Below, in pieces: positions 1-64,000 of a stretch of DNA of 64,000 nucleotides; position 1 is the first letter of the stretch; every line of letters starts with the position of its first letter. This DNA comes from Pseudonocardia sp. Its GTDB lineage: Bacteria; Actinomycetota; Actinomycetes; Mycobacteriales; Pseudonocardiaceae. The notes under the pieces were generated by a model. That model worked only from the letters and a program-made list of their open reading frames with translations, made no database searches and had not been told where the DNA came from. Where the stretch lies: contig NZ_JAJCYB010000044.1 of NCBI RefSeq assembly GCF_029263155.1, positions 124,001 to 188,000 on the forward strand, read 5' to 3'. The position numbers were made by a program, and so were the translations under genes.

Positions 1-210
1 GCGGTCGAGTGCCTCGGAGCGGACGGCGAGGTCCGCCGCGGCCGTCGGCGCGATCGCGTCGTGCAGCGCGCGGTAGTGCGAGCGCACGCGGCCGTCGGCG
101 TGGAACATCTCGTCGAAGGCACCCGAGTAGGGGCGGTCCGGTTCCAGGTAGCCGTCGAAGAGGGCGGACCCCTCGACCTCGGTCGGGCGGCGCTCGGGTG
201 CTCTCGTCAC
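1..210 (-). CDS. Circularly permuted ATP-grasp type 2 protein, N-terminal fragment
   Basis: Only the first 70 codons lie in the window; the gene continues past its left edge. Read from a GTG at 210, with GAGGAGG a few bases upstream, the peptide contains FDEMF, GRVRSHYRAL and a later SEALDR. These match the conserved N-terminus of the DUF404/DUF407 family of circularly permuted ATP-grasp proteins. In actinobacteria such genes usually sit beside an alpha-E (DUF403) protein and a transglutaminase-like protein in a presumed peptide-ligase cluster; those partners would lie outside the window. The substrate is unknown. The family call rests on this N-terminal motif alone. Confidence 0.7.
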   Translation of the reverse strand, partial: MTRAPERRPTEVEGSALFDGYLEPDRPYSGAFDEMFHADGRVRSHYRALHDAIAPTAAADLAVRSEALDR

Positions 211-311
211 GGTCCTCCTCGTCCTGATCCGGGGCCATCCTCGCTCAGCGGACCCGGCCGGGGCCACCTCGGCGTGCTACGGGCGTGTAACGCGGCACGT
301 AGGGTCGGCCG

Positions 312-1487
312 GTGGACGCGCGCAGCGGGTGGATCACGGTCGGGGCGGCGTTCACGTCGATGGCCGTCGTGTTCGGGGTGGCCTACAGCTTCGGGGCGTT
401 CTTCGCACCGATGGCCGCCGAGTTCGGCACCGGCAGCGGCGCGACGTCGGTCGTGTTCGGGGTCACGGCGTTCTGCTGGTTCGTGCTCGGCTCGGTCAGC
501 GGGCGCGCCGTGGACCGGTTCGGGCCCCGTCCGGTGCTGCTGGTGGCCGCCGCGGCCCTGGCCGCGGGGCTGCTCGTCACCGCAGCGGTGCAGCAGCTGT
601 GGATCGGCTACCTGTCCTACGGGCTCGGGGTGGGCGTGGCGGTGGCCTGCGGGTACGTGCCGATGGTGGCCGTCGTCGGCGCCTGGTTCGACGCGCGGCG
701 GGCGATCGCGCTGGCCGTGGCGGTGTCCGGGATCGGGGTCGGGACGCTGGTCGGGGCGCCGCTGGCCGCCTCGTTGATCGGCACGGTGGGCTGGCGGCAG
801 ACCCACGTGATCTTCGCAGTCGTGGGGGCCGCGCTGCTGGTCGTGTGCGCGCTCGTCGTGCGCCGCCCTCCCGCACCGACCGGCGCCCTGTCGTTGCCGG
901 TCGGGCAGCTCGTGCGGAGCCTGGCGTTCCGGTCGATGTACGGGGCCACGCTGCTGTCCTCGCTGGCCCTGTTCGTGCCCTTCGTGTTCCTCCCGGCCTC
1001 CGCCGTCGCGCTCGGGACGCCGCCCGTCGCGGCCGCGGCGCTCGTCGGCGTCATCGGGGTGGCGAGCGTGGTCGGACGCCTCGCCATGGGCGCGGTGGCC
1101 GAGCGGCTCGGGCGGATCCGCACGTTCCAGGCGTGCTTCGCGGTGCTCGGCGCGAGCTTCGGGATCTGGTTCGCCGCCGGGTCGTACCCGGTGCTGGTGG
1201 TGTTCGCCGTCGTGCTGGGCATCGGGTACGGCGGGTGGATCGCGCTGCAGCCCGCCGTCATCGCCGAGCTGTTCGGCCTGCGCGGGCTCGGCGGCGTCGT
1301 CGGGCTGGTCTACACCTCCGGCGGGATCGGGGCGCTGCTCGGCGCCCCGCTGGCCGGGGTGCTGGTCGACGCGACCGGCGGGTACGCGCTCGCCATCGGC
1401 TTCGCCGGGATCTGCGGGCTCGCCTCGTTCGTCGCGCTGCTGCCGCTGGGCCGGGGTGATGTCGTCGTCGCCGCACCCGCGCTGTAG
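312..1487 (+). CDS. MFS transporter, monocarboxylate/OFA-like
   Basis: 391-residue integral membrane protein with about 12 hydrophobic segments and almost no soluble tails, the usual size for the major facilitator superfamily. The loop between helices 2 and 3 carries the MFS signature GRAVDRFGPRP, and its repeat in the second half reads GAVAERLGRIRT. A Gly-rich helix 5 with GIGVGTLVGAP resembles the monocarboxylate-porter/OFA branch. It starts with GTG and is transcribed divergently from the ATP-grasp gene across a gap of about 100 bp. No neighbour reveals the substrate; a small organic anion is only an inference. Confidence 0.85.
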   Translation: MDARSGWITVGAAFTSMAVVFGVAYSFGAFFAPMAAEFGTGSGATSVVFGVTAFCWFVLGSVSGRAVDRFGPRPVLLVAAAALAAGLLVTAAVQQLWIGYLSYGLGVGVAVACGYVPMVAVVGAWFDARRAIALAVAVSGIGVGTLVGAPLAASLIGTVGWRQTHVIFAVVGAALLVVCALVVRRPPAPTGALSLPVGQLVRSLAFRSMYGATLLSSLALFVPFVFLPASAVALGTPPVAAAALVGVIGVASVVGRLAMGAVAERLGRIRTFQACFAVLGASFGIWFAAGSYPVLVVFAVVLGIGYGGWIALQPAVIAELFGLRGLGGVVGLVYTSGGIGALLGAPLAGVLVDATGGYALAIGFAGICGLASFVALLPLGRGDVVVAAPAL

Positions 1488-1601
1488 CATTGTCGGTCGA
1501 GCGCCCGGCGTGTTCGTCCGTAGTCCTTGTCGCCGCCTGGGCCTTCCGGACACACAGACAGCGCCAAGACCGTCAGCGGCAGAGAAACCCGAGGCATACG
1601 C

Positions 1602-1865
1602 GTGGCCAACATCAAGTCCCAGATCAAGCGGGTCAAGACCAACGAGAAGGCGCGCCAGCGCAACAAGTCGGTCAAGTCCGCCGTCCGCACCGCGGTGCGC
1701 AAGTTCCGCGAGGCCGCCGAGGCCGGCGACACCGAGCAGGCCACCGCACTGCAGCGCGCCGCGGCCAAGGCGCTGGACAAGGCGGCCAGCAAGGGTGTCA
1801 TCCACCCCAACCAGGCCGCCAACCGCAAGTCGTCGATGGCCAAGCGCCTCAACGCCGCGGCCTGA
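1602..1865 (+). CDS. rpsT: 30S ribosomal protein S20
   Basis: 87 residues, the normal S20 length. S20 binds 16S rRNA early in small-subunit assembly. The very basic start ([20 protein letters not shown]) and the C-terminal [14 protein letters not shown] with SMAKRL are diagnostic. The GTG at 1602 is chosen because the mature N-terminus ANIKSQ follows at once and the in-frame codons upstream have no S20 similarity. It stands opposite holA, as in mycobacteria, and is followed by a strong terminator. Confidence 0.98.
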
Positions 1866-1900
1866 CGCACCGGCCGGCCACAACAACGGCGCTGTCCGTC

Positions 1901-1939
1901 CGAGAACGGCGCCGCCCCCGGAGGGCGGCGCCGTTCTCG
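1901..1939. terminator. Bidirectional intrinsic-type terminator after rpsT
   Basis: A perfect 17-bp inverted repeat with a 5-nt loop (arms 1901-1917 and 1923-1939). It lies between the convergent rpsT and VOC genes, 36 bp after the rpsT stop and 15 bp beyond the VOC stop. There is no U tract, as is common in high-GC actinobacteria. Confidence 0.85.
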
Positions 1940-1953
1940 CGCGTCGGGCCGGG

Positions 1954-2283
1954 TCAGTGCTGGTCCACGAGCACCGGGTTGCCGTCGGGATCGCGAACGA
2001 CGAAGTGCGCGGGGCCGTCACCGGCCGCGGTGGCCTGGTCGGGCACGTAGCCGGCGGCGACGACGGCCTGCTCGACCGCCCGCGCGTCGGGCGGGTTGAA
2101 CGTCACGATGTTGGTGTCGAACATGCCCTGGAACAGCCCGATCTTGGTCGAACCGTTGGCGAGCATCACCCAGGACTGCTCGACGGCGCCGTCGACCACC
2201 GTGAAGCCCAGCGCCTGGTAGAAGTGCAACGACCGGCCCAGGTCCGCGACCGCGAGGCTGACCGAGAACTCTCCGAGATCCAT
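1954..2283 (-). CDS. VOC (glyoxalase/bleomycin-resistance) family protein
   Basis: 109-residue single-module vicinal-oxygen-chelate protein. The family fold is visible in the opening FSVSLAVADLGRSLHFYQALGF and in the closing AHFVVRDPDGNPVLVDQH, where the metal-ligand-like residues and the DPDGN turn lie. Such proteins are metalloenzymes or ligand binders (glyoxalases, dioxygenases, drug-binding proteins), so the reaction cannot be assigned. It lies 12 bp downstream of holA on the same strand and may share its transcript. Confidence 0.88.
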   Translation of the reverse strand: MDLGEFSVSLAVADLGRSLHFYQALGFTVVDGAVEQSWVMLANGSTKIGLFQGMFDTNIVTFNPPDARAVEQAVVAAGYVPDQATAAGDGPAHFVVRDPDGNPVLVDQH

Positions 2284-2295
2284 CCGCGCATCCTC

Positions 2296-3297
2296 TCATC
2301 GTCCGCGTGCCGCGCAGAGCAGCAGCACCGCACGCTCCAGCGCATAGTCCGGATCGGGCGAGGCGCCCTTGACGTCGGCGTTGAGCTGCGCGGTGAGCGC
2401 CACGGCGGCCGCGACGGCCTCCGGCCGCCACGACCGCACCTGCCCCTGTGCCTTGCGCACCTTCCACGGCGGCATCCCCAGCGGGCCCGCCAGCCGGTTC
2501 GGGTCGCCCCGCCCGGCCGACCCGACCTTGGCCAGCGTGCGGATCGCGTCGGCCAGCGCGTCGGCCACCAGCACGGCCGGCACACCGAGCAGCTGCGCCC
2601 AGCGCAGCGACTCCAGTGCGCCCGCGCGGTCGCCCGCCACGACCTTGTCGGCGACGGCGAACCCGGTGGTCTCGGCACGGCCGCGGTGGTACCGGCGGAC
2701 CGCCTTCTCGTCGATCACCCCTCCGGTGTCGGCCACCAGCTGGCTCGTCGCCGCCGCGAGCTCCCGCAGCTCCGACCCGACGGCCTCGATGAGCACCCCG
2801 ACCGCGTCCGGGGCGATCTTCCCGCCGGCGCGCCGGACCTCGGCGCGGACGAAGTCGGCCCGCTCCTCGAAGCGGGTGAGCCGGTCGCAGCGGGTGACGG
2901 CGGCGCCCCTGGCCTTCAACGTGTCTGCGAGGGCCTTGTTGCGCGCCCCGCCGGAGTGCGCGACCACCAGGACGATGCCGTCGGCGGTGTCTGCGGCCTG
3001 GTCCAGGATCGCCGCGGCCAGGTCCTTGCCCGCCTCCTGGGCCGACCCCACGACCACGACACGTCCCTCGGCGAACAGCGACGGGCTCAGCGCGTCGGCC
3101 AGGTCGACCGGGGTGAGTTCGGAGGCCCGGTAGCGGCGCAGTTCGGCGTCGGGCTCGTGCTCGCGCACCTGCACGACGACGTCCTGCACGGCGCGTTCGA
3201 CCAGCAGCTCCTCCTCACCGAGGACCAGGCGCACGGGGGGCGGCGGCACCGGCCCATCGTCGCGCACGGCCCCGACATTCCGTGACCCGGCTCCCAC
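2296..3297 (-). CDS. holA: DNA polymerase III subunit delta
   Basis: 333 residues, the usual length for HolA, the clamp-loader subunit that opens the beta sliding clamp. The N-terminus PPPVRLVLGEEELLVERAV is typical of delta, followed by an AAA+-like fold without a functional P-loop and a helical C-terminal collar domain ending VLLLCAARGR. In related genomes comEC lies directly upstream of holA; here the convergently oriented thrC sits between them. The ATG at 3297 gives a short non-conserved leader of about 20 residues; a downstream GTG is also possible. Confidence 0.92.
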   Translation of the reverse strand: MGAGSRNVGAVRDDGPVPPPPVRLVLGEEELLVERAVQDVVVQVREHEPDAELRRYRASELTPVDLADALSPSLFAEGRVVVVGSAQEAGKDLAAAILDQAADTADGIVLVVAHSGGARNKALADTLKARGAAVTRCDRLTRFEERADFVRAEVRRAGGKIAPDAVGVLIEAVGSELRELAAATSQLVADTGGVIDEKAVRRYHRGRAETTGFAVADKVVAGDRAGALESLRWAQLLGVPAVLVADALADAIRTLAKVGSAGRGDPNRLAGPLGMPPWKVRKAQGQVRSWRPEAVAAAVALTAQLNADVKGASPDPDYALERAVLLLCAARGR

Positions 3298-3378
3298 ATG
3301 GCGGACAGGTGCTTGGGATGTGCCTGCCCCGTGTCGTACCGTGCCGGGTGTAGCTGCTCAGCCCACAACTGCACATGG

Positions 3379-3514
3379 CTCATCCAGAGGGGCAGAGGGA
3401 ACGGCCCGTTGAAGCCCCGGCAACCGGCGAGACACGTCAGACAGTCCCAGTTCTTGGGCGCGTGCTCGATCACGGTGCCAATTCCGACCCGCACGGTGCG
3501 GGGAAGATGAGGAG
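3379..3514 (+). promoter_or_regulatory. S-box (SAM-I) riboswitch controlling thrC
   Basis: The leader carries the S-box core in order: CTCATC (P1 5' strand, 3379-3384), CAGAGG then GCAGAGGGAAC (3385-3402), GGCCCGTTGAAGCCCCGGCAACC (3403-3425, kink-turn and P2/P3 region), a variable P3 arm, then CGGTGCCAATTCC (3473-3485), and GATGAG (P1 3' strand, 3506-3511). P1 pairs 3379-3384 with 3506-3511. The Shine-Dalgarno GAGGAG is 3509-3514, so ligand-stabilised P1 would cover half of it. This suggests direct translational control with no separate expression platform. The motif set fits SAM-I better than the SAM-IV form. Confidence 0.9.
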
Positions 3515-3521
3515 ATCTTCA

Positions 3522-4799
3522 ATGTCGCTGCTTGCCGACGTCTCGGCGTCCGCCGCCACGTCCACCCCCTTCGACCTGGGGCCCGCGCGCGCCCTGTCCT
3601 GCCGGGAGTGCGGCCACCAGGTCCCGCTCGCCGCCGAGTTCGCGTGCCCCCAGTGCTTCGGTCCCCTCGAGGTCGCCTACGACTTCGGCGACGTCACCCG
3701 GGCCTCCATCGAGGCCGGCCCGCGGTCCATCTGGCGCTACCGCGGGCTGCTCCCGGTGCCCTCGGACGTGCGCTCCCACCCGAACACCGAGCCCGGGATG
3801 ACCCGGCTGATCAGGGCCGACCGCCTCGGTGCCGCGCTGGGTCTGCGCAACCTGTGGATCAAGGACGACACCGGCAACCCCACGCACTCGTTCAAGGACC
3901 GCGTGGTCGCCGTGGCGCTGGCCGCCGCCCGCCAGCTGGGTTTCACCGTGCTGTGCTGCCCGTCCACCGGGAACCTCGCCAACGCCGTGGCCGCCGCCGC
4001 CGCCCGCGCGGGCTGGGACTCCGTGGTGTTGATCCCGAAGTCGTTGGAGCAGGCGAAGGTGCTCACCACCGCGGTCTACGACGGCACCCTGCTCGCCGTG
4101 GACGGCAACTACGACGACGTGAACCGGCTGGCCACCGAGCTGGCCGCCGAGCACGAGGACTGGGCGTTCGTCAACGTCAACGTCCGGCCCTACTACGCCG
4201 AGGGCTCCAAGACCCTGGGCTACGAGGTGGCCGAGCAGCTGGGCTGGCGGCTGCCCGAGCAGATCGTGGTGCCGGTCGCGTCGGGGTCGCAGCTGACCAA
4301 GGTGGACAAGGGCTTCCAGGAGTTCGGCCGGCTCGGCCTGGTGGAGCCCACCCCGTACGCGGTGTTCGGCGCGCAGGCCACCGGTTGCTCCCCCGTCGCG
4401 AAGGCCTACGACGAGGGCCACGACTGGATCCAGCCGGTGCGGCCCGACACGATCGCCCGCTCGCTCGCCATCGGCAACCCCGCCGACGGGCCCTACGTCC
4501 TCGACGCGGTACGCCGCACCGGGGGCGCGATCGGGCACGTCTCCGACGCCGAGGTCGTCGACGGCATCCGGCTGCTCGCCCGCACCGAGGGCGTGTTCGC
4601 CGAGACCGCGGGCGGGGTCACGGTGGCCACCACCAAGAAGCTGATCGAGGCCGGGAAGATCGACCCGGACGCCGAGACCGTGCTGCTGATCACCGGCGAC
4701 GGGCTCAAGACCCTCGACGCCGTGGCCGGGCAGGTCGGCCCGACCGCCACGGTGCCCTCCACGAGCGCGGCGGTGCGGGAGGCGCTCGCGAACCGCTGA
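3522..4799 (+). CDS. thrC: Threonine synthase (zinc-ribbon, PLP-dependent)
   Basis: Converts O-phosphohomoserine to threonine. The 425-residue protein has an N-terminal zinc ribbon (CREC 27-30, CPQC 42-45), then a fold-type II PLP domain with the Schiff-base lysine in HSFKDR (K125) and the phosphate-binding loop PSTGNLAN. This is the archaeal/plant-like class of ThrC. The ATG at 3522 is chosen because GAGGAG lies 7 nt upstream and the protein family begins here; the upstream reading frame merely runs through the riboswitch. It is convergent with comEC, and the two 3' ends overlap by 95 bp. Confidence 0.95.
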   Translation: MSLLADVSASAATSTPFDLGPARALSCRECGHQVPLAAEFACPQCFGPLEVAYDFGDVTRASIEAGPRSIWRYRGLLPVPSDVRSHPNTEPGMTRLIRADRLGAALGLRNLWIKDDTGNPTHSFKDRVVAVALAAARQLGFTVLCCPSTGNLANAVAAAAARAGWDSVVLIPKSLEQAKVLTTAVYDGTLLAVDGNYDDVNRLATELAAEHEDWAFVNVNVRPYYAEGSKTLGYEVAEQLGWRLPEQIVVPVASGSQLTKVDKGFQEFGRLGLVEPTPYAVFGAQATGCSPVAKAYDEGHDWIQPVRPDTIARSLAIGNPADGPYVLDAVRRTGGAIGHVSDAEVVDGIRLLARTEGVFAETAGGVTVATTKKLIEAGKIDPDAETVLLITGDGLKTLDAVAGQVGPTATVPSTSAAVREALANR

Positions 4800-7149
4800 C
4801 GGGTGCCCGGCGGCGACGGGCCGGGAGCGGGTCGCCCCGGGTGACCAGCTCGATGCCGCCGCCGCCGGCGACCACCGCCGAGTCGCCGGCCAGGTCGGTG
4901 CGCCGCACGTCGATCCCGGCGCGTTCCAGTCCGCCGATCAGGCCCGGGTCGGGATGCCGGTAGGTGTTGCCCGCGCCGACGCTGACCAGCACCGCGCGCG
5001 GCGCCACCGCGTTGAGGAACTCGACGCTGGTGTAGCGGCTGCCGTGGTGGGGCATCTTGAGGATCTCGGCGTGCAGGTCTGCGCCCGCGGCGACGAGATC
5101 GGCCTGCGCGGCCAGTTCCACGTCGCCGGTGAGCAGCACGGTGCCCGCGGCGGTGGCGGCGCGCAGCACCAGCGAGCCGTCGTTGACGGCGGTGCCGTCG
5201 TCCGGGTCGAGGTACGGGTCGGGATGGCGGGGGCCGAGGACCTCGAGGACCAGACCGGGCCACTCCAGGCGCTGCCCGACCGTCAGCGCGACCAGCGGGG
5301 CACCCGCGTCGGTCGCGGAGTGCGCGACCGCGGCCAGCGCCCGGTGCGGGGCGCGGACCGGGCCGACCGCGATCCCGCCGACCGCGCGGCCGCGCAGGGC
5401 GCCGTCGAGCCCGCCGATGTGGTCGGCGTGCAGGTGGCTGAGCACCACGAGCGCCAGGCTGCGGATGCCGAGCCGGTCGAGGCAGGCGTCGACGGGCCCG
5501 GTGTCGGGCCCGGCGTCGACGAGCACGCCCCGGCCGGGCTCACCGGTGGCGAGCACGACCGCGTCACCCTGCCCGACGTCGCAGGCCACCACGGCCCAGC
5601 CCGGCGGGGGCCAGCCGGGCGGGGCGAGCCGGGTCGGCACCAGCACCAGGGCGAGCCCCAGCAGCACCGCGACGAGCACCGCCCGGCCCCGCGGCAGGCG
5701 CCAGAACAGCACGAGCACGGCCAGCACCGCGGCGAGCAGGAGCATGCCGGCGACGCCGTCGGGCCACGGCAGCGCGGCGCGCGGGATCGCGGCGGCCCGG
5801 TCGGCCACCTCGACCAGCCAGCCGACGGCCGGGCCGGCCAGCCACGCGCAGGCCTGCGCCGCCTGCGGGCTGAGCGGGGACACCACCGCGGCCAGGACGC
5901 CGAGCACGGTGGCCGGCGCGACCGCGGGTACCGCGAGCAGGTTGGCCAGCACCGCGACCGGGGCCACCTGCCCGCTCAGCCCGGCGACCACCGGCGCGGT
6001 GGCCAGGAACGCCGCCGCCGGCACGACCAGCACCTCGGCCACCCACCGGGGCACCCCGCGGCGCACCAGCGCCGCGGCCCAGCCCGGGGCGAGCAGCACC
6101 AGCGCGGCCGTGGCCAGCACGGACAGGGCGAAGCCGGGGTCGACGGCCAGCGCGGGGTCGGCGAGCAGCAGCACCAGCACCGCGGCGGCCAGCGCGGGCA
6201 CCGCGGAGCGCCCCCGACCCAGCGCCAGCGCCAGCAGCACCACCGCCCCCATCGCCGCGGCGCGCACCACGCTCGGGGACGGCCGGGCCAGCACGACGAA
6301 CCCGAGCACCGCGGCCGCGCTCAGCCCGGCGGCCCATCGCGGGTCGGCCCGCAGCAGCCGCAGCAGGGCCAGCACCGCGCCCGCGACGATCGCCAGGTTG
6401 GCGCCGGACACGGCGGTCAGGTGGGTGAGCCCGGCCGCGCGGAAGTCGTCCTCCACCTCGGCGGTCATGGCCCCGGTGTCACCGACGGCGAGCCCGGGCA
6501 GCAGCCCGGCCGGAGCCTGCGGGAGCACGGTGGCCGCGTCGCGCAGGCCGGTGCGCAGCGCGCCGGCGCCGGTCTGCCACCACGGTGGCGCGGCGACCTC
6601 GCGGGGCGGCCCGCGGACCCGCAGGACCGCGACGGTGAGGTCGCTGCGACCCGCCGGGGCCAGCAGACCGTCGGCCGTGACGGCCTGCCCGGGGAGCAGG
6701 CCCGCCCAGCCCGGCGCCGGTGCGATCAGCAGGACGCGCCCGCCGGTGTCCCAGGTGGAGTCGCGCGCCTGCGCCCGCTCCAGGACGGCGTCGACCAGCA
6801 CCTGCGCCTGCTCCCCGGCCACGGCGTTGCGGATCGGGCGGGGGTCGTCACCCAGCACGACGCGCACCGTGGCCGCCGCCCCGGCCTCCGCGGCGGCGCG
6901 CAGCGGGTGCTGGGCGACGAGGATGCCGTGGGCGGTGACGACGAGCCCGGCGGCGGCGGCGCAGGCCGCCGCGGCGAGCCAGCGCGGACGGGACCGGCGA
7001 TTCCATGCCGCCCCGGCGGACAGGGCCGTGACCACCGCCCCGGCGAGCGGTCCGAGCCCCAACCCGGCCAGCACGGCGGCCCACGCGGCCAACGCCGCGG
7101 GCACCAGGCGCAGATCCGGCGGGCGACGCGGCTCGTCCGGCGCCGTCAC
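4705..7149 (-). CDS. comEC: ComEC/Rec2 DNA-uptake channel protein
   Basis: 814-residue membrane protein with the three expected parts: an N-terminal OB-like region, the competence domain with many helices (core GLTHLTAVSGANLAI), and a C-terminal metallo-beta-lactamase domain (VVACDVGQGDAVVL, then LSHLHADHIGG and later MPHHGSRY). It would form the channel that passes single-stranded DNA through the membrane. The GTG at 7149 overlaps the comEA stop as GTGA, so the genes are coupled. The C-terminus runs 95 bp into the 3' end of convergent thrC and ends in an Arg/Pro-rich tail of low complexity. Confidence 0.93.
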   Translation of the reverse strand: MTAPDEPRRPPDLRLVPAALAAWAAVLAGLGLGPLAGAVVTALSAGAAWNRRSRPRWLAAAACAAAAGLVVTAHGILVAQHPLRAAAEAGAAATVRVVLGDDPRPIRNAVAGEQAQVLVDAVLERAQARDSTWDTGGRVLLIAPAPGWAGLLPGQAVTADGLLAPAGRSDLTVAVLRVRGPPREVAAPPWWQTGAGALRTGLRDAATVLPQAPAGLLPGLAVGDTGAMTAEVEDDFRAAGLTHLTAVSGANLAIVAGAVLALLRLLRADPRWAAGLSAAAVLGFVVLARPSPSVVRAAAMGAVVLLALALGRGRSAVPALAAAVLVLLLADPALAVDPGFALSVLATAALVLLAPGWAAALVRRGVPRWVAEVLVVPAAAFLATAPVVAGLSGQVAPVAVLANLLAVPAVAPATVLGVLAAVVSPLSPQAAQACAWLAGPAVGWLVEVADRAAAIPRAALPWPDGVAGMLLLAAVLAVLVLFWRLPRGRAVLVAVLLGLALVLVPTRLAPPGWPPPGWAVVACDVGQGDAVVLATGEPGRGVLVDAGPDTGPVDACLDRLGIRSLALVVLSHLHADHIGGLDGALRGRAVGGIAVGPVRAPHRALAAVAHSATDAGAPLVALTVGQRLEWPGLVLEVLGPRHPDPYLDPDDGTAVNDGSLVLRAATAAGTVLLTGDVELAAQADLVAAGADLHAEILKMPHHGSRYTSVEFLNAVAPRAVLVSVGAGNTYRHPDPGLIGGLERAGIDVRRTDLAGDSAVVAGGGGIELVTRGDPLPARRRRAPVSGSRAPPAPPRSWRAPWRSGRPARPRRRGS

Positions 7150-8042
7150 GCCACCACCACCAGCTCCCGGAGCTGCGCGAACCGGCGCTCCCCGATGCCC
7201 TCGACCTCCCGCAGCTGCTCGACACGGCTGAACCGCCCGTTGCGCTCGCGCCACTCGAGGATCCGTCGGGCGGTGACCGGTCCGACGCCGGGCAGGGCAT
7301 CGAGCTGGGCCTCGGTGGCCGCGTTGAGGTCGACAGGGCCCTGCGGCGTCGCCCCGGACCCCGGCGCCGACCGGTCCGGGGCCGGGCCCGCGGCGTCCGG
7401 GGCGGGCGGCACCCCGACGGCGATCTGCTCCCCGTCGACGACGCGGCGGGCCAGGTTGACCCCGGACAGGTCGGTGCCGGGCAGCGCACCCCCGGCGGCG
7501 GCCAGCGCGTCGGCGACGCGGGAGCCGTCGGGCCCCTCGACCAGCCCGGGCCGGGCGACCTTCCCCGAGACCGCGACGACCAGCGGGCCCGCGGGGACGG
7601 GCGCGGCCTCCGACGACGGCACCGCCGACGCCTCCGACGGCGCCTCCGTGGTGACGACGACGCCGGGCAGCGCGGCGACCGGCTCGGCCCGCGGTCGCTC
7701 GGTCCACACCCCCACCGCGGCCACCACCGCCGCGAGCGCGGCGACCAGGGCCAGCGCGGTGGCCCCGGGCCGCCCGGGATCGACGCGTGCGCCCCGCCAG
7801 CCGGCCGGGACGACCGCACCGAGCAGCCGCGCCACCCGGCCGGGCGGCGCCGCACCGGCCGGCGGGGTGCGCGCGTCCGGCAACCGCGTCCGGTCGACGG
7901 CCCCCGAGGTCGCGTCGGCGGCCGGGCGCCGCGGCGCCGTGAACAGCAGTGGCACCGTGGGCGGATCCGCGCCGGGCGGCGTCAGCCGCGGGCCGACGGC
8001 GGCCGCGAGCCGCGCACCGGCGGAGGGGTCGGGTCGGGCCAC
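7146..8042 (-). CDS. comEA: ComEA-like helix-hairpin-helix DNA-binding protein
   Basis: 298 residues: a Pro/Ala-rich cytoplasmic N-terminus, one membrane segment around residues 92-112 (TALALVAALAAVVAAVGVW), an SLBB-type module (LVVAVSGKVARPGLV), a linker, and a C-terminal double helix-hairpin-helix (VDLNAATEAQLDALPGVGP, then REVEGIGERRFAQL). ComEA binds incoming double-stranded DNA at the outer face of the membrane and hands it to ComEC. It is coupled to comEC by a GTGA overlap. Confidence 0.93.
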   Translation of the reverse strand: MARPDPSAGARLAAAVGPRLTPPGADPPTVPLLFTAPRRPAADATSGAVDRTRLPDARTPPAGAAPPGRVARLLGAVVPAGWRGARVDPGRPGATALALVAALAAVVAAVGVWTERPRAEPVAALPGVVVTTEAPSEASAVPSSEAAPVPAGPLVVAVSGKVARPGLVEGPDGSRVADALAAAGGALPGTDLSGVNLARRVVDGEQIAVGVPPAPDAAGPAPDRSAPGSGATPQGPVDLNAATEAQLDALPGVGPVTARRILEWRERNGRFSRVEQLREVEGIGERRFAQLRELVVVA

Positions 8043-8157
8043 ACCGCGACGCTAGGACGCCGGGACGGTCCCTCCCGGACGAGTCCCGCAGCTGTGGACG
8101 GCCGGACGCCGATGTGGACAGGTGCCCGGGCGGCCGCGGCGCAGGCGTCCCGGGGAC

Positions 8158-9039
8158 TCAGCGGGTCGGCGCCTGCGAGCCGCCACGCGGCACCACGACC
8201 ACCCCGAGCACGCCGAGGCCCACGTGCGCACCGATCACCGCGCCGACCTCCGACACCAGCAGCCGCGCGATCGCCGGCACCCGCTCCCGCAGCCGGGCGG
8301 CCACCTCCTCGGCCCGCTGCGCCGCGCCGAGATGGTGCACGGCGAGGTCGACGGGGCCGTCACCGGCGGCGCGCACCGCGAGGTCGACGAGCCGCTGCGC
8401 GGCCTTCGCGGTGGTCCGCACCTTCTCCAGCGGCACGATCCGGCCCTGCACCACGTGCAGCAGCGGCTTCACGGCCAGTGCCGTGCCGAGCAGGGCGGCC
8501 GCGGCCCCGATCCGCCCGCCGCGGCGCAGCCGGTCCAGCGTGTCGACGGAGAAGAACACCCGGCACCGGGCCGCCACCTCCGTCGCGGCCGCCTCCACGG
8601 CGGCCACGTCCGCGCCGCTGTCGGCCGCGTCCGATGCGGCGAGCACCGCGTACCCGAGGCCCATGCAGGCCGCGCGGGAGTCGACCACGCGCACGCGGTC
8701 GGCCCCCACCTCGTCGGCGGCCATCCGCGCGGCCTCCCACGTGCCCGACAGCTCCCGCGACAGGTGCACCGACACCACGGCGCGCGCCCCGGCGTCGAGC
8801 GCCTCGCGGTAGCAGGCCGCGAACTGCGCGGGCGTCGGACGGGAGGTCTGGACGTCCACCCGGTTGTCGGCGAGCGCCGCGGAGAGCGCCGCGGTGTCGA
8901 TGTCGAGGCCCTCGCGGCCCGAGCGCGACCCGAGCCGCACCTCCAGCGGCACGACGCGCACGCCACGCTGTTCGGCCACCCCGGCGGGCAGGTAGGCGGT
9001 GGAGTCGGTGACGACGGCGACGGACACGTCGCGGGACAC
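8158..9039 (-). CDS. DegV family fatty-acid-binding protein
   Basis: 293 residues with the DegV hallmarks VAVVTDSTAYLP at the N-terminus and the central VHLSRELSGTWEAA. DegV (FakB-like) proteins bind a fatty acid between two alpha/beta domains and can present it for phosphorylation. The GTG at 9039 shares one base with the stop of the upstream ATP-grasp gene (TAGTG), so it is translated with the graspetide cassette. A DegV gene also occupies this place in mycobacteria (between comEA/eis and octT), so it is probably backbone and not a dedicated peptide-modifying enzyme. A second GTG at 9027 is possible. Confidence 0.92.
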   Translation of the reverse strand: MSRDVSVAVVTDSTAYLPAGVAEQRGVRVVPLEVRLGSRSGREGLDIDTAALSAALADNRVDVQTSRPTPAQFAACYREALDAGARAVVSVHLSRELSGTWEAARMAADEVGADRVRVVDSRAACMGLGYAVLAASDAADSGADVAAVEAAATEVAARCRVFFSVDTLDRLRRGGRIGAAAALLGTALAVKPLLHVVQGRIVPLEKVRTTAKAAQRLVDLAVRAAGDGPVDLAVHHLGAAQRAEEVAARLRERVPAIARLLVSEVGAVIGAHVGLGVLGVVVVPRGGSQAPTR

Positions 9040-10007
9040 TAGTCGGCTCCGACGAGATCGCCCAGGCCGTCCGCGGTCCACGGGCTCCCGTGGTGCAGGA
9101 GGTCGGTCAGGGCGTCCGACACCGGCGTGGCGCCGGTCCACCGCTGGATACCGGCGAACATCGGCGACGGATTGCACTCCAGCACCGCGAAGCCACCGTC
9201 GGGCCGTCGCCGCAGATCGATGCCCGTGAAGGCCATCCCGCACGCCGCGGCGGCCCGGACACACGCCGCACCCTCGCCCGCGTCGAGCGTGGTGACGAGG
9301 ACGGCGCGTTCCGCACCGCGGTAGTCCAGCCGGTCGGAGACGATCTCGTACGCCGCCGCCACCTGCCCGCCCACCACGTAGACGCGGATGTTGCGGCCTG
9401 GGACCTCGGCCTGGAACAGCACCGGCGCCCGCGCCAGCAGCCGGAGCCGCTCGGGATCGAGATCGGCCGGGGCGATCCGCCGGCACCGGCCACCGCCGGC
9501 GAGGGGCTTGTAGACCAGCGGGCCCCCGGCCTCCTCGGCGAAGAGCCGCACGGCGTCCGGGTCGTTGGTCGCGAGCGTCACCGGGACGGGAACCCCCGCC
9601 CGGCGGAGCGTGTCGAGCTGGTCGAGCTTGCGGAAGTGCTGGTCCATGGTGGCGGGCGGGTTGACGAGGACGGCGCCGGCCGTCTGCATCGCAGCGACGA
9701 AGCCGGCCACGAACGACCGCCGCTCGCGCCCCGCCGCGTACCGCAGCCGGGAGCTGCGCTCGGCGGCCGGCCCGGCACGGTGGTGCACCCGGAAGGGCAG
9801 CGGCAACGGGAGGGTGCGGACGTACCAGGTGCGCACCGCGGCGATGTCCAGGTCCCGCGCGGTCGCCACCCCGTCCCGCACGCTCAGCTGCAGGTCGCGG
9901 GGGAACCGTGCCAGGTCGAGGACGACCGGTTCCGTGCCCCGGCTCCGGATGCGGTCCGTCACCGCCGCGACCTGGGGGTCGTCCCGGGGGCCGATGACTC
10001 CCGGCAT
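9039..10007 (-). CDS. ATP-grasp macrocyclase of a graspetide (omega-ester peptide) cassette
   Basis: 322-residue RimK/MvdD-like ATP-grasp ligase. Visible marks are the start PGVIGPRDDPQ, NPPATMDQHFRKLDQL, the ATP-binding lysine loop VYKPLAGGGR, FQAEVPGRNIRVYVVGG, and the metal-binding end FTGIDLRRRPDGGF then VLECNPSPMF. Glu and Asn of ECNP should coordinate Mg. Family enzymes join Asp/Glu side chains to Thr/Ser or Lys of a precursor peptide, forming ester or amide macrocycles. It follows the precursor gene with a TGATG overlap and is coupled onward to degV. The precursor next door makes peptide macrocyclase far likelier than glutathione synthesis. Confidence 0.9.
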   Translation of the reverse strand: MPGVIGPRDDPQVAAVTDRIRSRGTEPVVLDLARFPRDLQLSVRDGVATARDLDIAAVRTWYVRTLPLPLPFRVHHRAGPAAERSSRLRYAAGRERRSFVAGFVAAMQTAGAVLVNPPATMDQHFRKLDQLDTLRRAGVPVPVTLATNDPDAVRLFAEEAGGPLVYKPLAGGGRCRRIAPADLDPERLRLLARAPVLFQAEVPGRNIRVYVVGGQVAAAYEIVSDRLDYRGAERAVLVTTLDAGEGAACVRAAAACGMAFTGIDLRRRPDGGFAVLECNPSPMFAGIQRWTGATPVSDALTDLLHHGSPWTADGLGDLVGAD

Positions 10008-10309
10008 CAGTACGGTTCCGGCGAGTCGTCGGGCTCCTCGGGCTCCTCGTCCTCCAGCCAGCTCTCCTCCTCATCGAGGGGGGCGTCCACCGGCTCCGGC
10101 TCCCCGCCCTCCTCACCCAGCGCGAACGTCGTCGCCTCGCCCTCGGGCAGCTCCTCGCCCTCCTCACCGACCATATGAGTCGTCACCTCGACCGGCTCCG
10201 GCTCCTCACCCTCCTCACCGACCGCGTGGGTGGTGACGGGCACGTCGAGCGGCGGGTCGCCGGCGACGGTGTCGGGCAGGTCGGTGATGAACAGCTTGTC
10301 GAGATCCAT
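10007..10309 (-). CDS. Plesiocin-like (group 2) graspetide precursor peptide
   Basis: 100-residue acidic peptide. The leader (about residues 1-24) carries LFITDL at 6-11, close to the LFIEDL leader motif that PsnB recognises in plesiocin. The core has three copies of TTxxxxEE at an exact 17-residue period: TTHAVGEE 26-33, TTHMVGEE 43-50, TTFALGEE 60-67, each followed by G(E/G)E and Pro. In group 2 graspetides two Thr hydroxyls esterify with two Glu carboxylates in each repeat, giving hairpin rings. A Glu/Asp-rich tail (residues 75-100, DEEESWLEDEEPEEPDD) ends in Tyr. There is no Cys. The start ATG has GGAGG 7 nt upstream. No protease or transporter gene adjoins. Confidence 0.9.
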   Translation of the reverse strand: MDLDKLFITDLPDTVAGDPPLDVPVTTHAVGEEGEEPEPVEVTTHMVGEEGEELPEGEATTFALGEEGGEPEPVDAPLDEEESWLEDEEPEEPDDSPEPY

Positions 10310-10337
10310 GGTCGGCCTCCGCCTCGGGAAGACGACG

Positions 10338-10371
10338 GTCCGTCCGGCGTCGAGTCCGACGCTACGGACCG
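10338..10371. promoter_or_regulatory. Inverted repeat upstream of the graspetide precursor
   Basis: Imperfect palindrome with arms 10338-10353 and 10358-10371 sharing GGTCCGT and GCGTCG, 29-62 bp upstream of the precursor ATG on the minus strand. It could be an operator or an mRNA leader hairpin. I see no clear -35 box. Of the 153-bp gap between octT and the precursor this is one of two structured pieces. Confidence 0.45.
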
Positions 10372-10450
10372 ACGGGCAGCGCGTGACCCGGGCAACGACC
10401 GGGGCCCCCTGGGCCGGCCCGGGGGGCCACGACGTCGGGCGGCCCGCGCT

Positions 10451-10471
10451 ACGGGATTTTCCCTATCCCGT
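10451..10471. terminator. Short hairpin at the 3' end of octT
   Basis: Seven-base arms ACGGGAT (10451-10457) and ATCCCGT (10465-10471) with a 7-nt loop, overlapping the octT stop codon. It could separate octT transcription from the graspetide cassette downstream. With such a short stem the terminator role is tentative. Confidence 0.4.
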
Positions 10472-11203
10472 GCCGAGCACCGGCCGCAGCGCATCGGCGC
10501 AGGCCCGGCCGACGGCGGCGTGACCGTCCCAGCCCCAGTGCATGCCGTCGGGGTTGCCGTGCCCGCCGAGCACGTGGCCGCCGATCAGCGCGGGCAGATC
10601 CAGCAGGCGCACGTCCGTGCGGTCCGCCCAGGAACGGGTCGCCCGCTCGGCGGGGACCCGGCCCGGGTGCACCGGCCCGTACCCGGCAGCCCGGTGCACC
10701 GCAGGCAGCGTGGCGACGACCGGTATCCCGGGGCGGATCGTCAGCACCGCCTCGCGCAGCCGGTCCAGGTGGGCGACGGTCAGGTGCGGTGGCAGCGCCA
10801 CCGGCCCGCCGCCGGGCAGCCGGGCGAACGCCCGGGCCAGCCGTGGCTGGGCCCGCAGGTACCCGCCGCGGACCGCGCGGCGCAGCCGTTCCGGGCGCAG
10901 CGCCGGGATCAGCTCGCGCAGCGCCGTCGGCAGCGGGGAGGGCAGCGTGTCCATGCCGCCGACGCCCAGCACGAGCGCGTCGACGCGCGGCAGCAGCGCC
11001 CACACCCGCGGGTCGTGGGTCAGCGCGTGCCAGGCGTGCCGGGCCGTCCACCCGATCCCGGCGACCAGCTCCGCCCGTCCGCCCAGTGCGGCGGCGGCGA
11101 GGTTGGGCCACAGCCGCGGATCGTCGGCGGGCTCGGCGCGCTGCGGCCCGTGGAAGCACTGCGAGTCGCCGAACACGAGCAGCAGCGGCCCGCGGGCCGT
11201 CAT
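10463..11203 (-). CDS. octT: Diglucosylglycerate octanoyltransferase (OctT-like SGNH enzyme)
   Basis: 246 residues. The start PLLLVFGDSQCFHGPQ holds the SGNH block I (GDS), ADDPRLWPNLAA and GIGWTARHAWHA follow, then GVGGMDTLPSPLPTALREL and the C-terminal NPDGMHWGWDGH with the catalytic Asp/His pair. The order and wording match mycobacterial OctT, which octanoylates diglucosylglycerate on the way to methylglucose lipopolysaccharide. The ATG at 11203 is chosen because the family begins here and gpgP ends one base upstream; in-frame codons further upstream overlap gpgP. Acting with gpgP it points to a glucosylglycerate/MGLP pathway. Confidence 0.88.
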   Translation of the reverse strand: MTARGPLLLVFGDSQCFHGPQRAEPADDPRLWPNLAAAALGGRAELVAGIGWTARHAWHALTHDPRVWALLPRVDALVLGVGGMDTLPSPLPTALRELIPALRPERLRRAVRGGYLRAQPRLARAFARLPGGGPVALPPHLTVAHLDRLREAVLTIRPGIPVVATLPAVHRAAGYGPVHPGRVPAERATRSWADRTDVRLLDLPALIGGHVLGGHGNPDGMHWGWDGHAAVGRACADALRPVLGTG

Positions 11204-11204
11204 C

Positions 11205-11831
11205 TCAGCCCTCGGTGCCGACGTTGTAGCCGACCAGCCGCCATCGGGCGTGGTCGGGACGGCGGGCCAGCGCCGCCCAGCGGCAGTTGCCGACGCCACC
11301 GATCGCGGGCCAGGCCTCGATGGGCATGGCCAGCAGCCCGCACACCAGCCCGGCGATCATGCCGCCGTGCGCCACGAGCACCGCGGTGGCCGATCCGTCG
11401 CCGCCGGCGAGCTCGTCGTCGAGCTCCTCGACCACGGGCGTGCAGCGCCGCACGACCTCCAGCCGCGACTCCCCGCCGGGCGGCGCCCAGGCGGGGTCCT
11501 GCCGCCAGGTGGCGATCGCACCGGGCCACTGGACCTCGATGTCGGCGACGGTGCGGCCCTGCCAGTCGCCGAGGTGGGTCTCGCGCAGCCGCGGGTCGAC
11601 CTCGACGCCGACCCCGCAGACCGCGGCCACGACGGCGGCGGTGTCGGCGGCCCGGCGCAGGTCGGAGCTGATCAGCCGCTCGGGCTTGAGCCGCGCGACC
11701 TCGGGTGCCACCACCTCGGCCTGCGCCACCCCCGCGGGGGTGAGCACCGAGTCGAGGTGGCCCTGCATGCGCCCGTCGGCGTTGTAGTCGGTCTGCCCGT
11801 GGCGCAGCAGGATCAGGTACCGCAGCGTCAT
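11205..11831 (-). CDS. gpgP: Glucosyl-3-phosphoglycerate phosphatase (histidine phosphatase family)
   Basis: 208 residues with the phosphoglycerate-mutase-like signature LILLRHGQTDYNADGRMQGH (catalytic His in RHG), SSDLRRAADTA, the acid residue in RETHLGDWQGR, and the second His in LVAHGGMIAGL. In mycobacteria the gene at this position dephosphorylates glucosyl-3-phosphoglycerate to glucosylglycerate. It overlaps rsfS by ATGA and ends one base before octT, so rsfS-gpgP-octT form one transcription unit. Confidence 0.88.
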   Translation of the reverse strand: MTLRYLILLRHGQTDYNADGRMQGHLDSVLTPAGVAQAEVVAPEVARLKPERLISSDLRRAADTAAVVAAVCGVGVEVDPRLRETHLGDWQGRTVADIEVQWPGAIATWRQDPAWAPPGGESRLEVVRRCTPVVEELDDELAGGDGSATAVLVAHGGMIAGLVCGLLAMPIEAWPAIGGVGNCRWAALARRPDHARWRLVGYNVGTEG

Positions 11832-12214
11832 GACCGATCCTCGGCCGGGCCGGCCGTCGCCTCGGGGAACTCGATGGGCGGGCAGTCCTTCCACAGGCGG
11901 TCCAGCCCGTAGAACCCGCGCTCCTCGTTGCGGAACACGTGCACGACGACGTCGTCGAAGTCCAGCAGCCGCCAACCGCCCTCCCGGCCGCCCTCGCGGC
12001 GGGTGGGCTTGGCCCCGTGCAGCCGCAGCTTCTCCTCGACCTCGTCGACGATCGACTGCACCTGCCGGTCGTTGGGCGCCGACGCGATCACGAAGCAGTC
12101 GGTGATCACCAGCTGCTCGGAGACGTCGAGCACGATGATGTCCTGCGCCAGCTTGTCCGCGGCCGCGACCACGGCGACCCGGGCCATCTCCAGCGCCTGC
12201 TCGGTGGCGGTCAC
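11828..12214 (-). CDS. rsfS: Ribosomal silencing factor RsfS
   Basis: 128 residues, normal for RsfS/Iojap. Conserved stretches are DIIVLDVSEQLVITDCFVIA, SAPNDRQVQSIVDEVEE, GWRLLDFDDVVVHVF and ERGFYGLDRLW. RsfS binds L14 on the 50S subunit and blocks 30S joining in starvation. It starts with GTG and is followed by gpgP with an ATGA overlap. Unlike many genomes, nadD is not directly adjacent: a P-loop gene lies between. Confidence 0.95.
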   Translation of the reverse strand: MTATEQALEMARVAVVAAADKLAQDIIVLDVSEQLVITDCFVIASAPNDRQVQSIVDEVEEKLRLHGAKPTRREGGREGGWRLLDFDDVVVHVFRNEERGFYGLDRLWKDCPPIEFPEATAGPAEDRS

Positions 12215-12306
12215 CCGTACCCCTCTCCCGCGGGTGATCCCACCCGGCTACCGGCCCAGTGTCCCAGCCGGGGTCGGGGGCGGGGCCGGACGGGTGGCCG
12301 AGCGGG

Positions 12307-13125
12307 TCAGACGTGCCCGACGAGGGCGGAGATCCTCGTGCGGAACGCCCGCAGCATCTCGTCGCGCTCGGCGGGGGGCAGCGCGGTGGGACGCACCTCG
12401 TCGCCCCACGAGTAGTCCTCCAGCCAGGCGGCGACCGGCAGCGACTCCCACCGCAGACCACCGGTGCCGACGAACTCGCGCAGGGCGTCGATGCTGCGGG
12501 CCGCGTCGGAGGACCCGCCGGGCCCGTGGGTCGACCGCAGCGTGGGGAGGTCGGCGGCGTAGAGGTCGGCCTTGGACAGGGCCAGCACGAACCAGCGCGG
12601 GCGGCGGTGCGCGGCGATCGCCATCTTGAGGTGCGTGAGCGTCTCGTCGAGCTCGGCCTGCTCCTGCGCGCGGTGCTGGGCCAGCAGCTCGTCGAGCGAC
12701 AGCGCGGCCGTGGCCGGCTCGGCGCCGTCCTCGCGGCGGCTGCGGAACCCGTTCGCGACGACGTGGACCACCCCGACGACGGGCTCGGTGTGCAGCAGCC
12801 GCGCCAGCGACGCGTACCGGACACCGCCCTCGCCGTGGCCGGGCACCACCCGGAACCGCACACCCCGGCCGCGCCACAGCGGCTGGTCGATGTGCTCCTC
12901 CTGCTCCGAGCGCGCCACCGACGGGGTGTAGCTGCGCAGCCGGGCCCGCTGCAGGTGCTGGGCGAGCACCGTCTTGCCCGAGCCCGCCGCGCCCGTCACC
13001 ACCACCAGCGGGAACCGCTTGCCCCGCGCCTCCGTGACGGCCTCGACCGCCTCTCGTCCGGCCTCGGCGGCGAGCCGGGCGAGCCCGGCCGCCGCCCCGA
13101 TGACGGCACCCCCTGGTCTGGTCAC
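12307..13125 (-). CDS. Uncharacterised P-loop GTPase-like protein
   Basis: 272 residues with a short basic/hydrophobic N-terminus, then a clear Walker A (VVVTGAAGSGKT, about residues 41-52), a G3-like VVPGHGEGG in which the usual DxxG aspartate is missing, and a G4-like LSKADLY near residue 185 resembling NKxD/TKAD. The C-terminal third (LEDYSWGDEVRPTALPPAERDEMLRAF) is unrecognised. This looks like a divergent TRAFAC-type GTPase that may bind but hydrolyse poorly. It is inserted between nadD and rsfS with only 9 bp to nadD, implying co-transcription. No function can be named. Confidence 0.75.
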   Translation of the reverse strand: MTRPGGAVIGAAAGLARLAAEAGREAVEAVTEARGKRFPLVVVTGAAGSGKTVLAQHLQRARLRSYTPSVARSEQEEHIDQPLWRGRGVRFRVVPGHGEGGVRYASLARLLHTEPVVGVVHVVANGFRSRREDGAEPATAALSLDELLAQHRAQEQAELDETLTHLKMAIAAHRRPRWFVLALSKADLYAADLPTLRSTHGPGGSSDAARSIDALREFVGTGGLRWESLPVAAWLEDYSWGDEVRPTALPPAERDEMLRAFRTRISALVGHV

Positions 13126-13134
13126 GCGTCAACC

Positions 13135-13755
13135 TTAGGTGCCGCGCCCGGGGTGCGCGTCGGACGGCTCGGCGGCGCGGTACAGGCCGCGCTTGGCGAT
13201 GTACTGCACCACGCCGTCGGGCACGAGGTACCAGACCGGGTGACCCTCCTCGACGCGCCGGCGGCAGTCGGTGGACGAGATCGCCATGGCCGGCACCTCG
13301 ACCAGGCTCACGGCGCCGTCGGGCAGGTGGTCGTCGTCGAGGGCGTAGCCGGGGCGGGTGACGCCGACGAAGTGCGCGAGCGCGAACAGGTCCTCCACGT
13401 CGCGCCAGGACAGGATCGCCCCCAGCGCGTCGGCGCCGGTGATGAAGAACAGCGCGGCGTCGGGGAACGCGGCGTGCAGGTCGGTCAGCGTGTCCTTGGT
13501 GTACGTCGGTCCGTCGCGGTCGATGTCGACCCGGCTCACCGAGAACCGCGGGTTGGACGCCGTGGCCACCACCGTCATCAGGTAGCGCTCCTCGGCCGGG
13601 CTGACCGCGCGACCGCCCTTCTGCCAGGGCTGCCCGGTCGGGACGAAGACGACCTCGTCCAGGCCGAAGCGGTCGGCGACCTCGCTGGCGGCCACGAGGT
13701 GGCCGTGATGGATCGGGTCGAACGTCCCGCCCATCACTCCGATCTTGCGCTGCAC
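13135..13755 (-). CDS. nadD: Nicotinate-nucleotide adenylyltransferase
   Basis: 206 residues. It transfers AMP to nicotinate mononucleotide in NAD synthesis. The nucleotidyltransferase signature [15 protein letters not shown] (HxGH) is at the N-terminus, and the C-terminal [27 protein letters not shown] contains the ISSTxIR-like ATP motif. The GTG at 13755 is chosen since [14 protein letters not shown] is the family start; upstream in-frame codons have no similarity. Confidence 0.95.
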
Positions 13756-13771
13756 CCGCGGAGCGTACCGA

Positions 13772-14377
13772 TCACCGCTGGTAGGCGTGCCGGAACTGGA
13801 CGCTGATCCGCGCACCTGCCCGCGCGCACTTGGGAACCGAGTGCTGCCAGGTGCGCTGGCACGACCCGCCCATCACCAGCAGGTCCCCCGGACCGGGAAG
13901 GAACCCGACCGACCCGCCGCCCCCGGCCGGGCCCCCGGGGGTCGGGCGCAGCCGGAACGGGCGGGCCGCGCCCAGCGACACCAGCGCGACGACGGCCTCG
14001 GGCAGCTCACGGGCCACGCGGTCGCCGTGCCAGGCGACGCCGTCGGCGCCGTCGCGGTACAGGTTCGCGCCCACCTGCGTGAAGGCGACGCCGTACCGAT
14101 CACCCAGGGTGGCGGCCATCGCGGCCAGCCGCGCCGGGGCGTCGGCCAGGGTCCAGCGGTGGGTGAGGCGGGGCTCGGGCAGCACCCGGTCGTACATCCG
14201 CACCTCGCGCCCGGCCCACGGGGTGTGGTCCAGCAGCTCGGCGAACAGATCGTCGGCGCCGGGGCACCAGGCCGGGCCGTGGTCGACCCAGGCGCCACCG
14301 CCCAGCTCGGTGCGCCGCACGCCGGACACCCCGGCGATCTCCAGCAACGACGGCTGCCAGACGAGGTCGGCTCCCAT
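13772..14377 (-). CDS. alkB: AlkB-like 2-oxoglutarate/Fe(II) dioxygenase (DNA dealkylation)
   Basis: 201 residues. AlkB family enzymes remove alkyl groups from bases by oxidation. The iron facial triad is visible as HGD (WHGDR) and a distal His in TWQHSVPK. The 2-oxoglutarate-binding arginines are in RISVQFRH, and the substrate-side loop in [28 protein letters not shown] is typical of the family. A perfect LexA box lies 22 bp upstream of the ATG, so it should be DNA-damage inducible. The 3' end is 16 bp from nadD. Confidence 0.9.
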
Positions 14378-14398
14378 CCCGCCGACGATACCCCGAAA

Positions 14399-14414
14399 TC
14401 GAACGAAAGTTCGA
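14399..14414. promoter_or_regulatory. LexA (SOS) box upstream of alkB
   Basis: TCGAACGAAAGTTCGA is a perfect match to the actinobacterial/Gram-positive LexA operator TCGAAC-N4-GTTCGA. It lies 22 bp upstream of the alkB-like start codon on the minus strand. The 106-bp gap between alkB and the VWA gene holds no other feature I recognise. Confidence 0.85.
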
Positions 14415-14483
14415 CTCCGGCGCCGTGCGGCACCGGGTTCCCGGTGGACCTCACGGCCAGGTCGAGTGCGGTCGACACGGGTG

Positions 14484-15926
14484 TCAGACGGGGAGCAGTG
14501 CCTCCACGACGTCGGCGAGCTGGGCCGCGGTGCGGCACTCGTGCATGGGGATGACGTCGGCGTAGCGCAGCGCGGCGGAGTCGCCGCTGCCCCACTGGCG
14601 GCGCGGTTCGGGGTTGAGCCAGTGCGCGTGGCGGGCCGCGCCGACCAGGCGCCTGAGCACCGTCAGGTTCGGGTCGCGGTAGTTGGTGCGGGCGTCGCCG
14701 AGCACCAGCAGCGAGGTCTTCGACGTGATCGCCTCGCCCCAGTGCTCGGCGAACCCACCCAGCGCGCTGCCGTAGTCGCTGTGGCCGTCGAACGCGACGA
14801 GCTCGGCCTCGCGCAGCACCCGCTGCATCACCCCGGACAGCTCCGCCCCGGGGGAGAACAGGTGGGTGACCTCGTCGGCGCGCTCCACGAACGCGAACAC
14901 CCGCACCTTGCTGAACTGCTCGCGCAGGGCCTGCACCAGCAGCAGCGTGAAGTGGCTGAACCCGGCGACGGAGCCGGAGACGTCGCACAGCACCACCAGC
15001 TCGGGGCGGCCGGGCCGGCGCGTGCGGTAGGCCGGGCGCATCGGTACGCCTCCGGTGGACATGGAGCGGCGCAGGGTGCGGCGCATGTCGAGGGTGCCGC
15101 GCTTGGCGTGCTTGCGCCGCACGGCCAGCCGCGAGGCCAGCCGGCGCGCGAGCGGGTGCACCGTGCGGCGCAGCGCGGTGAGCTGCTCGGCGTGGGCGGA
15201 GAGGAACTCCACCTGCTCGGCCTGCTTGGGCACCGCGGTCCGCGCCACCTGCTCGCGACCGCGGGCCTCGGCGGTGCGGCGCCGCACCTCGTCGGTGATC
15301 ATCTTGCGGAACGCGGCGATCCGGTCGCGGATCTCGCGGCGGCGCACCTCGTCGGCGAACGGGTTGCCCTCCTCCTCGCCGGTGCGCAGGTCGTCCATGA
15401 TCCGGGCGAGCAACGTCTCCGGCGAGAGCATCCGCAGCGCCTGGTAGGCCGACCAGCTCGGCTGCCCACCCGCCCCCCGGACGGCGGTGCCCGCGGCCCC
15501 GGAGGTGCCCAGCGCGTCGACGACGGCACGCGCGAGCTCGGCCAGCGCGTCGGTGTCGCCGTCGCGGAGCAGGTCGGCCAGCACGTCGCGCAGCGCGTCG
15601 ATGTCGACGGGGCCGTCGGGGGCGTCCCCGTCCTCGTCGCCGACGCGCGGCACCTCCACCTCGCCGACACCGGCCCCCAGCGCGGCCGGGAAGTACAGCT
15701 CGAACAGCGTGTCGAATACCTGCCGCTGGCCCGACCGGCGCAGCAGCGCGGCGGCGAGCCCCTCGCGCAGGTGCTCGCGGTGCAGCAGGTCCAGCGCGCC
15801 GAGCACGCGGGCGGCGTCGACGGTCTCCCCCGGTCCCACGGCCACCCCGTGGCGGCGCATGGCGGCCACGAAGTCGACCAGGTGCCCCGGCAACCCGTGA
15901 TCGGAGGCGATCCGAGCGGTGTCCAC
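14484..15926 (-). CDS. VWA domain-containing CoxE-like protein
   Basis: 480 residues. The N-terminal half is helical and charged. The C-terminal half is a von Willebrand A domain with an intact MIDAS: DVSGSV (DxSxS) in ELVVLCDVSGSVAGFSHFT, a conserved Thr/Asp region and LLVLGDARTNY. Such proteins work with MoxR AAA+ ATPases in assembling or activating metalloenzymes; the cognate moxR lies 1.6 kb upstream on the same strand. The GTG at 15926 (VDTARIASDHG) is preferred to an in-frame codon at 15965 whose 13 extra residues look non-coding. Confidence 0.88.
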   Translation of the reverse strand: MDTARIASDHGLPGHLVDFVAAMRRHGVAVGPGETVDAARVLGALDLLHREHLREGLAAALLRRSGQRQVFDTLFELYFPAALGAGVGEVEVPRVGDEDGDAPDGPVDIDALRDVLADLLRDGDTDALAELARAVVDALGTSGAAGTAVRGAGGQPSWSAYQALRMLSPETLLARIMDDLRTGEEEGNPFADEVRRREIRDRIAAFRKMITDEVRRRTAEARGREQVARTAVPKQAEQVEFLSAHAEQLTALRRTVHPLARRLASRLAVRRKHAKRGTLDMRRTLRRSMSTGGVPMRPAYRTRRPGRPELVVLCDVSGSVAGFSHFTLLLVQALREQFSKVRVFAFVERADEVTHLFSPGAELSGVMQRVLREAELVAFDGHSDYGSALGGFAEHWGEAITSKTSLLVLGDARTNYRDPNLTVLRRLVGAARHAHWLNPEPRRQWGSGDSAALRYADVIPMHECRTAAQLADVVEALLPV

Positions 15927-15957
15927 GCCCCCATCATGCCGCCCCGAGGCGCACTTC

Positions 15958-16004
15958 GGAGCCACAGTGCAGGTTCCGGCCCGCCCGAGCAGCGTTGTGG
16001 CTCC
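15958..16004. terminator. Hairpin downstream of the TetR gene
   Basis: Nine-base arms GGAGCCACA (15958-15966) and TGTGGCTCC (15996-16004) flank a 29-nt GC-rich loop. It starts 22 bp beyond the TetR stop and lies upstream of the VWA start. Likely a terminator, with a possible role in the VWA promoter. Confidence 0.5.
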
Positions 16005-16025
16005 GACGTGCCGGGGTTCCGCGGG

Positions 16026-16589
16026 CTACGCGCCGGCGCCCGCGGCCAGCGCGTCGGCGAGGAAGCGCAGCTCGCGGTGCATGGCCTGCTGATCGTCGGT
16101 GTGGCGCGACACCGAGTGCCGGTAGCTCACGGCCGAGGCGAGCAGGTGGGCGGCGCTGTCGACGTCGGCGGCCGGGCCGTCCGGCCGGGCGGCCTCGATC
16201 ACCGCGCGGATCGAGGCGGCGAGGCGCTCGAAGCGGGCCTGCAGCTCGTCGAGCACGGCGGGGTGGGTGTCGGCCTCGCGCCACAGCAGGTGCGAGAGCA
16301 CGGCCGAGGCGTCGAGGTCGCGGTCCAGCACGTCGACCAGCCGGTGCAGGCTCGCCGCGACGTCGCCCGGGACGACCACACTCGCCGGGTCGACGTGGTC
16401 GGCGGGCAGGCGCTCCACGAGCGCGGCGAGCAGGTCGCGCTTGCGGGTGAAGTAGTAGTGCACCAGTCCCTTCGGCACGCCGGCCCGCTCGGCGATGCGG
16501 GAGGTGGGGGTGGCGTCGAAGCCTGCCGCGGCGAACAGCTCCTCGGCCGCACCGAGGATCCGTTCACGGGCACCGGGTTCGACGGTCAC
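16026..16589 (-). CDS. TetR/AcrR family transcriptional regulator
   Basis: 187 residues. The N-terminal helix-turn-helix reads ARERILGAAEELFAAAGFDAT, then RIAERAGVPKGLVHYYFTRKRDLL, the standard TetR fold. The C-terminal ligand domain is about 130 residues and ends in an Ala-rich tail. It lies 64 bp downstream of the SPW gene on the same strand, and a palindrome overlaps the likely promoter of that gene. Autorepression of a two-gene unit is the simplest reading. The ligand is unknown. Confidence 0.92.
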   Translation of the reverse strand: MTVEPGARERILGAAEELFAAAGFDATPTSRIAERAGVPKGLVHYYFTRKRDLLAALVERLPADHVDPASVVVPGDVAASLHRLVDVLDRDLDASAVLSHLLWREADTHPAVLDELQARFERLAASIRAVIEAARPDGPAADVDSAAHLLASAVSYRHSVSRHTDDQQAMHRELRFLADALAAGAGA

Positions 16590-16653
16590 CGGAGCATCCT
16601 GACGTGCGGCACGGCCGCGGCCAACCCGGGCCGCGGCCGTGTCGCCCGAGCTG

Positions 16654-17016
16654 TCAGTGCTGCCCGATCGGCCCCCGGTGCGCGGCGTTGGCCGCGGGCA
16701 GTGCCGCCAGCCCGACCACCACGATCAGCACGCCGGCGACCCAGGACGTCCAGGCCGCCCCGGCGAGGTCGGCGTAGGAGAACACCCACGGCGAGACGAA
16801 CAGCAGCACGCCCAGCACGACGTGGACGTACTCGCTGACCGCCGAGCCCGGCTGCGCCAGCGACCACAGTGCCGTGGCGGCGAAGAGCACGCCGAACACG
16901 ACCAGCGTCCAGAGCGCGGCGGTGTCGGTCGCCGCCACGATCGGTGTCAGGGCCGTCAGCACGCCGATCACCAGCGCCGCCCAGTCCTGCCACCGCTGCC
17001 ATGACCTCGGGGTCAT
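16654..17016 (-). CDS. SPW-repeat membrane protein
   Basis: 120 residues with four hydrophobic segments. The two SPW-type halves are visible: WQDWAALVIGVLTALTPIV and LLFVSPWVFSYADLAGAAWTSWVAG, the second carrying the SPW motif. The family is a small membrane protein of unknown role. The ATG at 17016 is preferred over a GTG at 17025 because GGAAGG then sits 8 nt upstream. It probably forms an operon with the TetR gene. Confidence 0.82.
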   Translation of the reverse strand: MTPRSWQRWQDWAALVIGVLTALTPIVAATDTAALWTLVVFGVLFAATALWSLAQPGSAVSEYVHVVLGVLLFVSPWVFSYADLAGAAWTSWVAGVLIVVVGLAALPAANAAHRGPIGQH

Positions 17017-17057
17017 CGCGATCACCTTCCCTCATGAGGAGATGCCTCCGTTCTACG

Positions 17058-17079
17058 CTTGACTGGCCAGCCGGTCAAG
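17058..17079. promoter_or_regulatory. Candidate TetR operator and promoter of the SPW-TetR unit
   Basis: 22-bp imperfect palindrome with outer arms CTTGAC and GTCAAG around a TGGCCAGCCG centre. On the minus strand TTGACC would be the -35 box, with TAGAAC 17 bp further as a weak -10, so a bound repressor would block the polymerase. It lies 42 bp upstream of the SPW start. The next 210 bp (17080-17289) contain nothing I can support. Confidence 0.6.
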
Positions 17080-17289
17080 ACAGTCGACACGGGTCTCCAC
17101 ATCGGCTCCGGGCCGCTCCACAGTTCCGTGCCCCTCGCCCGGTGCCCGCGCGCCGTGATCACCCGCGACGCGCTGCTCGCGCGGGGTGGGGGCGGCGCGC
17201 ACCCGATCACCTCACGGCCGGGGCCGGACGGCGACCGGCGCTCCGCGAACGCCGCCCGCCCGGCCGCGCGCGACCTGCTCCGCGCCGCG

Positions 17290-17439
17290 CTACGCCCGTA
17301 GGGCGTGGCCGCGCTCCCATGCGGAGCGGCGCTCGGCGGCCACCTCCCGCCACTGCGCGGCACGGACGACGTCCAGGGTCCGGACGACGACCGCGAGCAC
17401 CAGCAACGACGCGACCCCCGCGAGCACCAGCGTGATCAT
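17290..17439 (-). CDS. Small single-pass membrane protein
   Basis: 49 residues: an N-terminal hydrophobic helix (MITLVLAGVASLLVLAVVV) and a short basic cytoplasmic tail rich in Arg and Glu. The ATG at 17439 follows AGAGGGA at 7-nt spacing, which decides the start over longer in-frame options. There is no recognised family. It lies between the SPW/TetR unit and moxR, facing the same way. Confidence 0.55.
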   Translation of the reverse strand: MITLVLAGVASLLVLAVVVRTLDVVRAAQWREVAAERRSAWERGHALRA

Positions 17440-17559
17440 CGAATGTCCCTCTCGCTCCGACCTCTTCCGACGGGTGTGATCCTGCTCTCGGACGAGCAAC
17501 CGACGGAGGGCCGCTGATACGCCCGGACGTGCACTTCTGCACGGAGGGCGGTGGAGAGA

Positions 17560-18444
17560 TCAGTTGAGGCGCAGCTCCGCGGCCGCCTTGACGGTGTCGG
17601 ACTGGTGCTTGAGCACCACGCCCAGCGTGGCGCGTACGGCGTCGTCGTCGAGGGTGTCCATACCCAGCGCCAGCAGCGTGCGGCCCCAGTCGATGGTCTC
17701 GGCCACGCTCGGGGACTTGCGCAGCTCCAGCGTGCGCAGCACGCGCACCGTGCGCACCAGCGCGTCGACCATGGCCTCGGTCAGCTCCGGCACGCGGGAC
17801 GCGACGATGCGCCGTTCCAGGTCGGCGTCGGGGAAGTCCAGGTGCAGGAACAGGCAGCGGCGCTTGAGCGCCTCGGACAGCTCGCGTGTGGAGTTCGACG
17901 TCAGCAGCGCGAAGGGCCGCCGGGTGGCGCTGATCGTGCCCATCTCCGGCACCGTGACCTGGAAGTCGGAGAGCACCTCCAGCAGCAGGCCCTCCACCTC
18001 GACGTCGGCCTTGTCCATCTCGTCGATCAGCAGGACGGTCGGGTCGCTGCGCCGGATCGCGGTGAGCAGCGGGCGGGGCAGCAGGAACTCCTCGGAGAAC
18101 ACGTCGTCGCGGGTCTCGTCCCAGGACTCCCGGCCCTGCCCGGCGGTGATCCGCAGCAGCTGCTTGGCGTGGTTCCACTCGTAGAGCGCCCGGGCCTCGT
18201 CGATGCCCTCGTAGCACTGCAGGCGCACCAGCCCGGAGCCCGTGGCCTGGGCGACGGCCTTGGCCAGCTCCGTCTTCCCGACGCCCGCCGGGCCCTCCAC
18301 GAGCAGCGGCTTGCCGAGCCGGTCGGCGAGGTAGACGGTGGTGGCCACGGCGGTCGAGGCGAGGTACCCGACGCCGGCCAGCCGCTCGGTCACATCCGCG
18401 ACCGAACCGAACAGCGGGGACTGGGAGGCACTCACGCGCCTCAT
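17560..18444 (-). CDS. MoxR family AAA+ ATPase
   Basis: 294 residues. Walker A is VEGPAGVGKTELAKA, Walker B VLLIDEMDKAD, followed by sensor 1 (FALLTSNSTREL) and an arginine-finger region (ALKRRCLFLHLDFP). MoxR ATPases act as chaperones with VWA proteins; here the partner is the CoxE-like gene at 14.5-15.9 kb. In mycobacteria the two are adjacent; here the TetR, SPW and small membrane genes separate them. The ATG at 18444 (MRRVSASQ) is used; a GTG nine bases on is an alternative. Confidence 0.92.
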   Translation of the reverse strand: MRRVSASQSPLFGSVADVTERLAGVGYLASTAVATTVYLADRLGKPLLVEGPAGVGKTELAKAVAQATGSGLVRLQCYEGIDEARALYEWNHAKQLLRITAGQGRESWDETRDDVFSEEFLLPRPLLTAIRRSDPTVLLIDEMDKADVEVEGLLLEVLSDFQVTVPEMGTISATRRPFALLTSNSTRELSEALKRRCLFLHLDFPDADLERRIVASRVPELTEAMVDALVRTVRVLRTLELRKSPSVAETIDWGRTLLALGMDTLDDDAVRATLGVVLKHQSDTVKAAAELRLN

Positions 18445-18497
18445 CCTGCCCTGCGCCGAGACGAACCGCCCAGGGTGTGCCGCACACCGCAGTCGTC

Positions 18498-18586
18498 GCA
18501 CCGGGGTTGTGGCCGCCGCACCAGTGTTGTGGCCGCCGCACCGGCGTCCCGGCGCCGGTGCGGCGCACACTGTGCCTGTGCGGTCA
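18498..18586. repeat. Dispersed nested-palindrome repeat, copy 1
   Basis: The core at 18535-18564 has perfect 12-bp arms (GCCGCACCGGCG and its complement) around TCCCGG. It is followed by the family suffix CACACTGTGCCTGTGCGGTCA and preceded by two GTTGTGGCCGCCGCACC units. It lies between the moxR start and the DUF559-like gene. Confidence 0.85.
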
Positions 18587-18632
18587 CCGGGCGCAGCCCC
18601 CAGCAGCGGCCACGGGCCCCGCCAGCACGGCG

Positions 18633-18709
18633 GCTGCCGCACGAGCGCTGCTGCCACCGCACCGGCGGCCCGGCGCCGGTGCGGTGCACACCGTGCCTGT
18701 GCGGTCAGC
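18633..18709. repeat. Dispersed nested-palindrome repeat, copy 2
   Basis: The core at 18655-18686 has perfect 13-bp arms (CACCGCACCGGCG and complement) around GCCCGG, with degenerate outer arms GCTGCCGCAC and GTGCGGTCAGC. The right end contains the stop codon of the DUF559-like gene, so the element forms its 3' end. Confidence 0.85.
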
Positions 18710-19619
18710 GAGGGAACAGCTTCCTGGCCACGTCCGTGAAAGTGTCGATCTCCGGCCAGGTCCAGCGGGTCATCCCCAACTCCTCCGCCCGGATGGCGTC
18801 CTCGCGGCGCTTCTCCGAGAAGACCACGTCGGCGGGTACCTGGCCGGGGCGCAGCAGCCGCCCGTACTTGACGTACCCGTCGAACTCGCCGACACGGCCG
18901 TGCTCGGGCCACGCGAAGTCGACCCGTCCGAGCGTGACGCCGTCGGCGCGGACCACCTCCCACTGCAGCACCGGTACCGGGAGGCCGAGCCGCGCCATCG
19001 CGACCCGGCTGCGCGACTCACCCGGGCTCTCCGGGCGCGGGTCCGCGAAGGTGATGACCCGCCGCGCCGCCGGCACACCCGGCCAACGCGACATGCGATC
19101 GAGCGCCGCCACGAGCTCGTCGCGCGTGACGAGGTGCCGGTGCAGCGCCGCGTCCACGATGACGACGGCCTGCTCGAAGCGCTCCGTGCGGGCGACATCG
19201 GCAAGCGTGCGCGCCGGGCCGGTGACCGCGACGCCGCCGATCCACCTGATCTCGTCGGGGTCCAGCGGTGCGGTGTGCCCGTGCAGGCGGCCCGTGCGCA
19301 CCCCGCCCGAGCGGCGCGGTCGGGTGGTGTGCACCCGGTCGAGCCGGGTGTTCCAGATCGGCAGGCCCCACATCACCGCCGCGGACACGTGGCTGACCAC
19401 GGCGTCGGCCGCCACCCTCGGCACCGCCGCGGCGACCAGCAGGGCATGGCGCGACTCGGGGCTGCGCAGCCGCGGGTCGTCCGGGACGACGTAGGCGCCG
19501 GCCGCGAGCGGGGCCAGCTCCCGGAGGCGCCGCAGGCGGCGCAGCTCCCCGTCGGTGACACCCGCGGCGAGCAGGCCCGATCTCAGCAGTGGCCCGGGCC
19601 CGGCGCTCGGCAGATCCAT
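18705..19619 (-). CDS. AbiEi-like/DUF559 endonuclease-fold protein
   Basis: 304 residues. The N-terminal half has a winged-helix-like region, then SHVSAAVMWGLPIWNTRLDRVHTT and VTGPARTLADVART, typical of the proteins annotated as type IV toxin-antitoxin AbiEi family in actinobacteria. The C-terminal half is a DUF559/Vsr-like PD-(D/E)xK fold: GRVDFAWPEH supplies the Asp and GEFDGYVKYG the E-x-D and Lys. No AbiEii-type partner toxin adjoins, so an antitoxin role is doubtful. The ATG at 19619 is used since upstream codons read through a repeat. Repeats of one family flank the gene on both sides. Confidence 0.8.
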   Translation of the reverse strand: MDLPSAGPGPLLRSGLLAAGVTDGELRRLRRLRELAPLAAGAYVVPDDPRLRSPESRHALLVAAAVPRVAADAVVSHVSAAVMWGLPIWNTRLDRVHTTRPRRSGGVRTGRLHGHTAPLDPDEIRWIGGVAVTGPARTLADVARTERFEQAVVIVDAALHRHLVTRDELVAALDRMSRWPGVPAARRVITFADPRPESPGESRSRVAMARLGLPVPVLQWEVVRADGVTLGRVDFAWPEHGRVGEFDGYVKYGRLLRPGQVPADVVFSEKRREDAIRAEELGMTRWTWPEIDTFTDVARKLFPR

Positions 19620-19673
19620 GGCGGCAGGATCCCGACTCGCGCGGCATTCCGGGCGGCTTCGGGAAAACCCGCT

Positions 19674-19745
19674 CACCGCACCGGCGTCGCTGTCGCCGCA
19701 CCGGCGTCCCGGCGCCGGTGCGGTGCACACGACGGCGGTGCGGTG
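19674..19745. repeat. Dispersed nested-palindrome repeat, copy 3
   Basis: Outer arms 19674-19688 and 19731-19745 (15 bp, one mismatch) enclose an inner perfect hairpin 19696-19723 (CCGCACCGGCG, loop, complement). It lies between the divergent DUF559-like and recQ genes, in the same orientation as copies 1 and 2. Confidence 0.87.
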
Positions 19746-19780
19746 CCGGGACTGTCGGACCCCTCGTGGACCATCGACCC

Positions 19781-21931
19781 ATGACCACCACCGAGACCGA
19801 CCTCCGCGCCCGCGCCGAAGAGGTGCTCGTCACGCTCGCGGGTCCGGACGCGCGGTTGCGCGAGGACCAGTGGACGGCCGTCCACGCGCTGGTCGCGCTG
19901 CGCAAGCGGGCACTGGTGGTGCAGCGCACCGGGTGGGGCAAGTCGGCGGTGTACTTCGTCGCCACGGCGCTGCTGCGGGAGGCGGGTGCGGGCGCGACGG
20001 TGATCGTGTCGCCGCTGCTCGCCCTGATGCGCAACCAGATCGACGCCGCCGCCCGCGCCGGGATCCGCGCGGCGACCGTCAACTCCGCGAACACGGCCGA
20101 CTGGGAGCGCACCTACGACGCCGTCGCGGCCGGGGAGGTCGACGTGCTGCTGGTCAGCCCGGAGAGGCTCAACAACCCCGACTTCCGCGACCGCGTGCTG
20201 CCCCGGCTCACCGCGTCCGCCGGGATGCTGGTCGTCGACGAGGCGCACTGCGTGTCCGACTGGGGGCACGACTTCCGGCCCGACTACCGCCGGCTGCGCG
20301 CGCTGATCGCCGACCTGCCCGACGGCATCCCGGTGCTCGCCACCACGGCCACGGCCAACGACCGCGTGGTCGTCGACGTCACCGAGCAGCTCGGGTTGTC
20401 CGCGGGAGAGCCGTTGGTGCTGCGCGGCTCACTCGATCGGGAGAGCCTGCGTCTGTCGGTCGTGAAGCTGCGCACGGCGGCCGACCGGTTGGGCTGGCTC
20501 GCCGCGCAGATGGACGCGCTGCCGGGCGCGGGCATCGTCTACACGCTCACGGTCCAGGCGGCCGAGGAGGTCGCGGAGTTCCTGCGCGAGCGCGGGCACC
20601 CGGTGGCCTCCTACACGGGCAAGACACCGCCCGAGGAGCGGCTGGCGGCGGAGGGCGACCTGCTGGCCAACCGGGTCAAGGCGCTGGTCGCCACGTCCGC
20701 GCTGGGGATGGGGTTCGACAAGCCCGACCTGGGGTTCGTCGTGCACCTCGGCGCGCCCGCCTCCCCGGTGGCGTACTACCAGCAGATCGGCCGCGCCGGG
20801 CGTGCGGTCGACCGGGCCGAGGTCGTGCTGCTGCCCGGCCACGAGGACCAGGACATCTGGCGCTACTTCGCCTCGCTGGCGTTCCCGCCGGAGCCGGTGG
20901 TGCGCCAGACGCTGCAGGTGCTCGGTCCCGAACCCCTGAGCACCGCCGCGATCGAGACGCGCGTCGACCTCTCGCGCACCCGCCTGGAGATGCTGCTCAA
21001 GGTCCTCGACTCCGACGGTGCCGCGAAGCGCGTCAAGGGCGGGTGGGTGGCCACCGGCGAGGACTGGGTCTACGACTCCGAGCGCCACCGCCGCATCGCC
21101 GACGCCCGCAAGGCCGAGCAGCAGGCCATGCTCGGCTACCTCGACACCGACCGGTGCCGGCTGGTGTTCCTGCGCGAGCAGCTCGACGACGCGGGCGCGC
21201 AGCCGTGCGGGCGCTGCGACGTGTGCGCGGGCACCGCCTGGAGCACCGACGTCGACGCCGGGGCGGCGGAGGCGGCGGCGGAGCGGATCGCGCGCCCGGG
21301 GGTCGAGGTGGCGCCGCGCAAGCAGTGGCCCTCGGGGATGGCCGAGCTCGACGTGCCGGCGTCGGGGAAGATCCCGGCGGGCGAGCTGGCCGAGCCGGGC
21401 CGGGTCATCGGGCGGCTGTCCGACATCGGCTGGGGCACCCGGCTGCGGGCGCTCCTCGACCCCGACGCGGTCCCCGACGACGAGTTCGGCCCCGACATCG
21501 ACCCGGAGACCGGCGAGCCGGTGAGCAGCACCGACCGGCCGGTTCCCAAGGACGTGCTCGACGCCGTGGTGCGCGTGCTGGCCGGCTGGGGCTGGGAGGA
21601 GCGGCCGGTGGGCGTGGTCGGGATCGGCTCGCGCACCCGCCCGCACCAGCTCGACCACCTGGCCCGACGCATCTCCGACATCGGCCGCATCCCGCTGCTG
21701 GGCACGCTCGTGCCGGCCGGTCCACGGCCGGCGGCGCACGCCAACTCCGCCCAGCGCCTCGCCGCGGTGTGGGAGGCGTTCGAGGAGCCGTCGTTCGCGC
21801 TGCCCGACGGCCCGGTGCTGCTGGTCGACGACGTGATCGACTCCGGCTGGACGATGACGGTCGCCGCGCGGTTGCTGCGCCGGGCCGGGGCGGGTTCGGT
21901 GCTGCCGTTCGCACTCGCCCAGGCCGGATGA
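19781..21931 (+). CDS. recQ: RecQ-family helicase fused to a phosphoribosyltransferase domain
   Basis: 716 residues. N-terminal superfamily 2 helicase: Walker A RTGWGKS (49-55), DEAH box VVDEAHCVSDWGHDFRPDYR (DEAH 153-156), motif III ATTATA, and motif VI QQIGRAGRAVD. A zinc-binding cluster of Cys (CRLVFL, then CGRCDVC) and a winged-helix region follow. The last 150 residues form a PRTase-like domain ending with LLVDDVIDSGWTMTVAA, the PRPP-binding loop. RecQ unwinds forks and recombination intermediates; the role of the fused PRTase domain is not known. The ATG at 19781 begins just after repeat copy 3. Confidence 0.93.
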   Translation: MTTTETDLRARAEEVLVTLAGPDARLREDQWTAVHALVALRKRALVVQRTGWGKSAVYFVATALLREAGAGATVIVSPLLALMRNQIDAAARAGIRAATVNSANTADWERTYDAVAAGEVDVLLVSPERLNNPDFRDRVLPRLTASAGMLVVDEAHCVSDWGHDFRPDYRRLRALIADLPDGIPVLATTATANDRVVVDVTEQLGLSAGEPLVLRGSLDRESLRLSVVKLRTAADRLGWLAAQMDALPGAGIVYTLTVQAAEEVAEFLRERGHPVASYTGKTPPEERLAAEGDLLANRVKALVATSALGMGFDKPDLGFVVHLGAPASPVAYYQQIGRAGRAVDRAEVVLLPGHEDQDIWRYFASLAFPPEPVVRQTLQVLGPEPLSTAAIETRVDLSRTRLEMLLKVLDSDGAAKRVKGGWVATGEDWVYDSERHRRIADARKAEQQAMLGYLDTDRCRLVFLREQLDDAGAQPCGRCDVCAGTAWSTDVDAGAAEAAAERIARPGVEVAPRKQWPSGMAELDVPASGKIPAGELAEPGRVIGRLSDIGWGTRLRALLDPDAVPDDEFGPDIDPETGEPVSSTDRPVPKDVLDAVVRVLAGWGWEERPVGVVGIGSRTRPHQLDHLARRISDIGRIPLLGTLVPAGPRPAAHANSAQRLAAVWEAFEEPSFALPDGPVLLVDDVIDSGWTMTVAARLLRRAGAGSVLPFALAQAG

Positions 21932-21944
21932 CAGGATCCGGTCC

Positions 21945-22376
21945 ATGCCCGCCGACTTCGTGCTGAAGGCCATGAACACCGCCCACCGCGCGCTGCTGAA
22001 GATCACCGGCGGCCGCGTCGGGTACGACGCGATGGGCATGCCGGTGCTCGAGCTCACCACCATCGGGCGCCGGAGCGGCGAACCGCGCTCGGTCATGCTC
22101 ACCGCGCCGCTGGAGGAGAACGGGCACCCGGTGATCGTGGCGTCGCGCGGCGGCGACGACCGCCACCCCGCCTGGTTCCTCAACCTGCGTGACGAGCCGA
22201 AGGTGGAGGTCTCGGTCAAGGGCGGTCCGCGCACCCCGATGGTCGCCCGGATCGTCACCGCCGACGAGCGGGCACGGATGTGGCCGCAGATCGCCGGGAA
22301 GTACTCCAACTACGCCGGATACCAGAGGCGTACCGAGCGGGAGATCCCGCTGGTCGTGCTGGAGCCGCCGCGCTGA
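21945..22376 (+). CDS. Deazaflavin (F420)-dependent nitroreductase family protein
   Basis: 143 residues of the Ddn type: LKITGGRVGYDAMGMPVLEL, TTIGRRSGEPRSVMLTAP, VASRGGDDRHPAWFLNL and YAGYQRRTEREIPLV. These match the split-barrel F420H2-dependent quinone/nitro reductases of mycobacteria. The natural substrate is probably a quinone, but that is inference. It starts 13 bp after recQ and may share its transcript. Confidence 0.9.
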   Translation: MPADFVLKAMNTAHRALLKITGGRVGYDAMGMPVLELTTIGRRSGEPRSVMLTAPLEENGHPVIVASRGGDDRHPAWFLNLRDEPKVEVSVKGGPRTPMVARIVTADERARMWPQIAGKYSNYAGYQRRTEREIPLVVLEPPR

Positions 22377-22391
22377 GTCGGCGCGAGCCGG

Positions 22392-23582
22392 TCAGGGCAG
22401 CCGGGCGAGCAGGTGGCAGTGCGCCATCCGCACGGTGGACACGCCGGACGGCGGGGCAGCGGGAGGCGGGGGTCCGGAGACGATCGTGAACCGCCACTCG
22501 GGCGCGGCGGGCGCGCCGACCTCGGCCCAGGCCTCCAGCGCCGCCAGCATCCGCCGGGCCTGCGCCGGACCACCGGGACCGTAGGCACGCACCGCGGCCG
22601 GCCCGTCACGGACCACCACGACCGCGATGCCGGAGTCCTCGCCCGCCGGTGCGGCACACGCCACGGCCCCGGCCGGGCCGAGCGGGTCGGGCAGCCCGCT
22701 GTCCGGACCGCCGGCGACCAGCCGCAGCGCGCCCGGATCCGTGAGCGCCAGCCAGAGCCCGAAGCCGTCCCAGGTGTCGGCCGGGCCCACCACCACCGGC
22801 GAGTCGACCAGCGGCCCCGGGTCGGCGAGCGCGGCGGCCACCGCGGCCCGGTCCGGCGCCGGCCCGTCGTCGGGGCCGTGCAGCGCCACGCCGCCGGGCA
22901 GGGCGACCGCGGGCCGGGCCGACGCGCCCATCCCCCGCAGCCGGATGAACCCGCAGGTGCGCTGCGAGTGGCTGTGCAGCGTCCCGTCCGGGGCCAGGTC
23001 CAGCGCCATCGACAGCTGGCTCCCGCGCAGGGCGAGCGGCAGCAGCAACCGGCCGCCGGGGGCGAGCTGCGCGACCCACGCCGGCCACACGTCGTCGCTG
23101 CCGACGGTGAGCACGATCCGGTCGTAGGGCGCCGCCGCCGGATGGCCGAGCGCGCCGTCGCCGCACACGACCTCCACACCGGACACGTCCGCGGCGGCGA
23201 GGTGCCCGAGGGTGCCCGCGACCAGGTCGGCGTCGATGTCGACGGTGGTGACGTGCCCGGCCGCACCCACGATCCGCGCCATCAGTGCCGCGTTCCACCC
23301 GGTACCGGCGCCGATCTCCAGCACGCGGTGCCCCGGACGCAGGTCCAGCTGCTCCAGCATGATCGCGACCATCGACGGCTGGGACGCGGAACTGGTCGCC
23401 GCGCCGTCGACGTGCTGCACCGCGACCGCCCCGTCGGCGTAGGCCGCGGCCACCGATGCCCCCGGCAGGAACAGGTGGCGGGGCACCGCCCGCAGGGCCT
23501 GCTCGACGGCCGGGCTGCGGACGCGACCGGCCGTGCACAGCGCGTCGACCATCGCGGCGCGAGCCCGGTCGGCAGCGGACAT
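22392..23582 (-). CDS. PCMT-like SAM-dependent methyltransferase
   Basis: 396 residues. The N-terminal domain resembles protein-L-isoaspartate O-methyltransferase: VPRHLFLPGASVAAAYADGA, SQPSMVAIMLEQLDL, then the SAM motif VLEIGAGTGWNAALMA and VTTVDIDADLV. The C-terminal 180 residues do not match a domain I know. Substrates of these long actinobacterial PCMT relatives are mostly unknown; several act on RiPP precursors, but none is seen here. The ATG at 23582 is preferred to a TTG at 23618. It lies 37 bp downstream of proB on the same strand. Confidence 0.82.
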   Translation of the reverse strand: MSAADRARAAMVDALCTAGRVRSPAVEQALRAVPRHLFLPGASVAAAYADGAVAVQHVDGAATSSASQPSMVAIMLEQLDLRPGHRVLEIGAGTGWNAALMARIVGAAGHVTTVDIDADLVAGTLGHLAAADVSGVEVVCGDGALGHPAAAPYDRIVLTVGSDDVWPAWVAQLAPGGRLLLPLALRGSQLSMALDLAPDGTLHSHSQRTCGFIRLRGMGASARPAVALPGGVALHGPDDGPAPDRAAVAAALADPGPLVDSPVVVGPADTWDGFGLWLALTDPGALRLVAGGPDSGLPDPLGPAGAVACAAPAGEDSGIAVVVVRDGPAAVRAYGPGGPAQARRMLAALEAWAEVGAPAAPEWRFTIVSGPPPPAAPPSGVSTVRMAHCHLLARLP

Positions 23583-23619
23583 CGGCCGAGTCTGGCCCCC
23601 CGGGCCCTGGTCGGACAAG

Positions 23620-24732
23620 CTAGAGCGGCACCAGGTCGTCGGCGTGGACGACCTCGCGGCGCAGCTCGGGCGCGAGGTCGCGGGTGCGGCGGCCGATGAG
23701 GGCGGGCAGCTCGGCGGCGTCGAACCCGACCACCCCGCGGGCGACGACGACGCCGTGCGGCCCCCGCAGGTCGACGACGTCGCCGGCCACGAAGTCCCCG
23801 GAGATGCCGTGGATGCCGGCCGCGAGCAGCGAGCGGCGTCGGTCGATCACCGCCGCGACGGCTCCGGCGTCCAGGTCGAGCGCCCCCCGCACGTCGGCCG
23901 CGTGCAGCAGCCAGAAGCGTCGGGCCGAGAGCCGCCTCCCCGATGCCCGGAAGGCGGTGCCGACCTTCGGGCCGTCCACGGCCGTGTCCAGCGCGTCGGC
24001 GACGTCCGCGGCCGCCGCGAGCAGCACCGGGATGCCCGAGGCCGACGCCATCGCCGCCGCCATGATCTTGGTGGCCATCCCGCCGCGGCCCAGACCGCCC
24101 TGGCCCGGCCGGGCGACCTGTACCGAGGCGAGGTCCGCGGGTGACTCGACCTCGCGGACCAGCCGGGAGCCGGGGCGGTGCGGGTCCCCGTCGTGGAGGC
24201 CGTCGACGTCGGAGAGCAGCACCAGCGCGTCGGCGCCGATCAGGTGCGCGACCAGCGCCGCGAGCCGGTCGTTGTCGCCCACCCGGATCTCGTCGGTGGC
24301 GACGGTGTCGTTCTCGTTGACGACCGGGAGCACGTCGAGCCCGAGCAGCCGCTCCAGCGTGCGCTGGGCGTTGCGGTAGTGCGCGCGGCGGATCATGTCG
24401 TCGGCGGTGAGCAGCACCTGACCGATCGCCCGGCCGTGCCGCGCGAACGACGCGCCGTAGGCCTGCGCGAGCAGCAGCTGCCCGACGGCCGCGGCGGCCT
24501 GCTGGGTGGCGAGGTCGCGGGGCCGCCTGGTGAGCCGCAACGGGGCGAGCCCCGCGGCGATGGCGCCCGAGGACACGAGCACGACCTGGCTCCCGGCCGC
24601 GCGCCGGGCGGCGAGGGCGTCGACGAGCGCGTCGAGCCGGGCGGGGTCGAGCCCTCCGGCCAGCGAGGTGAGCGACGACGACCCCACCTTGACGACGACC
24701 CGCCGAGCAGCGGCGAGCTGCCCGCGCGTCAC
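23620..24732 (-). CDS. proB: Glutamate 5-kinase
   Basis: 370 residues with the start chosen here, matching the usual length. It phosphorylates glutamate in the first step of proline synthesis. Visible are VVVKVGSSSLT (kinase fold), VLVSSGAIAAG, NENDTVATDEIRVGDNDRLA, GGMATKIMAA and a C-terminal PUA domain (LLAAGIHGISGDFVAGDVVDL). The GTG at 24732 (VTRGQLAAARR) gives the family N-terminus; an ATG at 24849 overlapping the obgE stop is also in frame but adds 39 residues spanning a large hairpin. Neighbour obgE upstream is as in mycobacteria. Confidence 0.93.
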   Translation of the reverse strand: MTRGQLAAARRVVVKVGSSSLTSLAGGLDPARLDALVDALAARRAAGSQVVLVSSGAIAAGLAPLRLTRRPRDLATQQAAAAVGQLLLAQAYGASFARHGRAIGQVLLTADDMIRRAHYRNAQRTLERLLGLDVLPVVNENDTVATDEIRVGDNDRLAALVAHLIGADALVLLSDVDGLHDGDPHRPGSRLVREVESPADLASVQVARPGQGGLGRGGMATKIMAAAMASASGIPVLLAAAADVADALDTAVDGPKVGTAFRASGRRLSARRFWLLHAADVRGALDLDAGAVAAVIDRRRSLLAAGIHGISGDFVAGDVVDLRGPHGVVVARGVVGFDAAELPALIGRRTRDLAPELRREVVHADDLVPL

Positions 24733-24759
24733 CTGCGCGGCCTGCGCGGCCCCCGCCGT

Positions 24760-24812
24760 CACAGCGGGGTGGCTTTGCTCCGACCGGACCGGAGTAGAGC
24801 CACCCTGCTGTG
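24760..24812. repeat. Long hairpin between obgE and proB
   Basis: Arms 24760-24782 and 24790-24812 are 23 bp each and complementary except for about three positions, with a 7-nt loop. It falls just upstream of the proB GTG. It would lie inside proB if the distal ATG were used. It may attenuate proB or be an intergenic repeat. Confidence 0.75.
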
Positions 24813-24845
24813 ATCCGGGTGGGCCCAACCCCCCGGAGGCGTCGG

Positions 24846-26417
24846 TCATCGGGCCGCGGGTGGGGCCGCCGGGTCCGCGTCGGCGGGCACGGGGTCGATC
24901 CAGACGTCCTCGTCCCACGCATCGCCGACCGCGTCCGCGGCGGCCCGCGCGTCGGCGGCCTCGGTTCGTTCCTCGGCCAGGTCGGCGTCGGTGCGGGGGA
25001 TGCGCCGGGCGTTGCGGGCGACCTTGCGCTCCGCCGCGCCGATCCGGTCGTCGGCGTCGAGCCGGCGGTCGGTGCCGCGCCCGGACATGAGCACGGCGAC
25101 ACCCGCCGGGGTGGAGGGCTCCCAGTCGAACGTGACGTCGCCGATCGTGACCGGGCAGCCCGGCCGCGCACCGGCTCTGGCCAGCGCCTCCTCGACGCCG
25201 AGCCGGGCGAGCCGGTCGGCCAGATAGCCCACGGCCTCGTCGTTGTCGAACGCGGTCTGCCGGATCCAGCGCTCGGGCCGGGCACCGAGCACGACGAACC
25301 CGCCCTCGAGCTCCGGGTCCTCCTCGATCGTGAAGCCCGAGTCGTCCACGGCGGTGGGCCGCAGCACGATCCGCGTGGCCTCCGCGACGGGCTGCGCAGC
25401 CCGGAACGCGGCCACCTGCTCGGCCATGGCGAAGGTCAGCTCCCGCAGGCCCGCGTGGCTGGCCGTGGAGATCGCGAACACCGGCCAGCCGAAACGCTCA
25501 GTGAGCTCGGCGGCCACGATGTCGGCCATGTCCCGGGCGTCCGGCACGTCGATCTTGTTCAACGCGATCAGCCGCGGCCGGCCCGCCAGCTCGCCACCCA
25601 GCGCGGGTGTGTACTGCGCGAGCTCGTCCTCCAGTGCGAGCACGTCGGCGACCGGGTCGCGGCCGGGCTCGAACGTGGCGCAGTCGACGACGTGCACGAG
25701 CACCGAGCAGCGCTCGATGTGGCGCAGGAAGTCCAGGCCCAGGCCGCGCCCCTGCGAGGCGCCCGGGATGAGGCCGGGCACGTCGGCCACGGTGAACACC
25801 TCGGCACCCGCGGTGACGACGCCGAGCTGCGGCACGAGCGTGGTGAACGGGTAGTCGGCGATCTTCGGCCGCGCCGCGGACAGGGCCGCCACGAGCGAGG
25901 ACTTGCCCGCCGACGGGAACCCGACCAGCCCGACGTCGGCCATCGAGCGCAGCTCCAGCACGAGGTCGCGCTGCTCGCCGGGCTCGCCGAGCAGCGCGAA
26001 CCCGGGTGCCTTGCGCGACGCCGAGGCCAGAGCCGCGTTGCCCAGCCCGCCGCGCCCGCCCTCGGCCGCGACGAACCGGGTGCCGGCCCCGGTGAGGTCG
26101 GCGACGATCTCACCGTCGGCCGAGAACACCACGGTGCCGTCGGGCACCAGCAGCTCGACGTCCTCGGCGTTGGCGCCCATCTTGAACCCGCCCTGCCCCT
26201 GCTTGCCGTTGCGGCCCAGGGCGTGGGGTCGGTGGTGGAAGTCGAGCAGGGTGTGTACCCCGGGATCGACGACGAGCACGACCGAGCCGCCCCGGCCGCC
26301 GTTGCCGCCGTCGGGCCCGCCGAGCGGCTTGAACTTCTCGCGATGCACCGAGGCACAGCCGTTGCCGCCCGCCCCCGCCGTGGCGTGCACGACCACGCGG
26401 TCCACGAACCTCGACAT
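24846..26417 (-). CDS. obgE: GTPase ObgE/CgtA
   Basis: 523 residues. The glycine-rich Obg fold ([33 protein letters not shown]) is followed by the G domain ([19 protein letters not shown]), the OCT domain, and a Glu/Arg/Ala-rich tail of about 90 residues typical of actinobacteria. Obg acts in 50S assembly and stress signalling. The ATG at 26417 has GAGGAG upstream. It follows the L21/L27 genes, the standard order, but a hairpin separates them. Confidence 0.97.
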
Positions 26418-26435
26418 CAGCTGATTCTCCTCACA

Positions 26436-26479
26436 CGACGAACGGCGGGCCACCCCTCAAGGGCGGCCCGCCGTCGTCG
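26436..26479. terminator. Terminator-like hairpin between rpmA and obgE
   Basis: Arms of about 15 bp (CGACG-A-ACGGCGGGCC at 26436-26451 and its complement at 26465-26479) with a 13-nt loop, 22 bp beyond the rpmA stop and 19 bp before the obgE start. It may terminate or attenuate read-through from the ribosomal-protein genes. Confidence 0.7.
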
Positions 26480-26501
26480 AGTAAACCTGGTGGTGCGGGC
26501 C

Positions 26502-26759
26502 TCAGACCGAGGCCGGCACGATGTTGATGACCTTGCGGCCGCGGCGGTAGCCGAACTCGACGGCCCCCTCGGCGAGCGCGAACAGCGTGTCGTCGCCACC
26601 CCGGCCGACGTTGACGCCGGGGTGGAACTTGGTGCCGCGCTGGCGGATCAGGATCTCGCCGGACTTGACGACCTGGCCGCCGAAGCGCTTGACGCCCAGG
26701 TACTGGGCGTTCGAGTCGCGACCGTTGCGGGAGCTGGACGCACCCTTCTTGTGTGCCAT
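26502..26759 (-). CDS. rpmA: 50S ribosomal protein L27
   Basis: 85 residues, starting [20 protein letters not shown] with the Gly/Ser-rich N-terminal arm that reaches the peptidyl-transferase centre, then [20 protein letters not shown] and a short C-terminus. It has the normal length and lies 13 bp after rplU. Confidence 0.98.
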
Positions 26760-26772
26760 GGCTGCGTCTCCC

Positions 26773-27081
26773 CTACTTGGAAATGCCGGTGATCTGGACC
26801 TGCGTCAGGGGCTGACGGTGCCCCTGACGCTTGTGGTACCCGGTCTTGTTCTTGAACTTGTGGATGCGGATCTTCGGACCCTTGGTGTGCTCGACGACCT
26901 TCGCGGTCACCGACACGCTCGCCAGGGCGTCCGCCGCGCTGGTGACGTCGTCGCCGTCCACGAGCAGCAGCGCCGGGAGGGTCAGCTCGGCGCCGGGCTT
27001 GTCGTTGATCTTCTCAACGGTCAGCACGTCGTCGACGGCCACCTTGTACTGCTTGCCACCGGTCTTGACGATCGCGTACAT
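26773..27081 (-). CDS. rplU: 50S ribosomal protein L21
   Basis: 102 residues: [20 protein letters not shown] at the start and the rRNA-binding [20 protein letters not shown] near the end, both diagnostic of L21. rplU-rpmA form the usual two-gene unit, downstream of rne on the same strand. The 143-bp gap to rne holds no recognised element. Confidence 0.98.
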
Positions 27082-27224
27082 CGACGCACTGCTCCTAGCT
27101 CGAGGGACGAAGCGTGGGTGTCCGGTCCCTGGTCACTGGTACCGGTCACTTCCGCGGGCCGCGACTCGAGGTTCGCAGAGTGCGGCGCAGGGTTCCCAGG
27201 GTACTTCAACCCGGTGCGGGGTCG

Positions 27225-30200
27225 TCACTCCGGGTCGGGTACCGGTGCCTCGTCACCGGCGGGCGGGGGACCGGCCGGGCGGGACGCCGTGCGGCGGGCC
27301 CGCCGGGGGCGGCTGGTGGCCGGCGCCGGCTCGGGCTGCGGTGGCACGGCGGCGATGGTGGCTGCCGCTTCCGGCGCTACGGCCTGCTCGGGTGTCGGCG
27401 CCGCCTCGGCCGGCAGGGTGACGACCACCGCGGCCGGGGTGTCGCCCGCGACCGCCGTGGGCGCACCCGCGGTGCGGGTGACCCGGCCGCGCCGGCGGGC
27501 CGGGCGGGCCTGGTGGCCGTTGCCGTCCTCCAGGTCGGTGTCGACGTCGGTCAGCGCCGCAGCGGGCGGGGCGGCGAGCGTGCGCTCGACCACGGCCTCC
27601 TCCACCGCGTCCTCGACACCACCGGTGACGGCCACGTCCGGCTCGACGGCGACGGCGGGCGCACCGACGTCGACCGAGGCGTCCGGCCGGGACGGGGCGT
27701 CCGGCCGGGACGGGGCGGAGTGCCCGTTGCGGGACGCCGAGTCGTCGACGGGCGCGTCGGCGCCCCCGTCGCGGTCGGCCCCGCTGCGGTCGGCCCCGTC
27801 GCGGTCGGCCCCGTTGCGATCGGCCTCGTTGCGGTCGGCCTCGTTGCGATCGGTCCCGTTGCGGTCGGCCCCGTTGCGGTCGGCCCCGTCCCCGTCGTTG
27901 CGACGGCCGCGTCCCCCGCGTGAGCGCCGCCCCGATCCCTCGGCCCGATCGGTCCGCCCGGAGCCGCCGCCGTCGGTGGCGGGCGGCGCGGGGTCGGCCT
28001 CGACGAGCACGCCACGACCGCGGCAGTGCTCACAGGGCGTGGAGAAGTGCTCCAGCAGCCCGCCGCCGACGCGCTTGCGCGTCATCTGGACCAGGCCGAG
28101 CGAGGTGACCTCGGCGACCTGGTGACGGGTGCGGTCGCGGGAGAGGCACTCGGTGAGCCGACGAAGCACGAGGTCGCGGTTGGCCTCGAGCACCATGTCG
28201 ATGAAGTCGACGACGATGATGCCGCCGATGTCGCGCAGCCGCAGCTGGCGCACGACCTCCTCGGCCGCCTCCAGGTTGTTGCGTGTGACCGTCTCCTCGA
28301 GGTTGCCCCCCGAGCCGGTGTACTTGCCGGTGTTGACGTCGATGACGGTCATGGCCTCGGTGCGGTCGATCACCAGCGTGCCGCCCGATGGCAGCCAGAC
28401 CTTGCGGTCGAGCGCCTTGAGCAGCTGCTCGTCGATGCGGTACTCGGTGAACACGTCGGTGGTACCGACGTGGCGGTGCAGCCGGTCGACCAGCTCGGGC
28501 GCCACGTGCCCGATGTAGTTGTGCAGCGTGTCCCAGGCGTCGTCGCCGGAGACGACGAGCCTGGAGAAGTCCTCGTTGAACTGGTCGCGGACGACCTTGA
28601 TCAGGAGGTCGGGCTCCTCGTAGAGCAGCGCCGGGGCCTTGGGCTTGTTCGGCCCGGTCTTCTCGGAGCGCTCCTTGACGATCTCCCACTGGGCCTGGAG
28701 CCTGCGGACGTCGCGCTCCAGCGCCTCGTGGCTGACGCCCTCCGACGCCGTGCGGATGATCACCCCGGCCTCGCTCGGCACGATCTCCTTGAGCATGTCC
28801 TTGAGCCGCTTGCGCTCGACGTCGGGCAGCTTGCGGCTGATCCCGGCGGCGCCGCCGCTGGGCACGTAGACCAGGAACCGGCCGGCCAGGCTGATCTGCG
28901 TGGTCAGGCGCGCACCCTTGTGGCCGATCGGGTCCTTCGTGACCTGCACGAGGACCGCGTCGCCGCTGCTCAGGGCCTGCTCGATGCGGCGGGCCTTGCC
29001 GCCGAGGCCCGCGGCGTCCCAGTCGACCTCACCGGCGTAGAGCACGGCGTTGCGGCCCCGCCCGATGTCGACGAACGCGGCCTCCATCGACGGCAGCACG
29101 TTCTGCACGCGGCCCAGGTAGATGTTGCCGACCATGGACTTGCCGGTGCCGCCGTCACGCCCGGACCCGCCCGCGATGAAGTGCTCCACGAGGACGTCGT
29201 CCTCCAGCACCCCGATCTCGACGCGGCCGCCGCGCTCGCGGGCCACCATCACCCGGTCGACGGCCTCCCGGCGCGCCAGGAACTCGGCCTCGGACAGGAT
29301 CGGGACCCGGCGGCGGCCGGCGTCGCGGCCGTCGCGGCGGCGCTGGCGCTTGGCCTCCAGGCGGGTCGATCCGCGGACACCCTGCACTCCGTCGCCCTCG
29401 ACGTCGTCGGAGCGTTCACGGGGGGCGCGGACCCGCACGACGGTGTTGGGCGGGTCCGTGTCGCCTCCCGCGTCGGAGTCCTCGCCCGATCCGCGGCGCC
29501 TGCGCCGCCTGCGGCGACGCGAGCCGGAGGGCCGGTCGTCGTCGGAGTCGCCGTCGTCGTCCTGCTGGTCCGCGCCAGAGGCGTCCTCGGGCGTCCCGGT
29601 GCCCGCGGACCCGGCGGCCCGGGCGCCGGTGTCGCCGGCGCCGTCGGTGCTGTCGTCGTCGGCGCCGTCCTCGTCGGAGCCGTCCTCGTCGGAGCTGTCG
29701 CCGTCGGCCCCGCGGCCGCGGCCACGACCACGACGACCCCGCCTGCGGCGCCTGCGGCTGTCGCCGTTCTCGTCGTCGTCGGTGTCGTCGCGGGCCTCGG
29801 CGGGCCCGGTCTCGGTATCGTCGGCCGCCTCGTCCGGCCCGGCCGGGGGCTCGGCGGCCTCCTCGGCGACGGGGGGCTCCGCAGCCGCGTCGTCGGCGCC
29901 GGACGTGGCGCGGCGACGGCTGCGGGAGGGGCGGCCGGGCTCGGGCCGGGTCGGCGCCTGGAACAGCGGAGCGGGCGGGGCGAACAGCGGGGCCAGTGCC
30001 GCATCCGGGGCGGGCTCGCCCGCGGGCTCCGCGGCGACGGCCGCCGTCGCCTCGGTCGGCGGTGGGGCGTCCTGCGTGACGGACGTCTCATCGACCGCGT
30101 CGGCCACCGGGGCGTCGGCCGGCACCTCGGCCGCCGGCGCGACCGCCCGGGTGGCACGGCGCCGCCGGGTTCGGGGGGCGGGCGTGTCGGCGGCGTCAGG

Positions 30201-30485
30201 GGCAGGCGCGTGGGCGGCGGGGGCGTCGGCGGTGGGCGTGGCAGGGGCGTCGGCGGTGGGCGCGGCGGCGGGGAGCTCCGCGGCGGGGCCGTCGGGGGTC
30301 GGGACCAGTGCGGACGCGACCAGCTCTGCGGCCTTGCGGTCGACGCTCGACTGTGGGCTCCGGGCGGGGATGTCGAGTCCGGCCAGCGCGGCGAGGACCT
30401 CCTTGCTGGTCACTCCCAGCAGCTTGGCGAGCGCGTGCACCCGCATCTTGTCCGGCAGGTCAGCGGGCATATCGGTGTTGGACAT
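27225..30485 (-). CDS. rne: Ribonuclease E/G with long acidic and basic extensions
   Basis: 1086 residues. Order: an IF2_N-like domain (MRVHALAKLLGVTSKEVLAAL), a long acidic and Arg-rich region (about 60-390), the catalytic core with an S1 domain (VGNIYLGRVQNVLPSMEAAFVD), the DNase I-like fold (VIDVNTGKYTGSGGNLEETV, GGIIVVDFIDM) and the zinc-link CEHC, then a disordered tail with eight ADRNG-type pentapeptides. It processes rRNA, tRNA and mRNA. The ATG at 30485 has GGAGGAG upstream. rplU follows, as in mycobacteria. Confidence 0.96.
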   Translation of the reverse strand: MSNTDMPADLPDKMRVHALAKLLGVTSKEVLAALAGLDIPARSPQSSVDRKAAELVASALVPTPDGPAAELPAAAPTADAPATPTADAPAAHAPAPDAADTPAPRTRRRRATRAVAPAAEVPADAPVADAVDETSVTQDAPPPTEATAAVAAEPAGEPAPDAALAPLFAPPAPLFQAPTRPEPGRPSRSRRRATSGADDAAAEPPVAEEAAEPPAGPDEAADDTETGPAEARDDTDDDENGDSRRRRRRGRRGRGRGRGADGDSSDEDGSDEDGADDDSTDGAGDTGARAAGSAGTGTPEDASGADQQDDDGDSDDDRPSGSRRRRRRRRRGSGEDSDAGGDTDPPNTVVRVRAPRERSDDVEGDGVQGVRGSTRLEAKRQRRRDGRDAGRRRVPILSEAEFLARREAVDRVMVARERGGRVEIGVLEDDVLVEHFIAGGSGRDGGTGKSMVGNIYLGRVQNVLPSMEAAFVDIGRGRNAVLYAGEVDWDAAGLGGKARRIEQALSSGDAVLVQVTKDPIGHKGARLTTQISLAGRFLVYVPSGGAAGISRKLPDVERKRLKDMLKEIVPSEAGVIIRTASEGVSHEALERDVRRLQAQWEIVKERSEKTGPNKPKAPALLYEEPDLLIKVVRDQFNEDFSRLVVSGDDAWDTLHNYIGHVAPELVDRLHRHVGTTDVFTEYRIDEQLLKALDRKVWLPSGGTLVIDRTEAMTVIDVNTGKYTGSGGNLEETVTRNNLEAAEEVVRQLRLRDIGGIIVVDFIDMVLEANRDLVLRRLTECLSRDRTRHQVAEVTSLGLVQMTRKRVGGGLLEHFSTPCEHCRGRGVLVEADPAPPATDGGGSGRTDRAEGSGRRSRGGRGRRNDGDGADRNGADRNGTDRNEADRNEADRNGADRDGADRSGADRDGGADAPVDDSASRNGHSAPSRPDAPSRPDASVDVGAPAVAVEPDVAVTGGVEDAVEEAVVERTLAAPPAAALTDVDTDLEDGNGHQARPARRRGRVTRTAGAPTAVAGDTPAAVVVTLPAEAAPTPEQAVAPEAAATIAAVPPQPEPAPATSRPRRARRTASRPAGPPPAGDEAPVPDPE
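27771..27890. repeat. 15-bp tandem repeat in rne (8 units)
   Basis: Eight contiguous 15-bp units of the form GCGGTCGGCCCCGTT encode the pentapeptide (N/D)-(G/E)-A-D-R in the C-terminal tail of RNase E. Two units carry GCGATC and two carry CTCG in place of CCCG. The unit length keeps the reading frame, so copy number could vary freely. Confidence 0.9.
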
Positions 30486-30617
30486 CGAGCTCCTCCGCCC
30501 CCGGGCGCCCTCCGGGGAAGGCCGCCGCGCAGGGGCTCGTGCGTTCTCTCTCCGCACGGTGCGCGGCGAGCAATCCTGGGACGATCTGCTCGACGACGTG
30601 CCCGGGATCCGAACCGC

Positions 30618-31415
30618 TCAGGTCCGGGTGGTGACCCGAAGTGCTCCGAGCGGATCGGCGAGGTCACCCCGGTCGTCGAGCAGTCCCTGAGCGGTCCGGG
30701 TCGCCTTCGCGGGCACCGGTTGCTTGAGGCCTGCGACAACGTCGAGTGCACCCAACACGTCATCGGGTCGAACGGCGGGTGTCGTCTGCCGTACGACCGC
30801 CGTCAGTATCGCACAGACTCCCGCGCCCGCCGTGTCGCTCGGACGTGAGTCATCCGACGTGGCGCTCACCTCGGCCCCGCTCACCTCGGCCCGGGCCAGC
30901 GCCGCGCGCACGTCGATCTGGCGCCGCCCGGAGGGCGTCACCCGCTCGACGACCAGCGTGTCCAGCCCGAGCAGCGCATCGACGGCCACCCGCAGCACCG
31001 AGGGTGCCACGCCGGGCATCTCGACGACCCAGCGCGCGGCGTCGATCCGCTCGGCGAGCGCGGGCGGTTCGGCGGGCGCGGCGTCGAGGACGTCCAGCCC
31101 GTCGGGCAGGGCGGCGTCCAGCGCCCTGACCAGCGCGGCCGGGTCGATCTCACGGGTCAGGCCGATCTCGAGGTACTCGGCCTCGCTGGCTGTGCCCGTG
31201 GGCGCCGCCCCGACCCACGACAGCCGCGGGTGCGGGCTGAAGCCGTGCGAGTGCGACACCGGCACCCCCGCTCGTCGCACCGCGCGCTCGAAGCTGCGCG
31301 CCACGTCGCGGTGTGACAGGAATCGCAGCCTGCCCCGCTTGGCGAACCGGATCCGGATCCGCTGCACCGTCGGCGGTGCCGGGTTGGCCGCCGCACCCGC
31401 CTTCACACGCGCCAT
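30618..31415 (-). CDS. TIGR03936 family (DUF2344) radical SAM-associated protein
   Basis: 265 residues. QRIRIRFAKRGRLRFLSHRDVARSFERAVRRAGVPVSHSHGFSPHPRLSW is represented here by RLRFLSHRDVARSFERA and HSHGFSPHPRLSW, the family hallmark. The protein is always found next to or fused with a B12-binding radical SAM protein, which lies 675 bp upstream here with a GNAT gene between. The joint reaction is not established. It precedes rne by 132 bp on the same strand. Confidence 0.92.
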   Translation of the reverse strand: MARVKAGAAANPAPPTVQRIRIRFAKRGRLRFLSHRDVARSFERAVRRAGVPVSHSHGFSPHPRLSWVGAAPTGTASEAEYLEIGLTREIDPAALVRALDAALPDGLDVLDAAPAEPPALAERIDAARWVVEMPGVAPSVLRVAVDALLGLDTLVVERVTPSGRRQIDVRAALARAEVSGAEVSATSDDSRPSDTAGAGVCAILTAVVRQTTPAVRPDDVLGALDVVAGLKQPVPAKATRTAQGLLDDRGDLADPLGALRVTTRT

Positions 31416-31461
31416 GGGCCCAGCCTAGGCCGCACCCGACGAGCGGCTCGCATGCCGGCCC

Positions 31462-31534
31462 GCCCGGATTGCAGCAAGGCCACCTTCACGCAACGAGATT
31501 GCGGCAAGGTGGCCTTCCTGCAATCCGGATGGGC
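31462..31534. repeat. Intergenic double palindrome
   Basis: The outer arms share CGGATTGCAGCAAGGCCACC (left 31465-31486) with one mismatch to the complement of the right half (31506-31530). Each half is itself a palindrome of the form GATTGC-N-GCAAGG. The element fills the gap between the GNAT and DUF2344 genes and could also act as a terminator. Confidence 0.8.
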
Positions 31535-31581
31535 CTCGTCGCGGGTCCCGGCCCGGGGGGACGTTCCTGCCGAGGCGGGTG

Positions 31582-32097
31582 TCAGGTGGGAGGCGGCGGT
31601 GCGACCGGGTCGAGGACGAGGAGGGACTCCCCTGCCTCCACGAACCCGGCGCGGCGGTAGAACGCCGTGCTCCCGGGCGTGGGCGCCAGCACCAGGCGCC
31701 GGTAGCGGCGGGTGCGGGCGTGTTCGACGGCGTGGGTGAGCAGCGCTCGCGGCACGCCGCGGTCGGCCCAGGAGGCGAGCACGAACGCGTTGCCGACGTG
31801 CCCGATCGCTCCTCCGCGTGCCCCCGGCCGCGGCATGTGGGCCATCTCGACGACGTTCAGCGAGCCCACCGCCGTGAACCCGGCCCGGTCCGAGCCCACC
31901 TCGGCCAGCCAGAACGTGCGCCGGGGCAGCTCGAAGCGCCACCACTGCGCGAACGTCGCCTCGAAGCCCGGGTCGAGGCGTTCCTCCCCACCCGCCCGCC
32001 CGCTGCGCTCCTCCAGCCAGGCCCGTCGCAGCCGGGCCAGCGCGTCGACGTCCCGCTCGTCGGCGACGCGGATGGTGAACGGCGGGGCGTCAGCCAC
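31582..32097 (-). CDS. GNAT family N-acetyltransferase
   Basis: 171 residues with the GNAT fold: an N-terminal FTIRVADERDVDALARLRRAW, a central beta-sheet, GHVGNAFVLASWADRGVPRALLTHAVEHA (motif A acetyl-CoA loop in a degenerate form), and APTPGSTAFYRRAGFVEAGE (motif B). The substrate is unknown. It starts with GTG and overlaps the 3' end of the radical SAM gene by 8 bp, so the two are co-transcribed. Confidence 0.88.
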   Translation of the reverse strand: MADAPPFTIRVADERDVDALARLRRAWLEERSGRAGGEERLDPGFEATFAQWWRFELPRRTFWLAEVGSDRAGFTAVGSLNVVEMAHMPRPGARGGAIGHVGNAFVLASWADRGVPRALLTHAVEHARTRRYRRLVLAPTPGSTAFYRRAGFVEAGESLLVLDPVAPPPPT

Positions 32098-34048
32098 CTT
32101 CGGCCAGGGAGTCGGCCCCGGTGGGATTCAGGACCGTCAGCGGCAGCAACGTCGTGCCGCTCGGGCCCACCTCGATGTCGGTGCCGGTGGACGGGCACAC
32201 GCCGCAGTCGAAGCACGGCGTCCAGCGGCAGTCGTCCTGCTCCCGACCGGCGAGCGCCTCCTGCCAGTCGTCCCAGAGCCACTCGCGCTCCAGGCCGGAG
32301 TCGAGGTGGTCCCACGGCAGGATCTCGGCCTGCCCCCGCTCGCGGGTGGTGAACCACTCCAGGGAGACGCCCATCGGCCCCAGCTCGGCCGCGGCCGCCT
32401 CGACCCACCGCTCGTAGGAGAAGTGCTCGCTCCAGCCGTCGAACCGTCCGCCCTCGCGCCACACCCGCTCGATGACCGCCCCGACGCGCCGGTCGCCGCG
32501 CGCGAGCAGGCCCTCGATCAGCGACGGCTTGCCGTCGTGGTAGCGCATGCCGATGTTGCGGCCGATCTTGCGGTCGACGTTGACCGCGGCGCGCAGCTGC
32601 CGCAGCCGGTCGTCGACGACGTCGGGGTGGCACTGGGCGGCCCACTGGAACGGGGTGTGCGGCTTGGGCACGAACCCGCCGATCGAGATGGTGCAGCGCA
32701 CGTCGTTGCGCCCCGACGCGGCGCGCCCGGCCTTGATCACGCGGTGCGCCATGCCCGCGATCTCCAGGACGTCGGCGTCCTCCTCGGTGGGCAGCCCGCA
32801 CATGAAGTACAGCTTCACCTGCCGCCAGCCCTGCGCGAACGCCTCGCTGACGGTGCGGATCAGGTCCTCCTCCGACACCATCTTGTTGATCACCCGCCGG
32901 ATCCGCTCGGACCCGCCCTCGGGGGCGAAGGTGAGCCCGGACCGCCGGCCGTTGCGGCTGATCTCGTTCGCGAGGTCGATGTTGAACGCGTCGACGCGGG
33001 TCGAGGGCAGGCTCAGCGAGGTGTTGGTGCCCTCGTAGCGGTCGGCCAGGCCCTTGGTGATCTCGGCGATCTCCGAGTGGTCGGCGCTGGACAGCGACAG
33101 CAGCCCGACCTCGTCGAACCCCGAGGCGCGCACGGACGCGTCCACCATCGAGCCGATGCCCTCCAGCGACCGCTCCCGCACCGGCCGGGTGATCATCCCG
33201 GCCTGGCAGAACCGGCAGCCGCGGGTGCAGCCGCGGAAGATCTCGACCGACGCGCGCTCGTGCACGGTCTCGGCCAGCGGCACCAGCGGCGCCTTCGGGT
33301 AGGGCCACTCGTCGAGCTCGGTGGTGGTGCGTTTGGTGACCGTCGCCGGCACGCGCTCGTCGATCGGGGTGACCGCGGCGATGCCCCCGTCCGCGCCGTA
33401 GGTGACGTCGTAGAGCGACGGGACGTAGCAGCCGTCGGTGGCCGCGAGGCGCAGCAGCAGCTCGGCGCGGCCCCCGGGCCGGCCCTGCGCCTTCCACTCG
33501 CGCACGACGTCGGTGATGTCGCCGACGATCTCCTCGCCGTCGCCCAGCGCCGCGACGTCGACGAAGCGCGCGACCGGCTCGGGATTGAACGCGGCGTGCC
33601 CGCCGGCCACGACGACCGGATGGTCGGCGGACCGGTCGACGGCGTGCAGCGGGATGCCCGCCAGGTCGAGCGCGGTGAGCAGGTTGGTGTAGCCGAGCTC
33701 GGTGGAGAAACTCACCCCGAGCAGGTCGAACGCCCCGAGCGGGCGGTGGCCGTCGACGGTGAACGCGGGCACGCCGTGCTCGCGCATCAGCGCCTCCAGG
33801 TCCGGCCACACCGAGTAGCAGCGCTCGGCCAGCGCGTCGACGCGCTCGTTGAGCACCTCGTAGAGGATCTGGACACCCTGGTTGGGCAGGCCCACCTCGT
33901 AGGCGTCGGGGTACATGAGCGCCCACCGGACGTCCGCGACGTCCCAGTCCTTGAGCTGCGCGTTCAGCTCCCCGCCCACGTACTGCACCGGCTTGGACAC
34001 GCGCGGGAGCAGGGCTTCGAGATCGGCGAACACGCTGGGGGCAGTCAC
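32090..34048 (-). CDS. TIGR03960 family B12-binding radical SAM protein
   Basis: 652 residues. The N-terminal B12-binding-like part includes GLPNQGVQILYEVLN and VVAGGHAAFNPEPVA. The radical SAM core has the CxxxCxxC cluster in FRGCTRGCRFCQAGMI, and SEGGSERIRRVINK-type barrel segments (TFAPEGGSERIRRV). The C-terminus has CFDCGVCPSTG, a likely second metal site. It always associates with DUF2344 proteins; a role in tRNA or rRNA modification has been suggested but is not shown. ATG start at 34048. Confidence 0.93.
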   Translation of the reverse strand: MTAPSVFADLEALLPRVSKPVQYVGGELNAQLKDWDVADVRWALMYPDAYEVGLPNQGVQILYEVLNERVDALAERCYSVWPDLEALMREHGVPAFTVDGHRPLGAFDLLGVSFSTELGYTNLLTALDLAGIPLHAVDRSADHPVVVAGGHAAFNPEPVARFVDVAALGDGEEIVGDITDVVREWKAQGRPGGRAELLLRLAATDGCYVPSLYDVTYGADGGIAAVTPIDERVPATVTKRTTTELDEWPYPKAPLVPLAETVHERASVEIFRGCTRGCRFCQAGMITRPVRERSLEGIGSMVDASVRASGFDEVGLLSLSSADHSEIAEITKGLADRYEGTNTSLSLPSTRVDAFNIDLANEISRNGRRSGLTFAPEGGSERIRRVINKMVSEEDLIRTVSEAFAQGWRQVKLYFMCGLPTEEDADVLEIAGMAHRVIKAGRAASGRNDVRCTISIGGFVPKPHTPFQWAAQCHPDVVDDRLRQLRAAVNVDRKIGRNIGMRYHDGKPSLIEGLLARGDRRVGAVIERVWREGGRFDGWSEHFSYERWVEAAAAELGPMGVSLEWFTTRERGQAEILPWDHLDSGLEREWLWDDWQEALAGREQDDCRWTPCFDCGVCPSTGTDIEVGPSGTTLLPLTVLNPTGADSLAEGG

Positions 34049-34156
34049 GCTGTACCAGGGTAGCCCCCGGGCCGGGGGACGGCGCGGTCACCGGGAGGTG
34101 CCCGGCGGCGCGGGCCCGCCCGAACCGCGGCGCGGCCGACGGCGAAGGCCGAGCCG

Positions 34157-35029
34157 ATGAACGAGCGATTCTGCCGGGTCGGGGACGTCGAGCTCTGCTA
34201 CGAGTCCCTCGGCGATCCCGCGCACCCCACCGTCGCGCTGGTCATGGGCCTGAACCTGTCGCTGGACTGGTGGCGCGACGACTTCTGCGCCGCCCTCGTC
34301 GCCCGGGATCTGCACGTGGTGCGTTTCGACAACCGGGACGTCGGCCGCTCCACCCACGTCCACGGGGCCGGGATCACGGCGTGGCAGTTCCTGCGCCGCC
34401 GCGCGAACCCGGTCTACTCCCTCGCCGACATGGCCGACGACGCCGCGGGCCTGATCGCACACGTCGACCCGCGCGGGGCGCACGTCGTCGGGGCGTCGCT
34501 CGGCGCGATGGTGGCGCAGGAGGTGGCGATCCGGCACCCCCGGCTCACCCGGTCCCTCGTCTCGATCATGGGGCGGCCCGGGGACGGGCGGACCGGCAGG
34601 GTCCACTGGACCCGCATCCCCGACTTCCTGCGCCCGCCGTCGACCGATCCGGTGGAGGGCATGGTGGCGGCGTTCCGGCGGATCGGCTCCGACGGGCGCA
34701 CCGCCCGGGACGACGAGGACGTGCGCGTGACCGTGCGCCGCGCGATGAGCCGCGAGACCGGGGACGGCGGCGGCCGCCAGCTCGCGGCGTGCGTCGGCGA
34801 ACGCGACCGCACCGCCGACCTCGGCCGGCTGACGATGCCCGCTCTGGTGGTGCACGGCGAACGGGACCGGGTGATCGTCCCCTCCGGCGGGCGCGCGACG
34901 GCCGCGGCGATCCCCGGCGCGGAGCTGCTGGAGGTGCCGGGGATGGGCCACGACCTGGCCCGCTGGGTGTGGCCGACCGTGATCGACGGGATCGCCCGCA
35001 CCGCCCGCCGGGCAGACGCAAGGGAGTGA
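34157..35029 (+). CDS. Alpha/beta hydrolase
   Basis: 290 residues. The nucleophile elbow is VVGASLGAMVAQE (Ser in GASLG), the oxyanion region VMGLNLSLDWW, the acid in HGERDRVI and the His in GMGHDLAR. It has the size and order of the esterase/epoxide-hydrolase-like group with FDNRDVGRST, common in actinobacteria. The substrate is unknown. It is transcribed alone, divergent from the radical SAM gene. Confidence 0.92.
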   Translation: MNERFCRVGDVELCYESLGDPAHPTVALVMGLNLSLDWWRDDFCAALVARDLHVVRFDNRDVGRSTHVHGAGITAWQFLRRRANPVYSLADMADDAAGLIAHVDPRGAHVVGASLGAMVAQEVAIRHPRLTRSLVSIMGRPGDGRTGRVHWTRIPDFLRPPSTDPVEGMVAAFRRIGSDGRTARDDEDVRVTVRRAMSRETGDGGGRQLAACVGERDRTADLGRLTMPALVVHGERDRVIVPSGGRATAAAIPGAELLEVPGMGHDLARWVWPTVIDGIARTARRADARE

Positions 35030-35122
35030 CCGACCGCCGTCGCACACCCCTCGGCCGATCGCACAGGGTGCGACGTCTGCGACCGTCCGGGGCGTCTGCG
35101 CGAGCGAGGCGGCAGCCGGGGG

Positions 35123-36004
35123 TCAGATCAGCCCGGCCGAGCGCAGGGCGGCGCGGACGTCCTCGTGGTGCATCTCGTCCAGCGGCACCAGCGGCAGCCG
35201 GATCCCCGGCGGGATCAGGCCCATCTCGGCGAGCGCCCACTTCACCGGGATCGGGTTGGGCTCGGCGAACAGCGAGCGGTGCAGGCCGGCGAGGTCGGCG
35301 TCGATCTCCGCGGCCAGCTCGGCGTCGCCGTCCAGCGCGGCGGCGCACATCCGGGCCATCGCCTCGGGCGCGACGTTGGCCGTGACCGAGATGTCACCGT
35401 GGAACCCGGCGAGGATGCTCGCCCGCGCGGTGGCGTCGTCGCCGGAGTAGAGGGCGAAGCCGGGCAGCTGCAGCGCCACGAGGTCGCGGACCCGGTCGAG
35501 GTCGCCCAGCGCCTCCTTGAGCCCGACGATGTTGGGCACCGCGGCGAGGCGCTCCACGGTGGAGGGGAGCATGTCGACGGCCGTGCGACCGGGCACGTTG
35601 TAGAGGTACTGCGGGATGTCGACGGCCTCGGCGACCGCCCGGAAGTGCTGGTACAGGCCCTCCTGTGGGGGCTTGTTGTAGTACGGCGTGACCAGCAGGG
35701 CCCCGTCGGCGCCCGCCGCCCTCGCCGCCGCCGTGAGGTGGATCGCCTCGGCGGTGGAGTTGGCGCCGGTGCCCGCGATCACCGGCACCCGCCCGGCCGC
35801 CACCTCGATGGTGCGGCGGATCACGTCGGTGTGCTCGGCGACGTCCAGGGTGGCCGACTCGCCGGTGGTGCCGACCGACACGATGGCCGCGGTTCCGGCC
35901 TCGATCGTGCGGTCGACGACCTTCGCCAGCGCCTCGTGGTCGACCGCACCGTCCTCCCGCATGGGGGTGACCAGCGCGACCAGGCTTCCGGTGATCATCG
36001 ACAT
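35123..36004 (-). CDS. dapA: 4-hydroxy-tetrahydrodipicolinate synthase, proteobacterial type
   Basis: 293 residues. It condenses pyruvate with aspartate semialdehyde for lysine/diaminopimelate synthesis. Seen: VSVGTTGESATL, YYNKPPQEGLYQHF, YNVPGRT (catalytic Tyr), GLKEALGD (Schiff-base Lys) and NPIPVKWAL near the C-terminus. The last motif and the overall wording follow Escherichia coli DapA far more closely than Mycobacterium DapA as I remember them. This may be a transferred or second copy. There is no dapB or other lysine gene nearby. ATG at 36004 has GGAGG upstream. Confidence 0.92.
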   Translation of the reverse strand: MSMITGSLVALVTPMREDGAVDHEALAKVVDRTIEAGTAAIVSVGTTGESATLDVAEHTDVIRRTIEVAAGRVPVIAGTGANSTAEAIHLTAAARAAGADGALLVTPYYNKPPQEGLYQHFRAVAEAVDIPQYLYNVPGRTAVDMLPSTVERLAAVPNIVGLKEALGDLDRVRDLVALQLPGFALYSGDDATARASILAGFHGDISVTANVAPEAMARMCAAALDGDAELAAEIDADLAGLHRSLFAEPNPIPVKWALAEMGLIPPGIRLPLVPLDEMHHEDVRAALRSAGLI

Positions 36005-36023
36005 CTCCTCCGACGCGGGGCGG

Positions 36024-36057
36024 ACCGGACGCTACCCGTTCGTGACCGGCGTCCGGT
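36024..36057. terminator. Hairpin between the TspO-like gene and dapA
   Basis: Nine-bp perfect arms ACCGGACGC (36024-36032) and GCGTCCGGT (36049-36057) with a 16-nt loop. It lies 46 bp beyond the TspO-like stop and 20 bp before the dapA start on the same strand, so it could end the former or regulate the latter. Confidence 0.55.
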
Positions 36058-36080
36058 AGCACGATCCGGCGGCGCTGCGG

Positions 36081-36116
36081 CGGATCAGCCGAAGGCGCCG
36101 GATCAGCCGAAGGCGG
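36081..36116. repeat. 18-bp tandem duplication across a stop codon
   Basis: CGGATCAGCCGAAGGCG occurs twice in direct tandem. The right copy contains the stop codon and last residues of the TspO-like gene; the left copy lies just outside it, so the stop region has been duplicated without changing the protein. Confidence 0.75.
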
Positions 36117-36894
36117 CGCGCACCGGGTTGGCCGCGGCGGTGACGCGGCGGGCGGCGGCACCCACCACCGCGACGATCGCCACCATGCCGGTGCCCGCGA
36201 CGATCGGGGTCGCGTCGTTGAGCACGATCCCGGCCAGCGCCCACACCGCGGCCGCCGCATAGCCGACGACCGCCGTGCCGGACAGCACCACCCACATCAG
36301 GATCCCGGCCGCGGCGAGCAGCACGACGACCGCCGCCACCGCCGGGAGCGCCCCGGTGCCCGGCAACCCGGCCCACACACCGGTGGCGGCCGTGCCCAGC
36401 ACGGTGGCCAGCGACACCCATCCGGCGTAGAGCGCGATCGAGCCGCGGAACACGACCCGCTCCAGCACGCCCGTCGCGGGTTCACGGCTCAGCCGTCCGA
36501 ACACCGTCGCCAGGCACACCAGCAACGCGATGATCAGCAGCTCGGCCAGCGGGATCAGGCGCAGCGAGAACGCGAGGATCCAGGCCGGGTTGAGCACCGC
36601 GGACGCCACCAGCCACCAGCCCGTGCGGCGGTGCACCTCGCGGCCGCGCTGCGTGGGCAACAGCTGGTAGACGGCGTACGCGAGGAACCCGACGTAGATC
36701 GGACCCCAGATCGCGAACGCCCAGCCCGCGGCCAGCAGCGGCGTGGCGTAGTCGTTCGCGACGACCCCGACCGGTTCCCCGATCGCCCCGCCCCCGCCCA
36801 GCGCGGAGACCACGATCTGCACCACGGCGAGCACCGCCACGGCGGTGCCCCGGACGAGATCGGCGGTGGCGGAGCGGCGGGACGTGACGGTCAT
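36103..36894 (-). CDS. TspO/MBR-like tryptophan-rich sensory membrane protein
   Basis: 263 residues with seven hydrophobic helices. PLLAAGWAFAIWGPIYVGFLAYAVYQLLP resembles the TspO/MBR family around its FxIWGPIY motif (residues about 58-72), and GWWLVASAVLNPAWILAF extends the match. TspO-type proteins bind porphyrins or sterols; this longer relative has extra helices and its ligand is unknown. The ATG at 36894 is used, with a GTG two codons upstream as an alternative. Confidence 0.7.
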   Translation of the reverse strand: MTVTSRRSATADLVRGTAVAVLAVVQIVVSALGGGGAIGEPVGVVANDYATPLLAAGWAFAIWGPIYVGFLAYAVYQLLPTQRGREVHRRTGWWLVASAVLNPAWILAFSLRLIPLAELLIIALLVCLATVFGRLSREPATGVLERVVFRGSIALYAGWVSLATVLGTAATGVWAGLPGTGALPAVAAVVVLLAAAGILMWVVLSGTAVVGYAAAAVWALAGIVLNDATPIVAGTGMVAIVAVVGAAARRVTAAANPVRAAFG

Positions 36895-36963
36895 CCGCAC
36901 ATCATCGGCCCCCCGCCCGGCCCGGGCCAGCCGAGTCGCCCGACGGGCGCAACGGCCCGGCGA

Positions 36964-37800
36964 CTACCGCAGCAGCAGCGCGTCGAGGCGGCGCGAGGCC
37001 ACCGCCACCCCGAGCACGATCATCACCGCGAAGTAGGCCAGGTTGCCCAGCATCCCGGCGTGCACCGCCCCGGTGGTGAGACCACGCATGAGCTCGACGG
37101 CGTGGTACAGCGGCAGGCACTGCACCACGGTCTGCAGCGGCGGCGGGTAGACCGACAGGGGGAAGAACGTGGTGGAGAACAGGAACATCGGCAGCACCAC
37201 GAGCGTGACCAGGTCGAAGTCCTGCCAGGACCGCATGAACGAGGTGGCCGCCATCCCGACGGCGGCGAACGCGAACGCCACCACCAGCGCCGCAGGCAGG
37301 GCGAGCAGCGCCCACGGCGAGGTGAGCAGCCCGAACCCCGCCATCACCGACAGGAACCCGAGCGCGTAGAGCCCGCCGCGGACCAGGGCCCAGCCGATCT
37401 CGCCGAGCGCGATGTCGACCGGGCCGAGCGGCGTGGCCAGCATCGCGTCGTAGAGCTTGGCGTAGCGGAGCTTGAAGAAGACGTTGAACGTGGAGTCGAA
37501 CACCGCCCCGTTCATCGCCGACGCCGCCAGCAGGCCCGGTGCGATGAACGCGGCGTAGCTGATCGGGGCACCGTCCGGGCCGGGCAGCGTGCCGACCAGC
37601 GAGCCGAGGCCCTGCCCCATCGCGACGAGGTAGAACACCGGCTCGAAGAAGCCCGACACGAACGTGAGCCAGGTGCGGCGCGACACGATGGCCGAGCGCT
37701 CCAGCAGCATCCGGGACCGGCCCGCGTACCCGCCGGCCGGCAGCAGCCGCAGCCACGGGGCGGGCGGGGGCGGGGCCGCCGTCGTCGGCTCGGCCGTCAT
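36964..37800 (-). CDS. ABC-2 type transporter permease
   Basis: 278 residues with six helices. RTWLTFVSGFFEPVFYLVAMGQGLGS at the N-terminus and FLFSTTFFPLSVYPPPLQ before helix 5 are typical of NodJ/DrrB-like exporter permeases. It overlaps the second permease gene by ATGA. The ATPase and two permeases together form a likely heteromeric drug or lipid exporter; the substrate is not known. Confidence 0.9.
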   Translation of the reverse strand: MTAEPTTAAPPPPAPWLRLLPAGGYAGRSRMLLERSAIVSRRTWLTFVSGFFEPVFYLVAMGQGLGSLVGTLPGPDGAPISYAAFIAPGLLAASAMNGAVFDSTFNVFFKLRYAKLYDAMLATPLGPVDIALGEIGWALVRGGLYALGFLSVMAGFGLLTSPWALLALPAALVVAFAFAAVGMAATSFMRSWQDFDLVTLVVLPMFLFSTTFFPLSVYPPPLQTVVQCLPLYHAVELMRGLTTGAVHAGMLGNLAYFAVMIVLGVAVASRRLDALLLR

Positions 37801-38623
37801 CGGGTCAGCCTCCGCCGGTAGAGCCGGGTGGACAGCGCGACACCCACGGCGAGCAGCGCGAGCAGGTACGCGACGTGCCCCAGCGCGGCGAGCGGACGCC
37901 AGAGGCCCAGCGCGGCGCCGCGGGCGAGCTCGGTGCCGTGCCACAGCGGCGAGATCCACGCGACCGGCTGGACCCAGTCGGGCAGCCGGCCGACGGGGAA
38001 GAACGTGCCGGAGAACAGCGTCATCGGGATGACGACGAAACGGAACAGCGCGCTGAACGGCCCACCCTCGTTCTCCACGGTGGCGGCGAACGCCATGACC
38101 AGCGACGCGAACGCGGTGCCGGTGAGTACCGCCGCCAGCAGCGACACCACGATGCCCGGGCTCGCGACGCCGCCGAACACGGCGATGACGACCACGTAGA
38201 TCCCGCCGGTGCCGGTCAGCTTGGCGGTGGTCCAGCCCAGGTGCCCGAGCGCCACCTGCGCGGGGGTGAGCGGCCCGGCGCTCATCGCGTGGTAGGTGCG
38301 CTGCCACTTGAACGCCGAGAGCACCGGGTAGGTGGAGTCGAACGCCGCGGTCTGCACGGCCGACACCGCGAGCAGCGCGGGTGCGAGCCACACGAGGTAC
38401 CCGAACCCGCCCGTGGCGGCCGCGACCTGGCCGGTGCCGGCCACCAGCGACCCGAACCCGACGCCGAAGGCCAGCAGGAACAGCAGCGGCTGGAGCACCG
38501 AGGACACGACCGTGGCCCGCCAGTTGCGCCGGTACCAGGTCCAGAAGCTCTCGACGACGAGCAGCACACCCCGCAGGTACGCGGGGACGGCGACGGTGGC
38601 GGTGGCGGTGGCGGTGGCGGGCA

Positions 38624-38624
<1 letters not shown>
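37797..38624 (-). CDS. ABC-2 type transporter permease
   Basis: 275 residues with six helices, related to its neighbour: VVSSVLQPLLFLLAFGVGFGSLV and MTLFSGTFFPVGRLPDWVQPV match the same family positions. The N-terminus is a short Ala-Thr repeat before the first helix. It starts with an ATG sharing a base with the ATPase stop (TGATG) and ends inside the next permease start, giving tight coupling. Confidence 0.9.
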
Positions 38625-39547
<923 letters not shown>

Positions 39548-39602
39548 GGCGAGCACGGTAACCGGCACCCCCGACAGAGTGCGTGGACGTTTCGGACGCC
39601 GC

Positions 39603-40127
39603 TCAGCGCAGCCGCAGGTGGAACCAGTGCGCGTCGCGCAGGCCGTCCGGGCCGGGGCCCAGGCGCAGGGTGCCCGGCCACACCCCGACCGGCGTCCACC
39701 CCCGCGCCGCGTAGTACCGGGGCAGGTCGGTGCCCCCGCGCGCCGTGAGCATCAGGAACTCCCGGCCCAGCGTCGTGGCGTGGGCGACGGCGGCGTCGAG
39801 CAGGGCCGTGCCGTGGCCGCGGCCCTGCTGGTCGGGACGGACCATCAGGCGCACGACCTCGGCCCCGTGCTCGGTCCGCGGGCCGGCCCCGCGGCGCAGG
39901 AACACCGTGCCCACCGGGGCGGCGGGCGGGCCGAGCACGAGCAGCTGCTCGCGACCGGCCGCCACCTCGGCCGCGGCGAGCTGTGCGGCCGCCCGGATCT
40001 CGGCTCCGGGGGTGTCCTCGACGAACCCGACCGCGCCGCCGACGCGCGTGACGGCGGTCCAGAGCCGGGCCAGCGCGTCCGCGTCGATCCGGTCGACGAG
40101 CTGCGGGCCCGCGGGCCCGCACGTCAC
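39603..40127 (-). CDS. GNAT family N-acetyltransferase
   Basis: 174 residues with an acetyl-CoA loop [21 protein letters not shown] ([10 protein letters not shown]) and a C-terminal [16 protein letters not shown]. It starts with GTG overlapping the ndk stop as GTGA, so it is coupled to ndk. The substrate is unknown. The start codon is fixed by the overlap; the longer in-frame reading upstream passes through ndk on the same strand and is spurious. Confidence 0.88.
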
Positions 40128-40534
40128 AGGTGCGGGAACCAGAGCTTGATCTCCCGGGCCGCGCTTTCGGGCGAGTCGGAACCGTGGACGAGGTTGGACT
40201 GGGTCTCCAGGCCGAAGTCGCCGCGGATCGTGCCCGGCGTGGCCTTCTCGACCGGGTCGGTGCCGCCGGCGAGCTGGCGCCACGCCGCGATCGCGCGGGG
40301 GCCCTCGACCACGGCGGAGAGCACCTGGCCGGAGGTGATGAACTCCAGGAGGGAGTCGAAGAAGGGCTTGCCGTCGTGCTCGGCGTAGTGCTGGGCGGCC
40401 AGCTCGCGGTCGACGGTGCGCAGTTCGAGGGCGACGATGTCGAGGCCCTTGCGCTCGATTCGGGCGAGGACCTCCCCGATCAGCTTGCGCGAGACGCCGT
40501 CGGGCTTGACGAGGACGAGGGTGCGTTCGGTCAC
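40124..40534 (-). CDS. ndk: Nucleoside diphosphate kinase
   Basis: 136 residues. [20 protein letters not shown], the [11 protein letters not shown] segment and the phospho-histidine in NLVHGSDS identify Ndk, which moves the gamma-phosphate between nucleoside triphosphates. It is followed by a GNAT gene with a GTGA overlap. In mycobacteria it sits between rne and DUF4233/folC; here exporter, dapA and selenoprotein genes are added around it. Confidence 0.97.
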
Positions 40535-40608
40535 GCCGACGAGGGTATCGGCGAGCCGTTCGCGGTCCGTAATGCGGCCCGGCGGGCGGCGGCTGCGAGG
40601 ATGTGCCC

Positions 40609-41112
40609 GTGACCCGACGGCTGCTGTTCACCTGCGTGGCCCTGCTGCTGGCGCTCACGGGCTGCGCCGCCGCCCCGACCGCCGCGCCCGGCGGCGCCGC
40701 TCTGGACTTCACCGCCACCACCGTCGACGGGGCGCCGTTCGACGCGGGTGAGCTGGCCGGCGCCCCGGTCGTGCTGTGGTTCTGGGCGCCGTTTTGATCC
40801 ACGTGCCGGGCCGAGGGGCCCGGCGTGGCGGCGGTCGCCGCCGAGTACGAGGGACGGGTGCGGTTCGTGGGCGTCCCCGGGCGGGGTGAGCTCGCCGACA
40901 TGCGCGGGTTCGTCGCCGACACCGGCACCGGGGCGCTGACCCACGTCGTCGACGAGGACGGGGCCCTGTGGCAGGGCTTCGGCGTGGTCGCCCAGCCCGC
41001 GTTCGCCGACATCGCCGCCGACGGCACGGTCACGGTCTCGCGCGGTGGCCGCGACGTCGACGAGCTGCGGGCGGCCGCCGACGCGCTGCTGCAGACCCCC
41101 TCGGCCGGCTGA
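40609..41112 (+). CDS. DsbE/TlpA-like lipoprotein thiol oxidoreductase with in-frame UGA (probable selenoprotein)
   Basis: 167 residues if the TGA at 40795-40797 (codon 63) is read as selenocysteine. A signal peptide with lipobox LTGC is at residues 14-17 or so, then [29 protein letters not shown], and [15 protein letters not shown] (cis-Pro region). The UGA replaces the first Cys of the WAPWCxxC site seen in mycobacterial DsbE, giving UxxC with C66 kept. The frame is unbroken on both sides. A SECIS-like stem-loop follows at once. GTG at 40609 has GAGG 8 nt upstream. ccdA follows by 2 bp, its likely electron donor. A pseudogene is the alternative. Confidence 0.85.
40795..40828 (+). promoter_or_regulatory. 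SECIS-like stem-loop directly after the UGA codon
   Basis: After UGA at 40795-40797, CCAC (40799-40802) pairs with GTGG (40825-40828) and GCCGGGCC (40805-40812) with GGCCCGGC (40817-40824). GU (40803-40804) is bulged and the loop is GAGG. Bulged U, a G-starting small apical loop and 15 nt from the UGA to the loop agree with the bacterial SECIS pattern. Confidence 0.78.
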
Positions 41113-41114
41113 GC

Positions 41115-41948
41115 ATGGACCCCGCCGCGCTCGCGTTCGCACTGGTCGCGGGCGCGGTGGCGGCGTTCAACCCGTGCGGTTTCGCGTTGCTGCCGGCCTA
41201 CCTCGGGCTGCTCGTCGCAGGCGGCGGGCGCACCGGGGCGGTGCTGCGGGCGCTGCGCTTCTCCGCGGGCATGACGGTCGGCTTCGTGGCCGTGTTCGGG
41301 CTGGTGGGGGTGGTGCTTGCGCCGCTGGCCCTGTCGCTGGAGCGCTACCTGCCGGTCGTCACCGTGCTCGTCGGGGTCGTGCTCGTGGTGCTGGGCGCGT
41401 GGCTGCTGGCCGGTCGGACGCTCGCGATCCCCGGGCTGGCCGGGCACGGATCCGCCCCGACCCGGCGCTGGTGGTCGCAGATCGGCTACGGCGTCTCGTT
41501 CGCGCTGGCGTCGCTGTCGTGCACGATCGCGCCGTTCCTGGCCGTCGTGGCCGGGTCGCTGCGCGTCGGCGGCCCGCTGGGCGTCGGGGCGGCGTTCGTC
41601 GCCTACGCGCTCGGGATGGGGGTCGTCGTGCTCGCCGTGGCGCTGGCCGTCGCCCTGGCGAGCGCGCGGGCGGTCGGCACGCTGCGGCACGCGGGTGCGG
41701 TGATCAGCCGGGCCGGGGGTGCGCTGCTGGTCGTCGCGGGGGCCTACGTCGCCTGGTACGGCTGGATCGAGATCCGGTCGCTCGCCGGCGGGGACCCGGC
41801 CGACCCCGTCGTCGCCGCCGCGATCGACGTCCAGGCGGCGGTCGCCGACCTGATCGCCGGGCTCGGGGCGGGCGGGCTGCTGGCGGTGGCCGCGGTACTG
41901 GCCACGGGCATCGCGGCCCTGACCCTGCGCCGGGTGCGGGCGCAGTGA
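41115..41948 (+). CDS. ccdA: CcdA/DsbD-type thiol-disulfide transmembrane protein
   Basis: 277 residues with about six helices and the paired cysteines of the family: AAFNPCGFALLPAYLGLL at the N-terminus and SLSCTIAPFLAVVAGSL in the second half. It moves reducing equivalents from cytoplasmic thioredoxin across the membrane to an outside thiol protein, here most likely the preceding DsbE-like lipoprotein. ATG at 41115 lies 2 bp after that gene's stop. The two form one operon. Confidence 0.92.
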   Translation: MDPAALAFALVAGAVAAFNPCGFALLPAYLGLLVAGGGRTGAVLRALRFSAGMTVGFVAVFGLVGVVLAPLALSLERYLPVVTVLVGVVLVVLGAWLLAGRTLAIPGLAGHGSAPTRRWWSQIGYGVSFALASLSCTIAPFLAVVAGSLRVGGPLGVGAAFVAYALGMGVVVLAVALAVALASARAVGTLRHAGAVISRAGGALLVVAGAYVAWYGWIEIRSLAGGDPADPVVAAAIDVQAAVADLIAGLGAGGLLAVAAVLATGIAALTLRRVRAQ

Positions 41949-41954
41949 CGGGCC

Positions 41955-42024
41955 ACCGCACCGGCGTCGTGGTGGCCGCACCGGCGTCCGGATGCCGGTG
42001 TCGTGCACACGACGCCGGTGCGGT
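41955..42024. repeat. Dispersed nested-palindrome repeat, copy 4
   Basis: Perfect 16-bp outer arms (ACCGCACCGGCGTCGT at 41955-41970 and complement at 42009-42024) enclose an imperfect inner hairpin (GCACCGGCGTCC / GATGCCGGTG). It fills the space between convergent ccdA and the DM13 gene and includes one base of the DM13 stop codon, so it may serve as a bidirectional terminator. Confidence 0.9.
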
Positions 42025-42596
42025 CAGACCGGCCGCAGCTCCGCCGCCGCGAACGACACGCTGAACCGCTCGCACCAGATGCTCACGCTGGTGAGCGCGT
42101 CGAGGTCCACGTCGGCGGGGATCTCGTAGTTCGAGCTGCCGATGTTGCCCTTCAGCTCGCCCAGGTCGACGTACGCGCCGTCGTCGAAGACGTACCAGCC
42201 GTCCGTGCCCTCGATCACGGGTGCATCGGTGAGCCACACCTTGAGCAGGGGGCCGTCGCTGGTGTCGAGGTCCTCCAGGCGCAGCACCCGCGACCCGTCG
42301 GCCAGCTCCAGGATCACCACCGATCCGCTGCTGGCGTGCTCGTGGGAGATGAACTCGCCCCGCACCAGCTCCACGGGCCCGGTGGCCACGGGTTCGGGTT
42401 CGGGTTCGGGTTCGGCCACGACCGCAGGCGGGTCGACCGGCGCGGCCGCGACCGGTGCTGCGGCGACGGGCGGCGCCTCGTCCACCGTGCGGTCGACGAA
42501 CAGTTTCCAGGGCTGGAACACCGCCAGCGCGACGACGAGCAGCGCGGCGGCGACGGCGAGACCGGCGAGCACCGGGGGGCGACGGAGGATGTGCAC
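42024..42596 (-). CDS. DM13 domain membrane-anchored protein
   Basis: 190 residues: one N-terminal membrane helix ([19 protein letters not shown]), a Pro/Glu spacer with PEPEPEPV, and a C-terminal DM13 domain (GEFISHEHASSGSVVILEL, RLEDLDTSDGPLLKVWL, YVDLGELKGNIGSSNYEIP, VSIWCERFSVSFAAAEL). DM13 is proposed to handle electron transfer through its conserved Cys (in IWCERF). Being convergent with the thiol-redox pair it may share the extracytoplasmic redox role, but that is inference. Confidence 0.9.
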   Translation of the reverse strand: MHILRRPPVLAGLAVAAALLVVALAVFQPWKLFVDRTVDEAPPVAAAPVAAAPVDPPAVVAEPEPEPEPVATGPVELVRGEFISHEHASSGSVVILELADGSRVLRLEDLDTSDGPLLKVWLTDAPVIEGTDGWYVFDDGAYVDLGELKGNIGSSNYEIPADVDLDALTSVSIWCERFSVSFAAAELRPV

Positions 42597-42632
42597 GGCG
42601 CCGATCCTGCCCGGGAACGGTGGAGGTGTCCC

Positions 42633-43016
42633 TTACGAGTCGGAGACCTGTTGGCCGGGCAGCTCGCCACGTTCCATGCGCAGCGCCACGTCGCGGCGCA
42701 GGAACAGCAGCCCGGCCCACACCAGCACGAAGACCAGGCCCATGATCGCCAGGGCCGGGACGAGGAACCCGCACAGCAGCACCGCGACCTGCAGCGCGAG
42801 CGCGAGCGCGAGCCCCCACGGCCGCCGCTGCAAGCCCGCGGCGACGATCATCGCGACGGCCACCGCCGCGATCACCGCGACGCCCAGCGGTGTGGCACCG
42901 TCGCCGAACTTCGGCAGCACCAGCAGCGCCAGCGCGACGACGATCGACTCCAGGACGAGGGTGGCCGCGAAGACCCCCCGGATGCCCTTCATCGGGTCGG
43001 GCGCGGGGGCACTCAC
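42633..43016 (-). CDS. DUF4233 membrane protein
   Basis: 127 residues, four hydrophobic helices. It begins with GTG overlapping the folC stop (GTGA), and MKGIRGVFAATLVLESIVVALALLVLPKFG is the family signature in shortened form. DUF4233 genes follow folC throughout the actinobacteria. The function is unknown. Confidence 0.9.
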   Translation of the reverse strand: MSAPAPDPMKGIRGVFAATLVLESIVVALALLVLPKFGDGATPLGVAVIAAVAVAMIVAAGLQRRPWGLALALALQVAVLLCGFLVPALAIMGLVFVLVWAGLLFLRRDVALRMERGELPGQQVSDS

Positions 43017-44488
43017 GTGGGTTCCTTACCGAACAGCGTGCGCGTCTCGCCCACCGTGACGACCGACCCGGTGACGACGACGCCGACGCCGGACTCGCCG
43101 CCCTCCTCGGCCAGCTCCCCCGCCTGCTCCACAGCGGCGGCGAGCACGGGCTCCACGCTGACCCGTTCCGACCCGAAGATCTCGGTGGCCAGCGCGCCCA
43201 GCTCGTCGGCGTCCATCGCCCGGGGCGAGGAGTTGGCCGTGACGACGACCTCGGCCAGCACCGGCTCCAGCTCGGTGAGGATGCCGCGGGCGTCCTTGTC
43301 GGCCATCACGCCGACCACACCCACGAGCCGGGTGAACCGGAACTCGCCGAGCAGCGCGGCCGCCAACGCCCGGGCGCCGTGCGGGTTGTGCGCGGCGTCG
43401 GCGAGCACCGTGGGCACGCCCGGCCCGGCCGCGAGCCGCTCCAGCCGCCCCGGCGACGCCACCCGGGCGAACGCGGCCCGCACCGCGTCGGGGTCGATCG
43501 GCTGCTTCGGGCCCGCCCCGATCAGGGCCTCCACCGCCGCGAGGGCCAGCGCCGCATTGGCCGCCTGGTGCTCGCCGTGCAGCGGCAGGACGATGTCGTC
43601 GTACATACCCGAGAGCCCGCGCAGCGCGATCCGCTGCCCGCCCACGGCGACCTCGCGCTGCGCCACCCCGAACTCCGCGCCGTCGCGCGCGACCTGCGCG
43701 TCGACCTCCACGCATCGCTCCAGCAGCACCTCGGCCACCTCGCGGTCCTGGGTGGCGAGCACCGCCACCGAACCGGGCTTGATGATCCCGGCCTTCTCGC
43801 GGGCGATGCCGAGGACGTCGGTGCCCAGGTACTCGGCGTGGTCGAGCCCGATCGGCGTGATCACGGCGACCGTCGCGTCGGCGACGTTCGTGGCGTCCCA
43901 GCGCCCGCCCAGCCCGACCTCGACGATCCCGGCCTCCACCGGCGCGTCGGCGAAGGCCGCGAACCCCATCGCGGTGAGCACCTCGAACTTGGAGAGCCTG
44001 CCCAGCTCGGCGTCGACGATGTCGAGGAACGGCTCGACGTCGCGGTAGACGGCCACGTACCGCTCCGGGGTGATCGGCCGGTTGTCGATGTTGATCCGCT
44101 CGGTGGCCCGCTGCAGGTGCGGGCTGGTGTAGCGGCCGGTGCGCAGGCCGATCTCGGTGAGCAGGGCGTCGACCATCCGCGCCGTGGACGTCTTGCCGTT
44201 GGTGCCGGTCAGGTGCACCACGGGGTATCCGCGGTGCGGCTCGCCGAGCGCGTCGACCAGCGCGGCGATGCGGTCCAGCGAGGGCTCCATGACCGTCTCG
44301 GGCCAGCGCCGGTCCAGCTCGGCCTCGACGGCCAGGAACTCGGCGAAATCCACCACGCCGGAGGTCTCGGGGATCACCGAGGGCGAGTCGGCCCCCCGGA
44401 TGGCGTCGAGAACGTGTGAGATCACCGCCTCCTCGGGGTCGGGGACGTCCCCCTCGCCCTCGGGACGGTCCTCGTGCGGCCCCGTCAC
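43013..44488 (-). CDS. folC: Bifunctional folylpolyglutamate/dihydrofolate synthase
   Basis: 491 residues. It adds glutamates to folates. Seen are [16 protein letters not shown] (P-loop), [41 protein letters not shown] and [11 protein letters not shown], all Mur-ligase-like FolC motifs. The N-terminal extension of 60 acidic residues is usual in actinobacteria. The GTG at 44488 overlaps the valS stop (GTGA), and its own stop overlaps DUF4233. Confidence 0.96.
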
Positions 44489-47106
44489 GACGACGGCAGG
44501 GCGGCGAGGCGTGCCGTGACCCGCTCGATGTCGGCCACCGCGGTGGCGCGCCGCGCGCGGATCCCGTCGACGACGGCGGCGGGTGCGTTGTCGACGAACT
44601 TCGGGTTGCCCAGCTTCTTGTCGGCGGCGTCGAGCTCCTTCTGCGCGGCCGCGAGGTCGCGGCCCAGGCGCGCCCGCTCGGCGGCCACGTCGATGGCACC
44701 GGACGTGTCGAGCTCGACGTGCACCGTGGCGGACCCCAGTGCCACCTCGACCGTGGCCGTGGCGGCGAAGTCGTCGCCGGGCGCGTCGAGACGCACCAGC
44801 GACGCGACGGCGGCACGGTGCGCCCCCAGCCCGGCCTCGTCGAGCCCGACCAGGCGCGCCGCGACGCGCCGGGCGTCGGGCACCCGCTGCTCGGTGCGGA
44901 AGCGCCGCACCTCGGTGGCCAGCTTCTGCAGCGCCACGATCCGGGCCGCGGCGCCGTCGTCGACGGGGCGGCCCGCGTCGACCGGCCACGGCGCGACCAC
45001 GATCGACTCGCTCCCGGTCAACGGCTGCCACAGTGCCTCGGTGATGAACGGCATCACCGGGTGCAGCAGCCGCAGCAGCGCGTCGAGGACGTGGCCGAGC
45101 ACCGCCCGCGTGCCGTCGGCGGTGGCCTCGTCGGCGAGCTGGGGCTTGGCCAGCTCCAGGTACCAGGCGCAGAACTCGTCCCAGGTGAAGTGGTAGAGCG
45201 CCTCGGTGGCCTTGGCGAACTGGTAGTCCTCCAGCAGCGCGTCGACCTGCTCCCGCACCTGCCCGAGCCGGCCGAGGATCCAGGCGTCGGCGTCGGTCGG
45301 CGAGGTGGGCAGCGGCAGGGCCGGCGAGGCGTGGTTGGCCAGCGCGAGGCGCGTGGCGTTCCACAGCTTGGTGCCGAAGCTGCGCGCGGCGAGCACGGCG
45401 TCGTCGCCGATGGGCATGTCCGTGCCCGGGTTGGCCCCGCGGGCCAGCGCGAACCGCACCGCGTCGGTGCCGTAGGCGTCCATCCACGCCAGCGGGTCGA
45501 CGGTGTTGCCGGCCGACTTGGACATCTTCCTGCCGTGCGCGTCGCGCACCATGCCGTGCAGGGCGATCGTGTCGAAGGGCCGCTCGCCGTCCATCGCGTA
45601 GTGGCCCATCATCATCATCCGGGCGACCCAGAAGAAGAGGATGTCGTAGCCGGTGACCAGCACCGACGTGGGATAGAACTTCTCCAGGTCCGGGGTCTTG
45701 TCGGGCCAGCCGAGCGTGGAGAACGGCCACAGCCCCGAGGAGAACCACGTGTCGAGGACGTCGGGGTCCTGCGTGTACCCGGCGGGCGGCTCCTCGTCGG
45801 GGCCGACGCAGACGATCTCGCCGTCGGGCCCGTACCAGACCGGGATGCGGTGGCCCCACCAGAGCTGGCGGGAGATGCACCAGTCGTGCATGTTGTCGAC
45901 CCAGGCGAACCAGCGGGACTCCATCTCCGGCGGGTGGACCGTGACCGACCCGTTGCGGACGGCGTCGCCCGCGACCTGCGCCAGCGGCCCGACCTTGACG
46001 AACCACTGCAGGCTCAGCCGGGGCTCGATCGGCTCCTTGCTCCCGCGCGAGGAGTGCCCGACGCTGTGCAGGTAGGGCCGCTTCTCCGCGACGATCCGGC
46101 CCTGCGCGGCCAGCGCCTCGCGGACCTTCACGCGCGCGGTGAACCGGTCCATGCCGTCGAACTCGGTGCCCGTGCCCGCGATGCGCCCGGACTCGTCCAT
46201 GATCGAGGGCATCGGCAGGTCGTGGCGGCGGCCGATCTCGAAGTCGTTGGGGTCGTGGGCCGGGGTGACCTTGACCGCGCCGGTGCCGAACGCCGGGTCC
46301 ACGTGCTCGTCGGCCACGACCCGGATCATGCGCCCGACCAGCGGCAGCTCGATCTCGCGGCCGACCAGGTGGGCGTAGCGCTCGTCGTCGGGATGCACGG
46401 CCACCGCGGTGTCGCCGAGCATCGTCTCGACGCGGGTGGTGGCCACGACCATCGCGTCGTCGCCGTCCCCGTAGCGGATGGAGACCAGCTCGCCGGCGAC
46501 CTCGACGTGGTCGACCTCGACGTCGGAGAGCACGCTGCGCATCTCCGGGCTCCAGTTGACCATCCGCTCCGCGCGGTAGATGAGGCCCTCGTCGTAGAGC
46601 CTCTTGAAGATCGTGAGGACCGCGCGGTTGGACCGGGCGTCCATCGTGAACCGCTCGCGGCTCCAGTCGCAGCTCTCGCCGAGGCGCCGCATCTGGGCGA
46701 GGATCGCGCCCCCGTGCTCGGCCTTCCACTCCCAGGTGCGCTCGATGAACGCATCGCGGCCCAGCTCACGGCGGCTGGTGCCCTCCTCGGCCAGCGCCTT
46801 CTCGACCAGCGCGTGGACCGCGATCGACGCGTGGTCCATGCCGGGCAGGTAGAGCGTCTCGTAGCCCTGCATCCGCCTGCGCCGGACCAGGACGTCGATC
46901 AGCGTGTGCTCGAAGGCGTGCCCGATGTGCAGGCTGCCGGTGACGTTGGGCGGCGGGATGACGATGCAGAACGGCGGCTTGTCGGAGGTGGCGTCCGCGG
47001 TGAAGTAACCGGCGTCGACCCAGCCCTGGTACATGCTCGCCTCTACCTCGCCCGGACTCCACTGGGCGGGCAGGTCGGCAGTACGGGGAGGAAGGGTGTC
47101 GGTCAC
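44485..47106 (-). CDS. valS: Valyl-tRNA synthetase
   Basis: 873 residues. The class I signatures are [17 protein letters not shown] (HIGH) and [10 protein letters not shown] (KMSKS); the editing domain and the C-terminal coiled coil ([22 protein letters not shown]) are present. Length matches the shorter bacterial ValS. The GTG at 47106 (VTDTLPPRT) is used; a GTG seven codons upstream is also possible. valS, folC and DUF4233 form one coupled operon. Confidence 0.96.
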
Positions 47107-47142
47107 CCTGCCAAGTCTACGAGCCACCCCCGACAGGGTTTC

Positions 47143-48573
47143 CTAGAGGACCAGGCTGACGGTGAACGCCAGCGCGAAACCGACCAGCCCGATCAACGTC
47201 TCCATCACCGTCCAGGTCTTCAGCGTGGTCTTCACGTCCATCTCCAGGAACCGCCCGACGAGCCAGAACCCGGAGTCGTTGACGTGGCTGAGCACCGTGG
47301 AGCCGCAGGCGATCGCGATGACGATCAGCGCGATCTGCAGCGGGGAGAGCCCCTGCGCGCCGACGACGGGCGCGATGAGACCGGCGGTGGTGGTCAGTGC
47401 GACCGTGGCCGAGCCCTGCGCGACCCGCAGCGCGGTGGCGATCAGGAACGCGGCCACGATCGCCGGCAGCCCGATGTCGGACAGGCTCCCGGCCAGCGCG
47501 TCGCCGATGCCGCTGGTGCGCAGCACGCCGCCGAACGCACCACCGGCGCCGGTGATCAGGATGATGGCGCAGACCGGGCCGAGCGAGGAGTTGACGATCT
47601 TCTCGACCTCGGCGCGGCTGAATCGCTCGCGGCCCAGCACGTACATCGCCACCAGCACGGTGATCAGCAGCGCGACGGGGGTCTGGCCGAGCAGCCGCAG
47701 CGCGCCGACCGTGGCCGCGTCCCCGTCGACCACCCCGGCCGTGGCCAGCGTGTTCAGCCCGGTGTTGAGCAGGATGAGCACCAGCGGGAGCAGCAGCAGG
47801 CTCAGCACGGTGCCGAACTTCGGCGCGGTGCGCTGCCCGGTCCGTGTCAGGGTGCTCCCGCCGCCGCCGTCGCCATCCTCGTCGGAGAGCAGGCTCGGCA
47901 CGGGCACGTCGACCCGCCGCCCGATCCAGCGACCGAACAGGTAGGAGGCGATGTACCAGGTGGGCAGCCCGATCAGCAGGCCGACGACGAGAACCAGACC
48001 CAGGTCGGTGCCCAGCCCGAGGATCTCCGAGGCCCCGACCGGACCGGGGTGCGGCGGCACGAACGCGTGCATCACCGCGAAGGCGCCGGCCGAGGGCAAT
48101 GCGTAGATCAGCACCGAACCGCCGAACTGCCGGGCGACGCTGAAGATCAGCGGCAGGAACACCACGAACCCCGCATCGAAGAAGATCGGGAAGCCGAACA
48201 GCAGCGAGGCGACGCCCAGCGCGAGCGGGGCATGCCGCTCGCCGAACCGGTTGACCAGCGTGTCGGCCAGCACCTGGGCACCGCCGGTCACCTCCAGCAG
48301 CTTTCCGATCATCGCCCCGAGCCCGACCAGCAGCGCGACGCTGGCCAGCGTCGTGCCGAAGCCCGCGAGCAGCGTCGGCACGGCGTCGGCCACCGGGATA
48401 CCCGCGACCAGCGCGGTGAGCAGGCTGACCAGGATCAGGGCGACGAAGGCGTGCAGCCGCAGCGCCATGATCAGCACCAGCAGCAGGGCGACGGCGCCGA
48501 CGGCGATGAGCAGCAGGGGCCCGGTGCCGTACACGGGCACGAACTCGTCCTGGGCGAGCACGGTGGTGATCAT
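47143..48573 (-). CDS. gntP: Gluconate:H+ symporter (GntP family)
   Basis: 476 residues with about 12 helices. LRLHAFVALILVSLLTALVAG, GFPIFFDAGFVVFLPLIF, HAFVPPHPGPVGASEILG, and SHVNDSGFWLVGRFLEMD are GntP/GntT signatures. The ATG at 48573 overlaps the gntK stop (ATGA), so transporter and kinase are translated together for gluconate uptake and phosphorylation. Confidence 0.96.
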   Translation of the reverse strand: MITTVLAQDEFVPVYGTGPLLLIAVGAVALLLVLIMALRLHAFVALILVSLLTALVAGIPVADAVPTLLAGFGTTLASVALLVGLGAMIGKLLEVTGGAQVLADTLVNRFGERHAPLALGVASLLFGFPIFFDAGFVVFLPLIFSVARQFGGSVLIYALPSAGAFAVMHAFVPPHPGPVGASEILGLGTDLGLVLVVGLLIGLPTWYIASYLFGRWIGRRVDVPVPSLLSDEDGDGGGGSTLTRTGQRTAPKFGTVLSLLLLPLVLILLNTGLNTLATAGVVDGDAATVGALRLLGQTPVALLITVLVAMYVLGRERFSRAEVEKIVNSSLGPVCAIILITGAGGAFGGVLRTSGIGDALAGSLSDIGLPAIVAAFLIATALRVAQGSATVALTTTAGLIAPVVGAQGLSPLQIALIVIAIACGSTVLSHVNDSGFWLVGRFLEMDVKTTLKTWTVMETLIGLVGFALAFTVSLVL

Positions 48574-49097
48574 GGCTTGCCTCCGGCGGCGGTGGCGGCG
48601 AGGTAGCCGTCGACGAGGTCGTCGACGGGGCGGTCGAGGTCGAGGGTGAGGCCGTGCTCGTCGGCGCCCAACGGTTCGAGCGTCGCGAACTGGGAGTCGA
48701 CGAGGCTGGCGGGCATGAAGTGCCCGGGCCGCCCGGCCACGCGGCGGGCGATCACCTCGGGACTCCCGTGCAGGTGCACGAACAGCTGGGTGGGTGCGGC
48801 GGCGCGCAGCACGTCGCGGTAGCTGCGTCGCAGGGCCGAGCAGCTGACGACGCCGCCGCCCGCGGCGTGCGCGGCGAGCCACTCGCCGATGCGGTGCAGC
48901 CACGGGAGCCGGTCGTCGTCGGTGAGCGGGACACCGGCCGACATCTTCTCGACGTTCTCGGCCGGGTGGAAGTCGTCGGCGTCGGCGTACCGCACGCGCA
49001 GGCGCTGGGCGAGCGCGGCGCCGACGGTGGTCTTGCCCGAGCCGGACACTCCCATGACGGTGAGCAGCGGCGGATCGGGTACGGGATGGATGGGCAT
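48570..49097 (-). CDS. gntK: Gluconokinase
   Basis: 175 residues, normal for bacterial GntK. VMGVSGSGKTTVGAALAQ is the P-loop; DADDFHPAENVEKMSAG, PLTDDDRLPWL and SCSALRRSYRD are family motifs. It makes 6-phosphogluconate. The ATG at 49097 has GAGGAGG upstream. First gene of the gntK-gntP operon, divergent from a GntR regulator. Confidence 0.96.
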   Translation of the reverse strand: MPIHPVPDPPLLTVMGVSGSGKTTVGAALAQRLRVRYADADDFHPAENVEKMSAGVPLTDDDRLPWLHRIGEWLAAHAAGGGVVSCSALRRSYRDVLRAAAPTQLFVHLHGSPEVIARRVAGRPGHFMPASLVDSQFATLEPLGADEHGLTLDLDRPVDDLVDGYLAATAAGGKP

Positions 49098-49130
49098 CGT
49101 TGCCTCCTCGGGACGATGCTCAGCATCCAC

Positions 49131-49182
49131 TTTAAATACTATTTATGCAATACTGTATCGATTCACATCGTATTTATGTACA
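49131..49182. promoter_or_regulatory. AT-rich divergent promoter/operator region of the gluconate locus
   Basis: A roughly 50-bp AT-rich island in very GC-rich DNA between gntK and the GntR gene. TATTTATG occurs twice, at 49140-49147 and 49171-49178, exactly 31 bp (three helical turns) apart, with a palindromic ATACTGTAT between. These are good candidate GntR operators shared by both promoters. Confidence 0.7.
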
Positions 49183-49213
49183 CAGGGCGCCCAAAGGTGA
49201 CATCATTCGGCGC

Positions 49214-49915
49214 ATGACCACCGGTTTGCACGCCGACCTCCTCGACCGACTCGGCCTGCTGGTCGCCTCCGGCGAGCTCGCCGAAGGCGCGGTGCTCCGC
49301 GCCGAGGAGATGGAGGCCCACTTCGGCGTGTCCCGCACCGTCGTCCGCGAGGCCGTGCGCGTGCTGGAGTCGATGGGCATGGTCGCCAGCAAGCGGCGCG
49401 TCGGCACGACGGTCGCGCCGATCACGGCCTGGAACGTCTTCGACCCCATGGTCATCCGCTGGCGCCTCGCCGGACCGGGCCGCGACTCCCAGCTGCGGTC
49501 GCTCTCGGAGCTGCGGGCCGGGTTCGAGCCGATGGCCGCCGCGTACGCCGCGCAGCGCGCCACCGGCGAGCAGTGCGGGCTCCTGACCGGTGCCGTCATG
49601 GACATGGCGGTCCATGGCCGCTCGGGTGACCTGCAGGCCTACCTCGCCGCCGACGTCGTGTTCCACCGCACGCTGCTCGCCGCCACCGGCAACGAGATGC
49701 TCGCCGCGCTGGCCGACGTCGTCGCCGAGGTCCTCGCCGGACGCACCCACCACGGCCTCATGCCCGCCACGCCCGAACCCGCCGCGATCCGGCTGCACGC
49801 CGACGTGGCCCAGGCGGTGCAGTCCGGCGACGCCCCCGCCGCCCGCCGGGCGATGGAGGCGATCATCTCCGAGGCCGCGGACGCGATGCTGGACGGCGAC
49901 CCACACCCCCGCTGA
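49214..49915 (+). CDS. GntR family regulator of gluconate genes (FadR/FCD type)
   Basis: 233 residues. The winged helix-turn-helix is LRAEEMEAHFGVSRTVVREAVRVLESMGMV with a wing at RRVGTTVAP. The C-terminal FCD domain is helical with metal-site residues (FHRTLLAATGN, H in HADVAQA). Divergent from gntKP across a 116-bp gap with operator-like repeats, it is most likely the gluconate-responsive repressor. The ATG at 49214 is chosen over in-frame codons within the AT-rich promoter. Confidence 0.9.
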   Translation: MTTGLHADLLDRLGLLVASGELAEGAVLRAEEMEAHFGVSRTVVREAVRVLESMGMVASKRRVGTTVAPITAWNVFDPMVIRWRLAGPGRDSQLRSLSELRAGFEPMAAAYAAQRATGEQCGLLTGAVMDMAVHGRSGDLQAYLAADVVFHRTLLAATGNEMLAALADVVAEVLAGRTHHGLMPATPEPAAIRLHADVAQAVQSGDAPAARRAMEAIISEAADAMLDGDPHPR

Positions 49916-50058
49916 CGGCCGCCCGTGCCGGGTTCGGGTGGGCGCGTCCTTGCGCAGGCCGCCTCTCGCGCGCCGAACCGCGTCTCGCGCGCCACCGGCA
50001 GCGCGCGAGGCTCCGTTCCGCACGCGAGACACCAACCGGCGCGCGAAACCCCCGGGGG

Positions 50059-50808
50059 TCAGCTGGGGAGCAGGGCGGCGTGCAGGCGGTCGAAGCCGAG
50101 GACCTGGCGCAGTGCGCGGCGGCGCAGCAGGTCCAGATCCAGCACGCGGACCTGACCGCTCGTGGGTTCGTACACCGTCCAGCCGTCCTCGTGGGCTCCG
50201 AGCGCCATCACGTAGTGCCGGGGCACGACCGTGCCGACCAGCAGCGGTACCGGCCGTCCGACCTTGAGCGCCACCCCGACCGCCCCGATCAGGGCGGAGA
50301 CGTCACGGGCGTCGGCGTCGTCGACCAGTCGCACGCGGTACGGCCCGGCGGACGGGACGTTGCGGCGCAGCCAGGTGACCATGCCCCACGGCGGCGTGCC
50401 CAGCGCCCGGGGCCAGAACCGCGCCGACTCGCGGTGGATCTGCTTCTGCCGCGCGTCGTAGCGCACCCCGAACCCGGCGCTGACGCCCGCTGCGGGCGCC
50501 GTCGCGATCCCGTACGACCCGCCCACCGCCGCCCGGTCGTCGGTGCCACCACCGTCCGGCCCGTCGAGGCGCCGGATCTCCGCCGGATCCGCCCAGGCCG
50601 CGAGCGCGACGAGCACCGCGCTGCCGCAGGTGGTGCCGTCGACCTGGTCGAGCTTCACCCCGGCCCGGCGTTGGTCACCGATCCGGTCGCTCAGCAGCGG
50701 GTTGCGCCCGGCGGCCAGCGGGCGCACCGCCGACACCGGCACCGCGGCCGGCCGCCAGGACCGGACGAGCCCCTGCACCCGACGCGCCCACCCGCAGACC
50801 GTCCGCAT
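50059..50808 (-). CDS. C39-like papain-fold protein, possible cysteine protease
   Basis: 249 residues. A catalytic-like Cys lies in QVDGTTCGSAVLVALAA and a His in VPRHYVMALGAHEDGW; YEPTSGQVRV may supply the third residue. This order agrees with peptidase C39-like domains. There is no clear membrane segment or signal peptide. There is no ABC transporter or leader-peptide gene near it, and its target is unknown. ATG at 50808. It is convergent with the GntR gene; the 143-bp gap between them holds several CTCGCGCG words but nothing assignable. Confidence 0.65.
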   Translation of the reverse strand: MRTVCGWARRVQGLVRSWRPAAVPVSAVRPLAAGRNPLLSDRIGDQRRAGVKLDQVDGTTCGSAVLVALAAWADPAEIRRLDGPDGGGTDDRAAVGGSYGIATAPAAGVSAGFGVRYDARQKQIHRESARFWPRALGTPPWGMVTWLRRNVPSAGPYRVRLVDDADARDVSALIGAVGVALKVGRPVPLLVGTVVPRHYVMALGAHEDGWTVYEPTSGQVRVLDLDLLRRRALRQVLGFDRLHAALLPS

Positions 50809-51085
50809 CGCCCGTCTCCCTCCGACACCCACTCCGGACCCAACAGTAAACGACAGCCGGGGCGTCGCGCGCGGCTCCGACCGACGACGCCGGGTGGTCG
50901 CCGGCACCGCGCCCACCGCGCCGAGGACCGACCCGATCGCCGGTCGCGGACCCCCGGTGACGCGCACCCTCCGGCCGTGCGCGTATGTCGGGACGTGCGC
51001 GGGTGACCGGAAGGTACGCGGCGGGCACCAGACCGCCCGGGGTCTCCGGCACGGGCACCCGGGTGTCGTTCCCTATGCTCACCAG

Positions 51086-51508
51086 ATGGCTGAGCTGACT
51101 GCCGAGGTACGCACCTTCCTGTCCGAGGGCACCCGCACCGGCAAGCTGGGCTTCGTCGCCGCCGACGGTCGCCCGCTGGTGGCGCCGATCTGGTTCGTCG
51201 TCGACGGCGACGACCTGCTGTTCAACACCGGCCGCGACACCGCCAAGGGCCGGGCGATCGCGCGCGACCCGCGCCTGGTGCTCTGCGTCGACTCCGAGGT
51301 GCCGCCGTTCGGGTTCGTGCAGATCCAGGGAGTGGCGTCGACCTCGGAGGAGCCCGCCGAGCTGGTCCGGTCGGCCACCGAGATCGGCGGGCGCTACATG
51401 GGCGCCGAGCGCGCCGAGGAGTTCGGGCGGCGCAACGGCGTGCCCGGCGAGCTGCTGGTCCGCCTGACGCCCACGAAGGTGATCGCCCAGCTCGACATGA
51501 CCGGCTGA
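51086..51508 (+). CDS. F420-dependent PPOX-class oxidoreductase
   Basis: 140 residues of the split-barrel PPOX family. GKLGFVAADGRPLVAPIWFVVDG, DTAKGRAIARDPRLVLCVD and GVPGELLVRLTPTKVIAQLDM are typical. Members bind F420 and reduce varied substrates. TATGCT at 51074-51079 lies 6 bp before the ATG, so the mRNA could be leaderless. The 277-bp gap to the C39-like gene holds nothing else I can support. Confidence 0.88.
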   Translation: MAELTAEVRTFLSEGTRTGKLGFVAADGRPLVAPIWFVVDGDDLLFNTGRDTAKGRAIARDPRLVLCVDSEVPPFGFVQIQGVASTSEEPAELVRSATEIGGRYMGAERAEEFGRRNGVPGELLVRLTPTKVIAQLDMTG

Positions 51509-51633
51509 CCCGGCGGCATCGCCGGCTCTCCCCCGGGGTCCTCCCGCTCCGCCGCGGGCGGCAGCGACGAGCAGCGCGCGCGACGAGACGATGGCGGTCG
51601 TGCGCGCAACCGGGCCCGGCCGTCGAACAGGTG

Positions 51634-51948
51634 CTACCCGCGCTGTTCCTGGTCGTTGGCGGGCACGCCCCGCTCGGCGTCGCTCCCCCAGCCCTGCGCC
51701 AGCTTGCTGATCTTCCCGGCGAAGTCGCGGGCGGCCACGGCCGGGTCCTCGGCCCGCCCGGCCGCGACACCGATCAGGAACGCCGTGACCGGCGCGCCCG
51801 GACGGCTGACGTCGTGCGCGACGTCCGCGGTCATGTCGAGCACCGTGTCGACGAGCCCGTCGGCCTCCACCGTGTCGCCGAGGCCGAGCTCCCGCGAGAC
51901 CGCGGCCAGCCAGTCGGTCAGGGCGTTCGCATCATCGCTAGCAGCCAT
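51634..51948 (-). CDS. DUF6457 small helical protein
   Basis: 104 residues, acidic and helical. LTDWLAAVSRELGL and LDMTADVAHDVSRPGAPVTAFLIGVAAGRA match the DUF6457 family, often found with molybdenum-cofactor (mobA-like) genes in actinobacteria. No such gene is in the window. The function is unknown. Confidence 0.8.
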   Translation of the reverse strand: MAASDDANALTDWLAAVSRELGLGDTVEADGLVDTVLDMTADVAHDVSRPGAPVTAFLIGVAAGRAEDPAVAARDFAGKISKLAQGWGSDAERGVPANDQEQRG

Positions 51949-51985
51949 GACCCGACCGTAGCCGCGATCGCCGCACCCCGCCCGC

Positions 51986-52156
51986 TCAGCTCCCGAACAG
52001 CGCCGGGATCTTGATCACGAGTTGGGAGAAGCCGTAGCCGAAGGGCACGACGACCCACAGCCAGGCGAGCGCGGTGAGAGCCGGGTGCAGCCTGCCCTCG
52101 TCGGAGCCGCCGTCCGCGGACTGCGTGGAGGTGCTGGTACCGGACTCGGTGCTCAT
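51986..52156 (-). CDS. MFS transporter small subunit
   Basis: 56 residues: a Ser/Thr/Gly-rich N-terminus and one membrane helix (LTALAWLWVVVPFGYGFSQLVI). Its ATG overlaps the stop of the OFA transporter gene (ATGA). Small single-helix proteins coupled to OFA transporters are a known pair; this one probably assists the transporter at 52.2-53.5 kb. Confidence 0.82.
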   Translation of the reverse strand: MSTESGTSTSTQSADGGSDEGRLHPALTALAWLWVVVPFGYGFSQLVIKIPALFGS

Positions 52157-53547
52157 GAGCGTGCTCCCGCCGTTGCGCTGGTCGATGTCTCGGTGGGCTC
52201 GTGGAACCGCTCGGACACCGGCCGGATCAGCTCGTTGGCGATGAAGCCGACGACCAGCAGCCCGATCATGATGCTGAACGCGAGGGTGTAGCGGCCCGGG
52301 CCCTCCACGCCGGCGGCGATCTGCGCGTCGGCGATCGCGTTGACGATGACCGGGCCGAGCACGCCCGCGGTGGACCAGGCGGTCAGCAACCGGCCGTGGA
52401 TCGCGCCCACCTGGTAGGTGCCGAACAGGTCGCGCAGGTAGGCCGGCACGGTGGCGAACCCCGCCCCGTAGAAGGACAGGATCACCAGCGCGCAGGCCAG
52501 GAACAGGACCTTGTTGGTGTTGGTGGTCAGCGTGATGGTCAGGTACAGCAGGGCGCCGACGCCGAGGTACATCCGGTAGACGTTCTTGCGCCCGACGACG
52601 TCGGAGGCCGAGGACCAGATGAACCGGCCCAGCATGTTGGCCAGCGACAGCAGCGCCACGAACCCGGCCGCCGCGGCGGCGAGCGCCTGGGGGCTGGTGG
52701 CGTCGGGGAAGAAGTCCTGGTAGATCGGGGCGGCCCGCTCCAGGATACCGATGCCCGCGGTGACGTTGAAGCACAGCACCACCCACAGCAACCAGAACTG
52801 CGGGGTGCGGATGGCGTTGTTGGCCGACACGCTCGCCGTGGTGACCATGCTCTTGCCCGACTTCTGTTCCGGATCCCAGCCCGCGGGCTTCCAGCCCTCG
52901 GCGGGCACCCGGATCAGCAACCAGCCCAGAGACATGAACACCGCGTAGATCAGCCCCATGACGAGGAAGGTCTGCGCGATGCCGCCGGCGGCGGCGTTCT
53001 CGCCCGCGCCGCCGAACGTGACCAGCAGCTGGTTGGTCAGCGGCGAGGCGATCAGCGCTCCCCCGCCGAAGCCCATGATCGCGATGCCGGTCGACATGCC
53101 GGGGCGGTCGGGGAACCACTTGATCAGTGTGGAGACCGGCGAGATGTAGCCGATGCCCAGCCCGATGCCGCCGAGCACGCCGTAGCCGAACACGACCAGC
53201 CAGTACTGCCCGATGGCCACCCCGAGCGCGGAGACCAGGAACCCACCGGAGAAGAAGACCGTCGCGAGGACCATCGCCCAGCGCGGCCCGTTCTCGTCGA
53301 CCTTGGTCCCGAGCACGGCCGCCGAGATGCCCAGGATGACGATGCCGAGGGTGAACGGCAGCGCGCTCAGGGTCCCGGCGATCGGGCTGCCCTCCAGCAG
53401 CGTCGAGGTCAGGGGAAGCTTGAACACGCTCCAGGCGTAGACCTGACCGATCGCGAGGTGGATCGCCAGCGCCGCCGGAGGGACGAGCCACCGGCTCCAT
53501 CCGGGCGGAGCGACGATGCGCTCACGCTGCAGAAAACCTGCGGCCAT
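52153..53547 (-). CDS. OFA family MFS transporter (oxalate/formate antiporter-like)
   Basis: 464 residues with 12 helices. LAIGQVYAWSVFKLPLT, GGIGLGIGYISPVSTLIKWFPDRPG and LANMLGRFIWSSASDVVGRKN are OFA hallmarks. Such proteins exchange small carboxylates, for example oxalate and formate. No oxalyl-CoA decarboxylase or formyl transferase lies nearby, so the substrate is open. ATG at 53547, with in-frame upstream codons rejected because the family begins here. A 14-bp perfect palindrome sits 45 bp upstream. Confidence 0.92.
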   Translation of the reverse strand: MAAGFLQRERIVAPPGWSRWLVPPAALAIHLAIGQVYAWSVFKLPLTSTLLEGSPIAGTLSALPFTLGIVILGISAAVLGTKVDENGPRWAMVLATVFFSGGFLVSALGVAIGQYWLVVFGYGVLGGIGLGIGYISPVSTLIKWFPDRPGMSTGIAIMGFGGGALIASPLTNQLLVTFGGAGENAAAGGIAQTFLVMGLIYAVFMSLGWLLIRVPAEGWKPAGWDPEQKSGKSMVTTASVSANNAIRTPQFWLLWVVLCFNVTAGIGILERAAPIYQDFFPDATSPQALAAAAAGFVALLSLANMLGRFIWSSASDVVGRKNVYRMYLGVGALLYLTITLTTNTNKVLFLACALVILSFYGAGFATVPAYLRDLFGTYQVGAIHGRLLTAWSTAGVLGPVIVNAIADAQIAAGVEGPGRYTLAFSIMIGLLVVGFIANELIRPVSERFHEPTETSTSATAGARS

Positions 53548-53591
53548 GTGGACCCCCCTCACGAACCTGTGACACGACCGCGCGAACGTAA

Positions 53592-53605
53592 GTTGCCATG
53601 GCAAC
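53592..53605. promoter_or_regulatory. Perfect palindrome upstream of the OFA transporter
   Basis: GTTGCCATGGCAAC is a perfect 14-bp palindrome 45 bp upstream of the transporter ATG on the minus strand. It is a good candidate operator. No cognate regulator gene adjoins. Confidence 0.55.
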
Positions 53606-53633
53606 GGTCGCAACCGCTGGCGACGCACACGCC

Positions 53634-53671
53634 CGCGACGCCGGGCCCGGCGGTGCGGGCCCGGCGTCGCG
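53634..53671. terminator. clpX terminator
   Basis: Perfect 15-bp arms (53634-53648 and 53657-53671) with an 8-nt loop. It begins 46 bp beyond the clpX stop codon, before the OFA transporter promoter. Confidence 0.85.
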
Positions 53672-53716
53672 GGGATGGATCAGCGATCGGAGGCGGGCGC
53701 TCGGGCCCGCCGGAGG

Positions 53717-54997
53717 TCAGGCCGAACGCTCCTGGCGGGTGCGTCGGGCCGGGGTGCGCGGCACGATCGTGGGGTTGACGTTGCTGCGCACCGTCTGCTC
53801 GGTGACGACGACCTTGGCGACGTCGTCGCGGCTGGGGATGTCGTACATGACGGGGAGGAGCACCTCCTCCATGATCGCGCGCAGGCCGCGCGCGCCGGTG
53901 CCGCGCAGGATGGCCTGGTCGGCCACCGCGTCGAGCGCGTCGTCGGTGAACTCCAGCTCCACGCCGTCCATCTCGAACAGCTTGCAGTACTGCTTCACCA
54001 GCGCGTTGCGCGGCTCGGTGAGGATCTTGACCAGGGCGTCCTTGTCCAGCGAGGTGACCGACGCGACGATCGGCAGCCGCCCGATGAACTCCGGGATCAG
54101 GCCGAACTTGATCAGGTCCTCGGGCAGCGTGTCGCCGAAGCTCTCCGACGCGTCGACCTCGTTCTTGCCCCGGATCTCCGCACCGAAGCCGAGACCGCGC
54201 CGACCCACCCGGTCACCGATGATGCGCTCCAGGCCGGCGAACGCGCCGGCCACGATGAACAGCACGTTGGTGGTGTCGATCTGGATGAACTCCTGGTGCG
54301 GGTGCTTGCGCCCGCCCTGCGGGGGCACGCTCGCCGTGGTGCCCTCCAGGATCTTCAGCAGCGCCTGCTGCACGCCCTCACCGGAGACGTCACGCGTGAT
54401 CGACGGGTTCTCCGACTTGCGGGCGATCTTGTCGACCTCGTCGATGTAGATGATCCCCGTCTCGGCGCGCTTGACGTCGTAGTCGGCGGCCTGGATGAGC
54501 TTCAGCAGGATGTTCTCGACGTCCTCGCCGACGTACCCGGCCTCGGTCAGCGCGGTGGCGTCGGCGATCGCGAACGGCACGTTGAGCAGCTTCGCCAGCG
54601 TCTGCGCGAGGTAGGTCTTCCCGCAGCCGGTGGGGCCGAGCATCAGGATGTTGGACTTGGCGATCTCGATGCCGTCGCCGTCGGGCCCCCGGCCCTTGTC
54701 GCCGGCCTGGATGCGCTTGTAGTGGTTGTAGACCGCGACGGACAGCGTCCGCTTGGTCTGGCCCTGCCCCACCACGTACTGGTCGAGGAAGTCGTGGATC
54801 TCGGCGGGCTTGGGCAGCTCGTCGAGCTTGACCTCACCGGCCTCCGCCAGCTCTTCCTCGATGATCTCGTTGCAGAGATCGATGCACTCGTCGCAGATGT
54901 AGACGCCAGGCCCGGCGATCAGTTTCTTGACCTGCTTCTGACTCTTCCCGCAGAACGAGCACTTGAGCAGGTCACCGCCATCGCCGATGCGTGCCAT
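53717..54997 (-). CDS. clpX: ATP-dependent protease ATP-binding subunit ClpX
   Basis: 426 residues. The N-terminal zinc-binding domain has [11 protein letters not shown] and CDECIDLC; the AAA+ module has [12 protein letters not shown] and [11 protein letters not shown], and pore loop GYVGED. The C-terminal RHF-type loop is [12 protein letters not shown]. ClpX unfolds substrates for ClpP1P2. The ATG at 54997 matches the family start. A terminator separates it from clpP2 upstream. Confidence 0.97.
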
Positions 54998-55129
54998 GAG
55001 TGCAGACCCCAAATCTCATCTCGCGCGACCATCCGGCGTGCCCGGTAGGCGCGGCCCTCGTGACGGTACCCGCCGAATGCGTCACCGGGGGAGCTTCCGC
55101 GTGCTCCGATTCGGGGACGAGTCGACGGA

Positions 55130-55165
55130 CGGTCGGCACCGGGCGGTGAGGACCGGTGCCGACCG
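55130..55165. terminator. clpP2 terminator
   Basis: Perfect 13-bp arms CGGTCGGCACCGG (55130-55142) and complement (55153-55165) with a 10-nt loop, 8 bp beyond the clpP2 stop. Confidence 0.88.
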
Positions 55166-55173
55166 GGTGTTCG

Positions 55174-55815
55174 TTAGGAGACGGCCGACAGCTTCCGGCT
55201 CTGGATGATCTCGTCGACGATCCCGTACTCCTGCGCCTCGGTGGCGGTCAGGATCTTGTCGCGCTCGATGTCGAGGCGCACCTGCTCCTCGCTCTTGCCG
55301 GTGTGCTTGGCGAGCGTGGACTCCAGCAGCTTGCGGATCCGGGAGATCTCCGCGGCCTGGATCTCGAGGTCCGAGACCTGGCCGTAGGTGCCCTCGGTGG
55401 CCGGCTGGTGGATGAGGATGCGCGCGTTCTGCACGGCCAGCCTGCGCCCCGGGGTGCCCGCGGCGAGCAGCACGGCCGCGGCCGACGCGGCCTGCCCGAG
55501 GCAGACCGTCTGGATGTCGGGACGGATGAACTGCATCGTGTCGTAGATGGCCATCAACGCGGTGAACGAGCCACCGGGCGAGTTGATGTACATGCTGATC
55601 TCGCGGTCCGGGTCGGCGGACTCCAGGCACAGCAGCTGCGCCATCACGTCGTTCGCCGACGCGTCGTCGATCTGCACGCCGAGGAAGATGATGCGCTCCT
55701 CGAACAGCTTGTTGTACGGGTTGGACTCCTTGACCCCGTAGCTGGTGCGCTCCACGAACGACGGCAGCACGTACCGCGCCTGCGGTGAGTACATGTTCCC
55801 GCTGTTGATCGTCAC
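55174..55815 (-). CDS. clpP2: ATP-dependent Clp protease proteolytic subunit ClpP2
   Basis: 213 residues. The serine protease triad is visible as Ser in [14 protein letters not shown], His in ARILIHQPA and Asp downstream (RLDIERD). [20 protein letters not shown] is the handle/oxyanion region. ClpP1 and ClpP2 form a mixed tetradecamer in actinobacteria. It starts with GTG overlapping the clpP1 stop (GTGA). Confidence 0.97.
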
Positions 55816-56489
55816 TGCGAGCTCCCGTCGCCGTTGCTCTCGTTGCCGTCCGGCAGCTGTCCCGCCCGCGTGATGACGTGGTCGACGAAGCCGTACTCCA
55901 GCGCGTCCTGCGCCCGGAACCAGCGGTCGCGCTCGGAGTCGGCGGTGATCTGCTCGACCGTCTGCCCGGTGTGCGCGGCGATCAGCTCGGCGAGCTCCCG
56001 CTTCAGCAGCCGCGACTGCTCGGCCTGGATCACGATGTCGGACTCGCTGCCGCCCACCCCGGACGACGGCTGGTGCATCATGATCCGCGCGTGGGGCAGC
56101 GCGTAGCGCTTGCCGCGCGCGCCCGCCGACAGCAGGAACTGCCCCATCGACGCCGCCATGCCCATCGCGAACGTCGCGACGTCGCACGGCACGAACTCCA
56201 TGGTGTCGAAGATGGCCATGCCGGCCGACACCGAACCGCCGGGTGAGTTGATGTAGAGCTGGATGTCCGCCGACGGGTCCTCGGCGGCCAGCAGCAGCAT
56301 CTGCGCGGCGATCCGGTTGGCGATGTCGTCGTCCACCTGCTGACCCAGCACGATGATCCGCTGCTGGAGCAGCCGCTCGTACACCGAGTCGGACAACGTC
56401 AGCGACGTGTTGTTGCCGCCGCGGCGCATGTCCGCACCGGTGGGTCGGTCCGCCGTACGCGGGCCGGTGTCTTGGGTACTCACTTCCAC
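55812..56489 (-). CDS. clpP1: ATP-dependent Clp protease proteolytic subunit ClpP1
   Basis: 225 residues. Ser in [14 protein letters not shown], His in ARIMMHQPS and Asp in [11 protein letters not shown] form the triad; [19 protein letters not shown] is conserved. The N-terminal 25 residues ([13 protein letters not shown] and beyond) look like an unprocessed extension. It has a GTG start and is coupled to clpP2. It lies 106 bp after tig. Confidence 0.96.
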
Positions 56490-56595
56490 CCTGCCTTCTC
56501 GTCAGCTCGCGTGTGATCCGGGTCGACCCTACGCGGACGGGCACGGCGCCCGCCGCGTTCGGGCCGGATGTTCGCTCTGGGCGTGTTGGCGCCGG

Positions 56596-58113
56596 TCAGG
56601 CGCCGGTGGGCGACCTGTCCTCCGTCGAATCCGCGTCACCCGCGGGCGTCGCGTCGGCGGTGGCGTCGGCGCCGGCGGCTGCGTCGTCGTCGGCGGCGTC
56701 GCCGGAGGGCGCGTCGTCGCCGGCGGCGTCGTCGTCGGCGGTCGTGTCGACGACCTCGCCGGGCACCTCGGTGACCTCGACGCCGTCGTCGTCGTCACCG
56801 AGCAGGTCCGACAGGTCGATCGCCGACCCGGAGGCGTCGGTGACGGTGGCCGCACGCAGCGCCGAGAGGAGCGCCTTGGTGCGGCGCACGTCGGCGTAGA
56901 TCGCGCCGAGCTGGCCTGCCTCCTGGATGCGGCGCACGAACTCCTCGGGCGGCATCTGGTACTGCTGCGCCTGGTAGACGATGCGCTCGGTGAGCTCCTG
57001 GTCGCCGACGGTCACCTGCTCCGCGTCGGCCAGAGCGTCGAGCACCAGCCGGGTACGGACCGACTTCTCGGCGTCGGAGCGCACGTCGGCGTCGAAGTCC
57101 TCGCGCGACTTGCCGTCGGCGGCGAGGAACTCGGCGAAGCGGTCCTCGTCGTGGTCGAAGCCGTGGACCGCGTCGTGGGTCATCGAGTCGACCTCGGCCG
57201 CGACGATGCTCTCCGGCAGCGGGACCTCGGTGCCGTCGACGAGCGCCTCCAGCACCTTGTCGCGCGCCGCGGTGACCTGCTCCATACGCCGGACGCGGCC
57301 GAGCCGCTCGCGCAGGTCGGCGGTGAGCTCGTCGAGCGTGTCGAACTCGCTGGCCAGCTGCGCGAACTCGTCGTCGGCCTCGGGTAGCGAGCGCTCCTTC
57401 ACCGCGGTGACCTTCACGGTGACCTCGGCGTCCTTGCCCTCGTACTCGCCCGCCACCAACGTGGAGGTGAACGTGGTCTCCTCGTCGGCCGACAGACCCT
57501 GGATCGCTTCGTCCAGCCCGTCGATCAGGCCGCCCTGGCCCACCTGGTAGGAGAACCCGGTGGTGGCGGCCTCCTCGACGACCTTCCCGTCGACGGTGGC
57601 CGAGAGGTCGATCAGGACGAAGTCGTCCTCGGCCGCGGCGCGCTGGACGCCGGCGAGGGTGCCGAAGCGCTCGCGCAGGCTGTGCAGCTGCTCGTCGACC
57701 GCCTCGTCGGTGACCTCGACGTCGTCGACCGACACCGAGATCGAGTCCGGAGCCGGCAACGCCAGCTCGGGTCGCACGTCGACCTCTGCGGTGAACGCGA
57801 GGCGCTCGCCGTCGGCGATCTCGGTGACCTCGATGTCGGGGCGGCCGATCGGCTTCACCTCGTCGGCGGCGCTGACGGCCTCCCCGTACTTCGCGGGCAC
57901 GGCGGCGTTGACGACCTCGTCGAGGACCGCGCCGCGACCCAGGCGGGCGTCGATGATGCGGGCCGGGACCTTGCCGGGGCGGAACCCGGGGACCTTGACC
58001 TGCTGCGCGATCTTCTTGTAGGCGCGGTCGAAGTCCGGCTTGAGCTCGTCGAACGGCACCTCGACGTTGATCCGGACCCGCGTCGGGCTCAGCCTCTCGA
58101 CGGTGCTCTTCAC
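56596..58113 (-). CDS. tig: Trigger factor chaperone
   Basis: 505 residues. The ribosome-binding domain carries the signature GFRPGKVP (in VKVPGFRPGKVPARII), then a PPIase domain and the helical C-domain. The last 70 residues are a run of Asp/Ala (GDDDDGVEV, then DDDAAGDDAPSGDAAD), longer than in Escherichia coli but common in actinobacteria. It binds nascent chains at the exit tunnel. It lies upstream of clpP1P2 as usual. Confidence 0.96.
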   Translation of the reverse strand: MKSTVERLSPTRVRINVEVPFDELKPDFDRAYKKIAQQVKVPGFRPGKVPARIIDARLGRGAVLDEVVNAAVPAKYGEAVSAADEVKPIGRPDIEVTEIADGERLAFTAEVDVRPELALPAPDSISVSVDDVEVTDEAVDEQLHSLRERFGTLAGVQRAAAEDDFVLIDLSATVDGKVVEEAATTGFSYQVGQGGLIDGLDEAIQGLSADEETTFTSTLVAGEYEGKDAEVTVKVTAVKERSLPEADDEFAQLASEFDTLDELTADLRERLGRVRRMEQVTAARDKVLEALVDGTEVPLPESIVAAEVDSMTHDAVHGFDHDEDRFAEFLAADGKSREDFDADVRSDAEKSVRTRLVLDALADAEQVTVGDQELTERIVYQAQQYQMPPEEFVRRIQEAGQLGAIYADVRRTKALLSALRAATVTDASGSAIDLSDLLGDDDDGVEVTEVPGEVVDTTADDDAAGDDAPSGDAADDDAAAGADATADATPAGDADSTEDRSPTGA

Positions 58114-58209
58114 TGTGGGGTACTCCTCGATTCCTGGATCAGGTGCGACCCGAGGAGAACCCGGGCCGCGGCGACGCGGCGTGGCCGCGCGTGCGCAGTC
58201 CGGGCGAGT

Positions 58210-58572
58210 CTAGGTGAACCGGCGACGCGGCATCCGTCCGGCCGCCATGGCGGGCGCCGCGGTCACGGCGGGGACGACGTCGGAGAACGTCACCTCGACC
58301 CGGACCGGCCCGAGCACGTCGCGCACCGTGGCCCCCACCTCGTCGGCGAGCTGGGGCAGCGGGACACCGAGCCGGGCGACGACGGCGATCTCGACCGGTT
58401 CGTCGCCGGTCCCGATCCGGACCCCCACGACCCTGCGCCTGCCCGGCAGGTGGGAGGCGACCGTGCCGAACGGGCCACCGTCCAGCCGGGCGATCCCGGG
58501 GTGTCCCAGTACCGCGGCGGCGACGTCCTCGACGGCGCGGTCCGCGGACGCGGCGCGGTCGGGAGCGGGCAT
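58210..58572 (-). CDS. Asp23/Gls24-like small protein
   Basis: 120 residues resembling the short Asp23 form: an N-terminal RAVEDVAAAVLGHPGIARLDGGPFG, then GVRIGTGDEPVEIAVVARLGVPL and VRDVLGPVRVEVTFSDVVP. It ends in a basic tail. Related Asp23-type genes lie 1.4 kb away with an ECF sigma factor, so this belongs to the same envelope-stress group by inference. Confidence 0.75.
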   Translation of the reverse strand: MPAPDRAASADRAVEDVAAAVLGHPGIARLDGGPFGTVASHLPGRRRVVGVRIGTGDEPVEIAVVARLGVPLPQLADEVGATVRDVLGPVRVEVTFSDVVPAVTAAPAMAAGRMPRRRFT

Positions 58573-58615
58573 GGGCGCAGGGTAGCCCGCGGGTGCGGCG
58601 TCCGGGGACGCCGAA

Positions 58616-58654
58616 GGGCGGCTCCCCCGGCTCGCACGTCCGGGTGAACCGCCC
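58616..58654. terminator. csbD terminator
   Basis: GGGCGG (58616-58621) pairs with CCGCCC (58649-58654), with a further CCCGG/CCGGG inner stem. It begins 19 bp beyond the csbD stop. Confidence 0.65.
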
Positions 58655-58673
58655 GCGGGCGCTGGGCCCGGTG

Positions 58674-58877
58674 TCAGCTCCGGTCGCCCTTGAGCCGCTC
58701 GCCCAGGTTCGACGCGGTGTCCTTGACCGAGTCGCCGGTCTGCTTGACGTTGCCGCTGACCTGGTCCTTCTGGCCCTCGGCCCGGAGCTCGTCGTTGCCC
58801 GTCAGCTCACCGACCTTCTCCTTGACCTCACCGATGACCTCCTCGGCCTTGTGCTTGGCCTTGTCCACGAAGCTCAT
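58674..58877 (-). CDS. CsbD family stress protein
   Basis: 67 residues: KAKHKAEEVIGEVKEKVGEL, then ELRAEGQKDQVSGNVKQTGD, the CsbD pattern of a small charged helical protein. CsbD proteins are induced under general stress; their action is unknown. It is divergent from the ECF sigma gene, and an adjacent palindrome may serve both. Confidence 0.93.
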   Translation of the reverse strand: MSFVDKAKHKAEEVIGEVKEKVGELTGNDELRAEGQKDQVSGNVKQTGDSVKDTASNLGERLKGDRS

Positions 58878-58978
58878 GACAGTCCCCTTCGGTCGGGGGA
58901 CGCGGGCGGCCGCAGCGGATGCCGGCGGCTACCGTGTCCCGTGCCAGATCTGACGCCGTCGAACCGACCGCCCTCACG

Positions 58979-58992
58979 GTGACGCGTGTCAC
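58979..58992. promoter_or_regulatory. Palindrome between csbD and the ECF sigma gene
   Basis: GTGACGCGTGTCAC has perfect 5-bp arms with a 4-bp centre. It overlaps the first possible GTG start of the sigma gene, which suggests that the true start is one of the later GTG codons (59019 or 59025) and that this is a promoter element. Confidence 0.4.
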
Positions 58993-59630
58993 TCCCGGAA
59001 ACCCCTGATCGGAGCGCGGTGCAGGTGAGCCAGGGAGCGGACGTGCACGCTCCCGCACCCCGCGCCGCCGCCGAGGAGCGTGCGGGCACCCCGACCGGCG
59101 AGCTCGACGAGCTGACCCTGGTCGTCCGTGCCCAGGAGGGCGACGTGCACGCGTTCGAGGTGCTCGCCCGCCGCCACCAGGAGGCGCTGTTCCGGCTCGC
59201 GCTGCGCGTGATGGGCGACCGGGGCGAGGCGGAGGACGCGCTGCAGGAGGCCCTGCTCGACGCATGGCGGCGGATCGGGAGGTTCCGCGGGGACTCCGCG
59301 TTCTCGACGTGGATGTACCGCGTCGTCACCAACCGCTGCCTGGGGATGCTGCGGCGCCGCAGGCCCCTCCCGGTCGAGACGATCGAGACGCCCGCCCCCG
59401 CGCAGGACTCCCCCGAGCGGGCCGCCGAACGCGACGCCGGCATGGCCGCGCTCACCCGCGCCGTCCAGGGACTGCCCGACGACCTGCGCGTGTGCTGGGC
59501 GCTGCGCGAGATCGAGGGACTCGGGTACGCCGAGATCTCGGCGATCACCGGGGCGGGCGAGGATGCCGTGCGCGGCCGGATCCACCGGGCGCGCACCAGG
59601 CTGGCGGAGGAGATGCGCGCATGGCGGTGA
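58986..59630 (+). CDS. ECF-type RNA polymerase sigma factor (SigM-like)
   Basis: 214 residues from the first GTG. Region 2 is FEVLARRHQEALFRLALRVMGDRGEAEDALQEALLDAW, here noted through RVMGDRGEAEDALQEA and STWMYRVVTNRCLGML; region 4 is LPDDLRVCWALREIEGLGYA, then ISAITGAGEDAVRGRIHRAR. The 3' end overlaps the next gene, which encodes a zinc anti-sigma motif, so the pair is a likely sigma/anti-sigma unit. GTG codons at 59019 or 59025 give a better-spaced GGAG and may be the real start. Confidence 0.92.
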   Translation: MSLPETPDRSAVQVSQGADVHAPAPRAAAEERAGTPTGELDELTLVVRAQEGDVHAFEVLARRHQEALFRLALRVMGDRGEAEDALQEALLDAWRRIGRFRGDSAFSTWMYRVVTNRCLGMLRRRRPLPVETIETPAPAQDSPERAAERDAGMAALTRAVQGLPDDLRVCWALREIEGLGYAEISAITGAGEDAVRGRIHRARTRLAEEMRAWR

Positions 59631-60235
59631 ACCCCTCCCCCGAACCCGGCGCTCCCGAACCCGGCGCTCCAGAACCCGGTGGCCGCCTCGCCTGCGGACG
59701 GGACGCCGCGCTCGTCTGGGACCGCGCCGCCGCGGGCGAGACGCCCGACGCCCACGAGCGCGACTGCCCGCACTGCACGGCCACGGCCGCCGACGCCCGC
59801 GGGCTCGACGCGCTCGTGCACCGCATGGCCGCCGAGCCGCTCGAGCCGCCGCAGTCGGTGCTCGACCGCGTCATGGTGGCCGTGCGCACCGAGCTGCGCC
59901 CGCACGACGTGATCGTCCTGCCCTCACCGCACGGCCCGGCCCGGCTCTCCCGCGCGGCCGCCGCCGCGGTGCTGCGCCACACCGTCGACGGGATGGGCGG
60001 GCTGCGGGCGCGCAGCTGCCGGATCGACCAGGTGGCCGACACCCTGGCCGGCGACCCCGGGCAGCTGCACGCCGTGGACGTCGCGATCACGGTGACGGCG
60101 CGGTTCGGCGTCGACCTCGCCTCGGTGACGGCGCGGGTGCGCCAGATGGTCGCCGCGGCGGGCGAGCAGGCACTGGGGGTGCCGGTGCGGCGCGTGGACA
60201 TCGAGGTCGTGGACCTGTTCGGGGAGGATCGGTGA
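59621..60235 (+). CDS. Zinc anti-sigma/Asp23 fusion protein
   Basis: 204 residues. After a Pro/Glu repeat (PEPGAPEPGAPEPG) comes LACGRDAALVWDRAAAG and HERDCPHC, an H-x3-C-x2-C motif like ZAS anti-sigma factors. The C-terminal half (LSRAAAAAVLRHTVDGMGGL, ITVTARFGVDLASVTARVRQMV) is Asp23-like. It has no membrane helix. It overlaps the sigma gene by 10 bp (or 4 bp with the GTG at 59627) and the next gene by GTGA. It probably sequesters the sigma factor; a link to the envelope through Asp23 is inference. Confidence 0.8.
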   Translation: MAVNPSPEPGAPEPGAPEPGGRLACGRDAALVWDRAAAGETPDAHERDCPHCTATAADARGLDALVHRMAAEPLEPPQSVLDRVMVAVRTELRPHDVIVLPSPHGPARLSRAAAAAVLRHTVDGMGGLRARSCRIDQVADTLAGDPGQLHAVDVAITVTARFGVDLASVTARVRQMVAAAGEQALGVPVRRVDIEVVDLFGEDR

Positions 60236-60588
60236 GCGAGCCGGTGGTGCGGGTGCACGTCGGCGACACGGTGGTGGCGCGGGTGGCCGCCCAGCGCGCC
60301 CGCCGGGTGCCCGGCGTGGTGGCGCTGCGCGCCGATCTCGCCCAGGCGCTGCTCGGCTTCGCCGACTCGCTGCTGAACGCCGGGGGCGGCGCGCTCCCGA
60401 CCGACGGCGTGCACGCCTCCGTGCGCGGCGGCTCGGCCGAGGTGTCGATCACGCTGGCGACGCGGCTGGGGCACAACTGCCGCGACGTGGCCCAGGCCGT
60501 GCAGCAGGAGGTGGCGGCGGAGGTGCGTGCCTACACCGGGCTCGACGTCGTGGTGCGGGTGACGGTGGCCGAGGTCCTGCTCGGCTGA
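60232..60588 (+). CDS. Asp23/Gls24 family protein
   Basis: 118 residues: VVRVHVGDTVVARVAAQRARRVPGVVALRADL and VRGGSAEVSITLATRLGHNCRDVAQAVQQEV are the family features (shown here by GDTVVARVAAQRARRVPGV). It starts with GTG overlapping the preceding gene (GTGA). Asp23 proteins act in envelope stress in Gram-positive bacteria. It ends the sigma operon. Confidence 0.85.
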   Translation: MSEPVVRVHVGDTVVARVAAQRARRVPGVVALRADLAQALLGFADSLLNAGGGALPTDGVHASVRGGSAEVSITLATRLGHNCRDVAQAVQQEVAAEVRAYTGLDVVVRVTVAEVLLG

Positions 60589-60607
60589 TCGCCGACCGCC
60601 GCGCGGC

Positions 60608-61012
60608 TCAGGTCAGGCGCAGGCGCTCGACCGGCTGTCCCGTGACCTCCGCGATGAGGTCGAAGTCCTTGTCGACGTGCAGGACGGTCAGCCCGGCCAG
60701 CTCCGCTGCGGCGGCGACCAGCAGGTCGGGCACGGACGGCGCACGATGCCGACCGCGGTCGGCGAGCAGCTGCTGGACCTCGACCGCGCGGTCCTCGACC
60801 ATCGGCGTCAGGTACTCGATCGGCAGCATCGACAGGGGGGGGCGTCGGGCCTCACCACGGAGATCCACGCCGGAGCGGGCCGAGAAGCCGATCTCCAGCC
60901 GCGTGGCGGTGGTGATCCGGATGAGAGCCCGCTCGATCCGGTCGATCCAGACCTCGGCGTCCCGCCCGGTTCCCAGCCGGGTGTAGGCGGACTTGTCGAG
61001 CAGCCAACTCAC
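60608..61012 (-). CDS. vapC: VapC family PIN-domain ribonuclease toxin
   Basis: 134 residues. The acidic PIN residues are the Asp in SWLLDKSAY, Glu in [11 protein letters not shown], Asp in [13 protein letters not shown] and Asp in [12 protein letters not shown]. VapC toxins cut RNA, often tRNA or rRNA. It starts with GTG overlapping the vapB stop (GTGA), the usual toxin-antitoxin coupling. Confidence 0.93.
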
Positions 61013-61239
61013 GCGTGCCCGTCCCACGCATCCGCCATGACCTCCGGGGCGTCGAGGTCCCGGAACACCTCCGCGGACCGGCGCAGGTCCTCCCGAGTGC
61101 AGCTGGCCGCCGACCGGCTCGCGTCCTGGGCCAGCAGGCGGCGCAGGTACTCGCTGCGGGACATGCCGAGCCGCTGGGCGTGCGCGTCCAGCGCGGCGAT
61201 CGCCTCGTCGGGCACGTCGCGGATCAGGATATCGGTCAT
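61009..61239 (-). CDS. vapB: VapB family antitoxin
   Basis: 76 residues. The N-terminal ribbon-helix-helix ([32 protein letters not shown]) binds DNA; the C-terminal [18 protein letters not shown] should wrap the toxin. ATG at 61239. A palindromic operator lies 21 bp upstream. Confidence 0.92.
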
Positions 61240-61259
61240 GCGGACACCTCCGACCCCAT

Positions 61260-61275
61260 GATAGCGAGCGCTATC
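61260..61275. promoter_or_regulatory. vapBC operator
   Basis: GATAGCG-AG-CGCTATC, a perfect 7-2-7 inverted repeat 21 bp upstream of vapB. It is the natural site for autorepression by VapB or the VapBC complex. Confidence 0.72.
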
Positions 61276-61321
61276 ACCGGGTCGTCCGGAGCGCGCGGAC
61301 CCGAGGCCGGGGAAGGGCCGT

Positions 61322-62098
61322 TCAGCGGCGGGCGGGAGCGTCGGCGAGCACGCAGTCGCCGCACAGCCCGTCGCGGGCGCGGTAGTAGAGGCAGCAGGTA
61401 CGGCGGCGGTAGGTCCAGTGCCGGTCCGGGGGCTGTGGGGCGAGCAGCTCCCCCAGGTCGGCGAGGGCCGGTTCGTCGAGCAGCCGCCGTGCGACCGCGG
61501 CCGCACGGTCCGCGGAGCCCGGCCAGTGCTGCGCCACCATCCGGCGGGCCGCGGCGATCGTCGAGGCCGCGTTGCCCCACAGCACCCGCGGCGACACCGC
61601 CGCCTGTGCTCGCACCGCCGTGACCAGCGGGGCGAGGTGCCCGTCCAGCAACGCCGCGGCCAGCCCGGCGGCCGCGGCGTCCACGTCGGGCACGGCCCGA
61701 CCGGCCGGGTCCGGGCTCCACAGCGCCCACGGCCCGTCCGCCGAGGGGGCCCAGTGCAGCGTGCGCGCGGTGAGCTCGGGCAGCACCGCGTGCACGACCG
61801 CCGCGGCGAAGGGGGCCGACACCAGCAGCGCCGCGAGGCCCTGGAACGTGATCGACGCCGCCACGCGGTCGTCGGAGCCCAGCACCCGGCGCACGTGGGC
61901 GATCCGTTGCGCCAGCACGCGATCACCCGGACCGCAACCTGACGATCCGCTTGCGATCGCGGCACCCGGGTCGGGCCGCTCGGCGTACAGATCCGCGACC
62001 GGACGGCATCCGGGGTCGGGGTGTCGGTCGGGGCCGGTGCGCACGGTGAAGAACGGTCCGGCCCTGGCCACATCGGTGAGCACGGCGGATGGGTCCAT
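61322..62098 (-). CDS. FhuF-like ferric-siderophore reductase (2Fe-2S C-terminus)
   Basis: 258 residues. The C-terminal cluster motif reads RRTCCLYYRARDGLCGDCVL, the CCxxY...CxxC arrangement of FhuF-type proteins that reduce ferric siderophores. The long helical N-terminal part (SITFQGLAALLVSAPFAAAV, VLWGNAASTIAAA) agrees. No siderophore genes adjoin. ATG at 62098. Confidence 0.85.
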   Translation of the reverse strand: MDPSAVLTDVARAGPFFTVRTGPDRHPDPGCRPVADLYAERPDPGAAIASGSSGCGPGDRVLAQRIAHVRRVLGSDDRVAASITFQGLAALLVSAPFAAAVVHAVLPELTARTLHWAPSADGPWALWSPDPAGRAVPDVDAAAAGLAAALLDGHLAPLVTAVRAQAAVSPRVLWGNAASTIAAARRMVAQHWPGSADRAAAVARRLLDEPALADLGELLAPQPPDRHWTYRRRTCCLYYRARDGLCGDCVLADAPARR

Positions 62099-62492
62099 GC
62101 CCGCAGTCTGCCCCGCCGGGACCGGCGCGACACGGTACCTGCTCGAATCCACGACGGGCGGCTCCGTCGCTGGTCATCGTGCTCACGTCCGCAGCAGTGG
62201 CGCATCGTCGTTCCCGCATGCAACGCTGTTCGACGCGCAACCGCACCCGCTGACGCGTGCCTGCGTACGACGCAGCAGTCCCCCGGCCGGCGCCCACCAC
62301 GACGCCCGGCCGCAGCGCCGCACCCGGGCCCACCACCGCCCGGTGGCGGCGCACCCCGATGCACCCGTTCGGACCAGAACCGGCGTCCGCTCGGAGCCGT
62401 CAGATATTCTCCCCCCACTCATCACGTCGTCCCGATAGCCCCAGATCCTGGGTGTCGCCAGTCGGGGTGCACCGAGACGACAGGAGGCACAG
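62099..62492 (+). other. 394-bp intergenic region upstream of gltB
   Basis: Non-coding stretch between the divergent FhuF-like gene and gltB. AGATATTCT near 62401-62409 is the only AT-rich word and could be part of a -10 box. I do not see a clear GlnR-type site, riboswitch or hairpin. GGAGG at 62483-62487 is the gltB Shine-Dalgarno. Confidence 0.5.
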
Positions 62493-64000
62493 TTGGCTGC
62501 CAACACGGCGGGCGGGCTCTACGCCCCTGAGTTCGAGCACGACGCGTGCGGTGTCGCCATGGTCGCCGACCTCGCCGGTCGCCGCGATCACGGCATCGTC
62601 CGCAAGGCCCTCACCGCGCTGCTGCGCCTGGAACACCGCGGCGCCCGGGGCGCCGAGGCCAACACCGGCGACGGCGCCGGCATCCTCATCCAGGTCCCGG
62701 ACGCGTTCTACCGCGAGGTCGTGGAGTTCGAACTCCCGGCCGAGGGCACCTACGCCGCCGGCATCGCGTTCCTGCCCACCGACGGCACGGACGCCGCGAT
62801 CGCCGAGATCGACCGCCTGGCCGCCGACGAGGGGCTGCGCGTGCTGGGCTGGCGCGAGCTGCCCGTCGACCCCGACGGGGCCGACATCGGCCCGAGCGCG
62901 CGCGCCGCGATGCCGGTGTTCCGCCAGCTGTTCGTGGCCGGCGCCGCCGGCGAGGCCGGGATCGAGCTGGAGCGGCTCACGTTCTGCCTGCGCAAGCGCG
63001 CCGAGCACAGCGAGCGTGCGAAGGGCACCTACTTCCCCTCGCTGTCCCCGCGCACCATCGTCTACAAGGGGATGCTGGCCGAGCCGCAGGTCGAGGCGTT
63101 CTACCCGGACCTGTCCGACGAGCGCGTCACGAGCGCGATGGCCGTGGTGCACTCGCGCTTCTCCACCAACACGTTCCCCGCGTGGCCGCTCGCGCACCCC
63201 TACCGCTACGTCGCGCACAACGGCGAGATCAACACCCTGCGCGGCAACCGCAACTGGATGGCCGCGCGCGAGGCGCTGCTGGAGTCCGACCTCATCCCGG
63301 GCGACCTCACCCGCCTGTCCCCCGTCGTCACCCCGGACGCCAGCGACTCGGCCACGTTCGACGAGGTGCTCGAACTGCTGCACCTGGGCGGGCGCAGCCT
63401 GCCGCACGCGGTGCTGATGATGATCCCCGAGGCGTGGGAGAACCACGACGAGATGGACCCGGCCCGCCGGGCCTTCTACGAGTTCCACTCCACGCTGATG
63501 GAGCCCTGGGACGGCCCCGCGCTGGTCGCGTTCACCGACGGCACCCTGATCGGCGCCGTCCTCGACCGCAACGGCCTGCGGCCGGCCCGCTACTGGGTCA
63601 CCGACGACGGCACCGTCGTGCTCGCCTCGGAGGTCGGCGTGCTCGACGTCGAGCCGTCCGGCGTGGTGCGCAAGGGCCGCCTGGAGCCCGGCCGGATGTT
63701 CCTCGTCGACACGGCCGCCGGCAAGATCGTCGACGACGCCGAGATCAAGGGCGCGCTGTCGGCCGCGCACCCCTACGCCGACTGGCTGCACGCCGGCCTG
63801 ATCCGGCTGGAGGCGCTGCCGGACCGCGAGCGCGAGGTCTACAGCCACGCCGCGCTGACCCACCGCCAGCAGTCGTTCGGCTACACCGAGGAGGAACTCA
63901 ACGTCCTGCTCAAGCCGATGGCCGCGGCGGGCGCGGAGCCGATCGGGTCGATGGGCAACGATGCGCCGCTCGCGGCGATCTCGCAGCGCCCGCGCCAGCT
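62493..64000 (+). CDS. gltB: Glutamate synthase large subunit, N-terminal part
   Basis: Open to the end of the window; 502 codons are visible. It begins with TTG, 5 nt after GGAGG, and has no better start. The class II amidotransferase domain starts after a short leader: [14 protein letters not shown] holds the nucleophile Cys, then [58 protein letters not shown] and [14 protein letters not shown]. GltB makes glutamate from glutamine and 2-oxoglutarate with GltD, whose gene would follow outside the window. Confidence 0.95.

Follow-up and report, generated by a model that had tools for sequence, protein, structure and literature searches.

Selenocysteine (Sec) in the place of a nucleophilic Cys is expected to have a lower pKa and to allow faster exchange. 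Selenoproteins of the thioredoxin fold with a UxxC active site are well known, as described in the accessible parts of three reports (PMC1794560, PMC2398784, PMC13188914). For example, a "thiol-disulfide isomerase-like" family (cd02966), a "Redoxin family" (PF08534), and a Prx-like thiol:disulfide oxidoreductase are listed in the accessible text of PMC13188914. The same text sets the limits of a bSECIS element at a loop of 3 to 9 nt with G in the first two positions, a stem of 4 to 16 bp, a spacing of 16 to 37 nt, and an MFE of -7.5 or lower. Here, we analyzed a DsbE-like gene with an in-frame UGA in a 64,000-nt stretch of DNA from Pseudonocardia sp. (the window).

The coding sequence of the putative DsbE/DsbF-type selenoprotein lies on the plus strand at 40609..41112. 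It starts with GTG at 40609, ends with the stop TGA at 41110-41112, and is open throughout except for a single in-frame TGA at 40795-40797 (plus strand; codon 63). When this TGA was read as Sec (U), translation gave 167 residues with a thioredoxin-type domain and the motif WFWAPFUSTC, in which U opens the U-S-T-C active site. A sequence-only reading of this DNA had placed the TGA at the first CxxC position of a DsbE-like frame. The open frame and two alignments confirmed this, residue 63 coinciding with the first CxxC Cys of both DsbF (3ios, E 4.1e-29) and MPT53/DsbE (1lu4, E 1.1e-26). The downstream Cys that it had described as kept, Cys66 (codon 40804-40806), is indeed present as the Cys of UxxC. 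Homology to actinobacterial DsbE/DsbF (MPT53-type) extended over the whole domain with coinciding active sites, and the Pfam matches above cut-offs were AhpC-TSA (PF00578), Redoxin (PF08534), and Thioredoxin. No NCBIfam model came near its cut-off, the DsbE model TIGR00385 reaching 30.9 bits against 123.15. An AlphaFold model built with Cys for Sec was confident for approximately residues 31 to 160 (mean pLDDT of 88.7) and had a Trx-like order of elements. The N terminus, read by eye from the translation, is hydrophobic and contains LTGC, which gives a predicted signal peptide and lipobox at 40609..40665 (plus strand); we take L-T-G-C to be the lipobox and Cys19 (codon 40663-40665) to be the lipid-bearing residue. 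The codon before the UGA (40792-40794) is TTT; of 62 Phe codons counted in six genes, no other is TTT. In related loci it is TTT (L265 and L266) or TTC (L263).

The same TGA was found in relatives. DsbE was detected at E 1e-15 in 8 of 62 same-genus genomes, the strain's own included, and the codon at the catalytic place of the 10 genus loci was TGA in 4 (the window, L263, L265, and L266), TGC in 5, and TGT in 1. Counted by genome, the TGA was present in 4 of the 62. One of the TGA genomes, G288, consists of 2 contigs and is 99% complete, and one genus genome, G332, carries both the Sec and the Cys forms. In a family sample of 150 genomes, Cys stood at this place in all 29 loci read, these being the best loci from 132 genomes with a match, and the window's own being left aside. 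Among 119 genomes from the class of L070, the best 30 DsbE loci of 61 matching genomes comprised 14 with TGA and 16 with Cys. The sequence-only reading had suggested aligning homologues at this codon, and in loci read irrespective of their codon only TGA, TGC, or TGT occurred there (29 family, 30 class, and 10 genus loci). A UGA-motif scan of public genomes matched at least 117 stretches, 80 of which were listed and read; 66 of these 80 were DsbE-like genes open on both sides of the TGA, and the other 14, judged from the motif and the length of the open frame to be chance matches, were left out. Because the scan pattern demands W-F-W and U-x-x-C, these residues prove nothing in the loci that it found. 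Judged by record titles, 65 of the 66 listed loci are from actinobacteria, largely Acidimicrobiia, and one (L095) is labeled Acidobacteria. L108 and L263 denote one locus, and L198 repeats L070. On this sequence evidence, DsbE-type Sec proteins most probably form a group in actinobacteria.

For the insertion of Sec, a dedicated set of genes is needed in the host, and the sequence-only reading had named selA, selB, selC, and selD as the genes to look for. All four were found in the genome (5.85 Mb, 133 contigs, contamination of 5.98%). Neither of the two outcomes that this reading had named as refuting, a genome lacking selB and selC or a different sense codon in homologues, was encountered. 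tRNA-Sec scored 74.4 bits and was also detected by ARAGORN, and SelA was above its cut-off at 398.7 bits. The full SelB ORF passed at 246.4 bits against a cut-off of 242.25, whereas the piece recovered in the whole-genome scan fell below it at 233.9 bits. SelD (381.1 bits) is of the Sec type, with an internal TGA that reads SHGAGUACKL. On another contig, FdhA has a TGA at a known Sec place (SCNRTUHAPS), with a match of 601.1 that is below the family cut-off of 666.25. Contamination is a poor explanation for these genes because the sel-gene stretch matches the window in GC content (0.76 versus 0.74) and tetranucleotides (r of 0.996). Sec-type SelD is rare in the family sample, with 5 genes in 4 of the 103 genomes with SelD above the cut-off (150 searched).

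UGA dsbE and tRNA-Sec also occurred together elsewhere. Among 20 genomes hand-chosen out of the 66 UGA dsbE loci listed, tRNA-Sec was above the cut-off in 18, one of them weak at 50.7 bits, and below it or absent in 2. In the class sample, tRNA-Sec was strong (57 bits or more) in 84 of the 119 genomes and above the formal cut-off in 92. For the best 30 class loci, strong tRNA-Sec accompanied 14 of 14 TGA genes versus 9 of 16 Cys genes (P of 0.007). Within the genus the link is uninformative, because tRNA-Sec is above the cut-off in 56 of the 62 genomes.

Downstream of the UGA, two hairpins were considered. The second, H2 (40827..40842, plus strand; GGCGGC-GGUC-GCCGCC, loop at 40833-40836), was absent from the earlier description and is the most probable candidate for the SelB-binding SECIS core. 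Its 4-nt loop starts with GG, its stem has 6 bp, its spacer is 35 nt long, and its stability is -11.7 kcal/mol, all within the bSECIS limits given in the accessible text of PMC13188914. A GGUC loop on at least 4 bp was present in 59 of 67 UGA genes (listed loci) but in only 1 of 29 Cys genes (best loci), and protein-preserving resampling of the UGA genes gave such a hairpin in a mean of 3.9 and a maximum of 10. Counted from the U of UGA, the loop lies at nt 30 in 56 genes, at nt 39 in the window and L108, and at nt 38 in one. Three stem pairs covaried in a set of 67 distinct sequences whose loop lies at nt 30: columns 28-35 were paired in 62 (at most 52 in shuffles), 27-36 in 67 (at most 53), and 26-37 in 61 (at most 53), the shuffle controls ignoring the relatedness of the sequences. 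The closing pair 29-34 says nothing because it is nearly invariant; farther out, columns 25-38 were paired in just 17 of these sequences and 23-40 had no support. Within the genus, all 4 UGA loci have H2 and none of the 6 Cys loci does. The other two Sec-type genes of the genome have comparable elements: fdhA has a hairpin with a GGUC loop at nt 22, and selD has an H1-like hairpin (loop CCC) followed by a GGUC hairpin at nt 36, the layout seen in dsbE. Both hairpins were present in all six Sec-type SelD genes compared, four of which have GGUC and two GGUG. When the window gene was taken by itself, 303 of 5,000 synonymous resamples contained a GGUC hairpin of at least 6 bp, and 2 of 2,000 contained H1 and H2 together.

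The first hairpin, H1 (40805..40824, plus strand), has 8 bp and a GAGG loop at 40813-40816. The sequence-only reading had put the SECIS here, with GCCGGGCC/GGCCCGGC and CCAC/GTGG helices, a bulged GU, and the GAGG loop, all of which are present in the sequence. The GAGG hairpin itself exists. As a conserved SECIS part, the lower CCAC/GTGG stem with its bulged GU, in which 40799-40802 pair with 40825-40828, was rejected, since L263, L265, and L266 do not pair in this way and its 3' arm (40825-40828) overlaps H2. The likelier core is the GGUC hairpin further 3'. The 38-nt fold of H1 (-24.5 kcal/mol) was matched by 2 of 200 dinucleotide shuffles, and 27 of 2,000 protein-preserving synonymous resamples and 5 of 1,820 nearby coding windows were as stable. 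For a 51-nt fold that includes the second hairpin, the corresponding counts were 2 of 2,000 resamples and 1 of 1,820 coding windows. These counts make H1 unusual, but alone they are not decisive.

Could the gene encode a selenoprotein in which SelB binds H1 and H2 is incidental? We consider this unlikely. H1 is the more stable of the two (-19.2 versus -11.7 kcal/mol) and the rarer under resampling (27 of 2,000 versus 303 of 5,000). In the UGA loci of the genus it can be extended without a bulge to 9 to 12 contiguous pairs, and in L265 and L266 the pair C17-G24 is replaced by U17-A24 although the protein changes from Ala to Val. In addition, eight UGA genes lack a GGUC hairpin of 4 bp, and several of them have a hairpin nearer the UGA, close to the place of H1. 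However, the spacing of H1 is 15 nt, 1 nt too near the UGA for the 16 to 37 nt allowed in the accessible text of PMC13188914, and a 7-bp H1-like stem is also formed by the Cys gene L267. Moreover, the loop in fdhA is GGUC, and in selD the H1-like loop is CCC and GGU appears just in the second hairpin. Thus, H2 is preferred as the putative SelB site; H1 is probably also under selection, and its role is probably that of a spacer hairpin.

The eight UGA genes without the 4-bp GGUC hairpin are L067, L076, L078, L087, L096, L107, L116, and L133. A hairpin of the C/U-CGGGA type at about nt 15-29 was seen in the UGA dsbE genes L067, L076, L078, L096, L105, L218, L221, and L223, of which L067, L076, L078, and L096 have no GGUC hairpin; this type may possibly be a second SECIS class. 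More tentatively, and with somewhat less than an even chance in our judgment, a two-hairpin SECIS may be shared by selD and dsbE wherever a genome has both, the dsbE genes belonging to a large, unrecognized actinobacterial Sec-DsbE group. If so, H1 would fold away approximately 20 nt, and a SelB-binding GGUC hairpin 32 to 35 nt from the UGA would act as if it were close.

A pseudogene or a sequencing error, in which a TGC or TGT Cys codon was mutated or misread to TGA and two useless fragments were left, is very improbable. The pieces do stand as fragments in the protein database, as the sequence-only reading had anticipated for automatic annotation. The 95-aa C-terminal piece is present as P0011 and corresponds to an ORF from an internal GTG (40825..41112, plus strand), which is probably an annotation artefact. 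Fragments of two relatives (92 and 100 aa; P0076 and P0122, 79% and 77% identical) start at the same post-UGA residue as P0011 and are therefore probably truncated orthologues. Decay might also be suspected from L263, where the neighboring ccdA is cut to residues 214-276, and from the dN/dS between the window and L108, which is higher after the UGA (0.55, 98 codons) than before it (0.38, 58 codons). Both values are nevertheless below 1, the frame contains no other stop and no frameshift, and the hairpin is specific to UGA genes. Three distinct sequences of the genus and 66 of the listed pattern loci share this TGA, and because it occurs in independent genomes this explanation was rejected.

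Near-cognate read-through is known in general, and the UGA might be read as Trp, Arg, or Cys without selenium. Nothing in favor of this was found in the present analysis, and we regard it as highly unlikely. The gene itself ends in a TGA stop, the homologues read have just Cys or TGA at this place, and the genome has Sec genes together with two more genes with TGA at a Sec position (fdhA and selD). A separate protein made from GTG 40825 is hardly credible and was ruled out, for although the GTG-started 95-aa ORF exists and the fragments of two relatives start at the same residue, such a protein would be missing half of the fold together with the active site, and the full-length Cys homologues are single proteins.

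A gene for a CcdA/DsbD-TM-like membrane protein follows dsbE at 41115..41948 (plus strand). Its PF02683 match of 25.8 bits is just under the gathering score of 27.1, and its homologues lie downstream in the genus. The 2-bp distance between the dsbE stop and its ATG at 41115 agrees with the sequence-only reading. In mycobacteria, a CcdA-like gene presumably also adjoins that of MPT53. All 10 genus loci have a ccdA homologue after dsbE, shortened in one case (L263). This conservation suggests a CcdA-reduced protein, and the CcdA-like protein would be the probable electron donor of the window selenoprotein. As a general neighbor of UGA dsbE, ccdA was rejected: no ccdA match at E 1e-4 was found beside 64 of 67 UGA genes (listed loci, some with little downstream DNA and the query being divergent). 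Outside the genus, the pair was not observed among these loci, and the neighbors differ. In L091, a ccdA-like gene lies upstream instead. In L108/L263, the ccdA directly after dsbE is reduced to its C-terminal end (residues 214-276), by deletion or assembly fault; the neighbors of this locus are the same as those in the window (an ABC ATPase, ndk, and the proteins of 42024 and 42633), in a changed order. In L133, a second DsbE-like ORF starts 317 nt after the UGA dsbE. A SAM riboswitch (RF00162, 79 bits) lies at 3377-3513 of the window, on the plus strand.

The UxxC selenoprotein proposed by the sequence-only reading is supported by the UGA at the catalytic Cys, the complete Sec gene set, the recurrence in relatives, and the hairpin specific to UGA genes. 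We are highly confident that the window gene encodes a selenoprotein of the DsbE/DsbF (MPT53) type with Sec63 in U-S-T-C, predicted to be an exported lipoprotein; SelB would most probably act at H2, and the CcdA-like protein is the putative reductant. In the proposed mechanism, SelB carrying Sec-tRNA would dock at H2, a spacer of 35 nt separating the UGA from the H2 loop, and Sec would thereby be inserted by ribosomes that reach UGA 40795; H1 lies inside this spacer and probably compacts it. On the outer side of the membrane, Sec63 would attack substrate disulfides and form a selenenylsulfide with Cys66, and the product of the CcdA-like gene 2 bp downstream would then return Sec63 to its reduced state. 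We infer that the protein would act as a reductase rather than an oxidase.

Searches on selenoprotein DsbE, Acidimicrobiia selenocysteine, and Pseudonocardia selenoproteins found no paper on this subject, judged by title or opening of the abstract, in the literature covered, most subscription papers lying outside it. The accessible text of PMC13188914 contains no word beginning with "actino," and the "Redoxin family" and "thiol-disulfide isomerase-like" UxxC families that it lists could hold members of the actinobacterial DsbE group. The present locus adds a selenoprotein group that is frequent in Acidimicrobiia records, patchy in one actinobacterial genus, and split by gene calling, and it suggests that Sec chemistry takes part in thiol-disulfide exchange outside the cytoplasm. 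Since one genus contains closely related Sec and Cys forms, and genome G332 has both, the reason why Sec replaces Cys is directly testable. In addition, the covarying GGUC hairpin shows in concrete terms how SelB may recognize its site in actinobacteria.

Compared with known systems, the window protein shares its thioredoxin-fold domain with mycobacterial DsbF (3ios) and MPT53 (1lu4), with residues 30-160 and 31-144 aligned, respectively. It differs from DsbE/DsbF in having Sec for the first Cys and Phe in place of Trp before it. The ResA/TlpA-like selenoprotein model NF041054 (ResA-like WAxxUGC) has the motif UGC, whereas the window protein has UxxC; the match is weak at 26.6 bits, and neither P0001 nor P0002 approached the cut-off of 300. 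With the UxxC selenoproteins listed in the accessible text of PMC13188914, the window protein shares motif and superfamily, matching PF08534 and PF00578. H2 fits the bSECIS model of that text, and the arrangement differs from it by the stable H1 between the UGA and H2, as in the genome's own selD. The actinobacterial Sec-DsbE proteins form a new group within a kind already known, the thioredoxin-fold UxxC selenoproteins.
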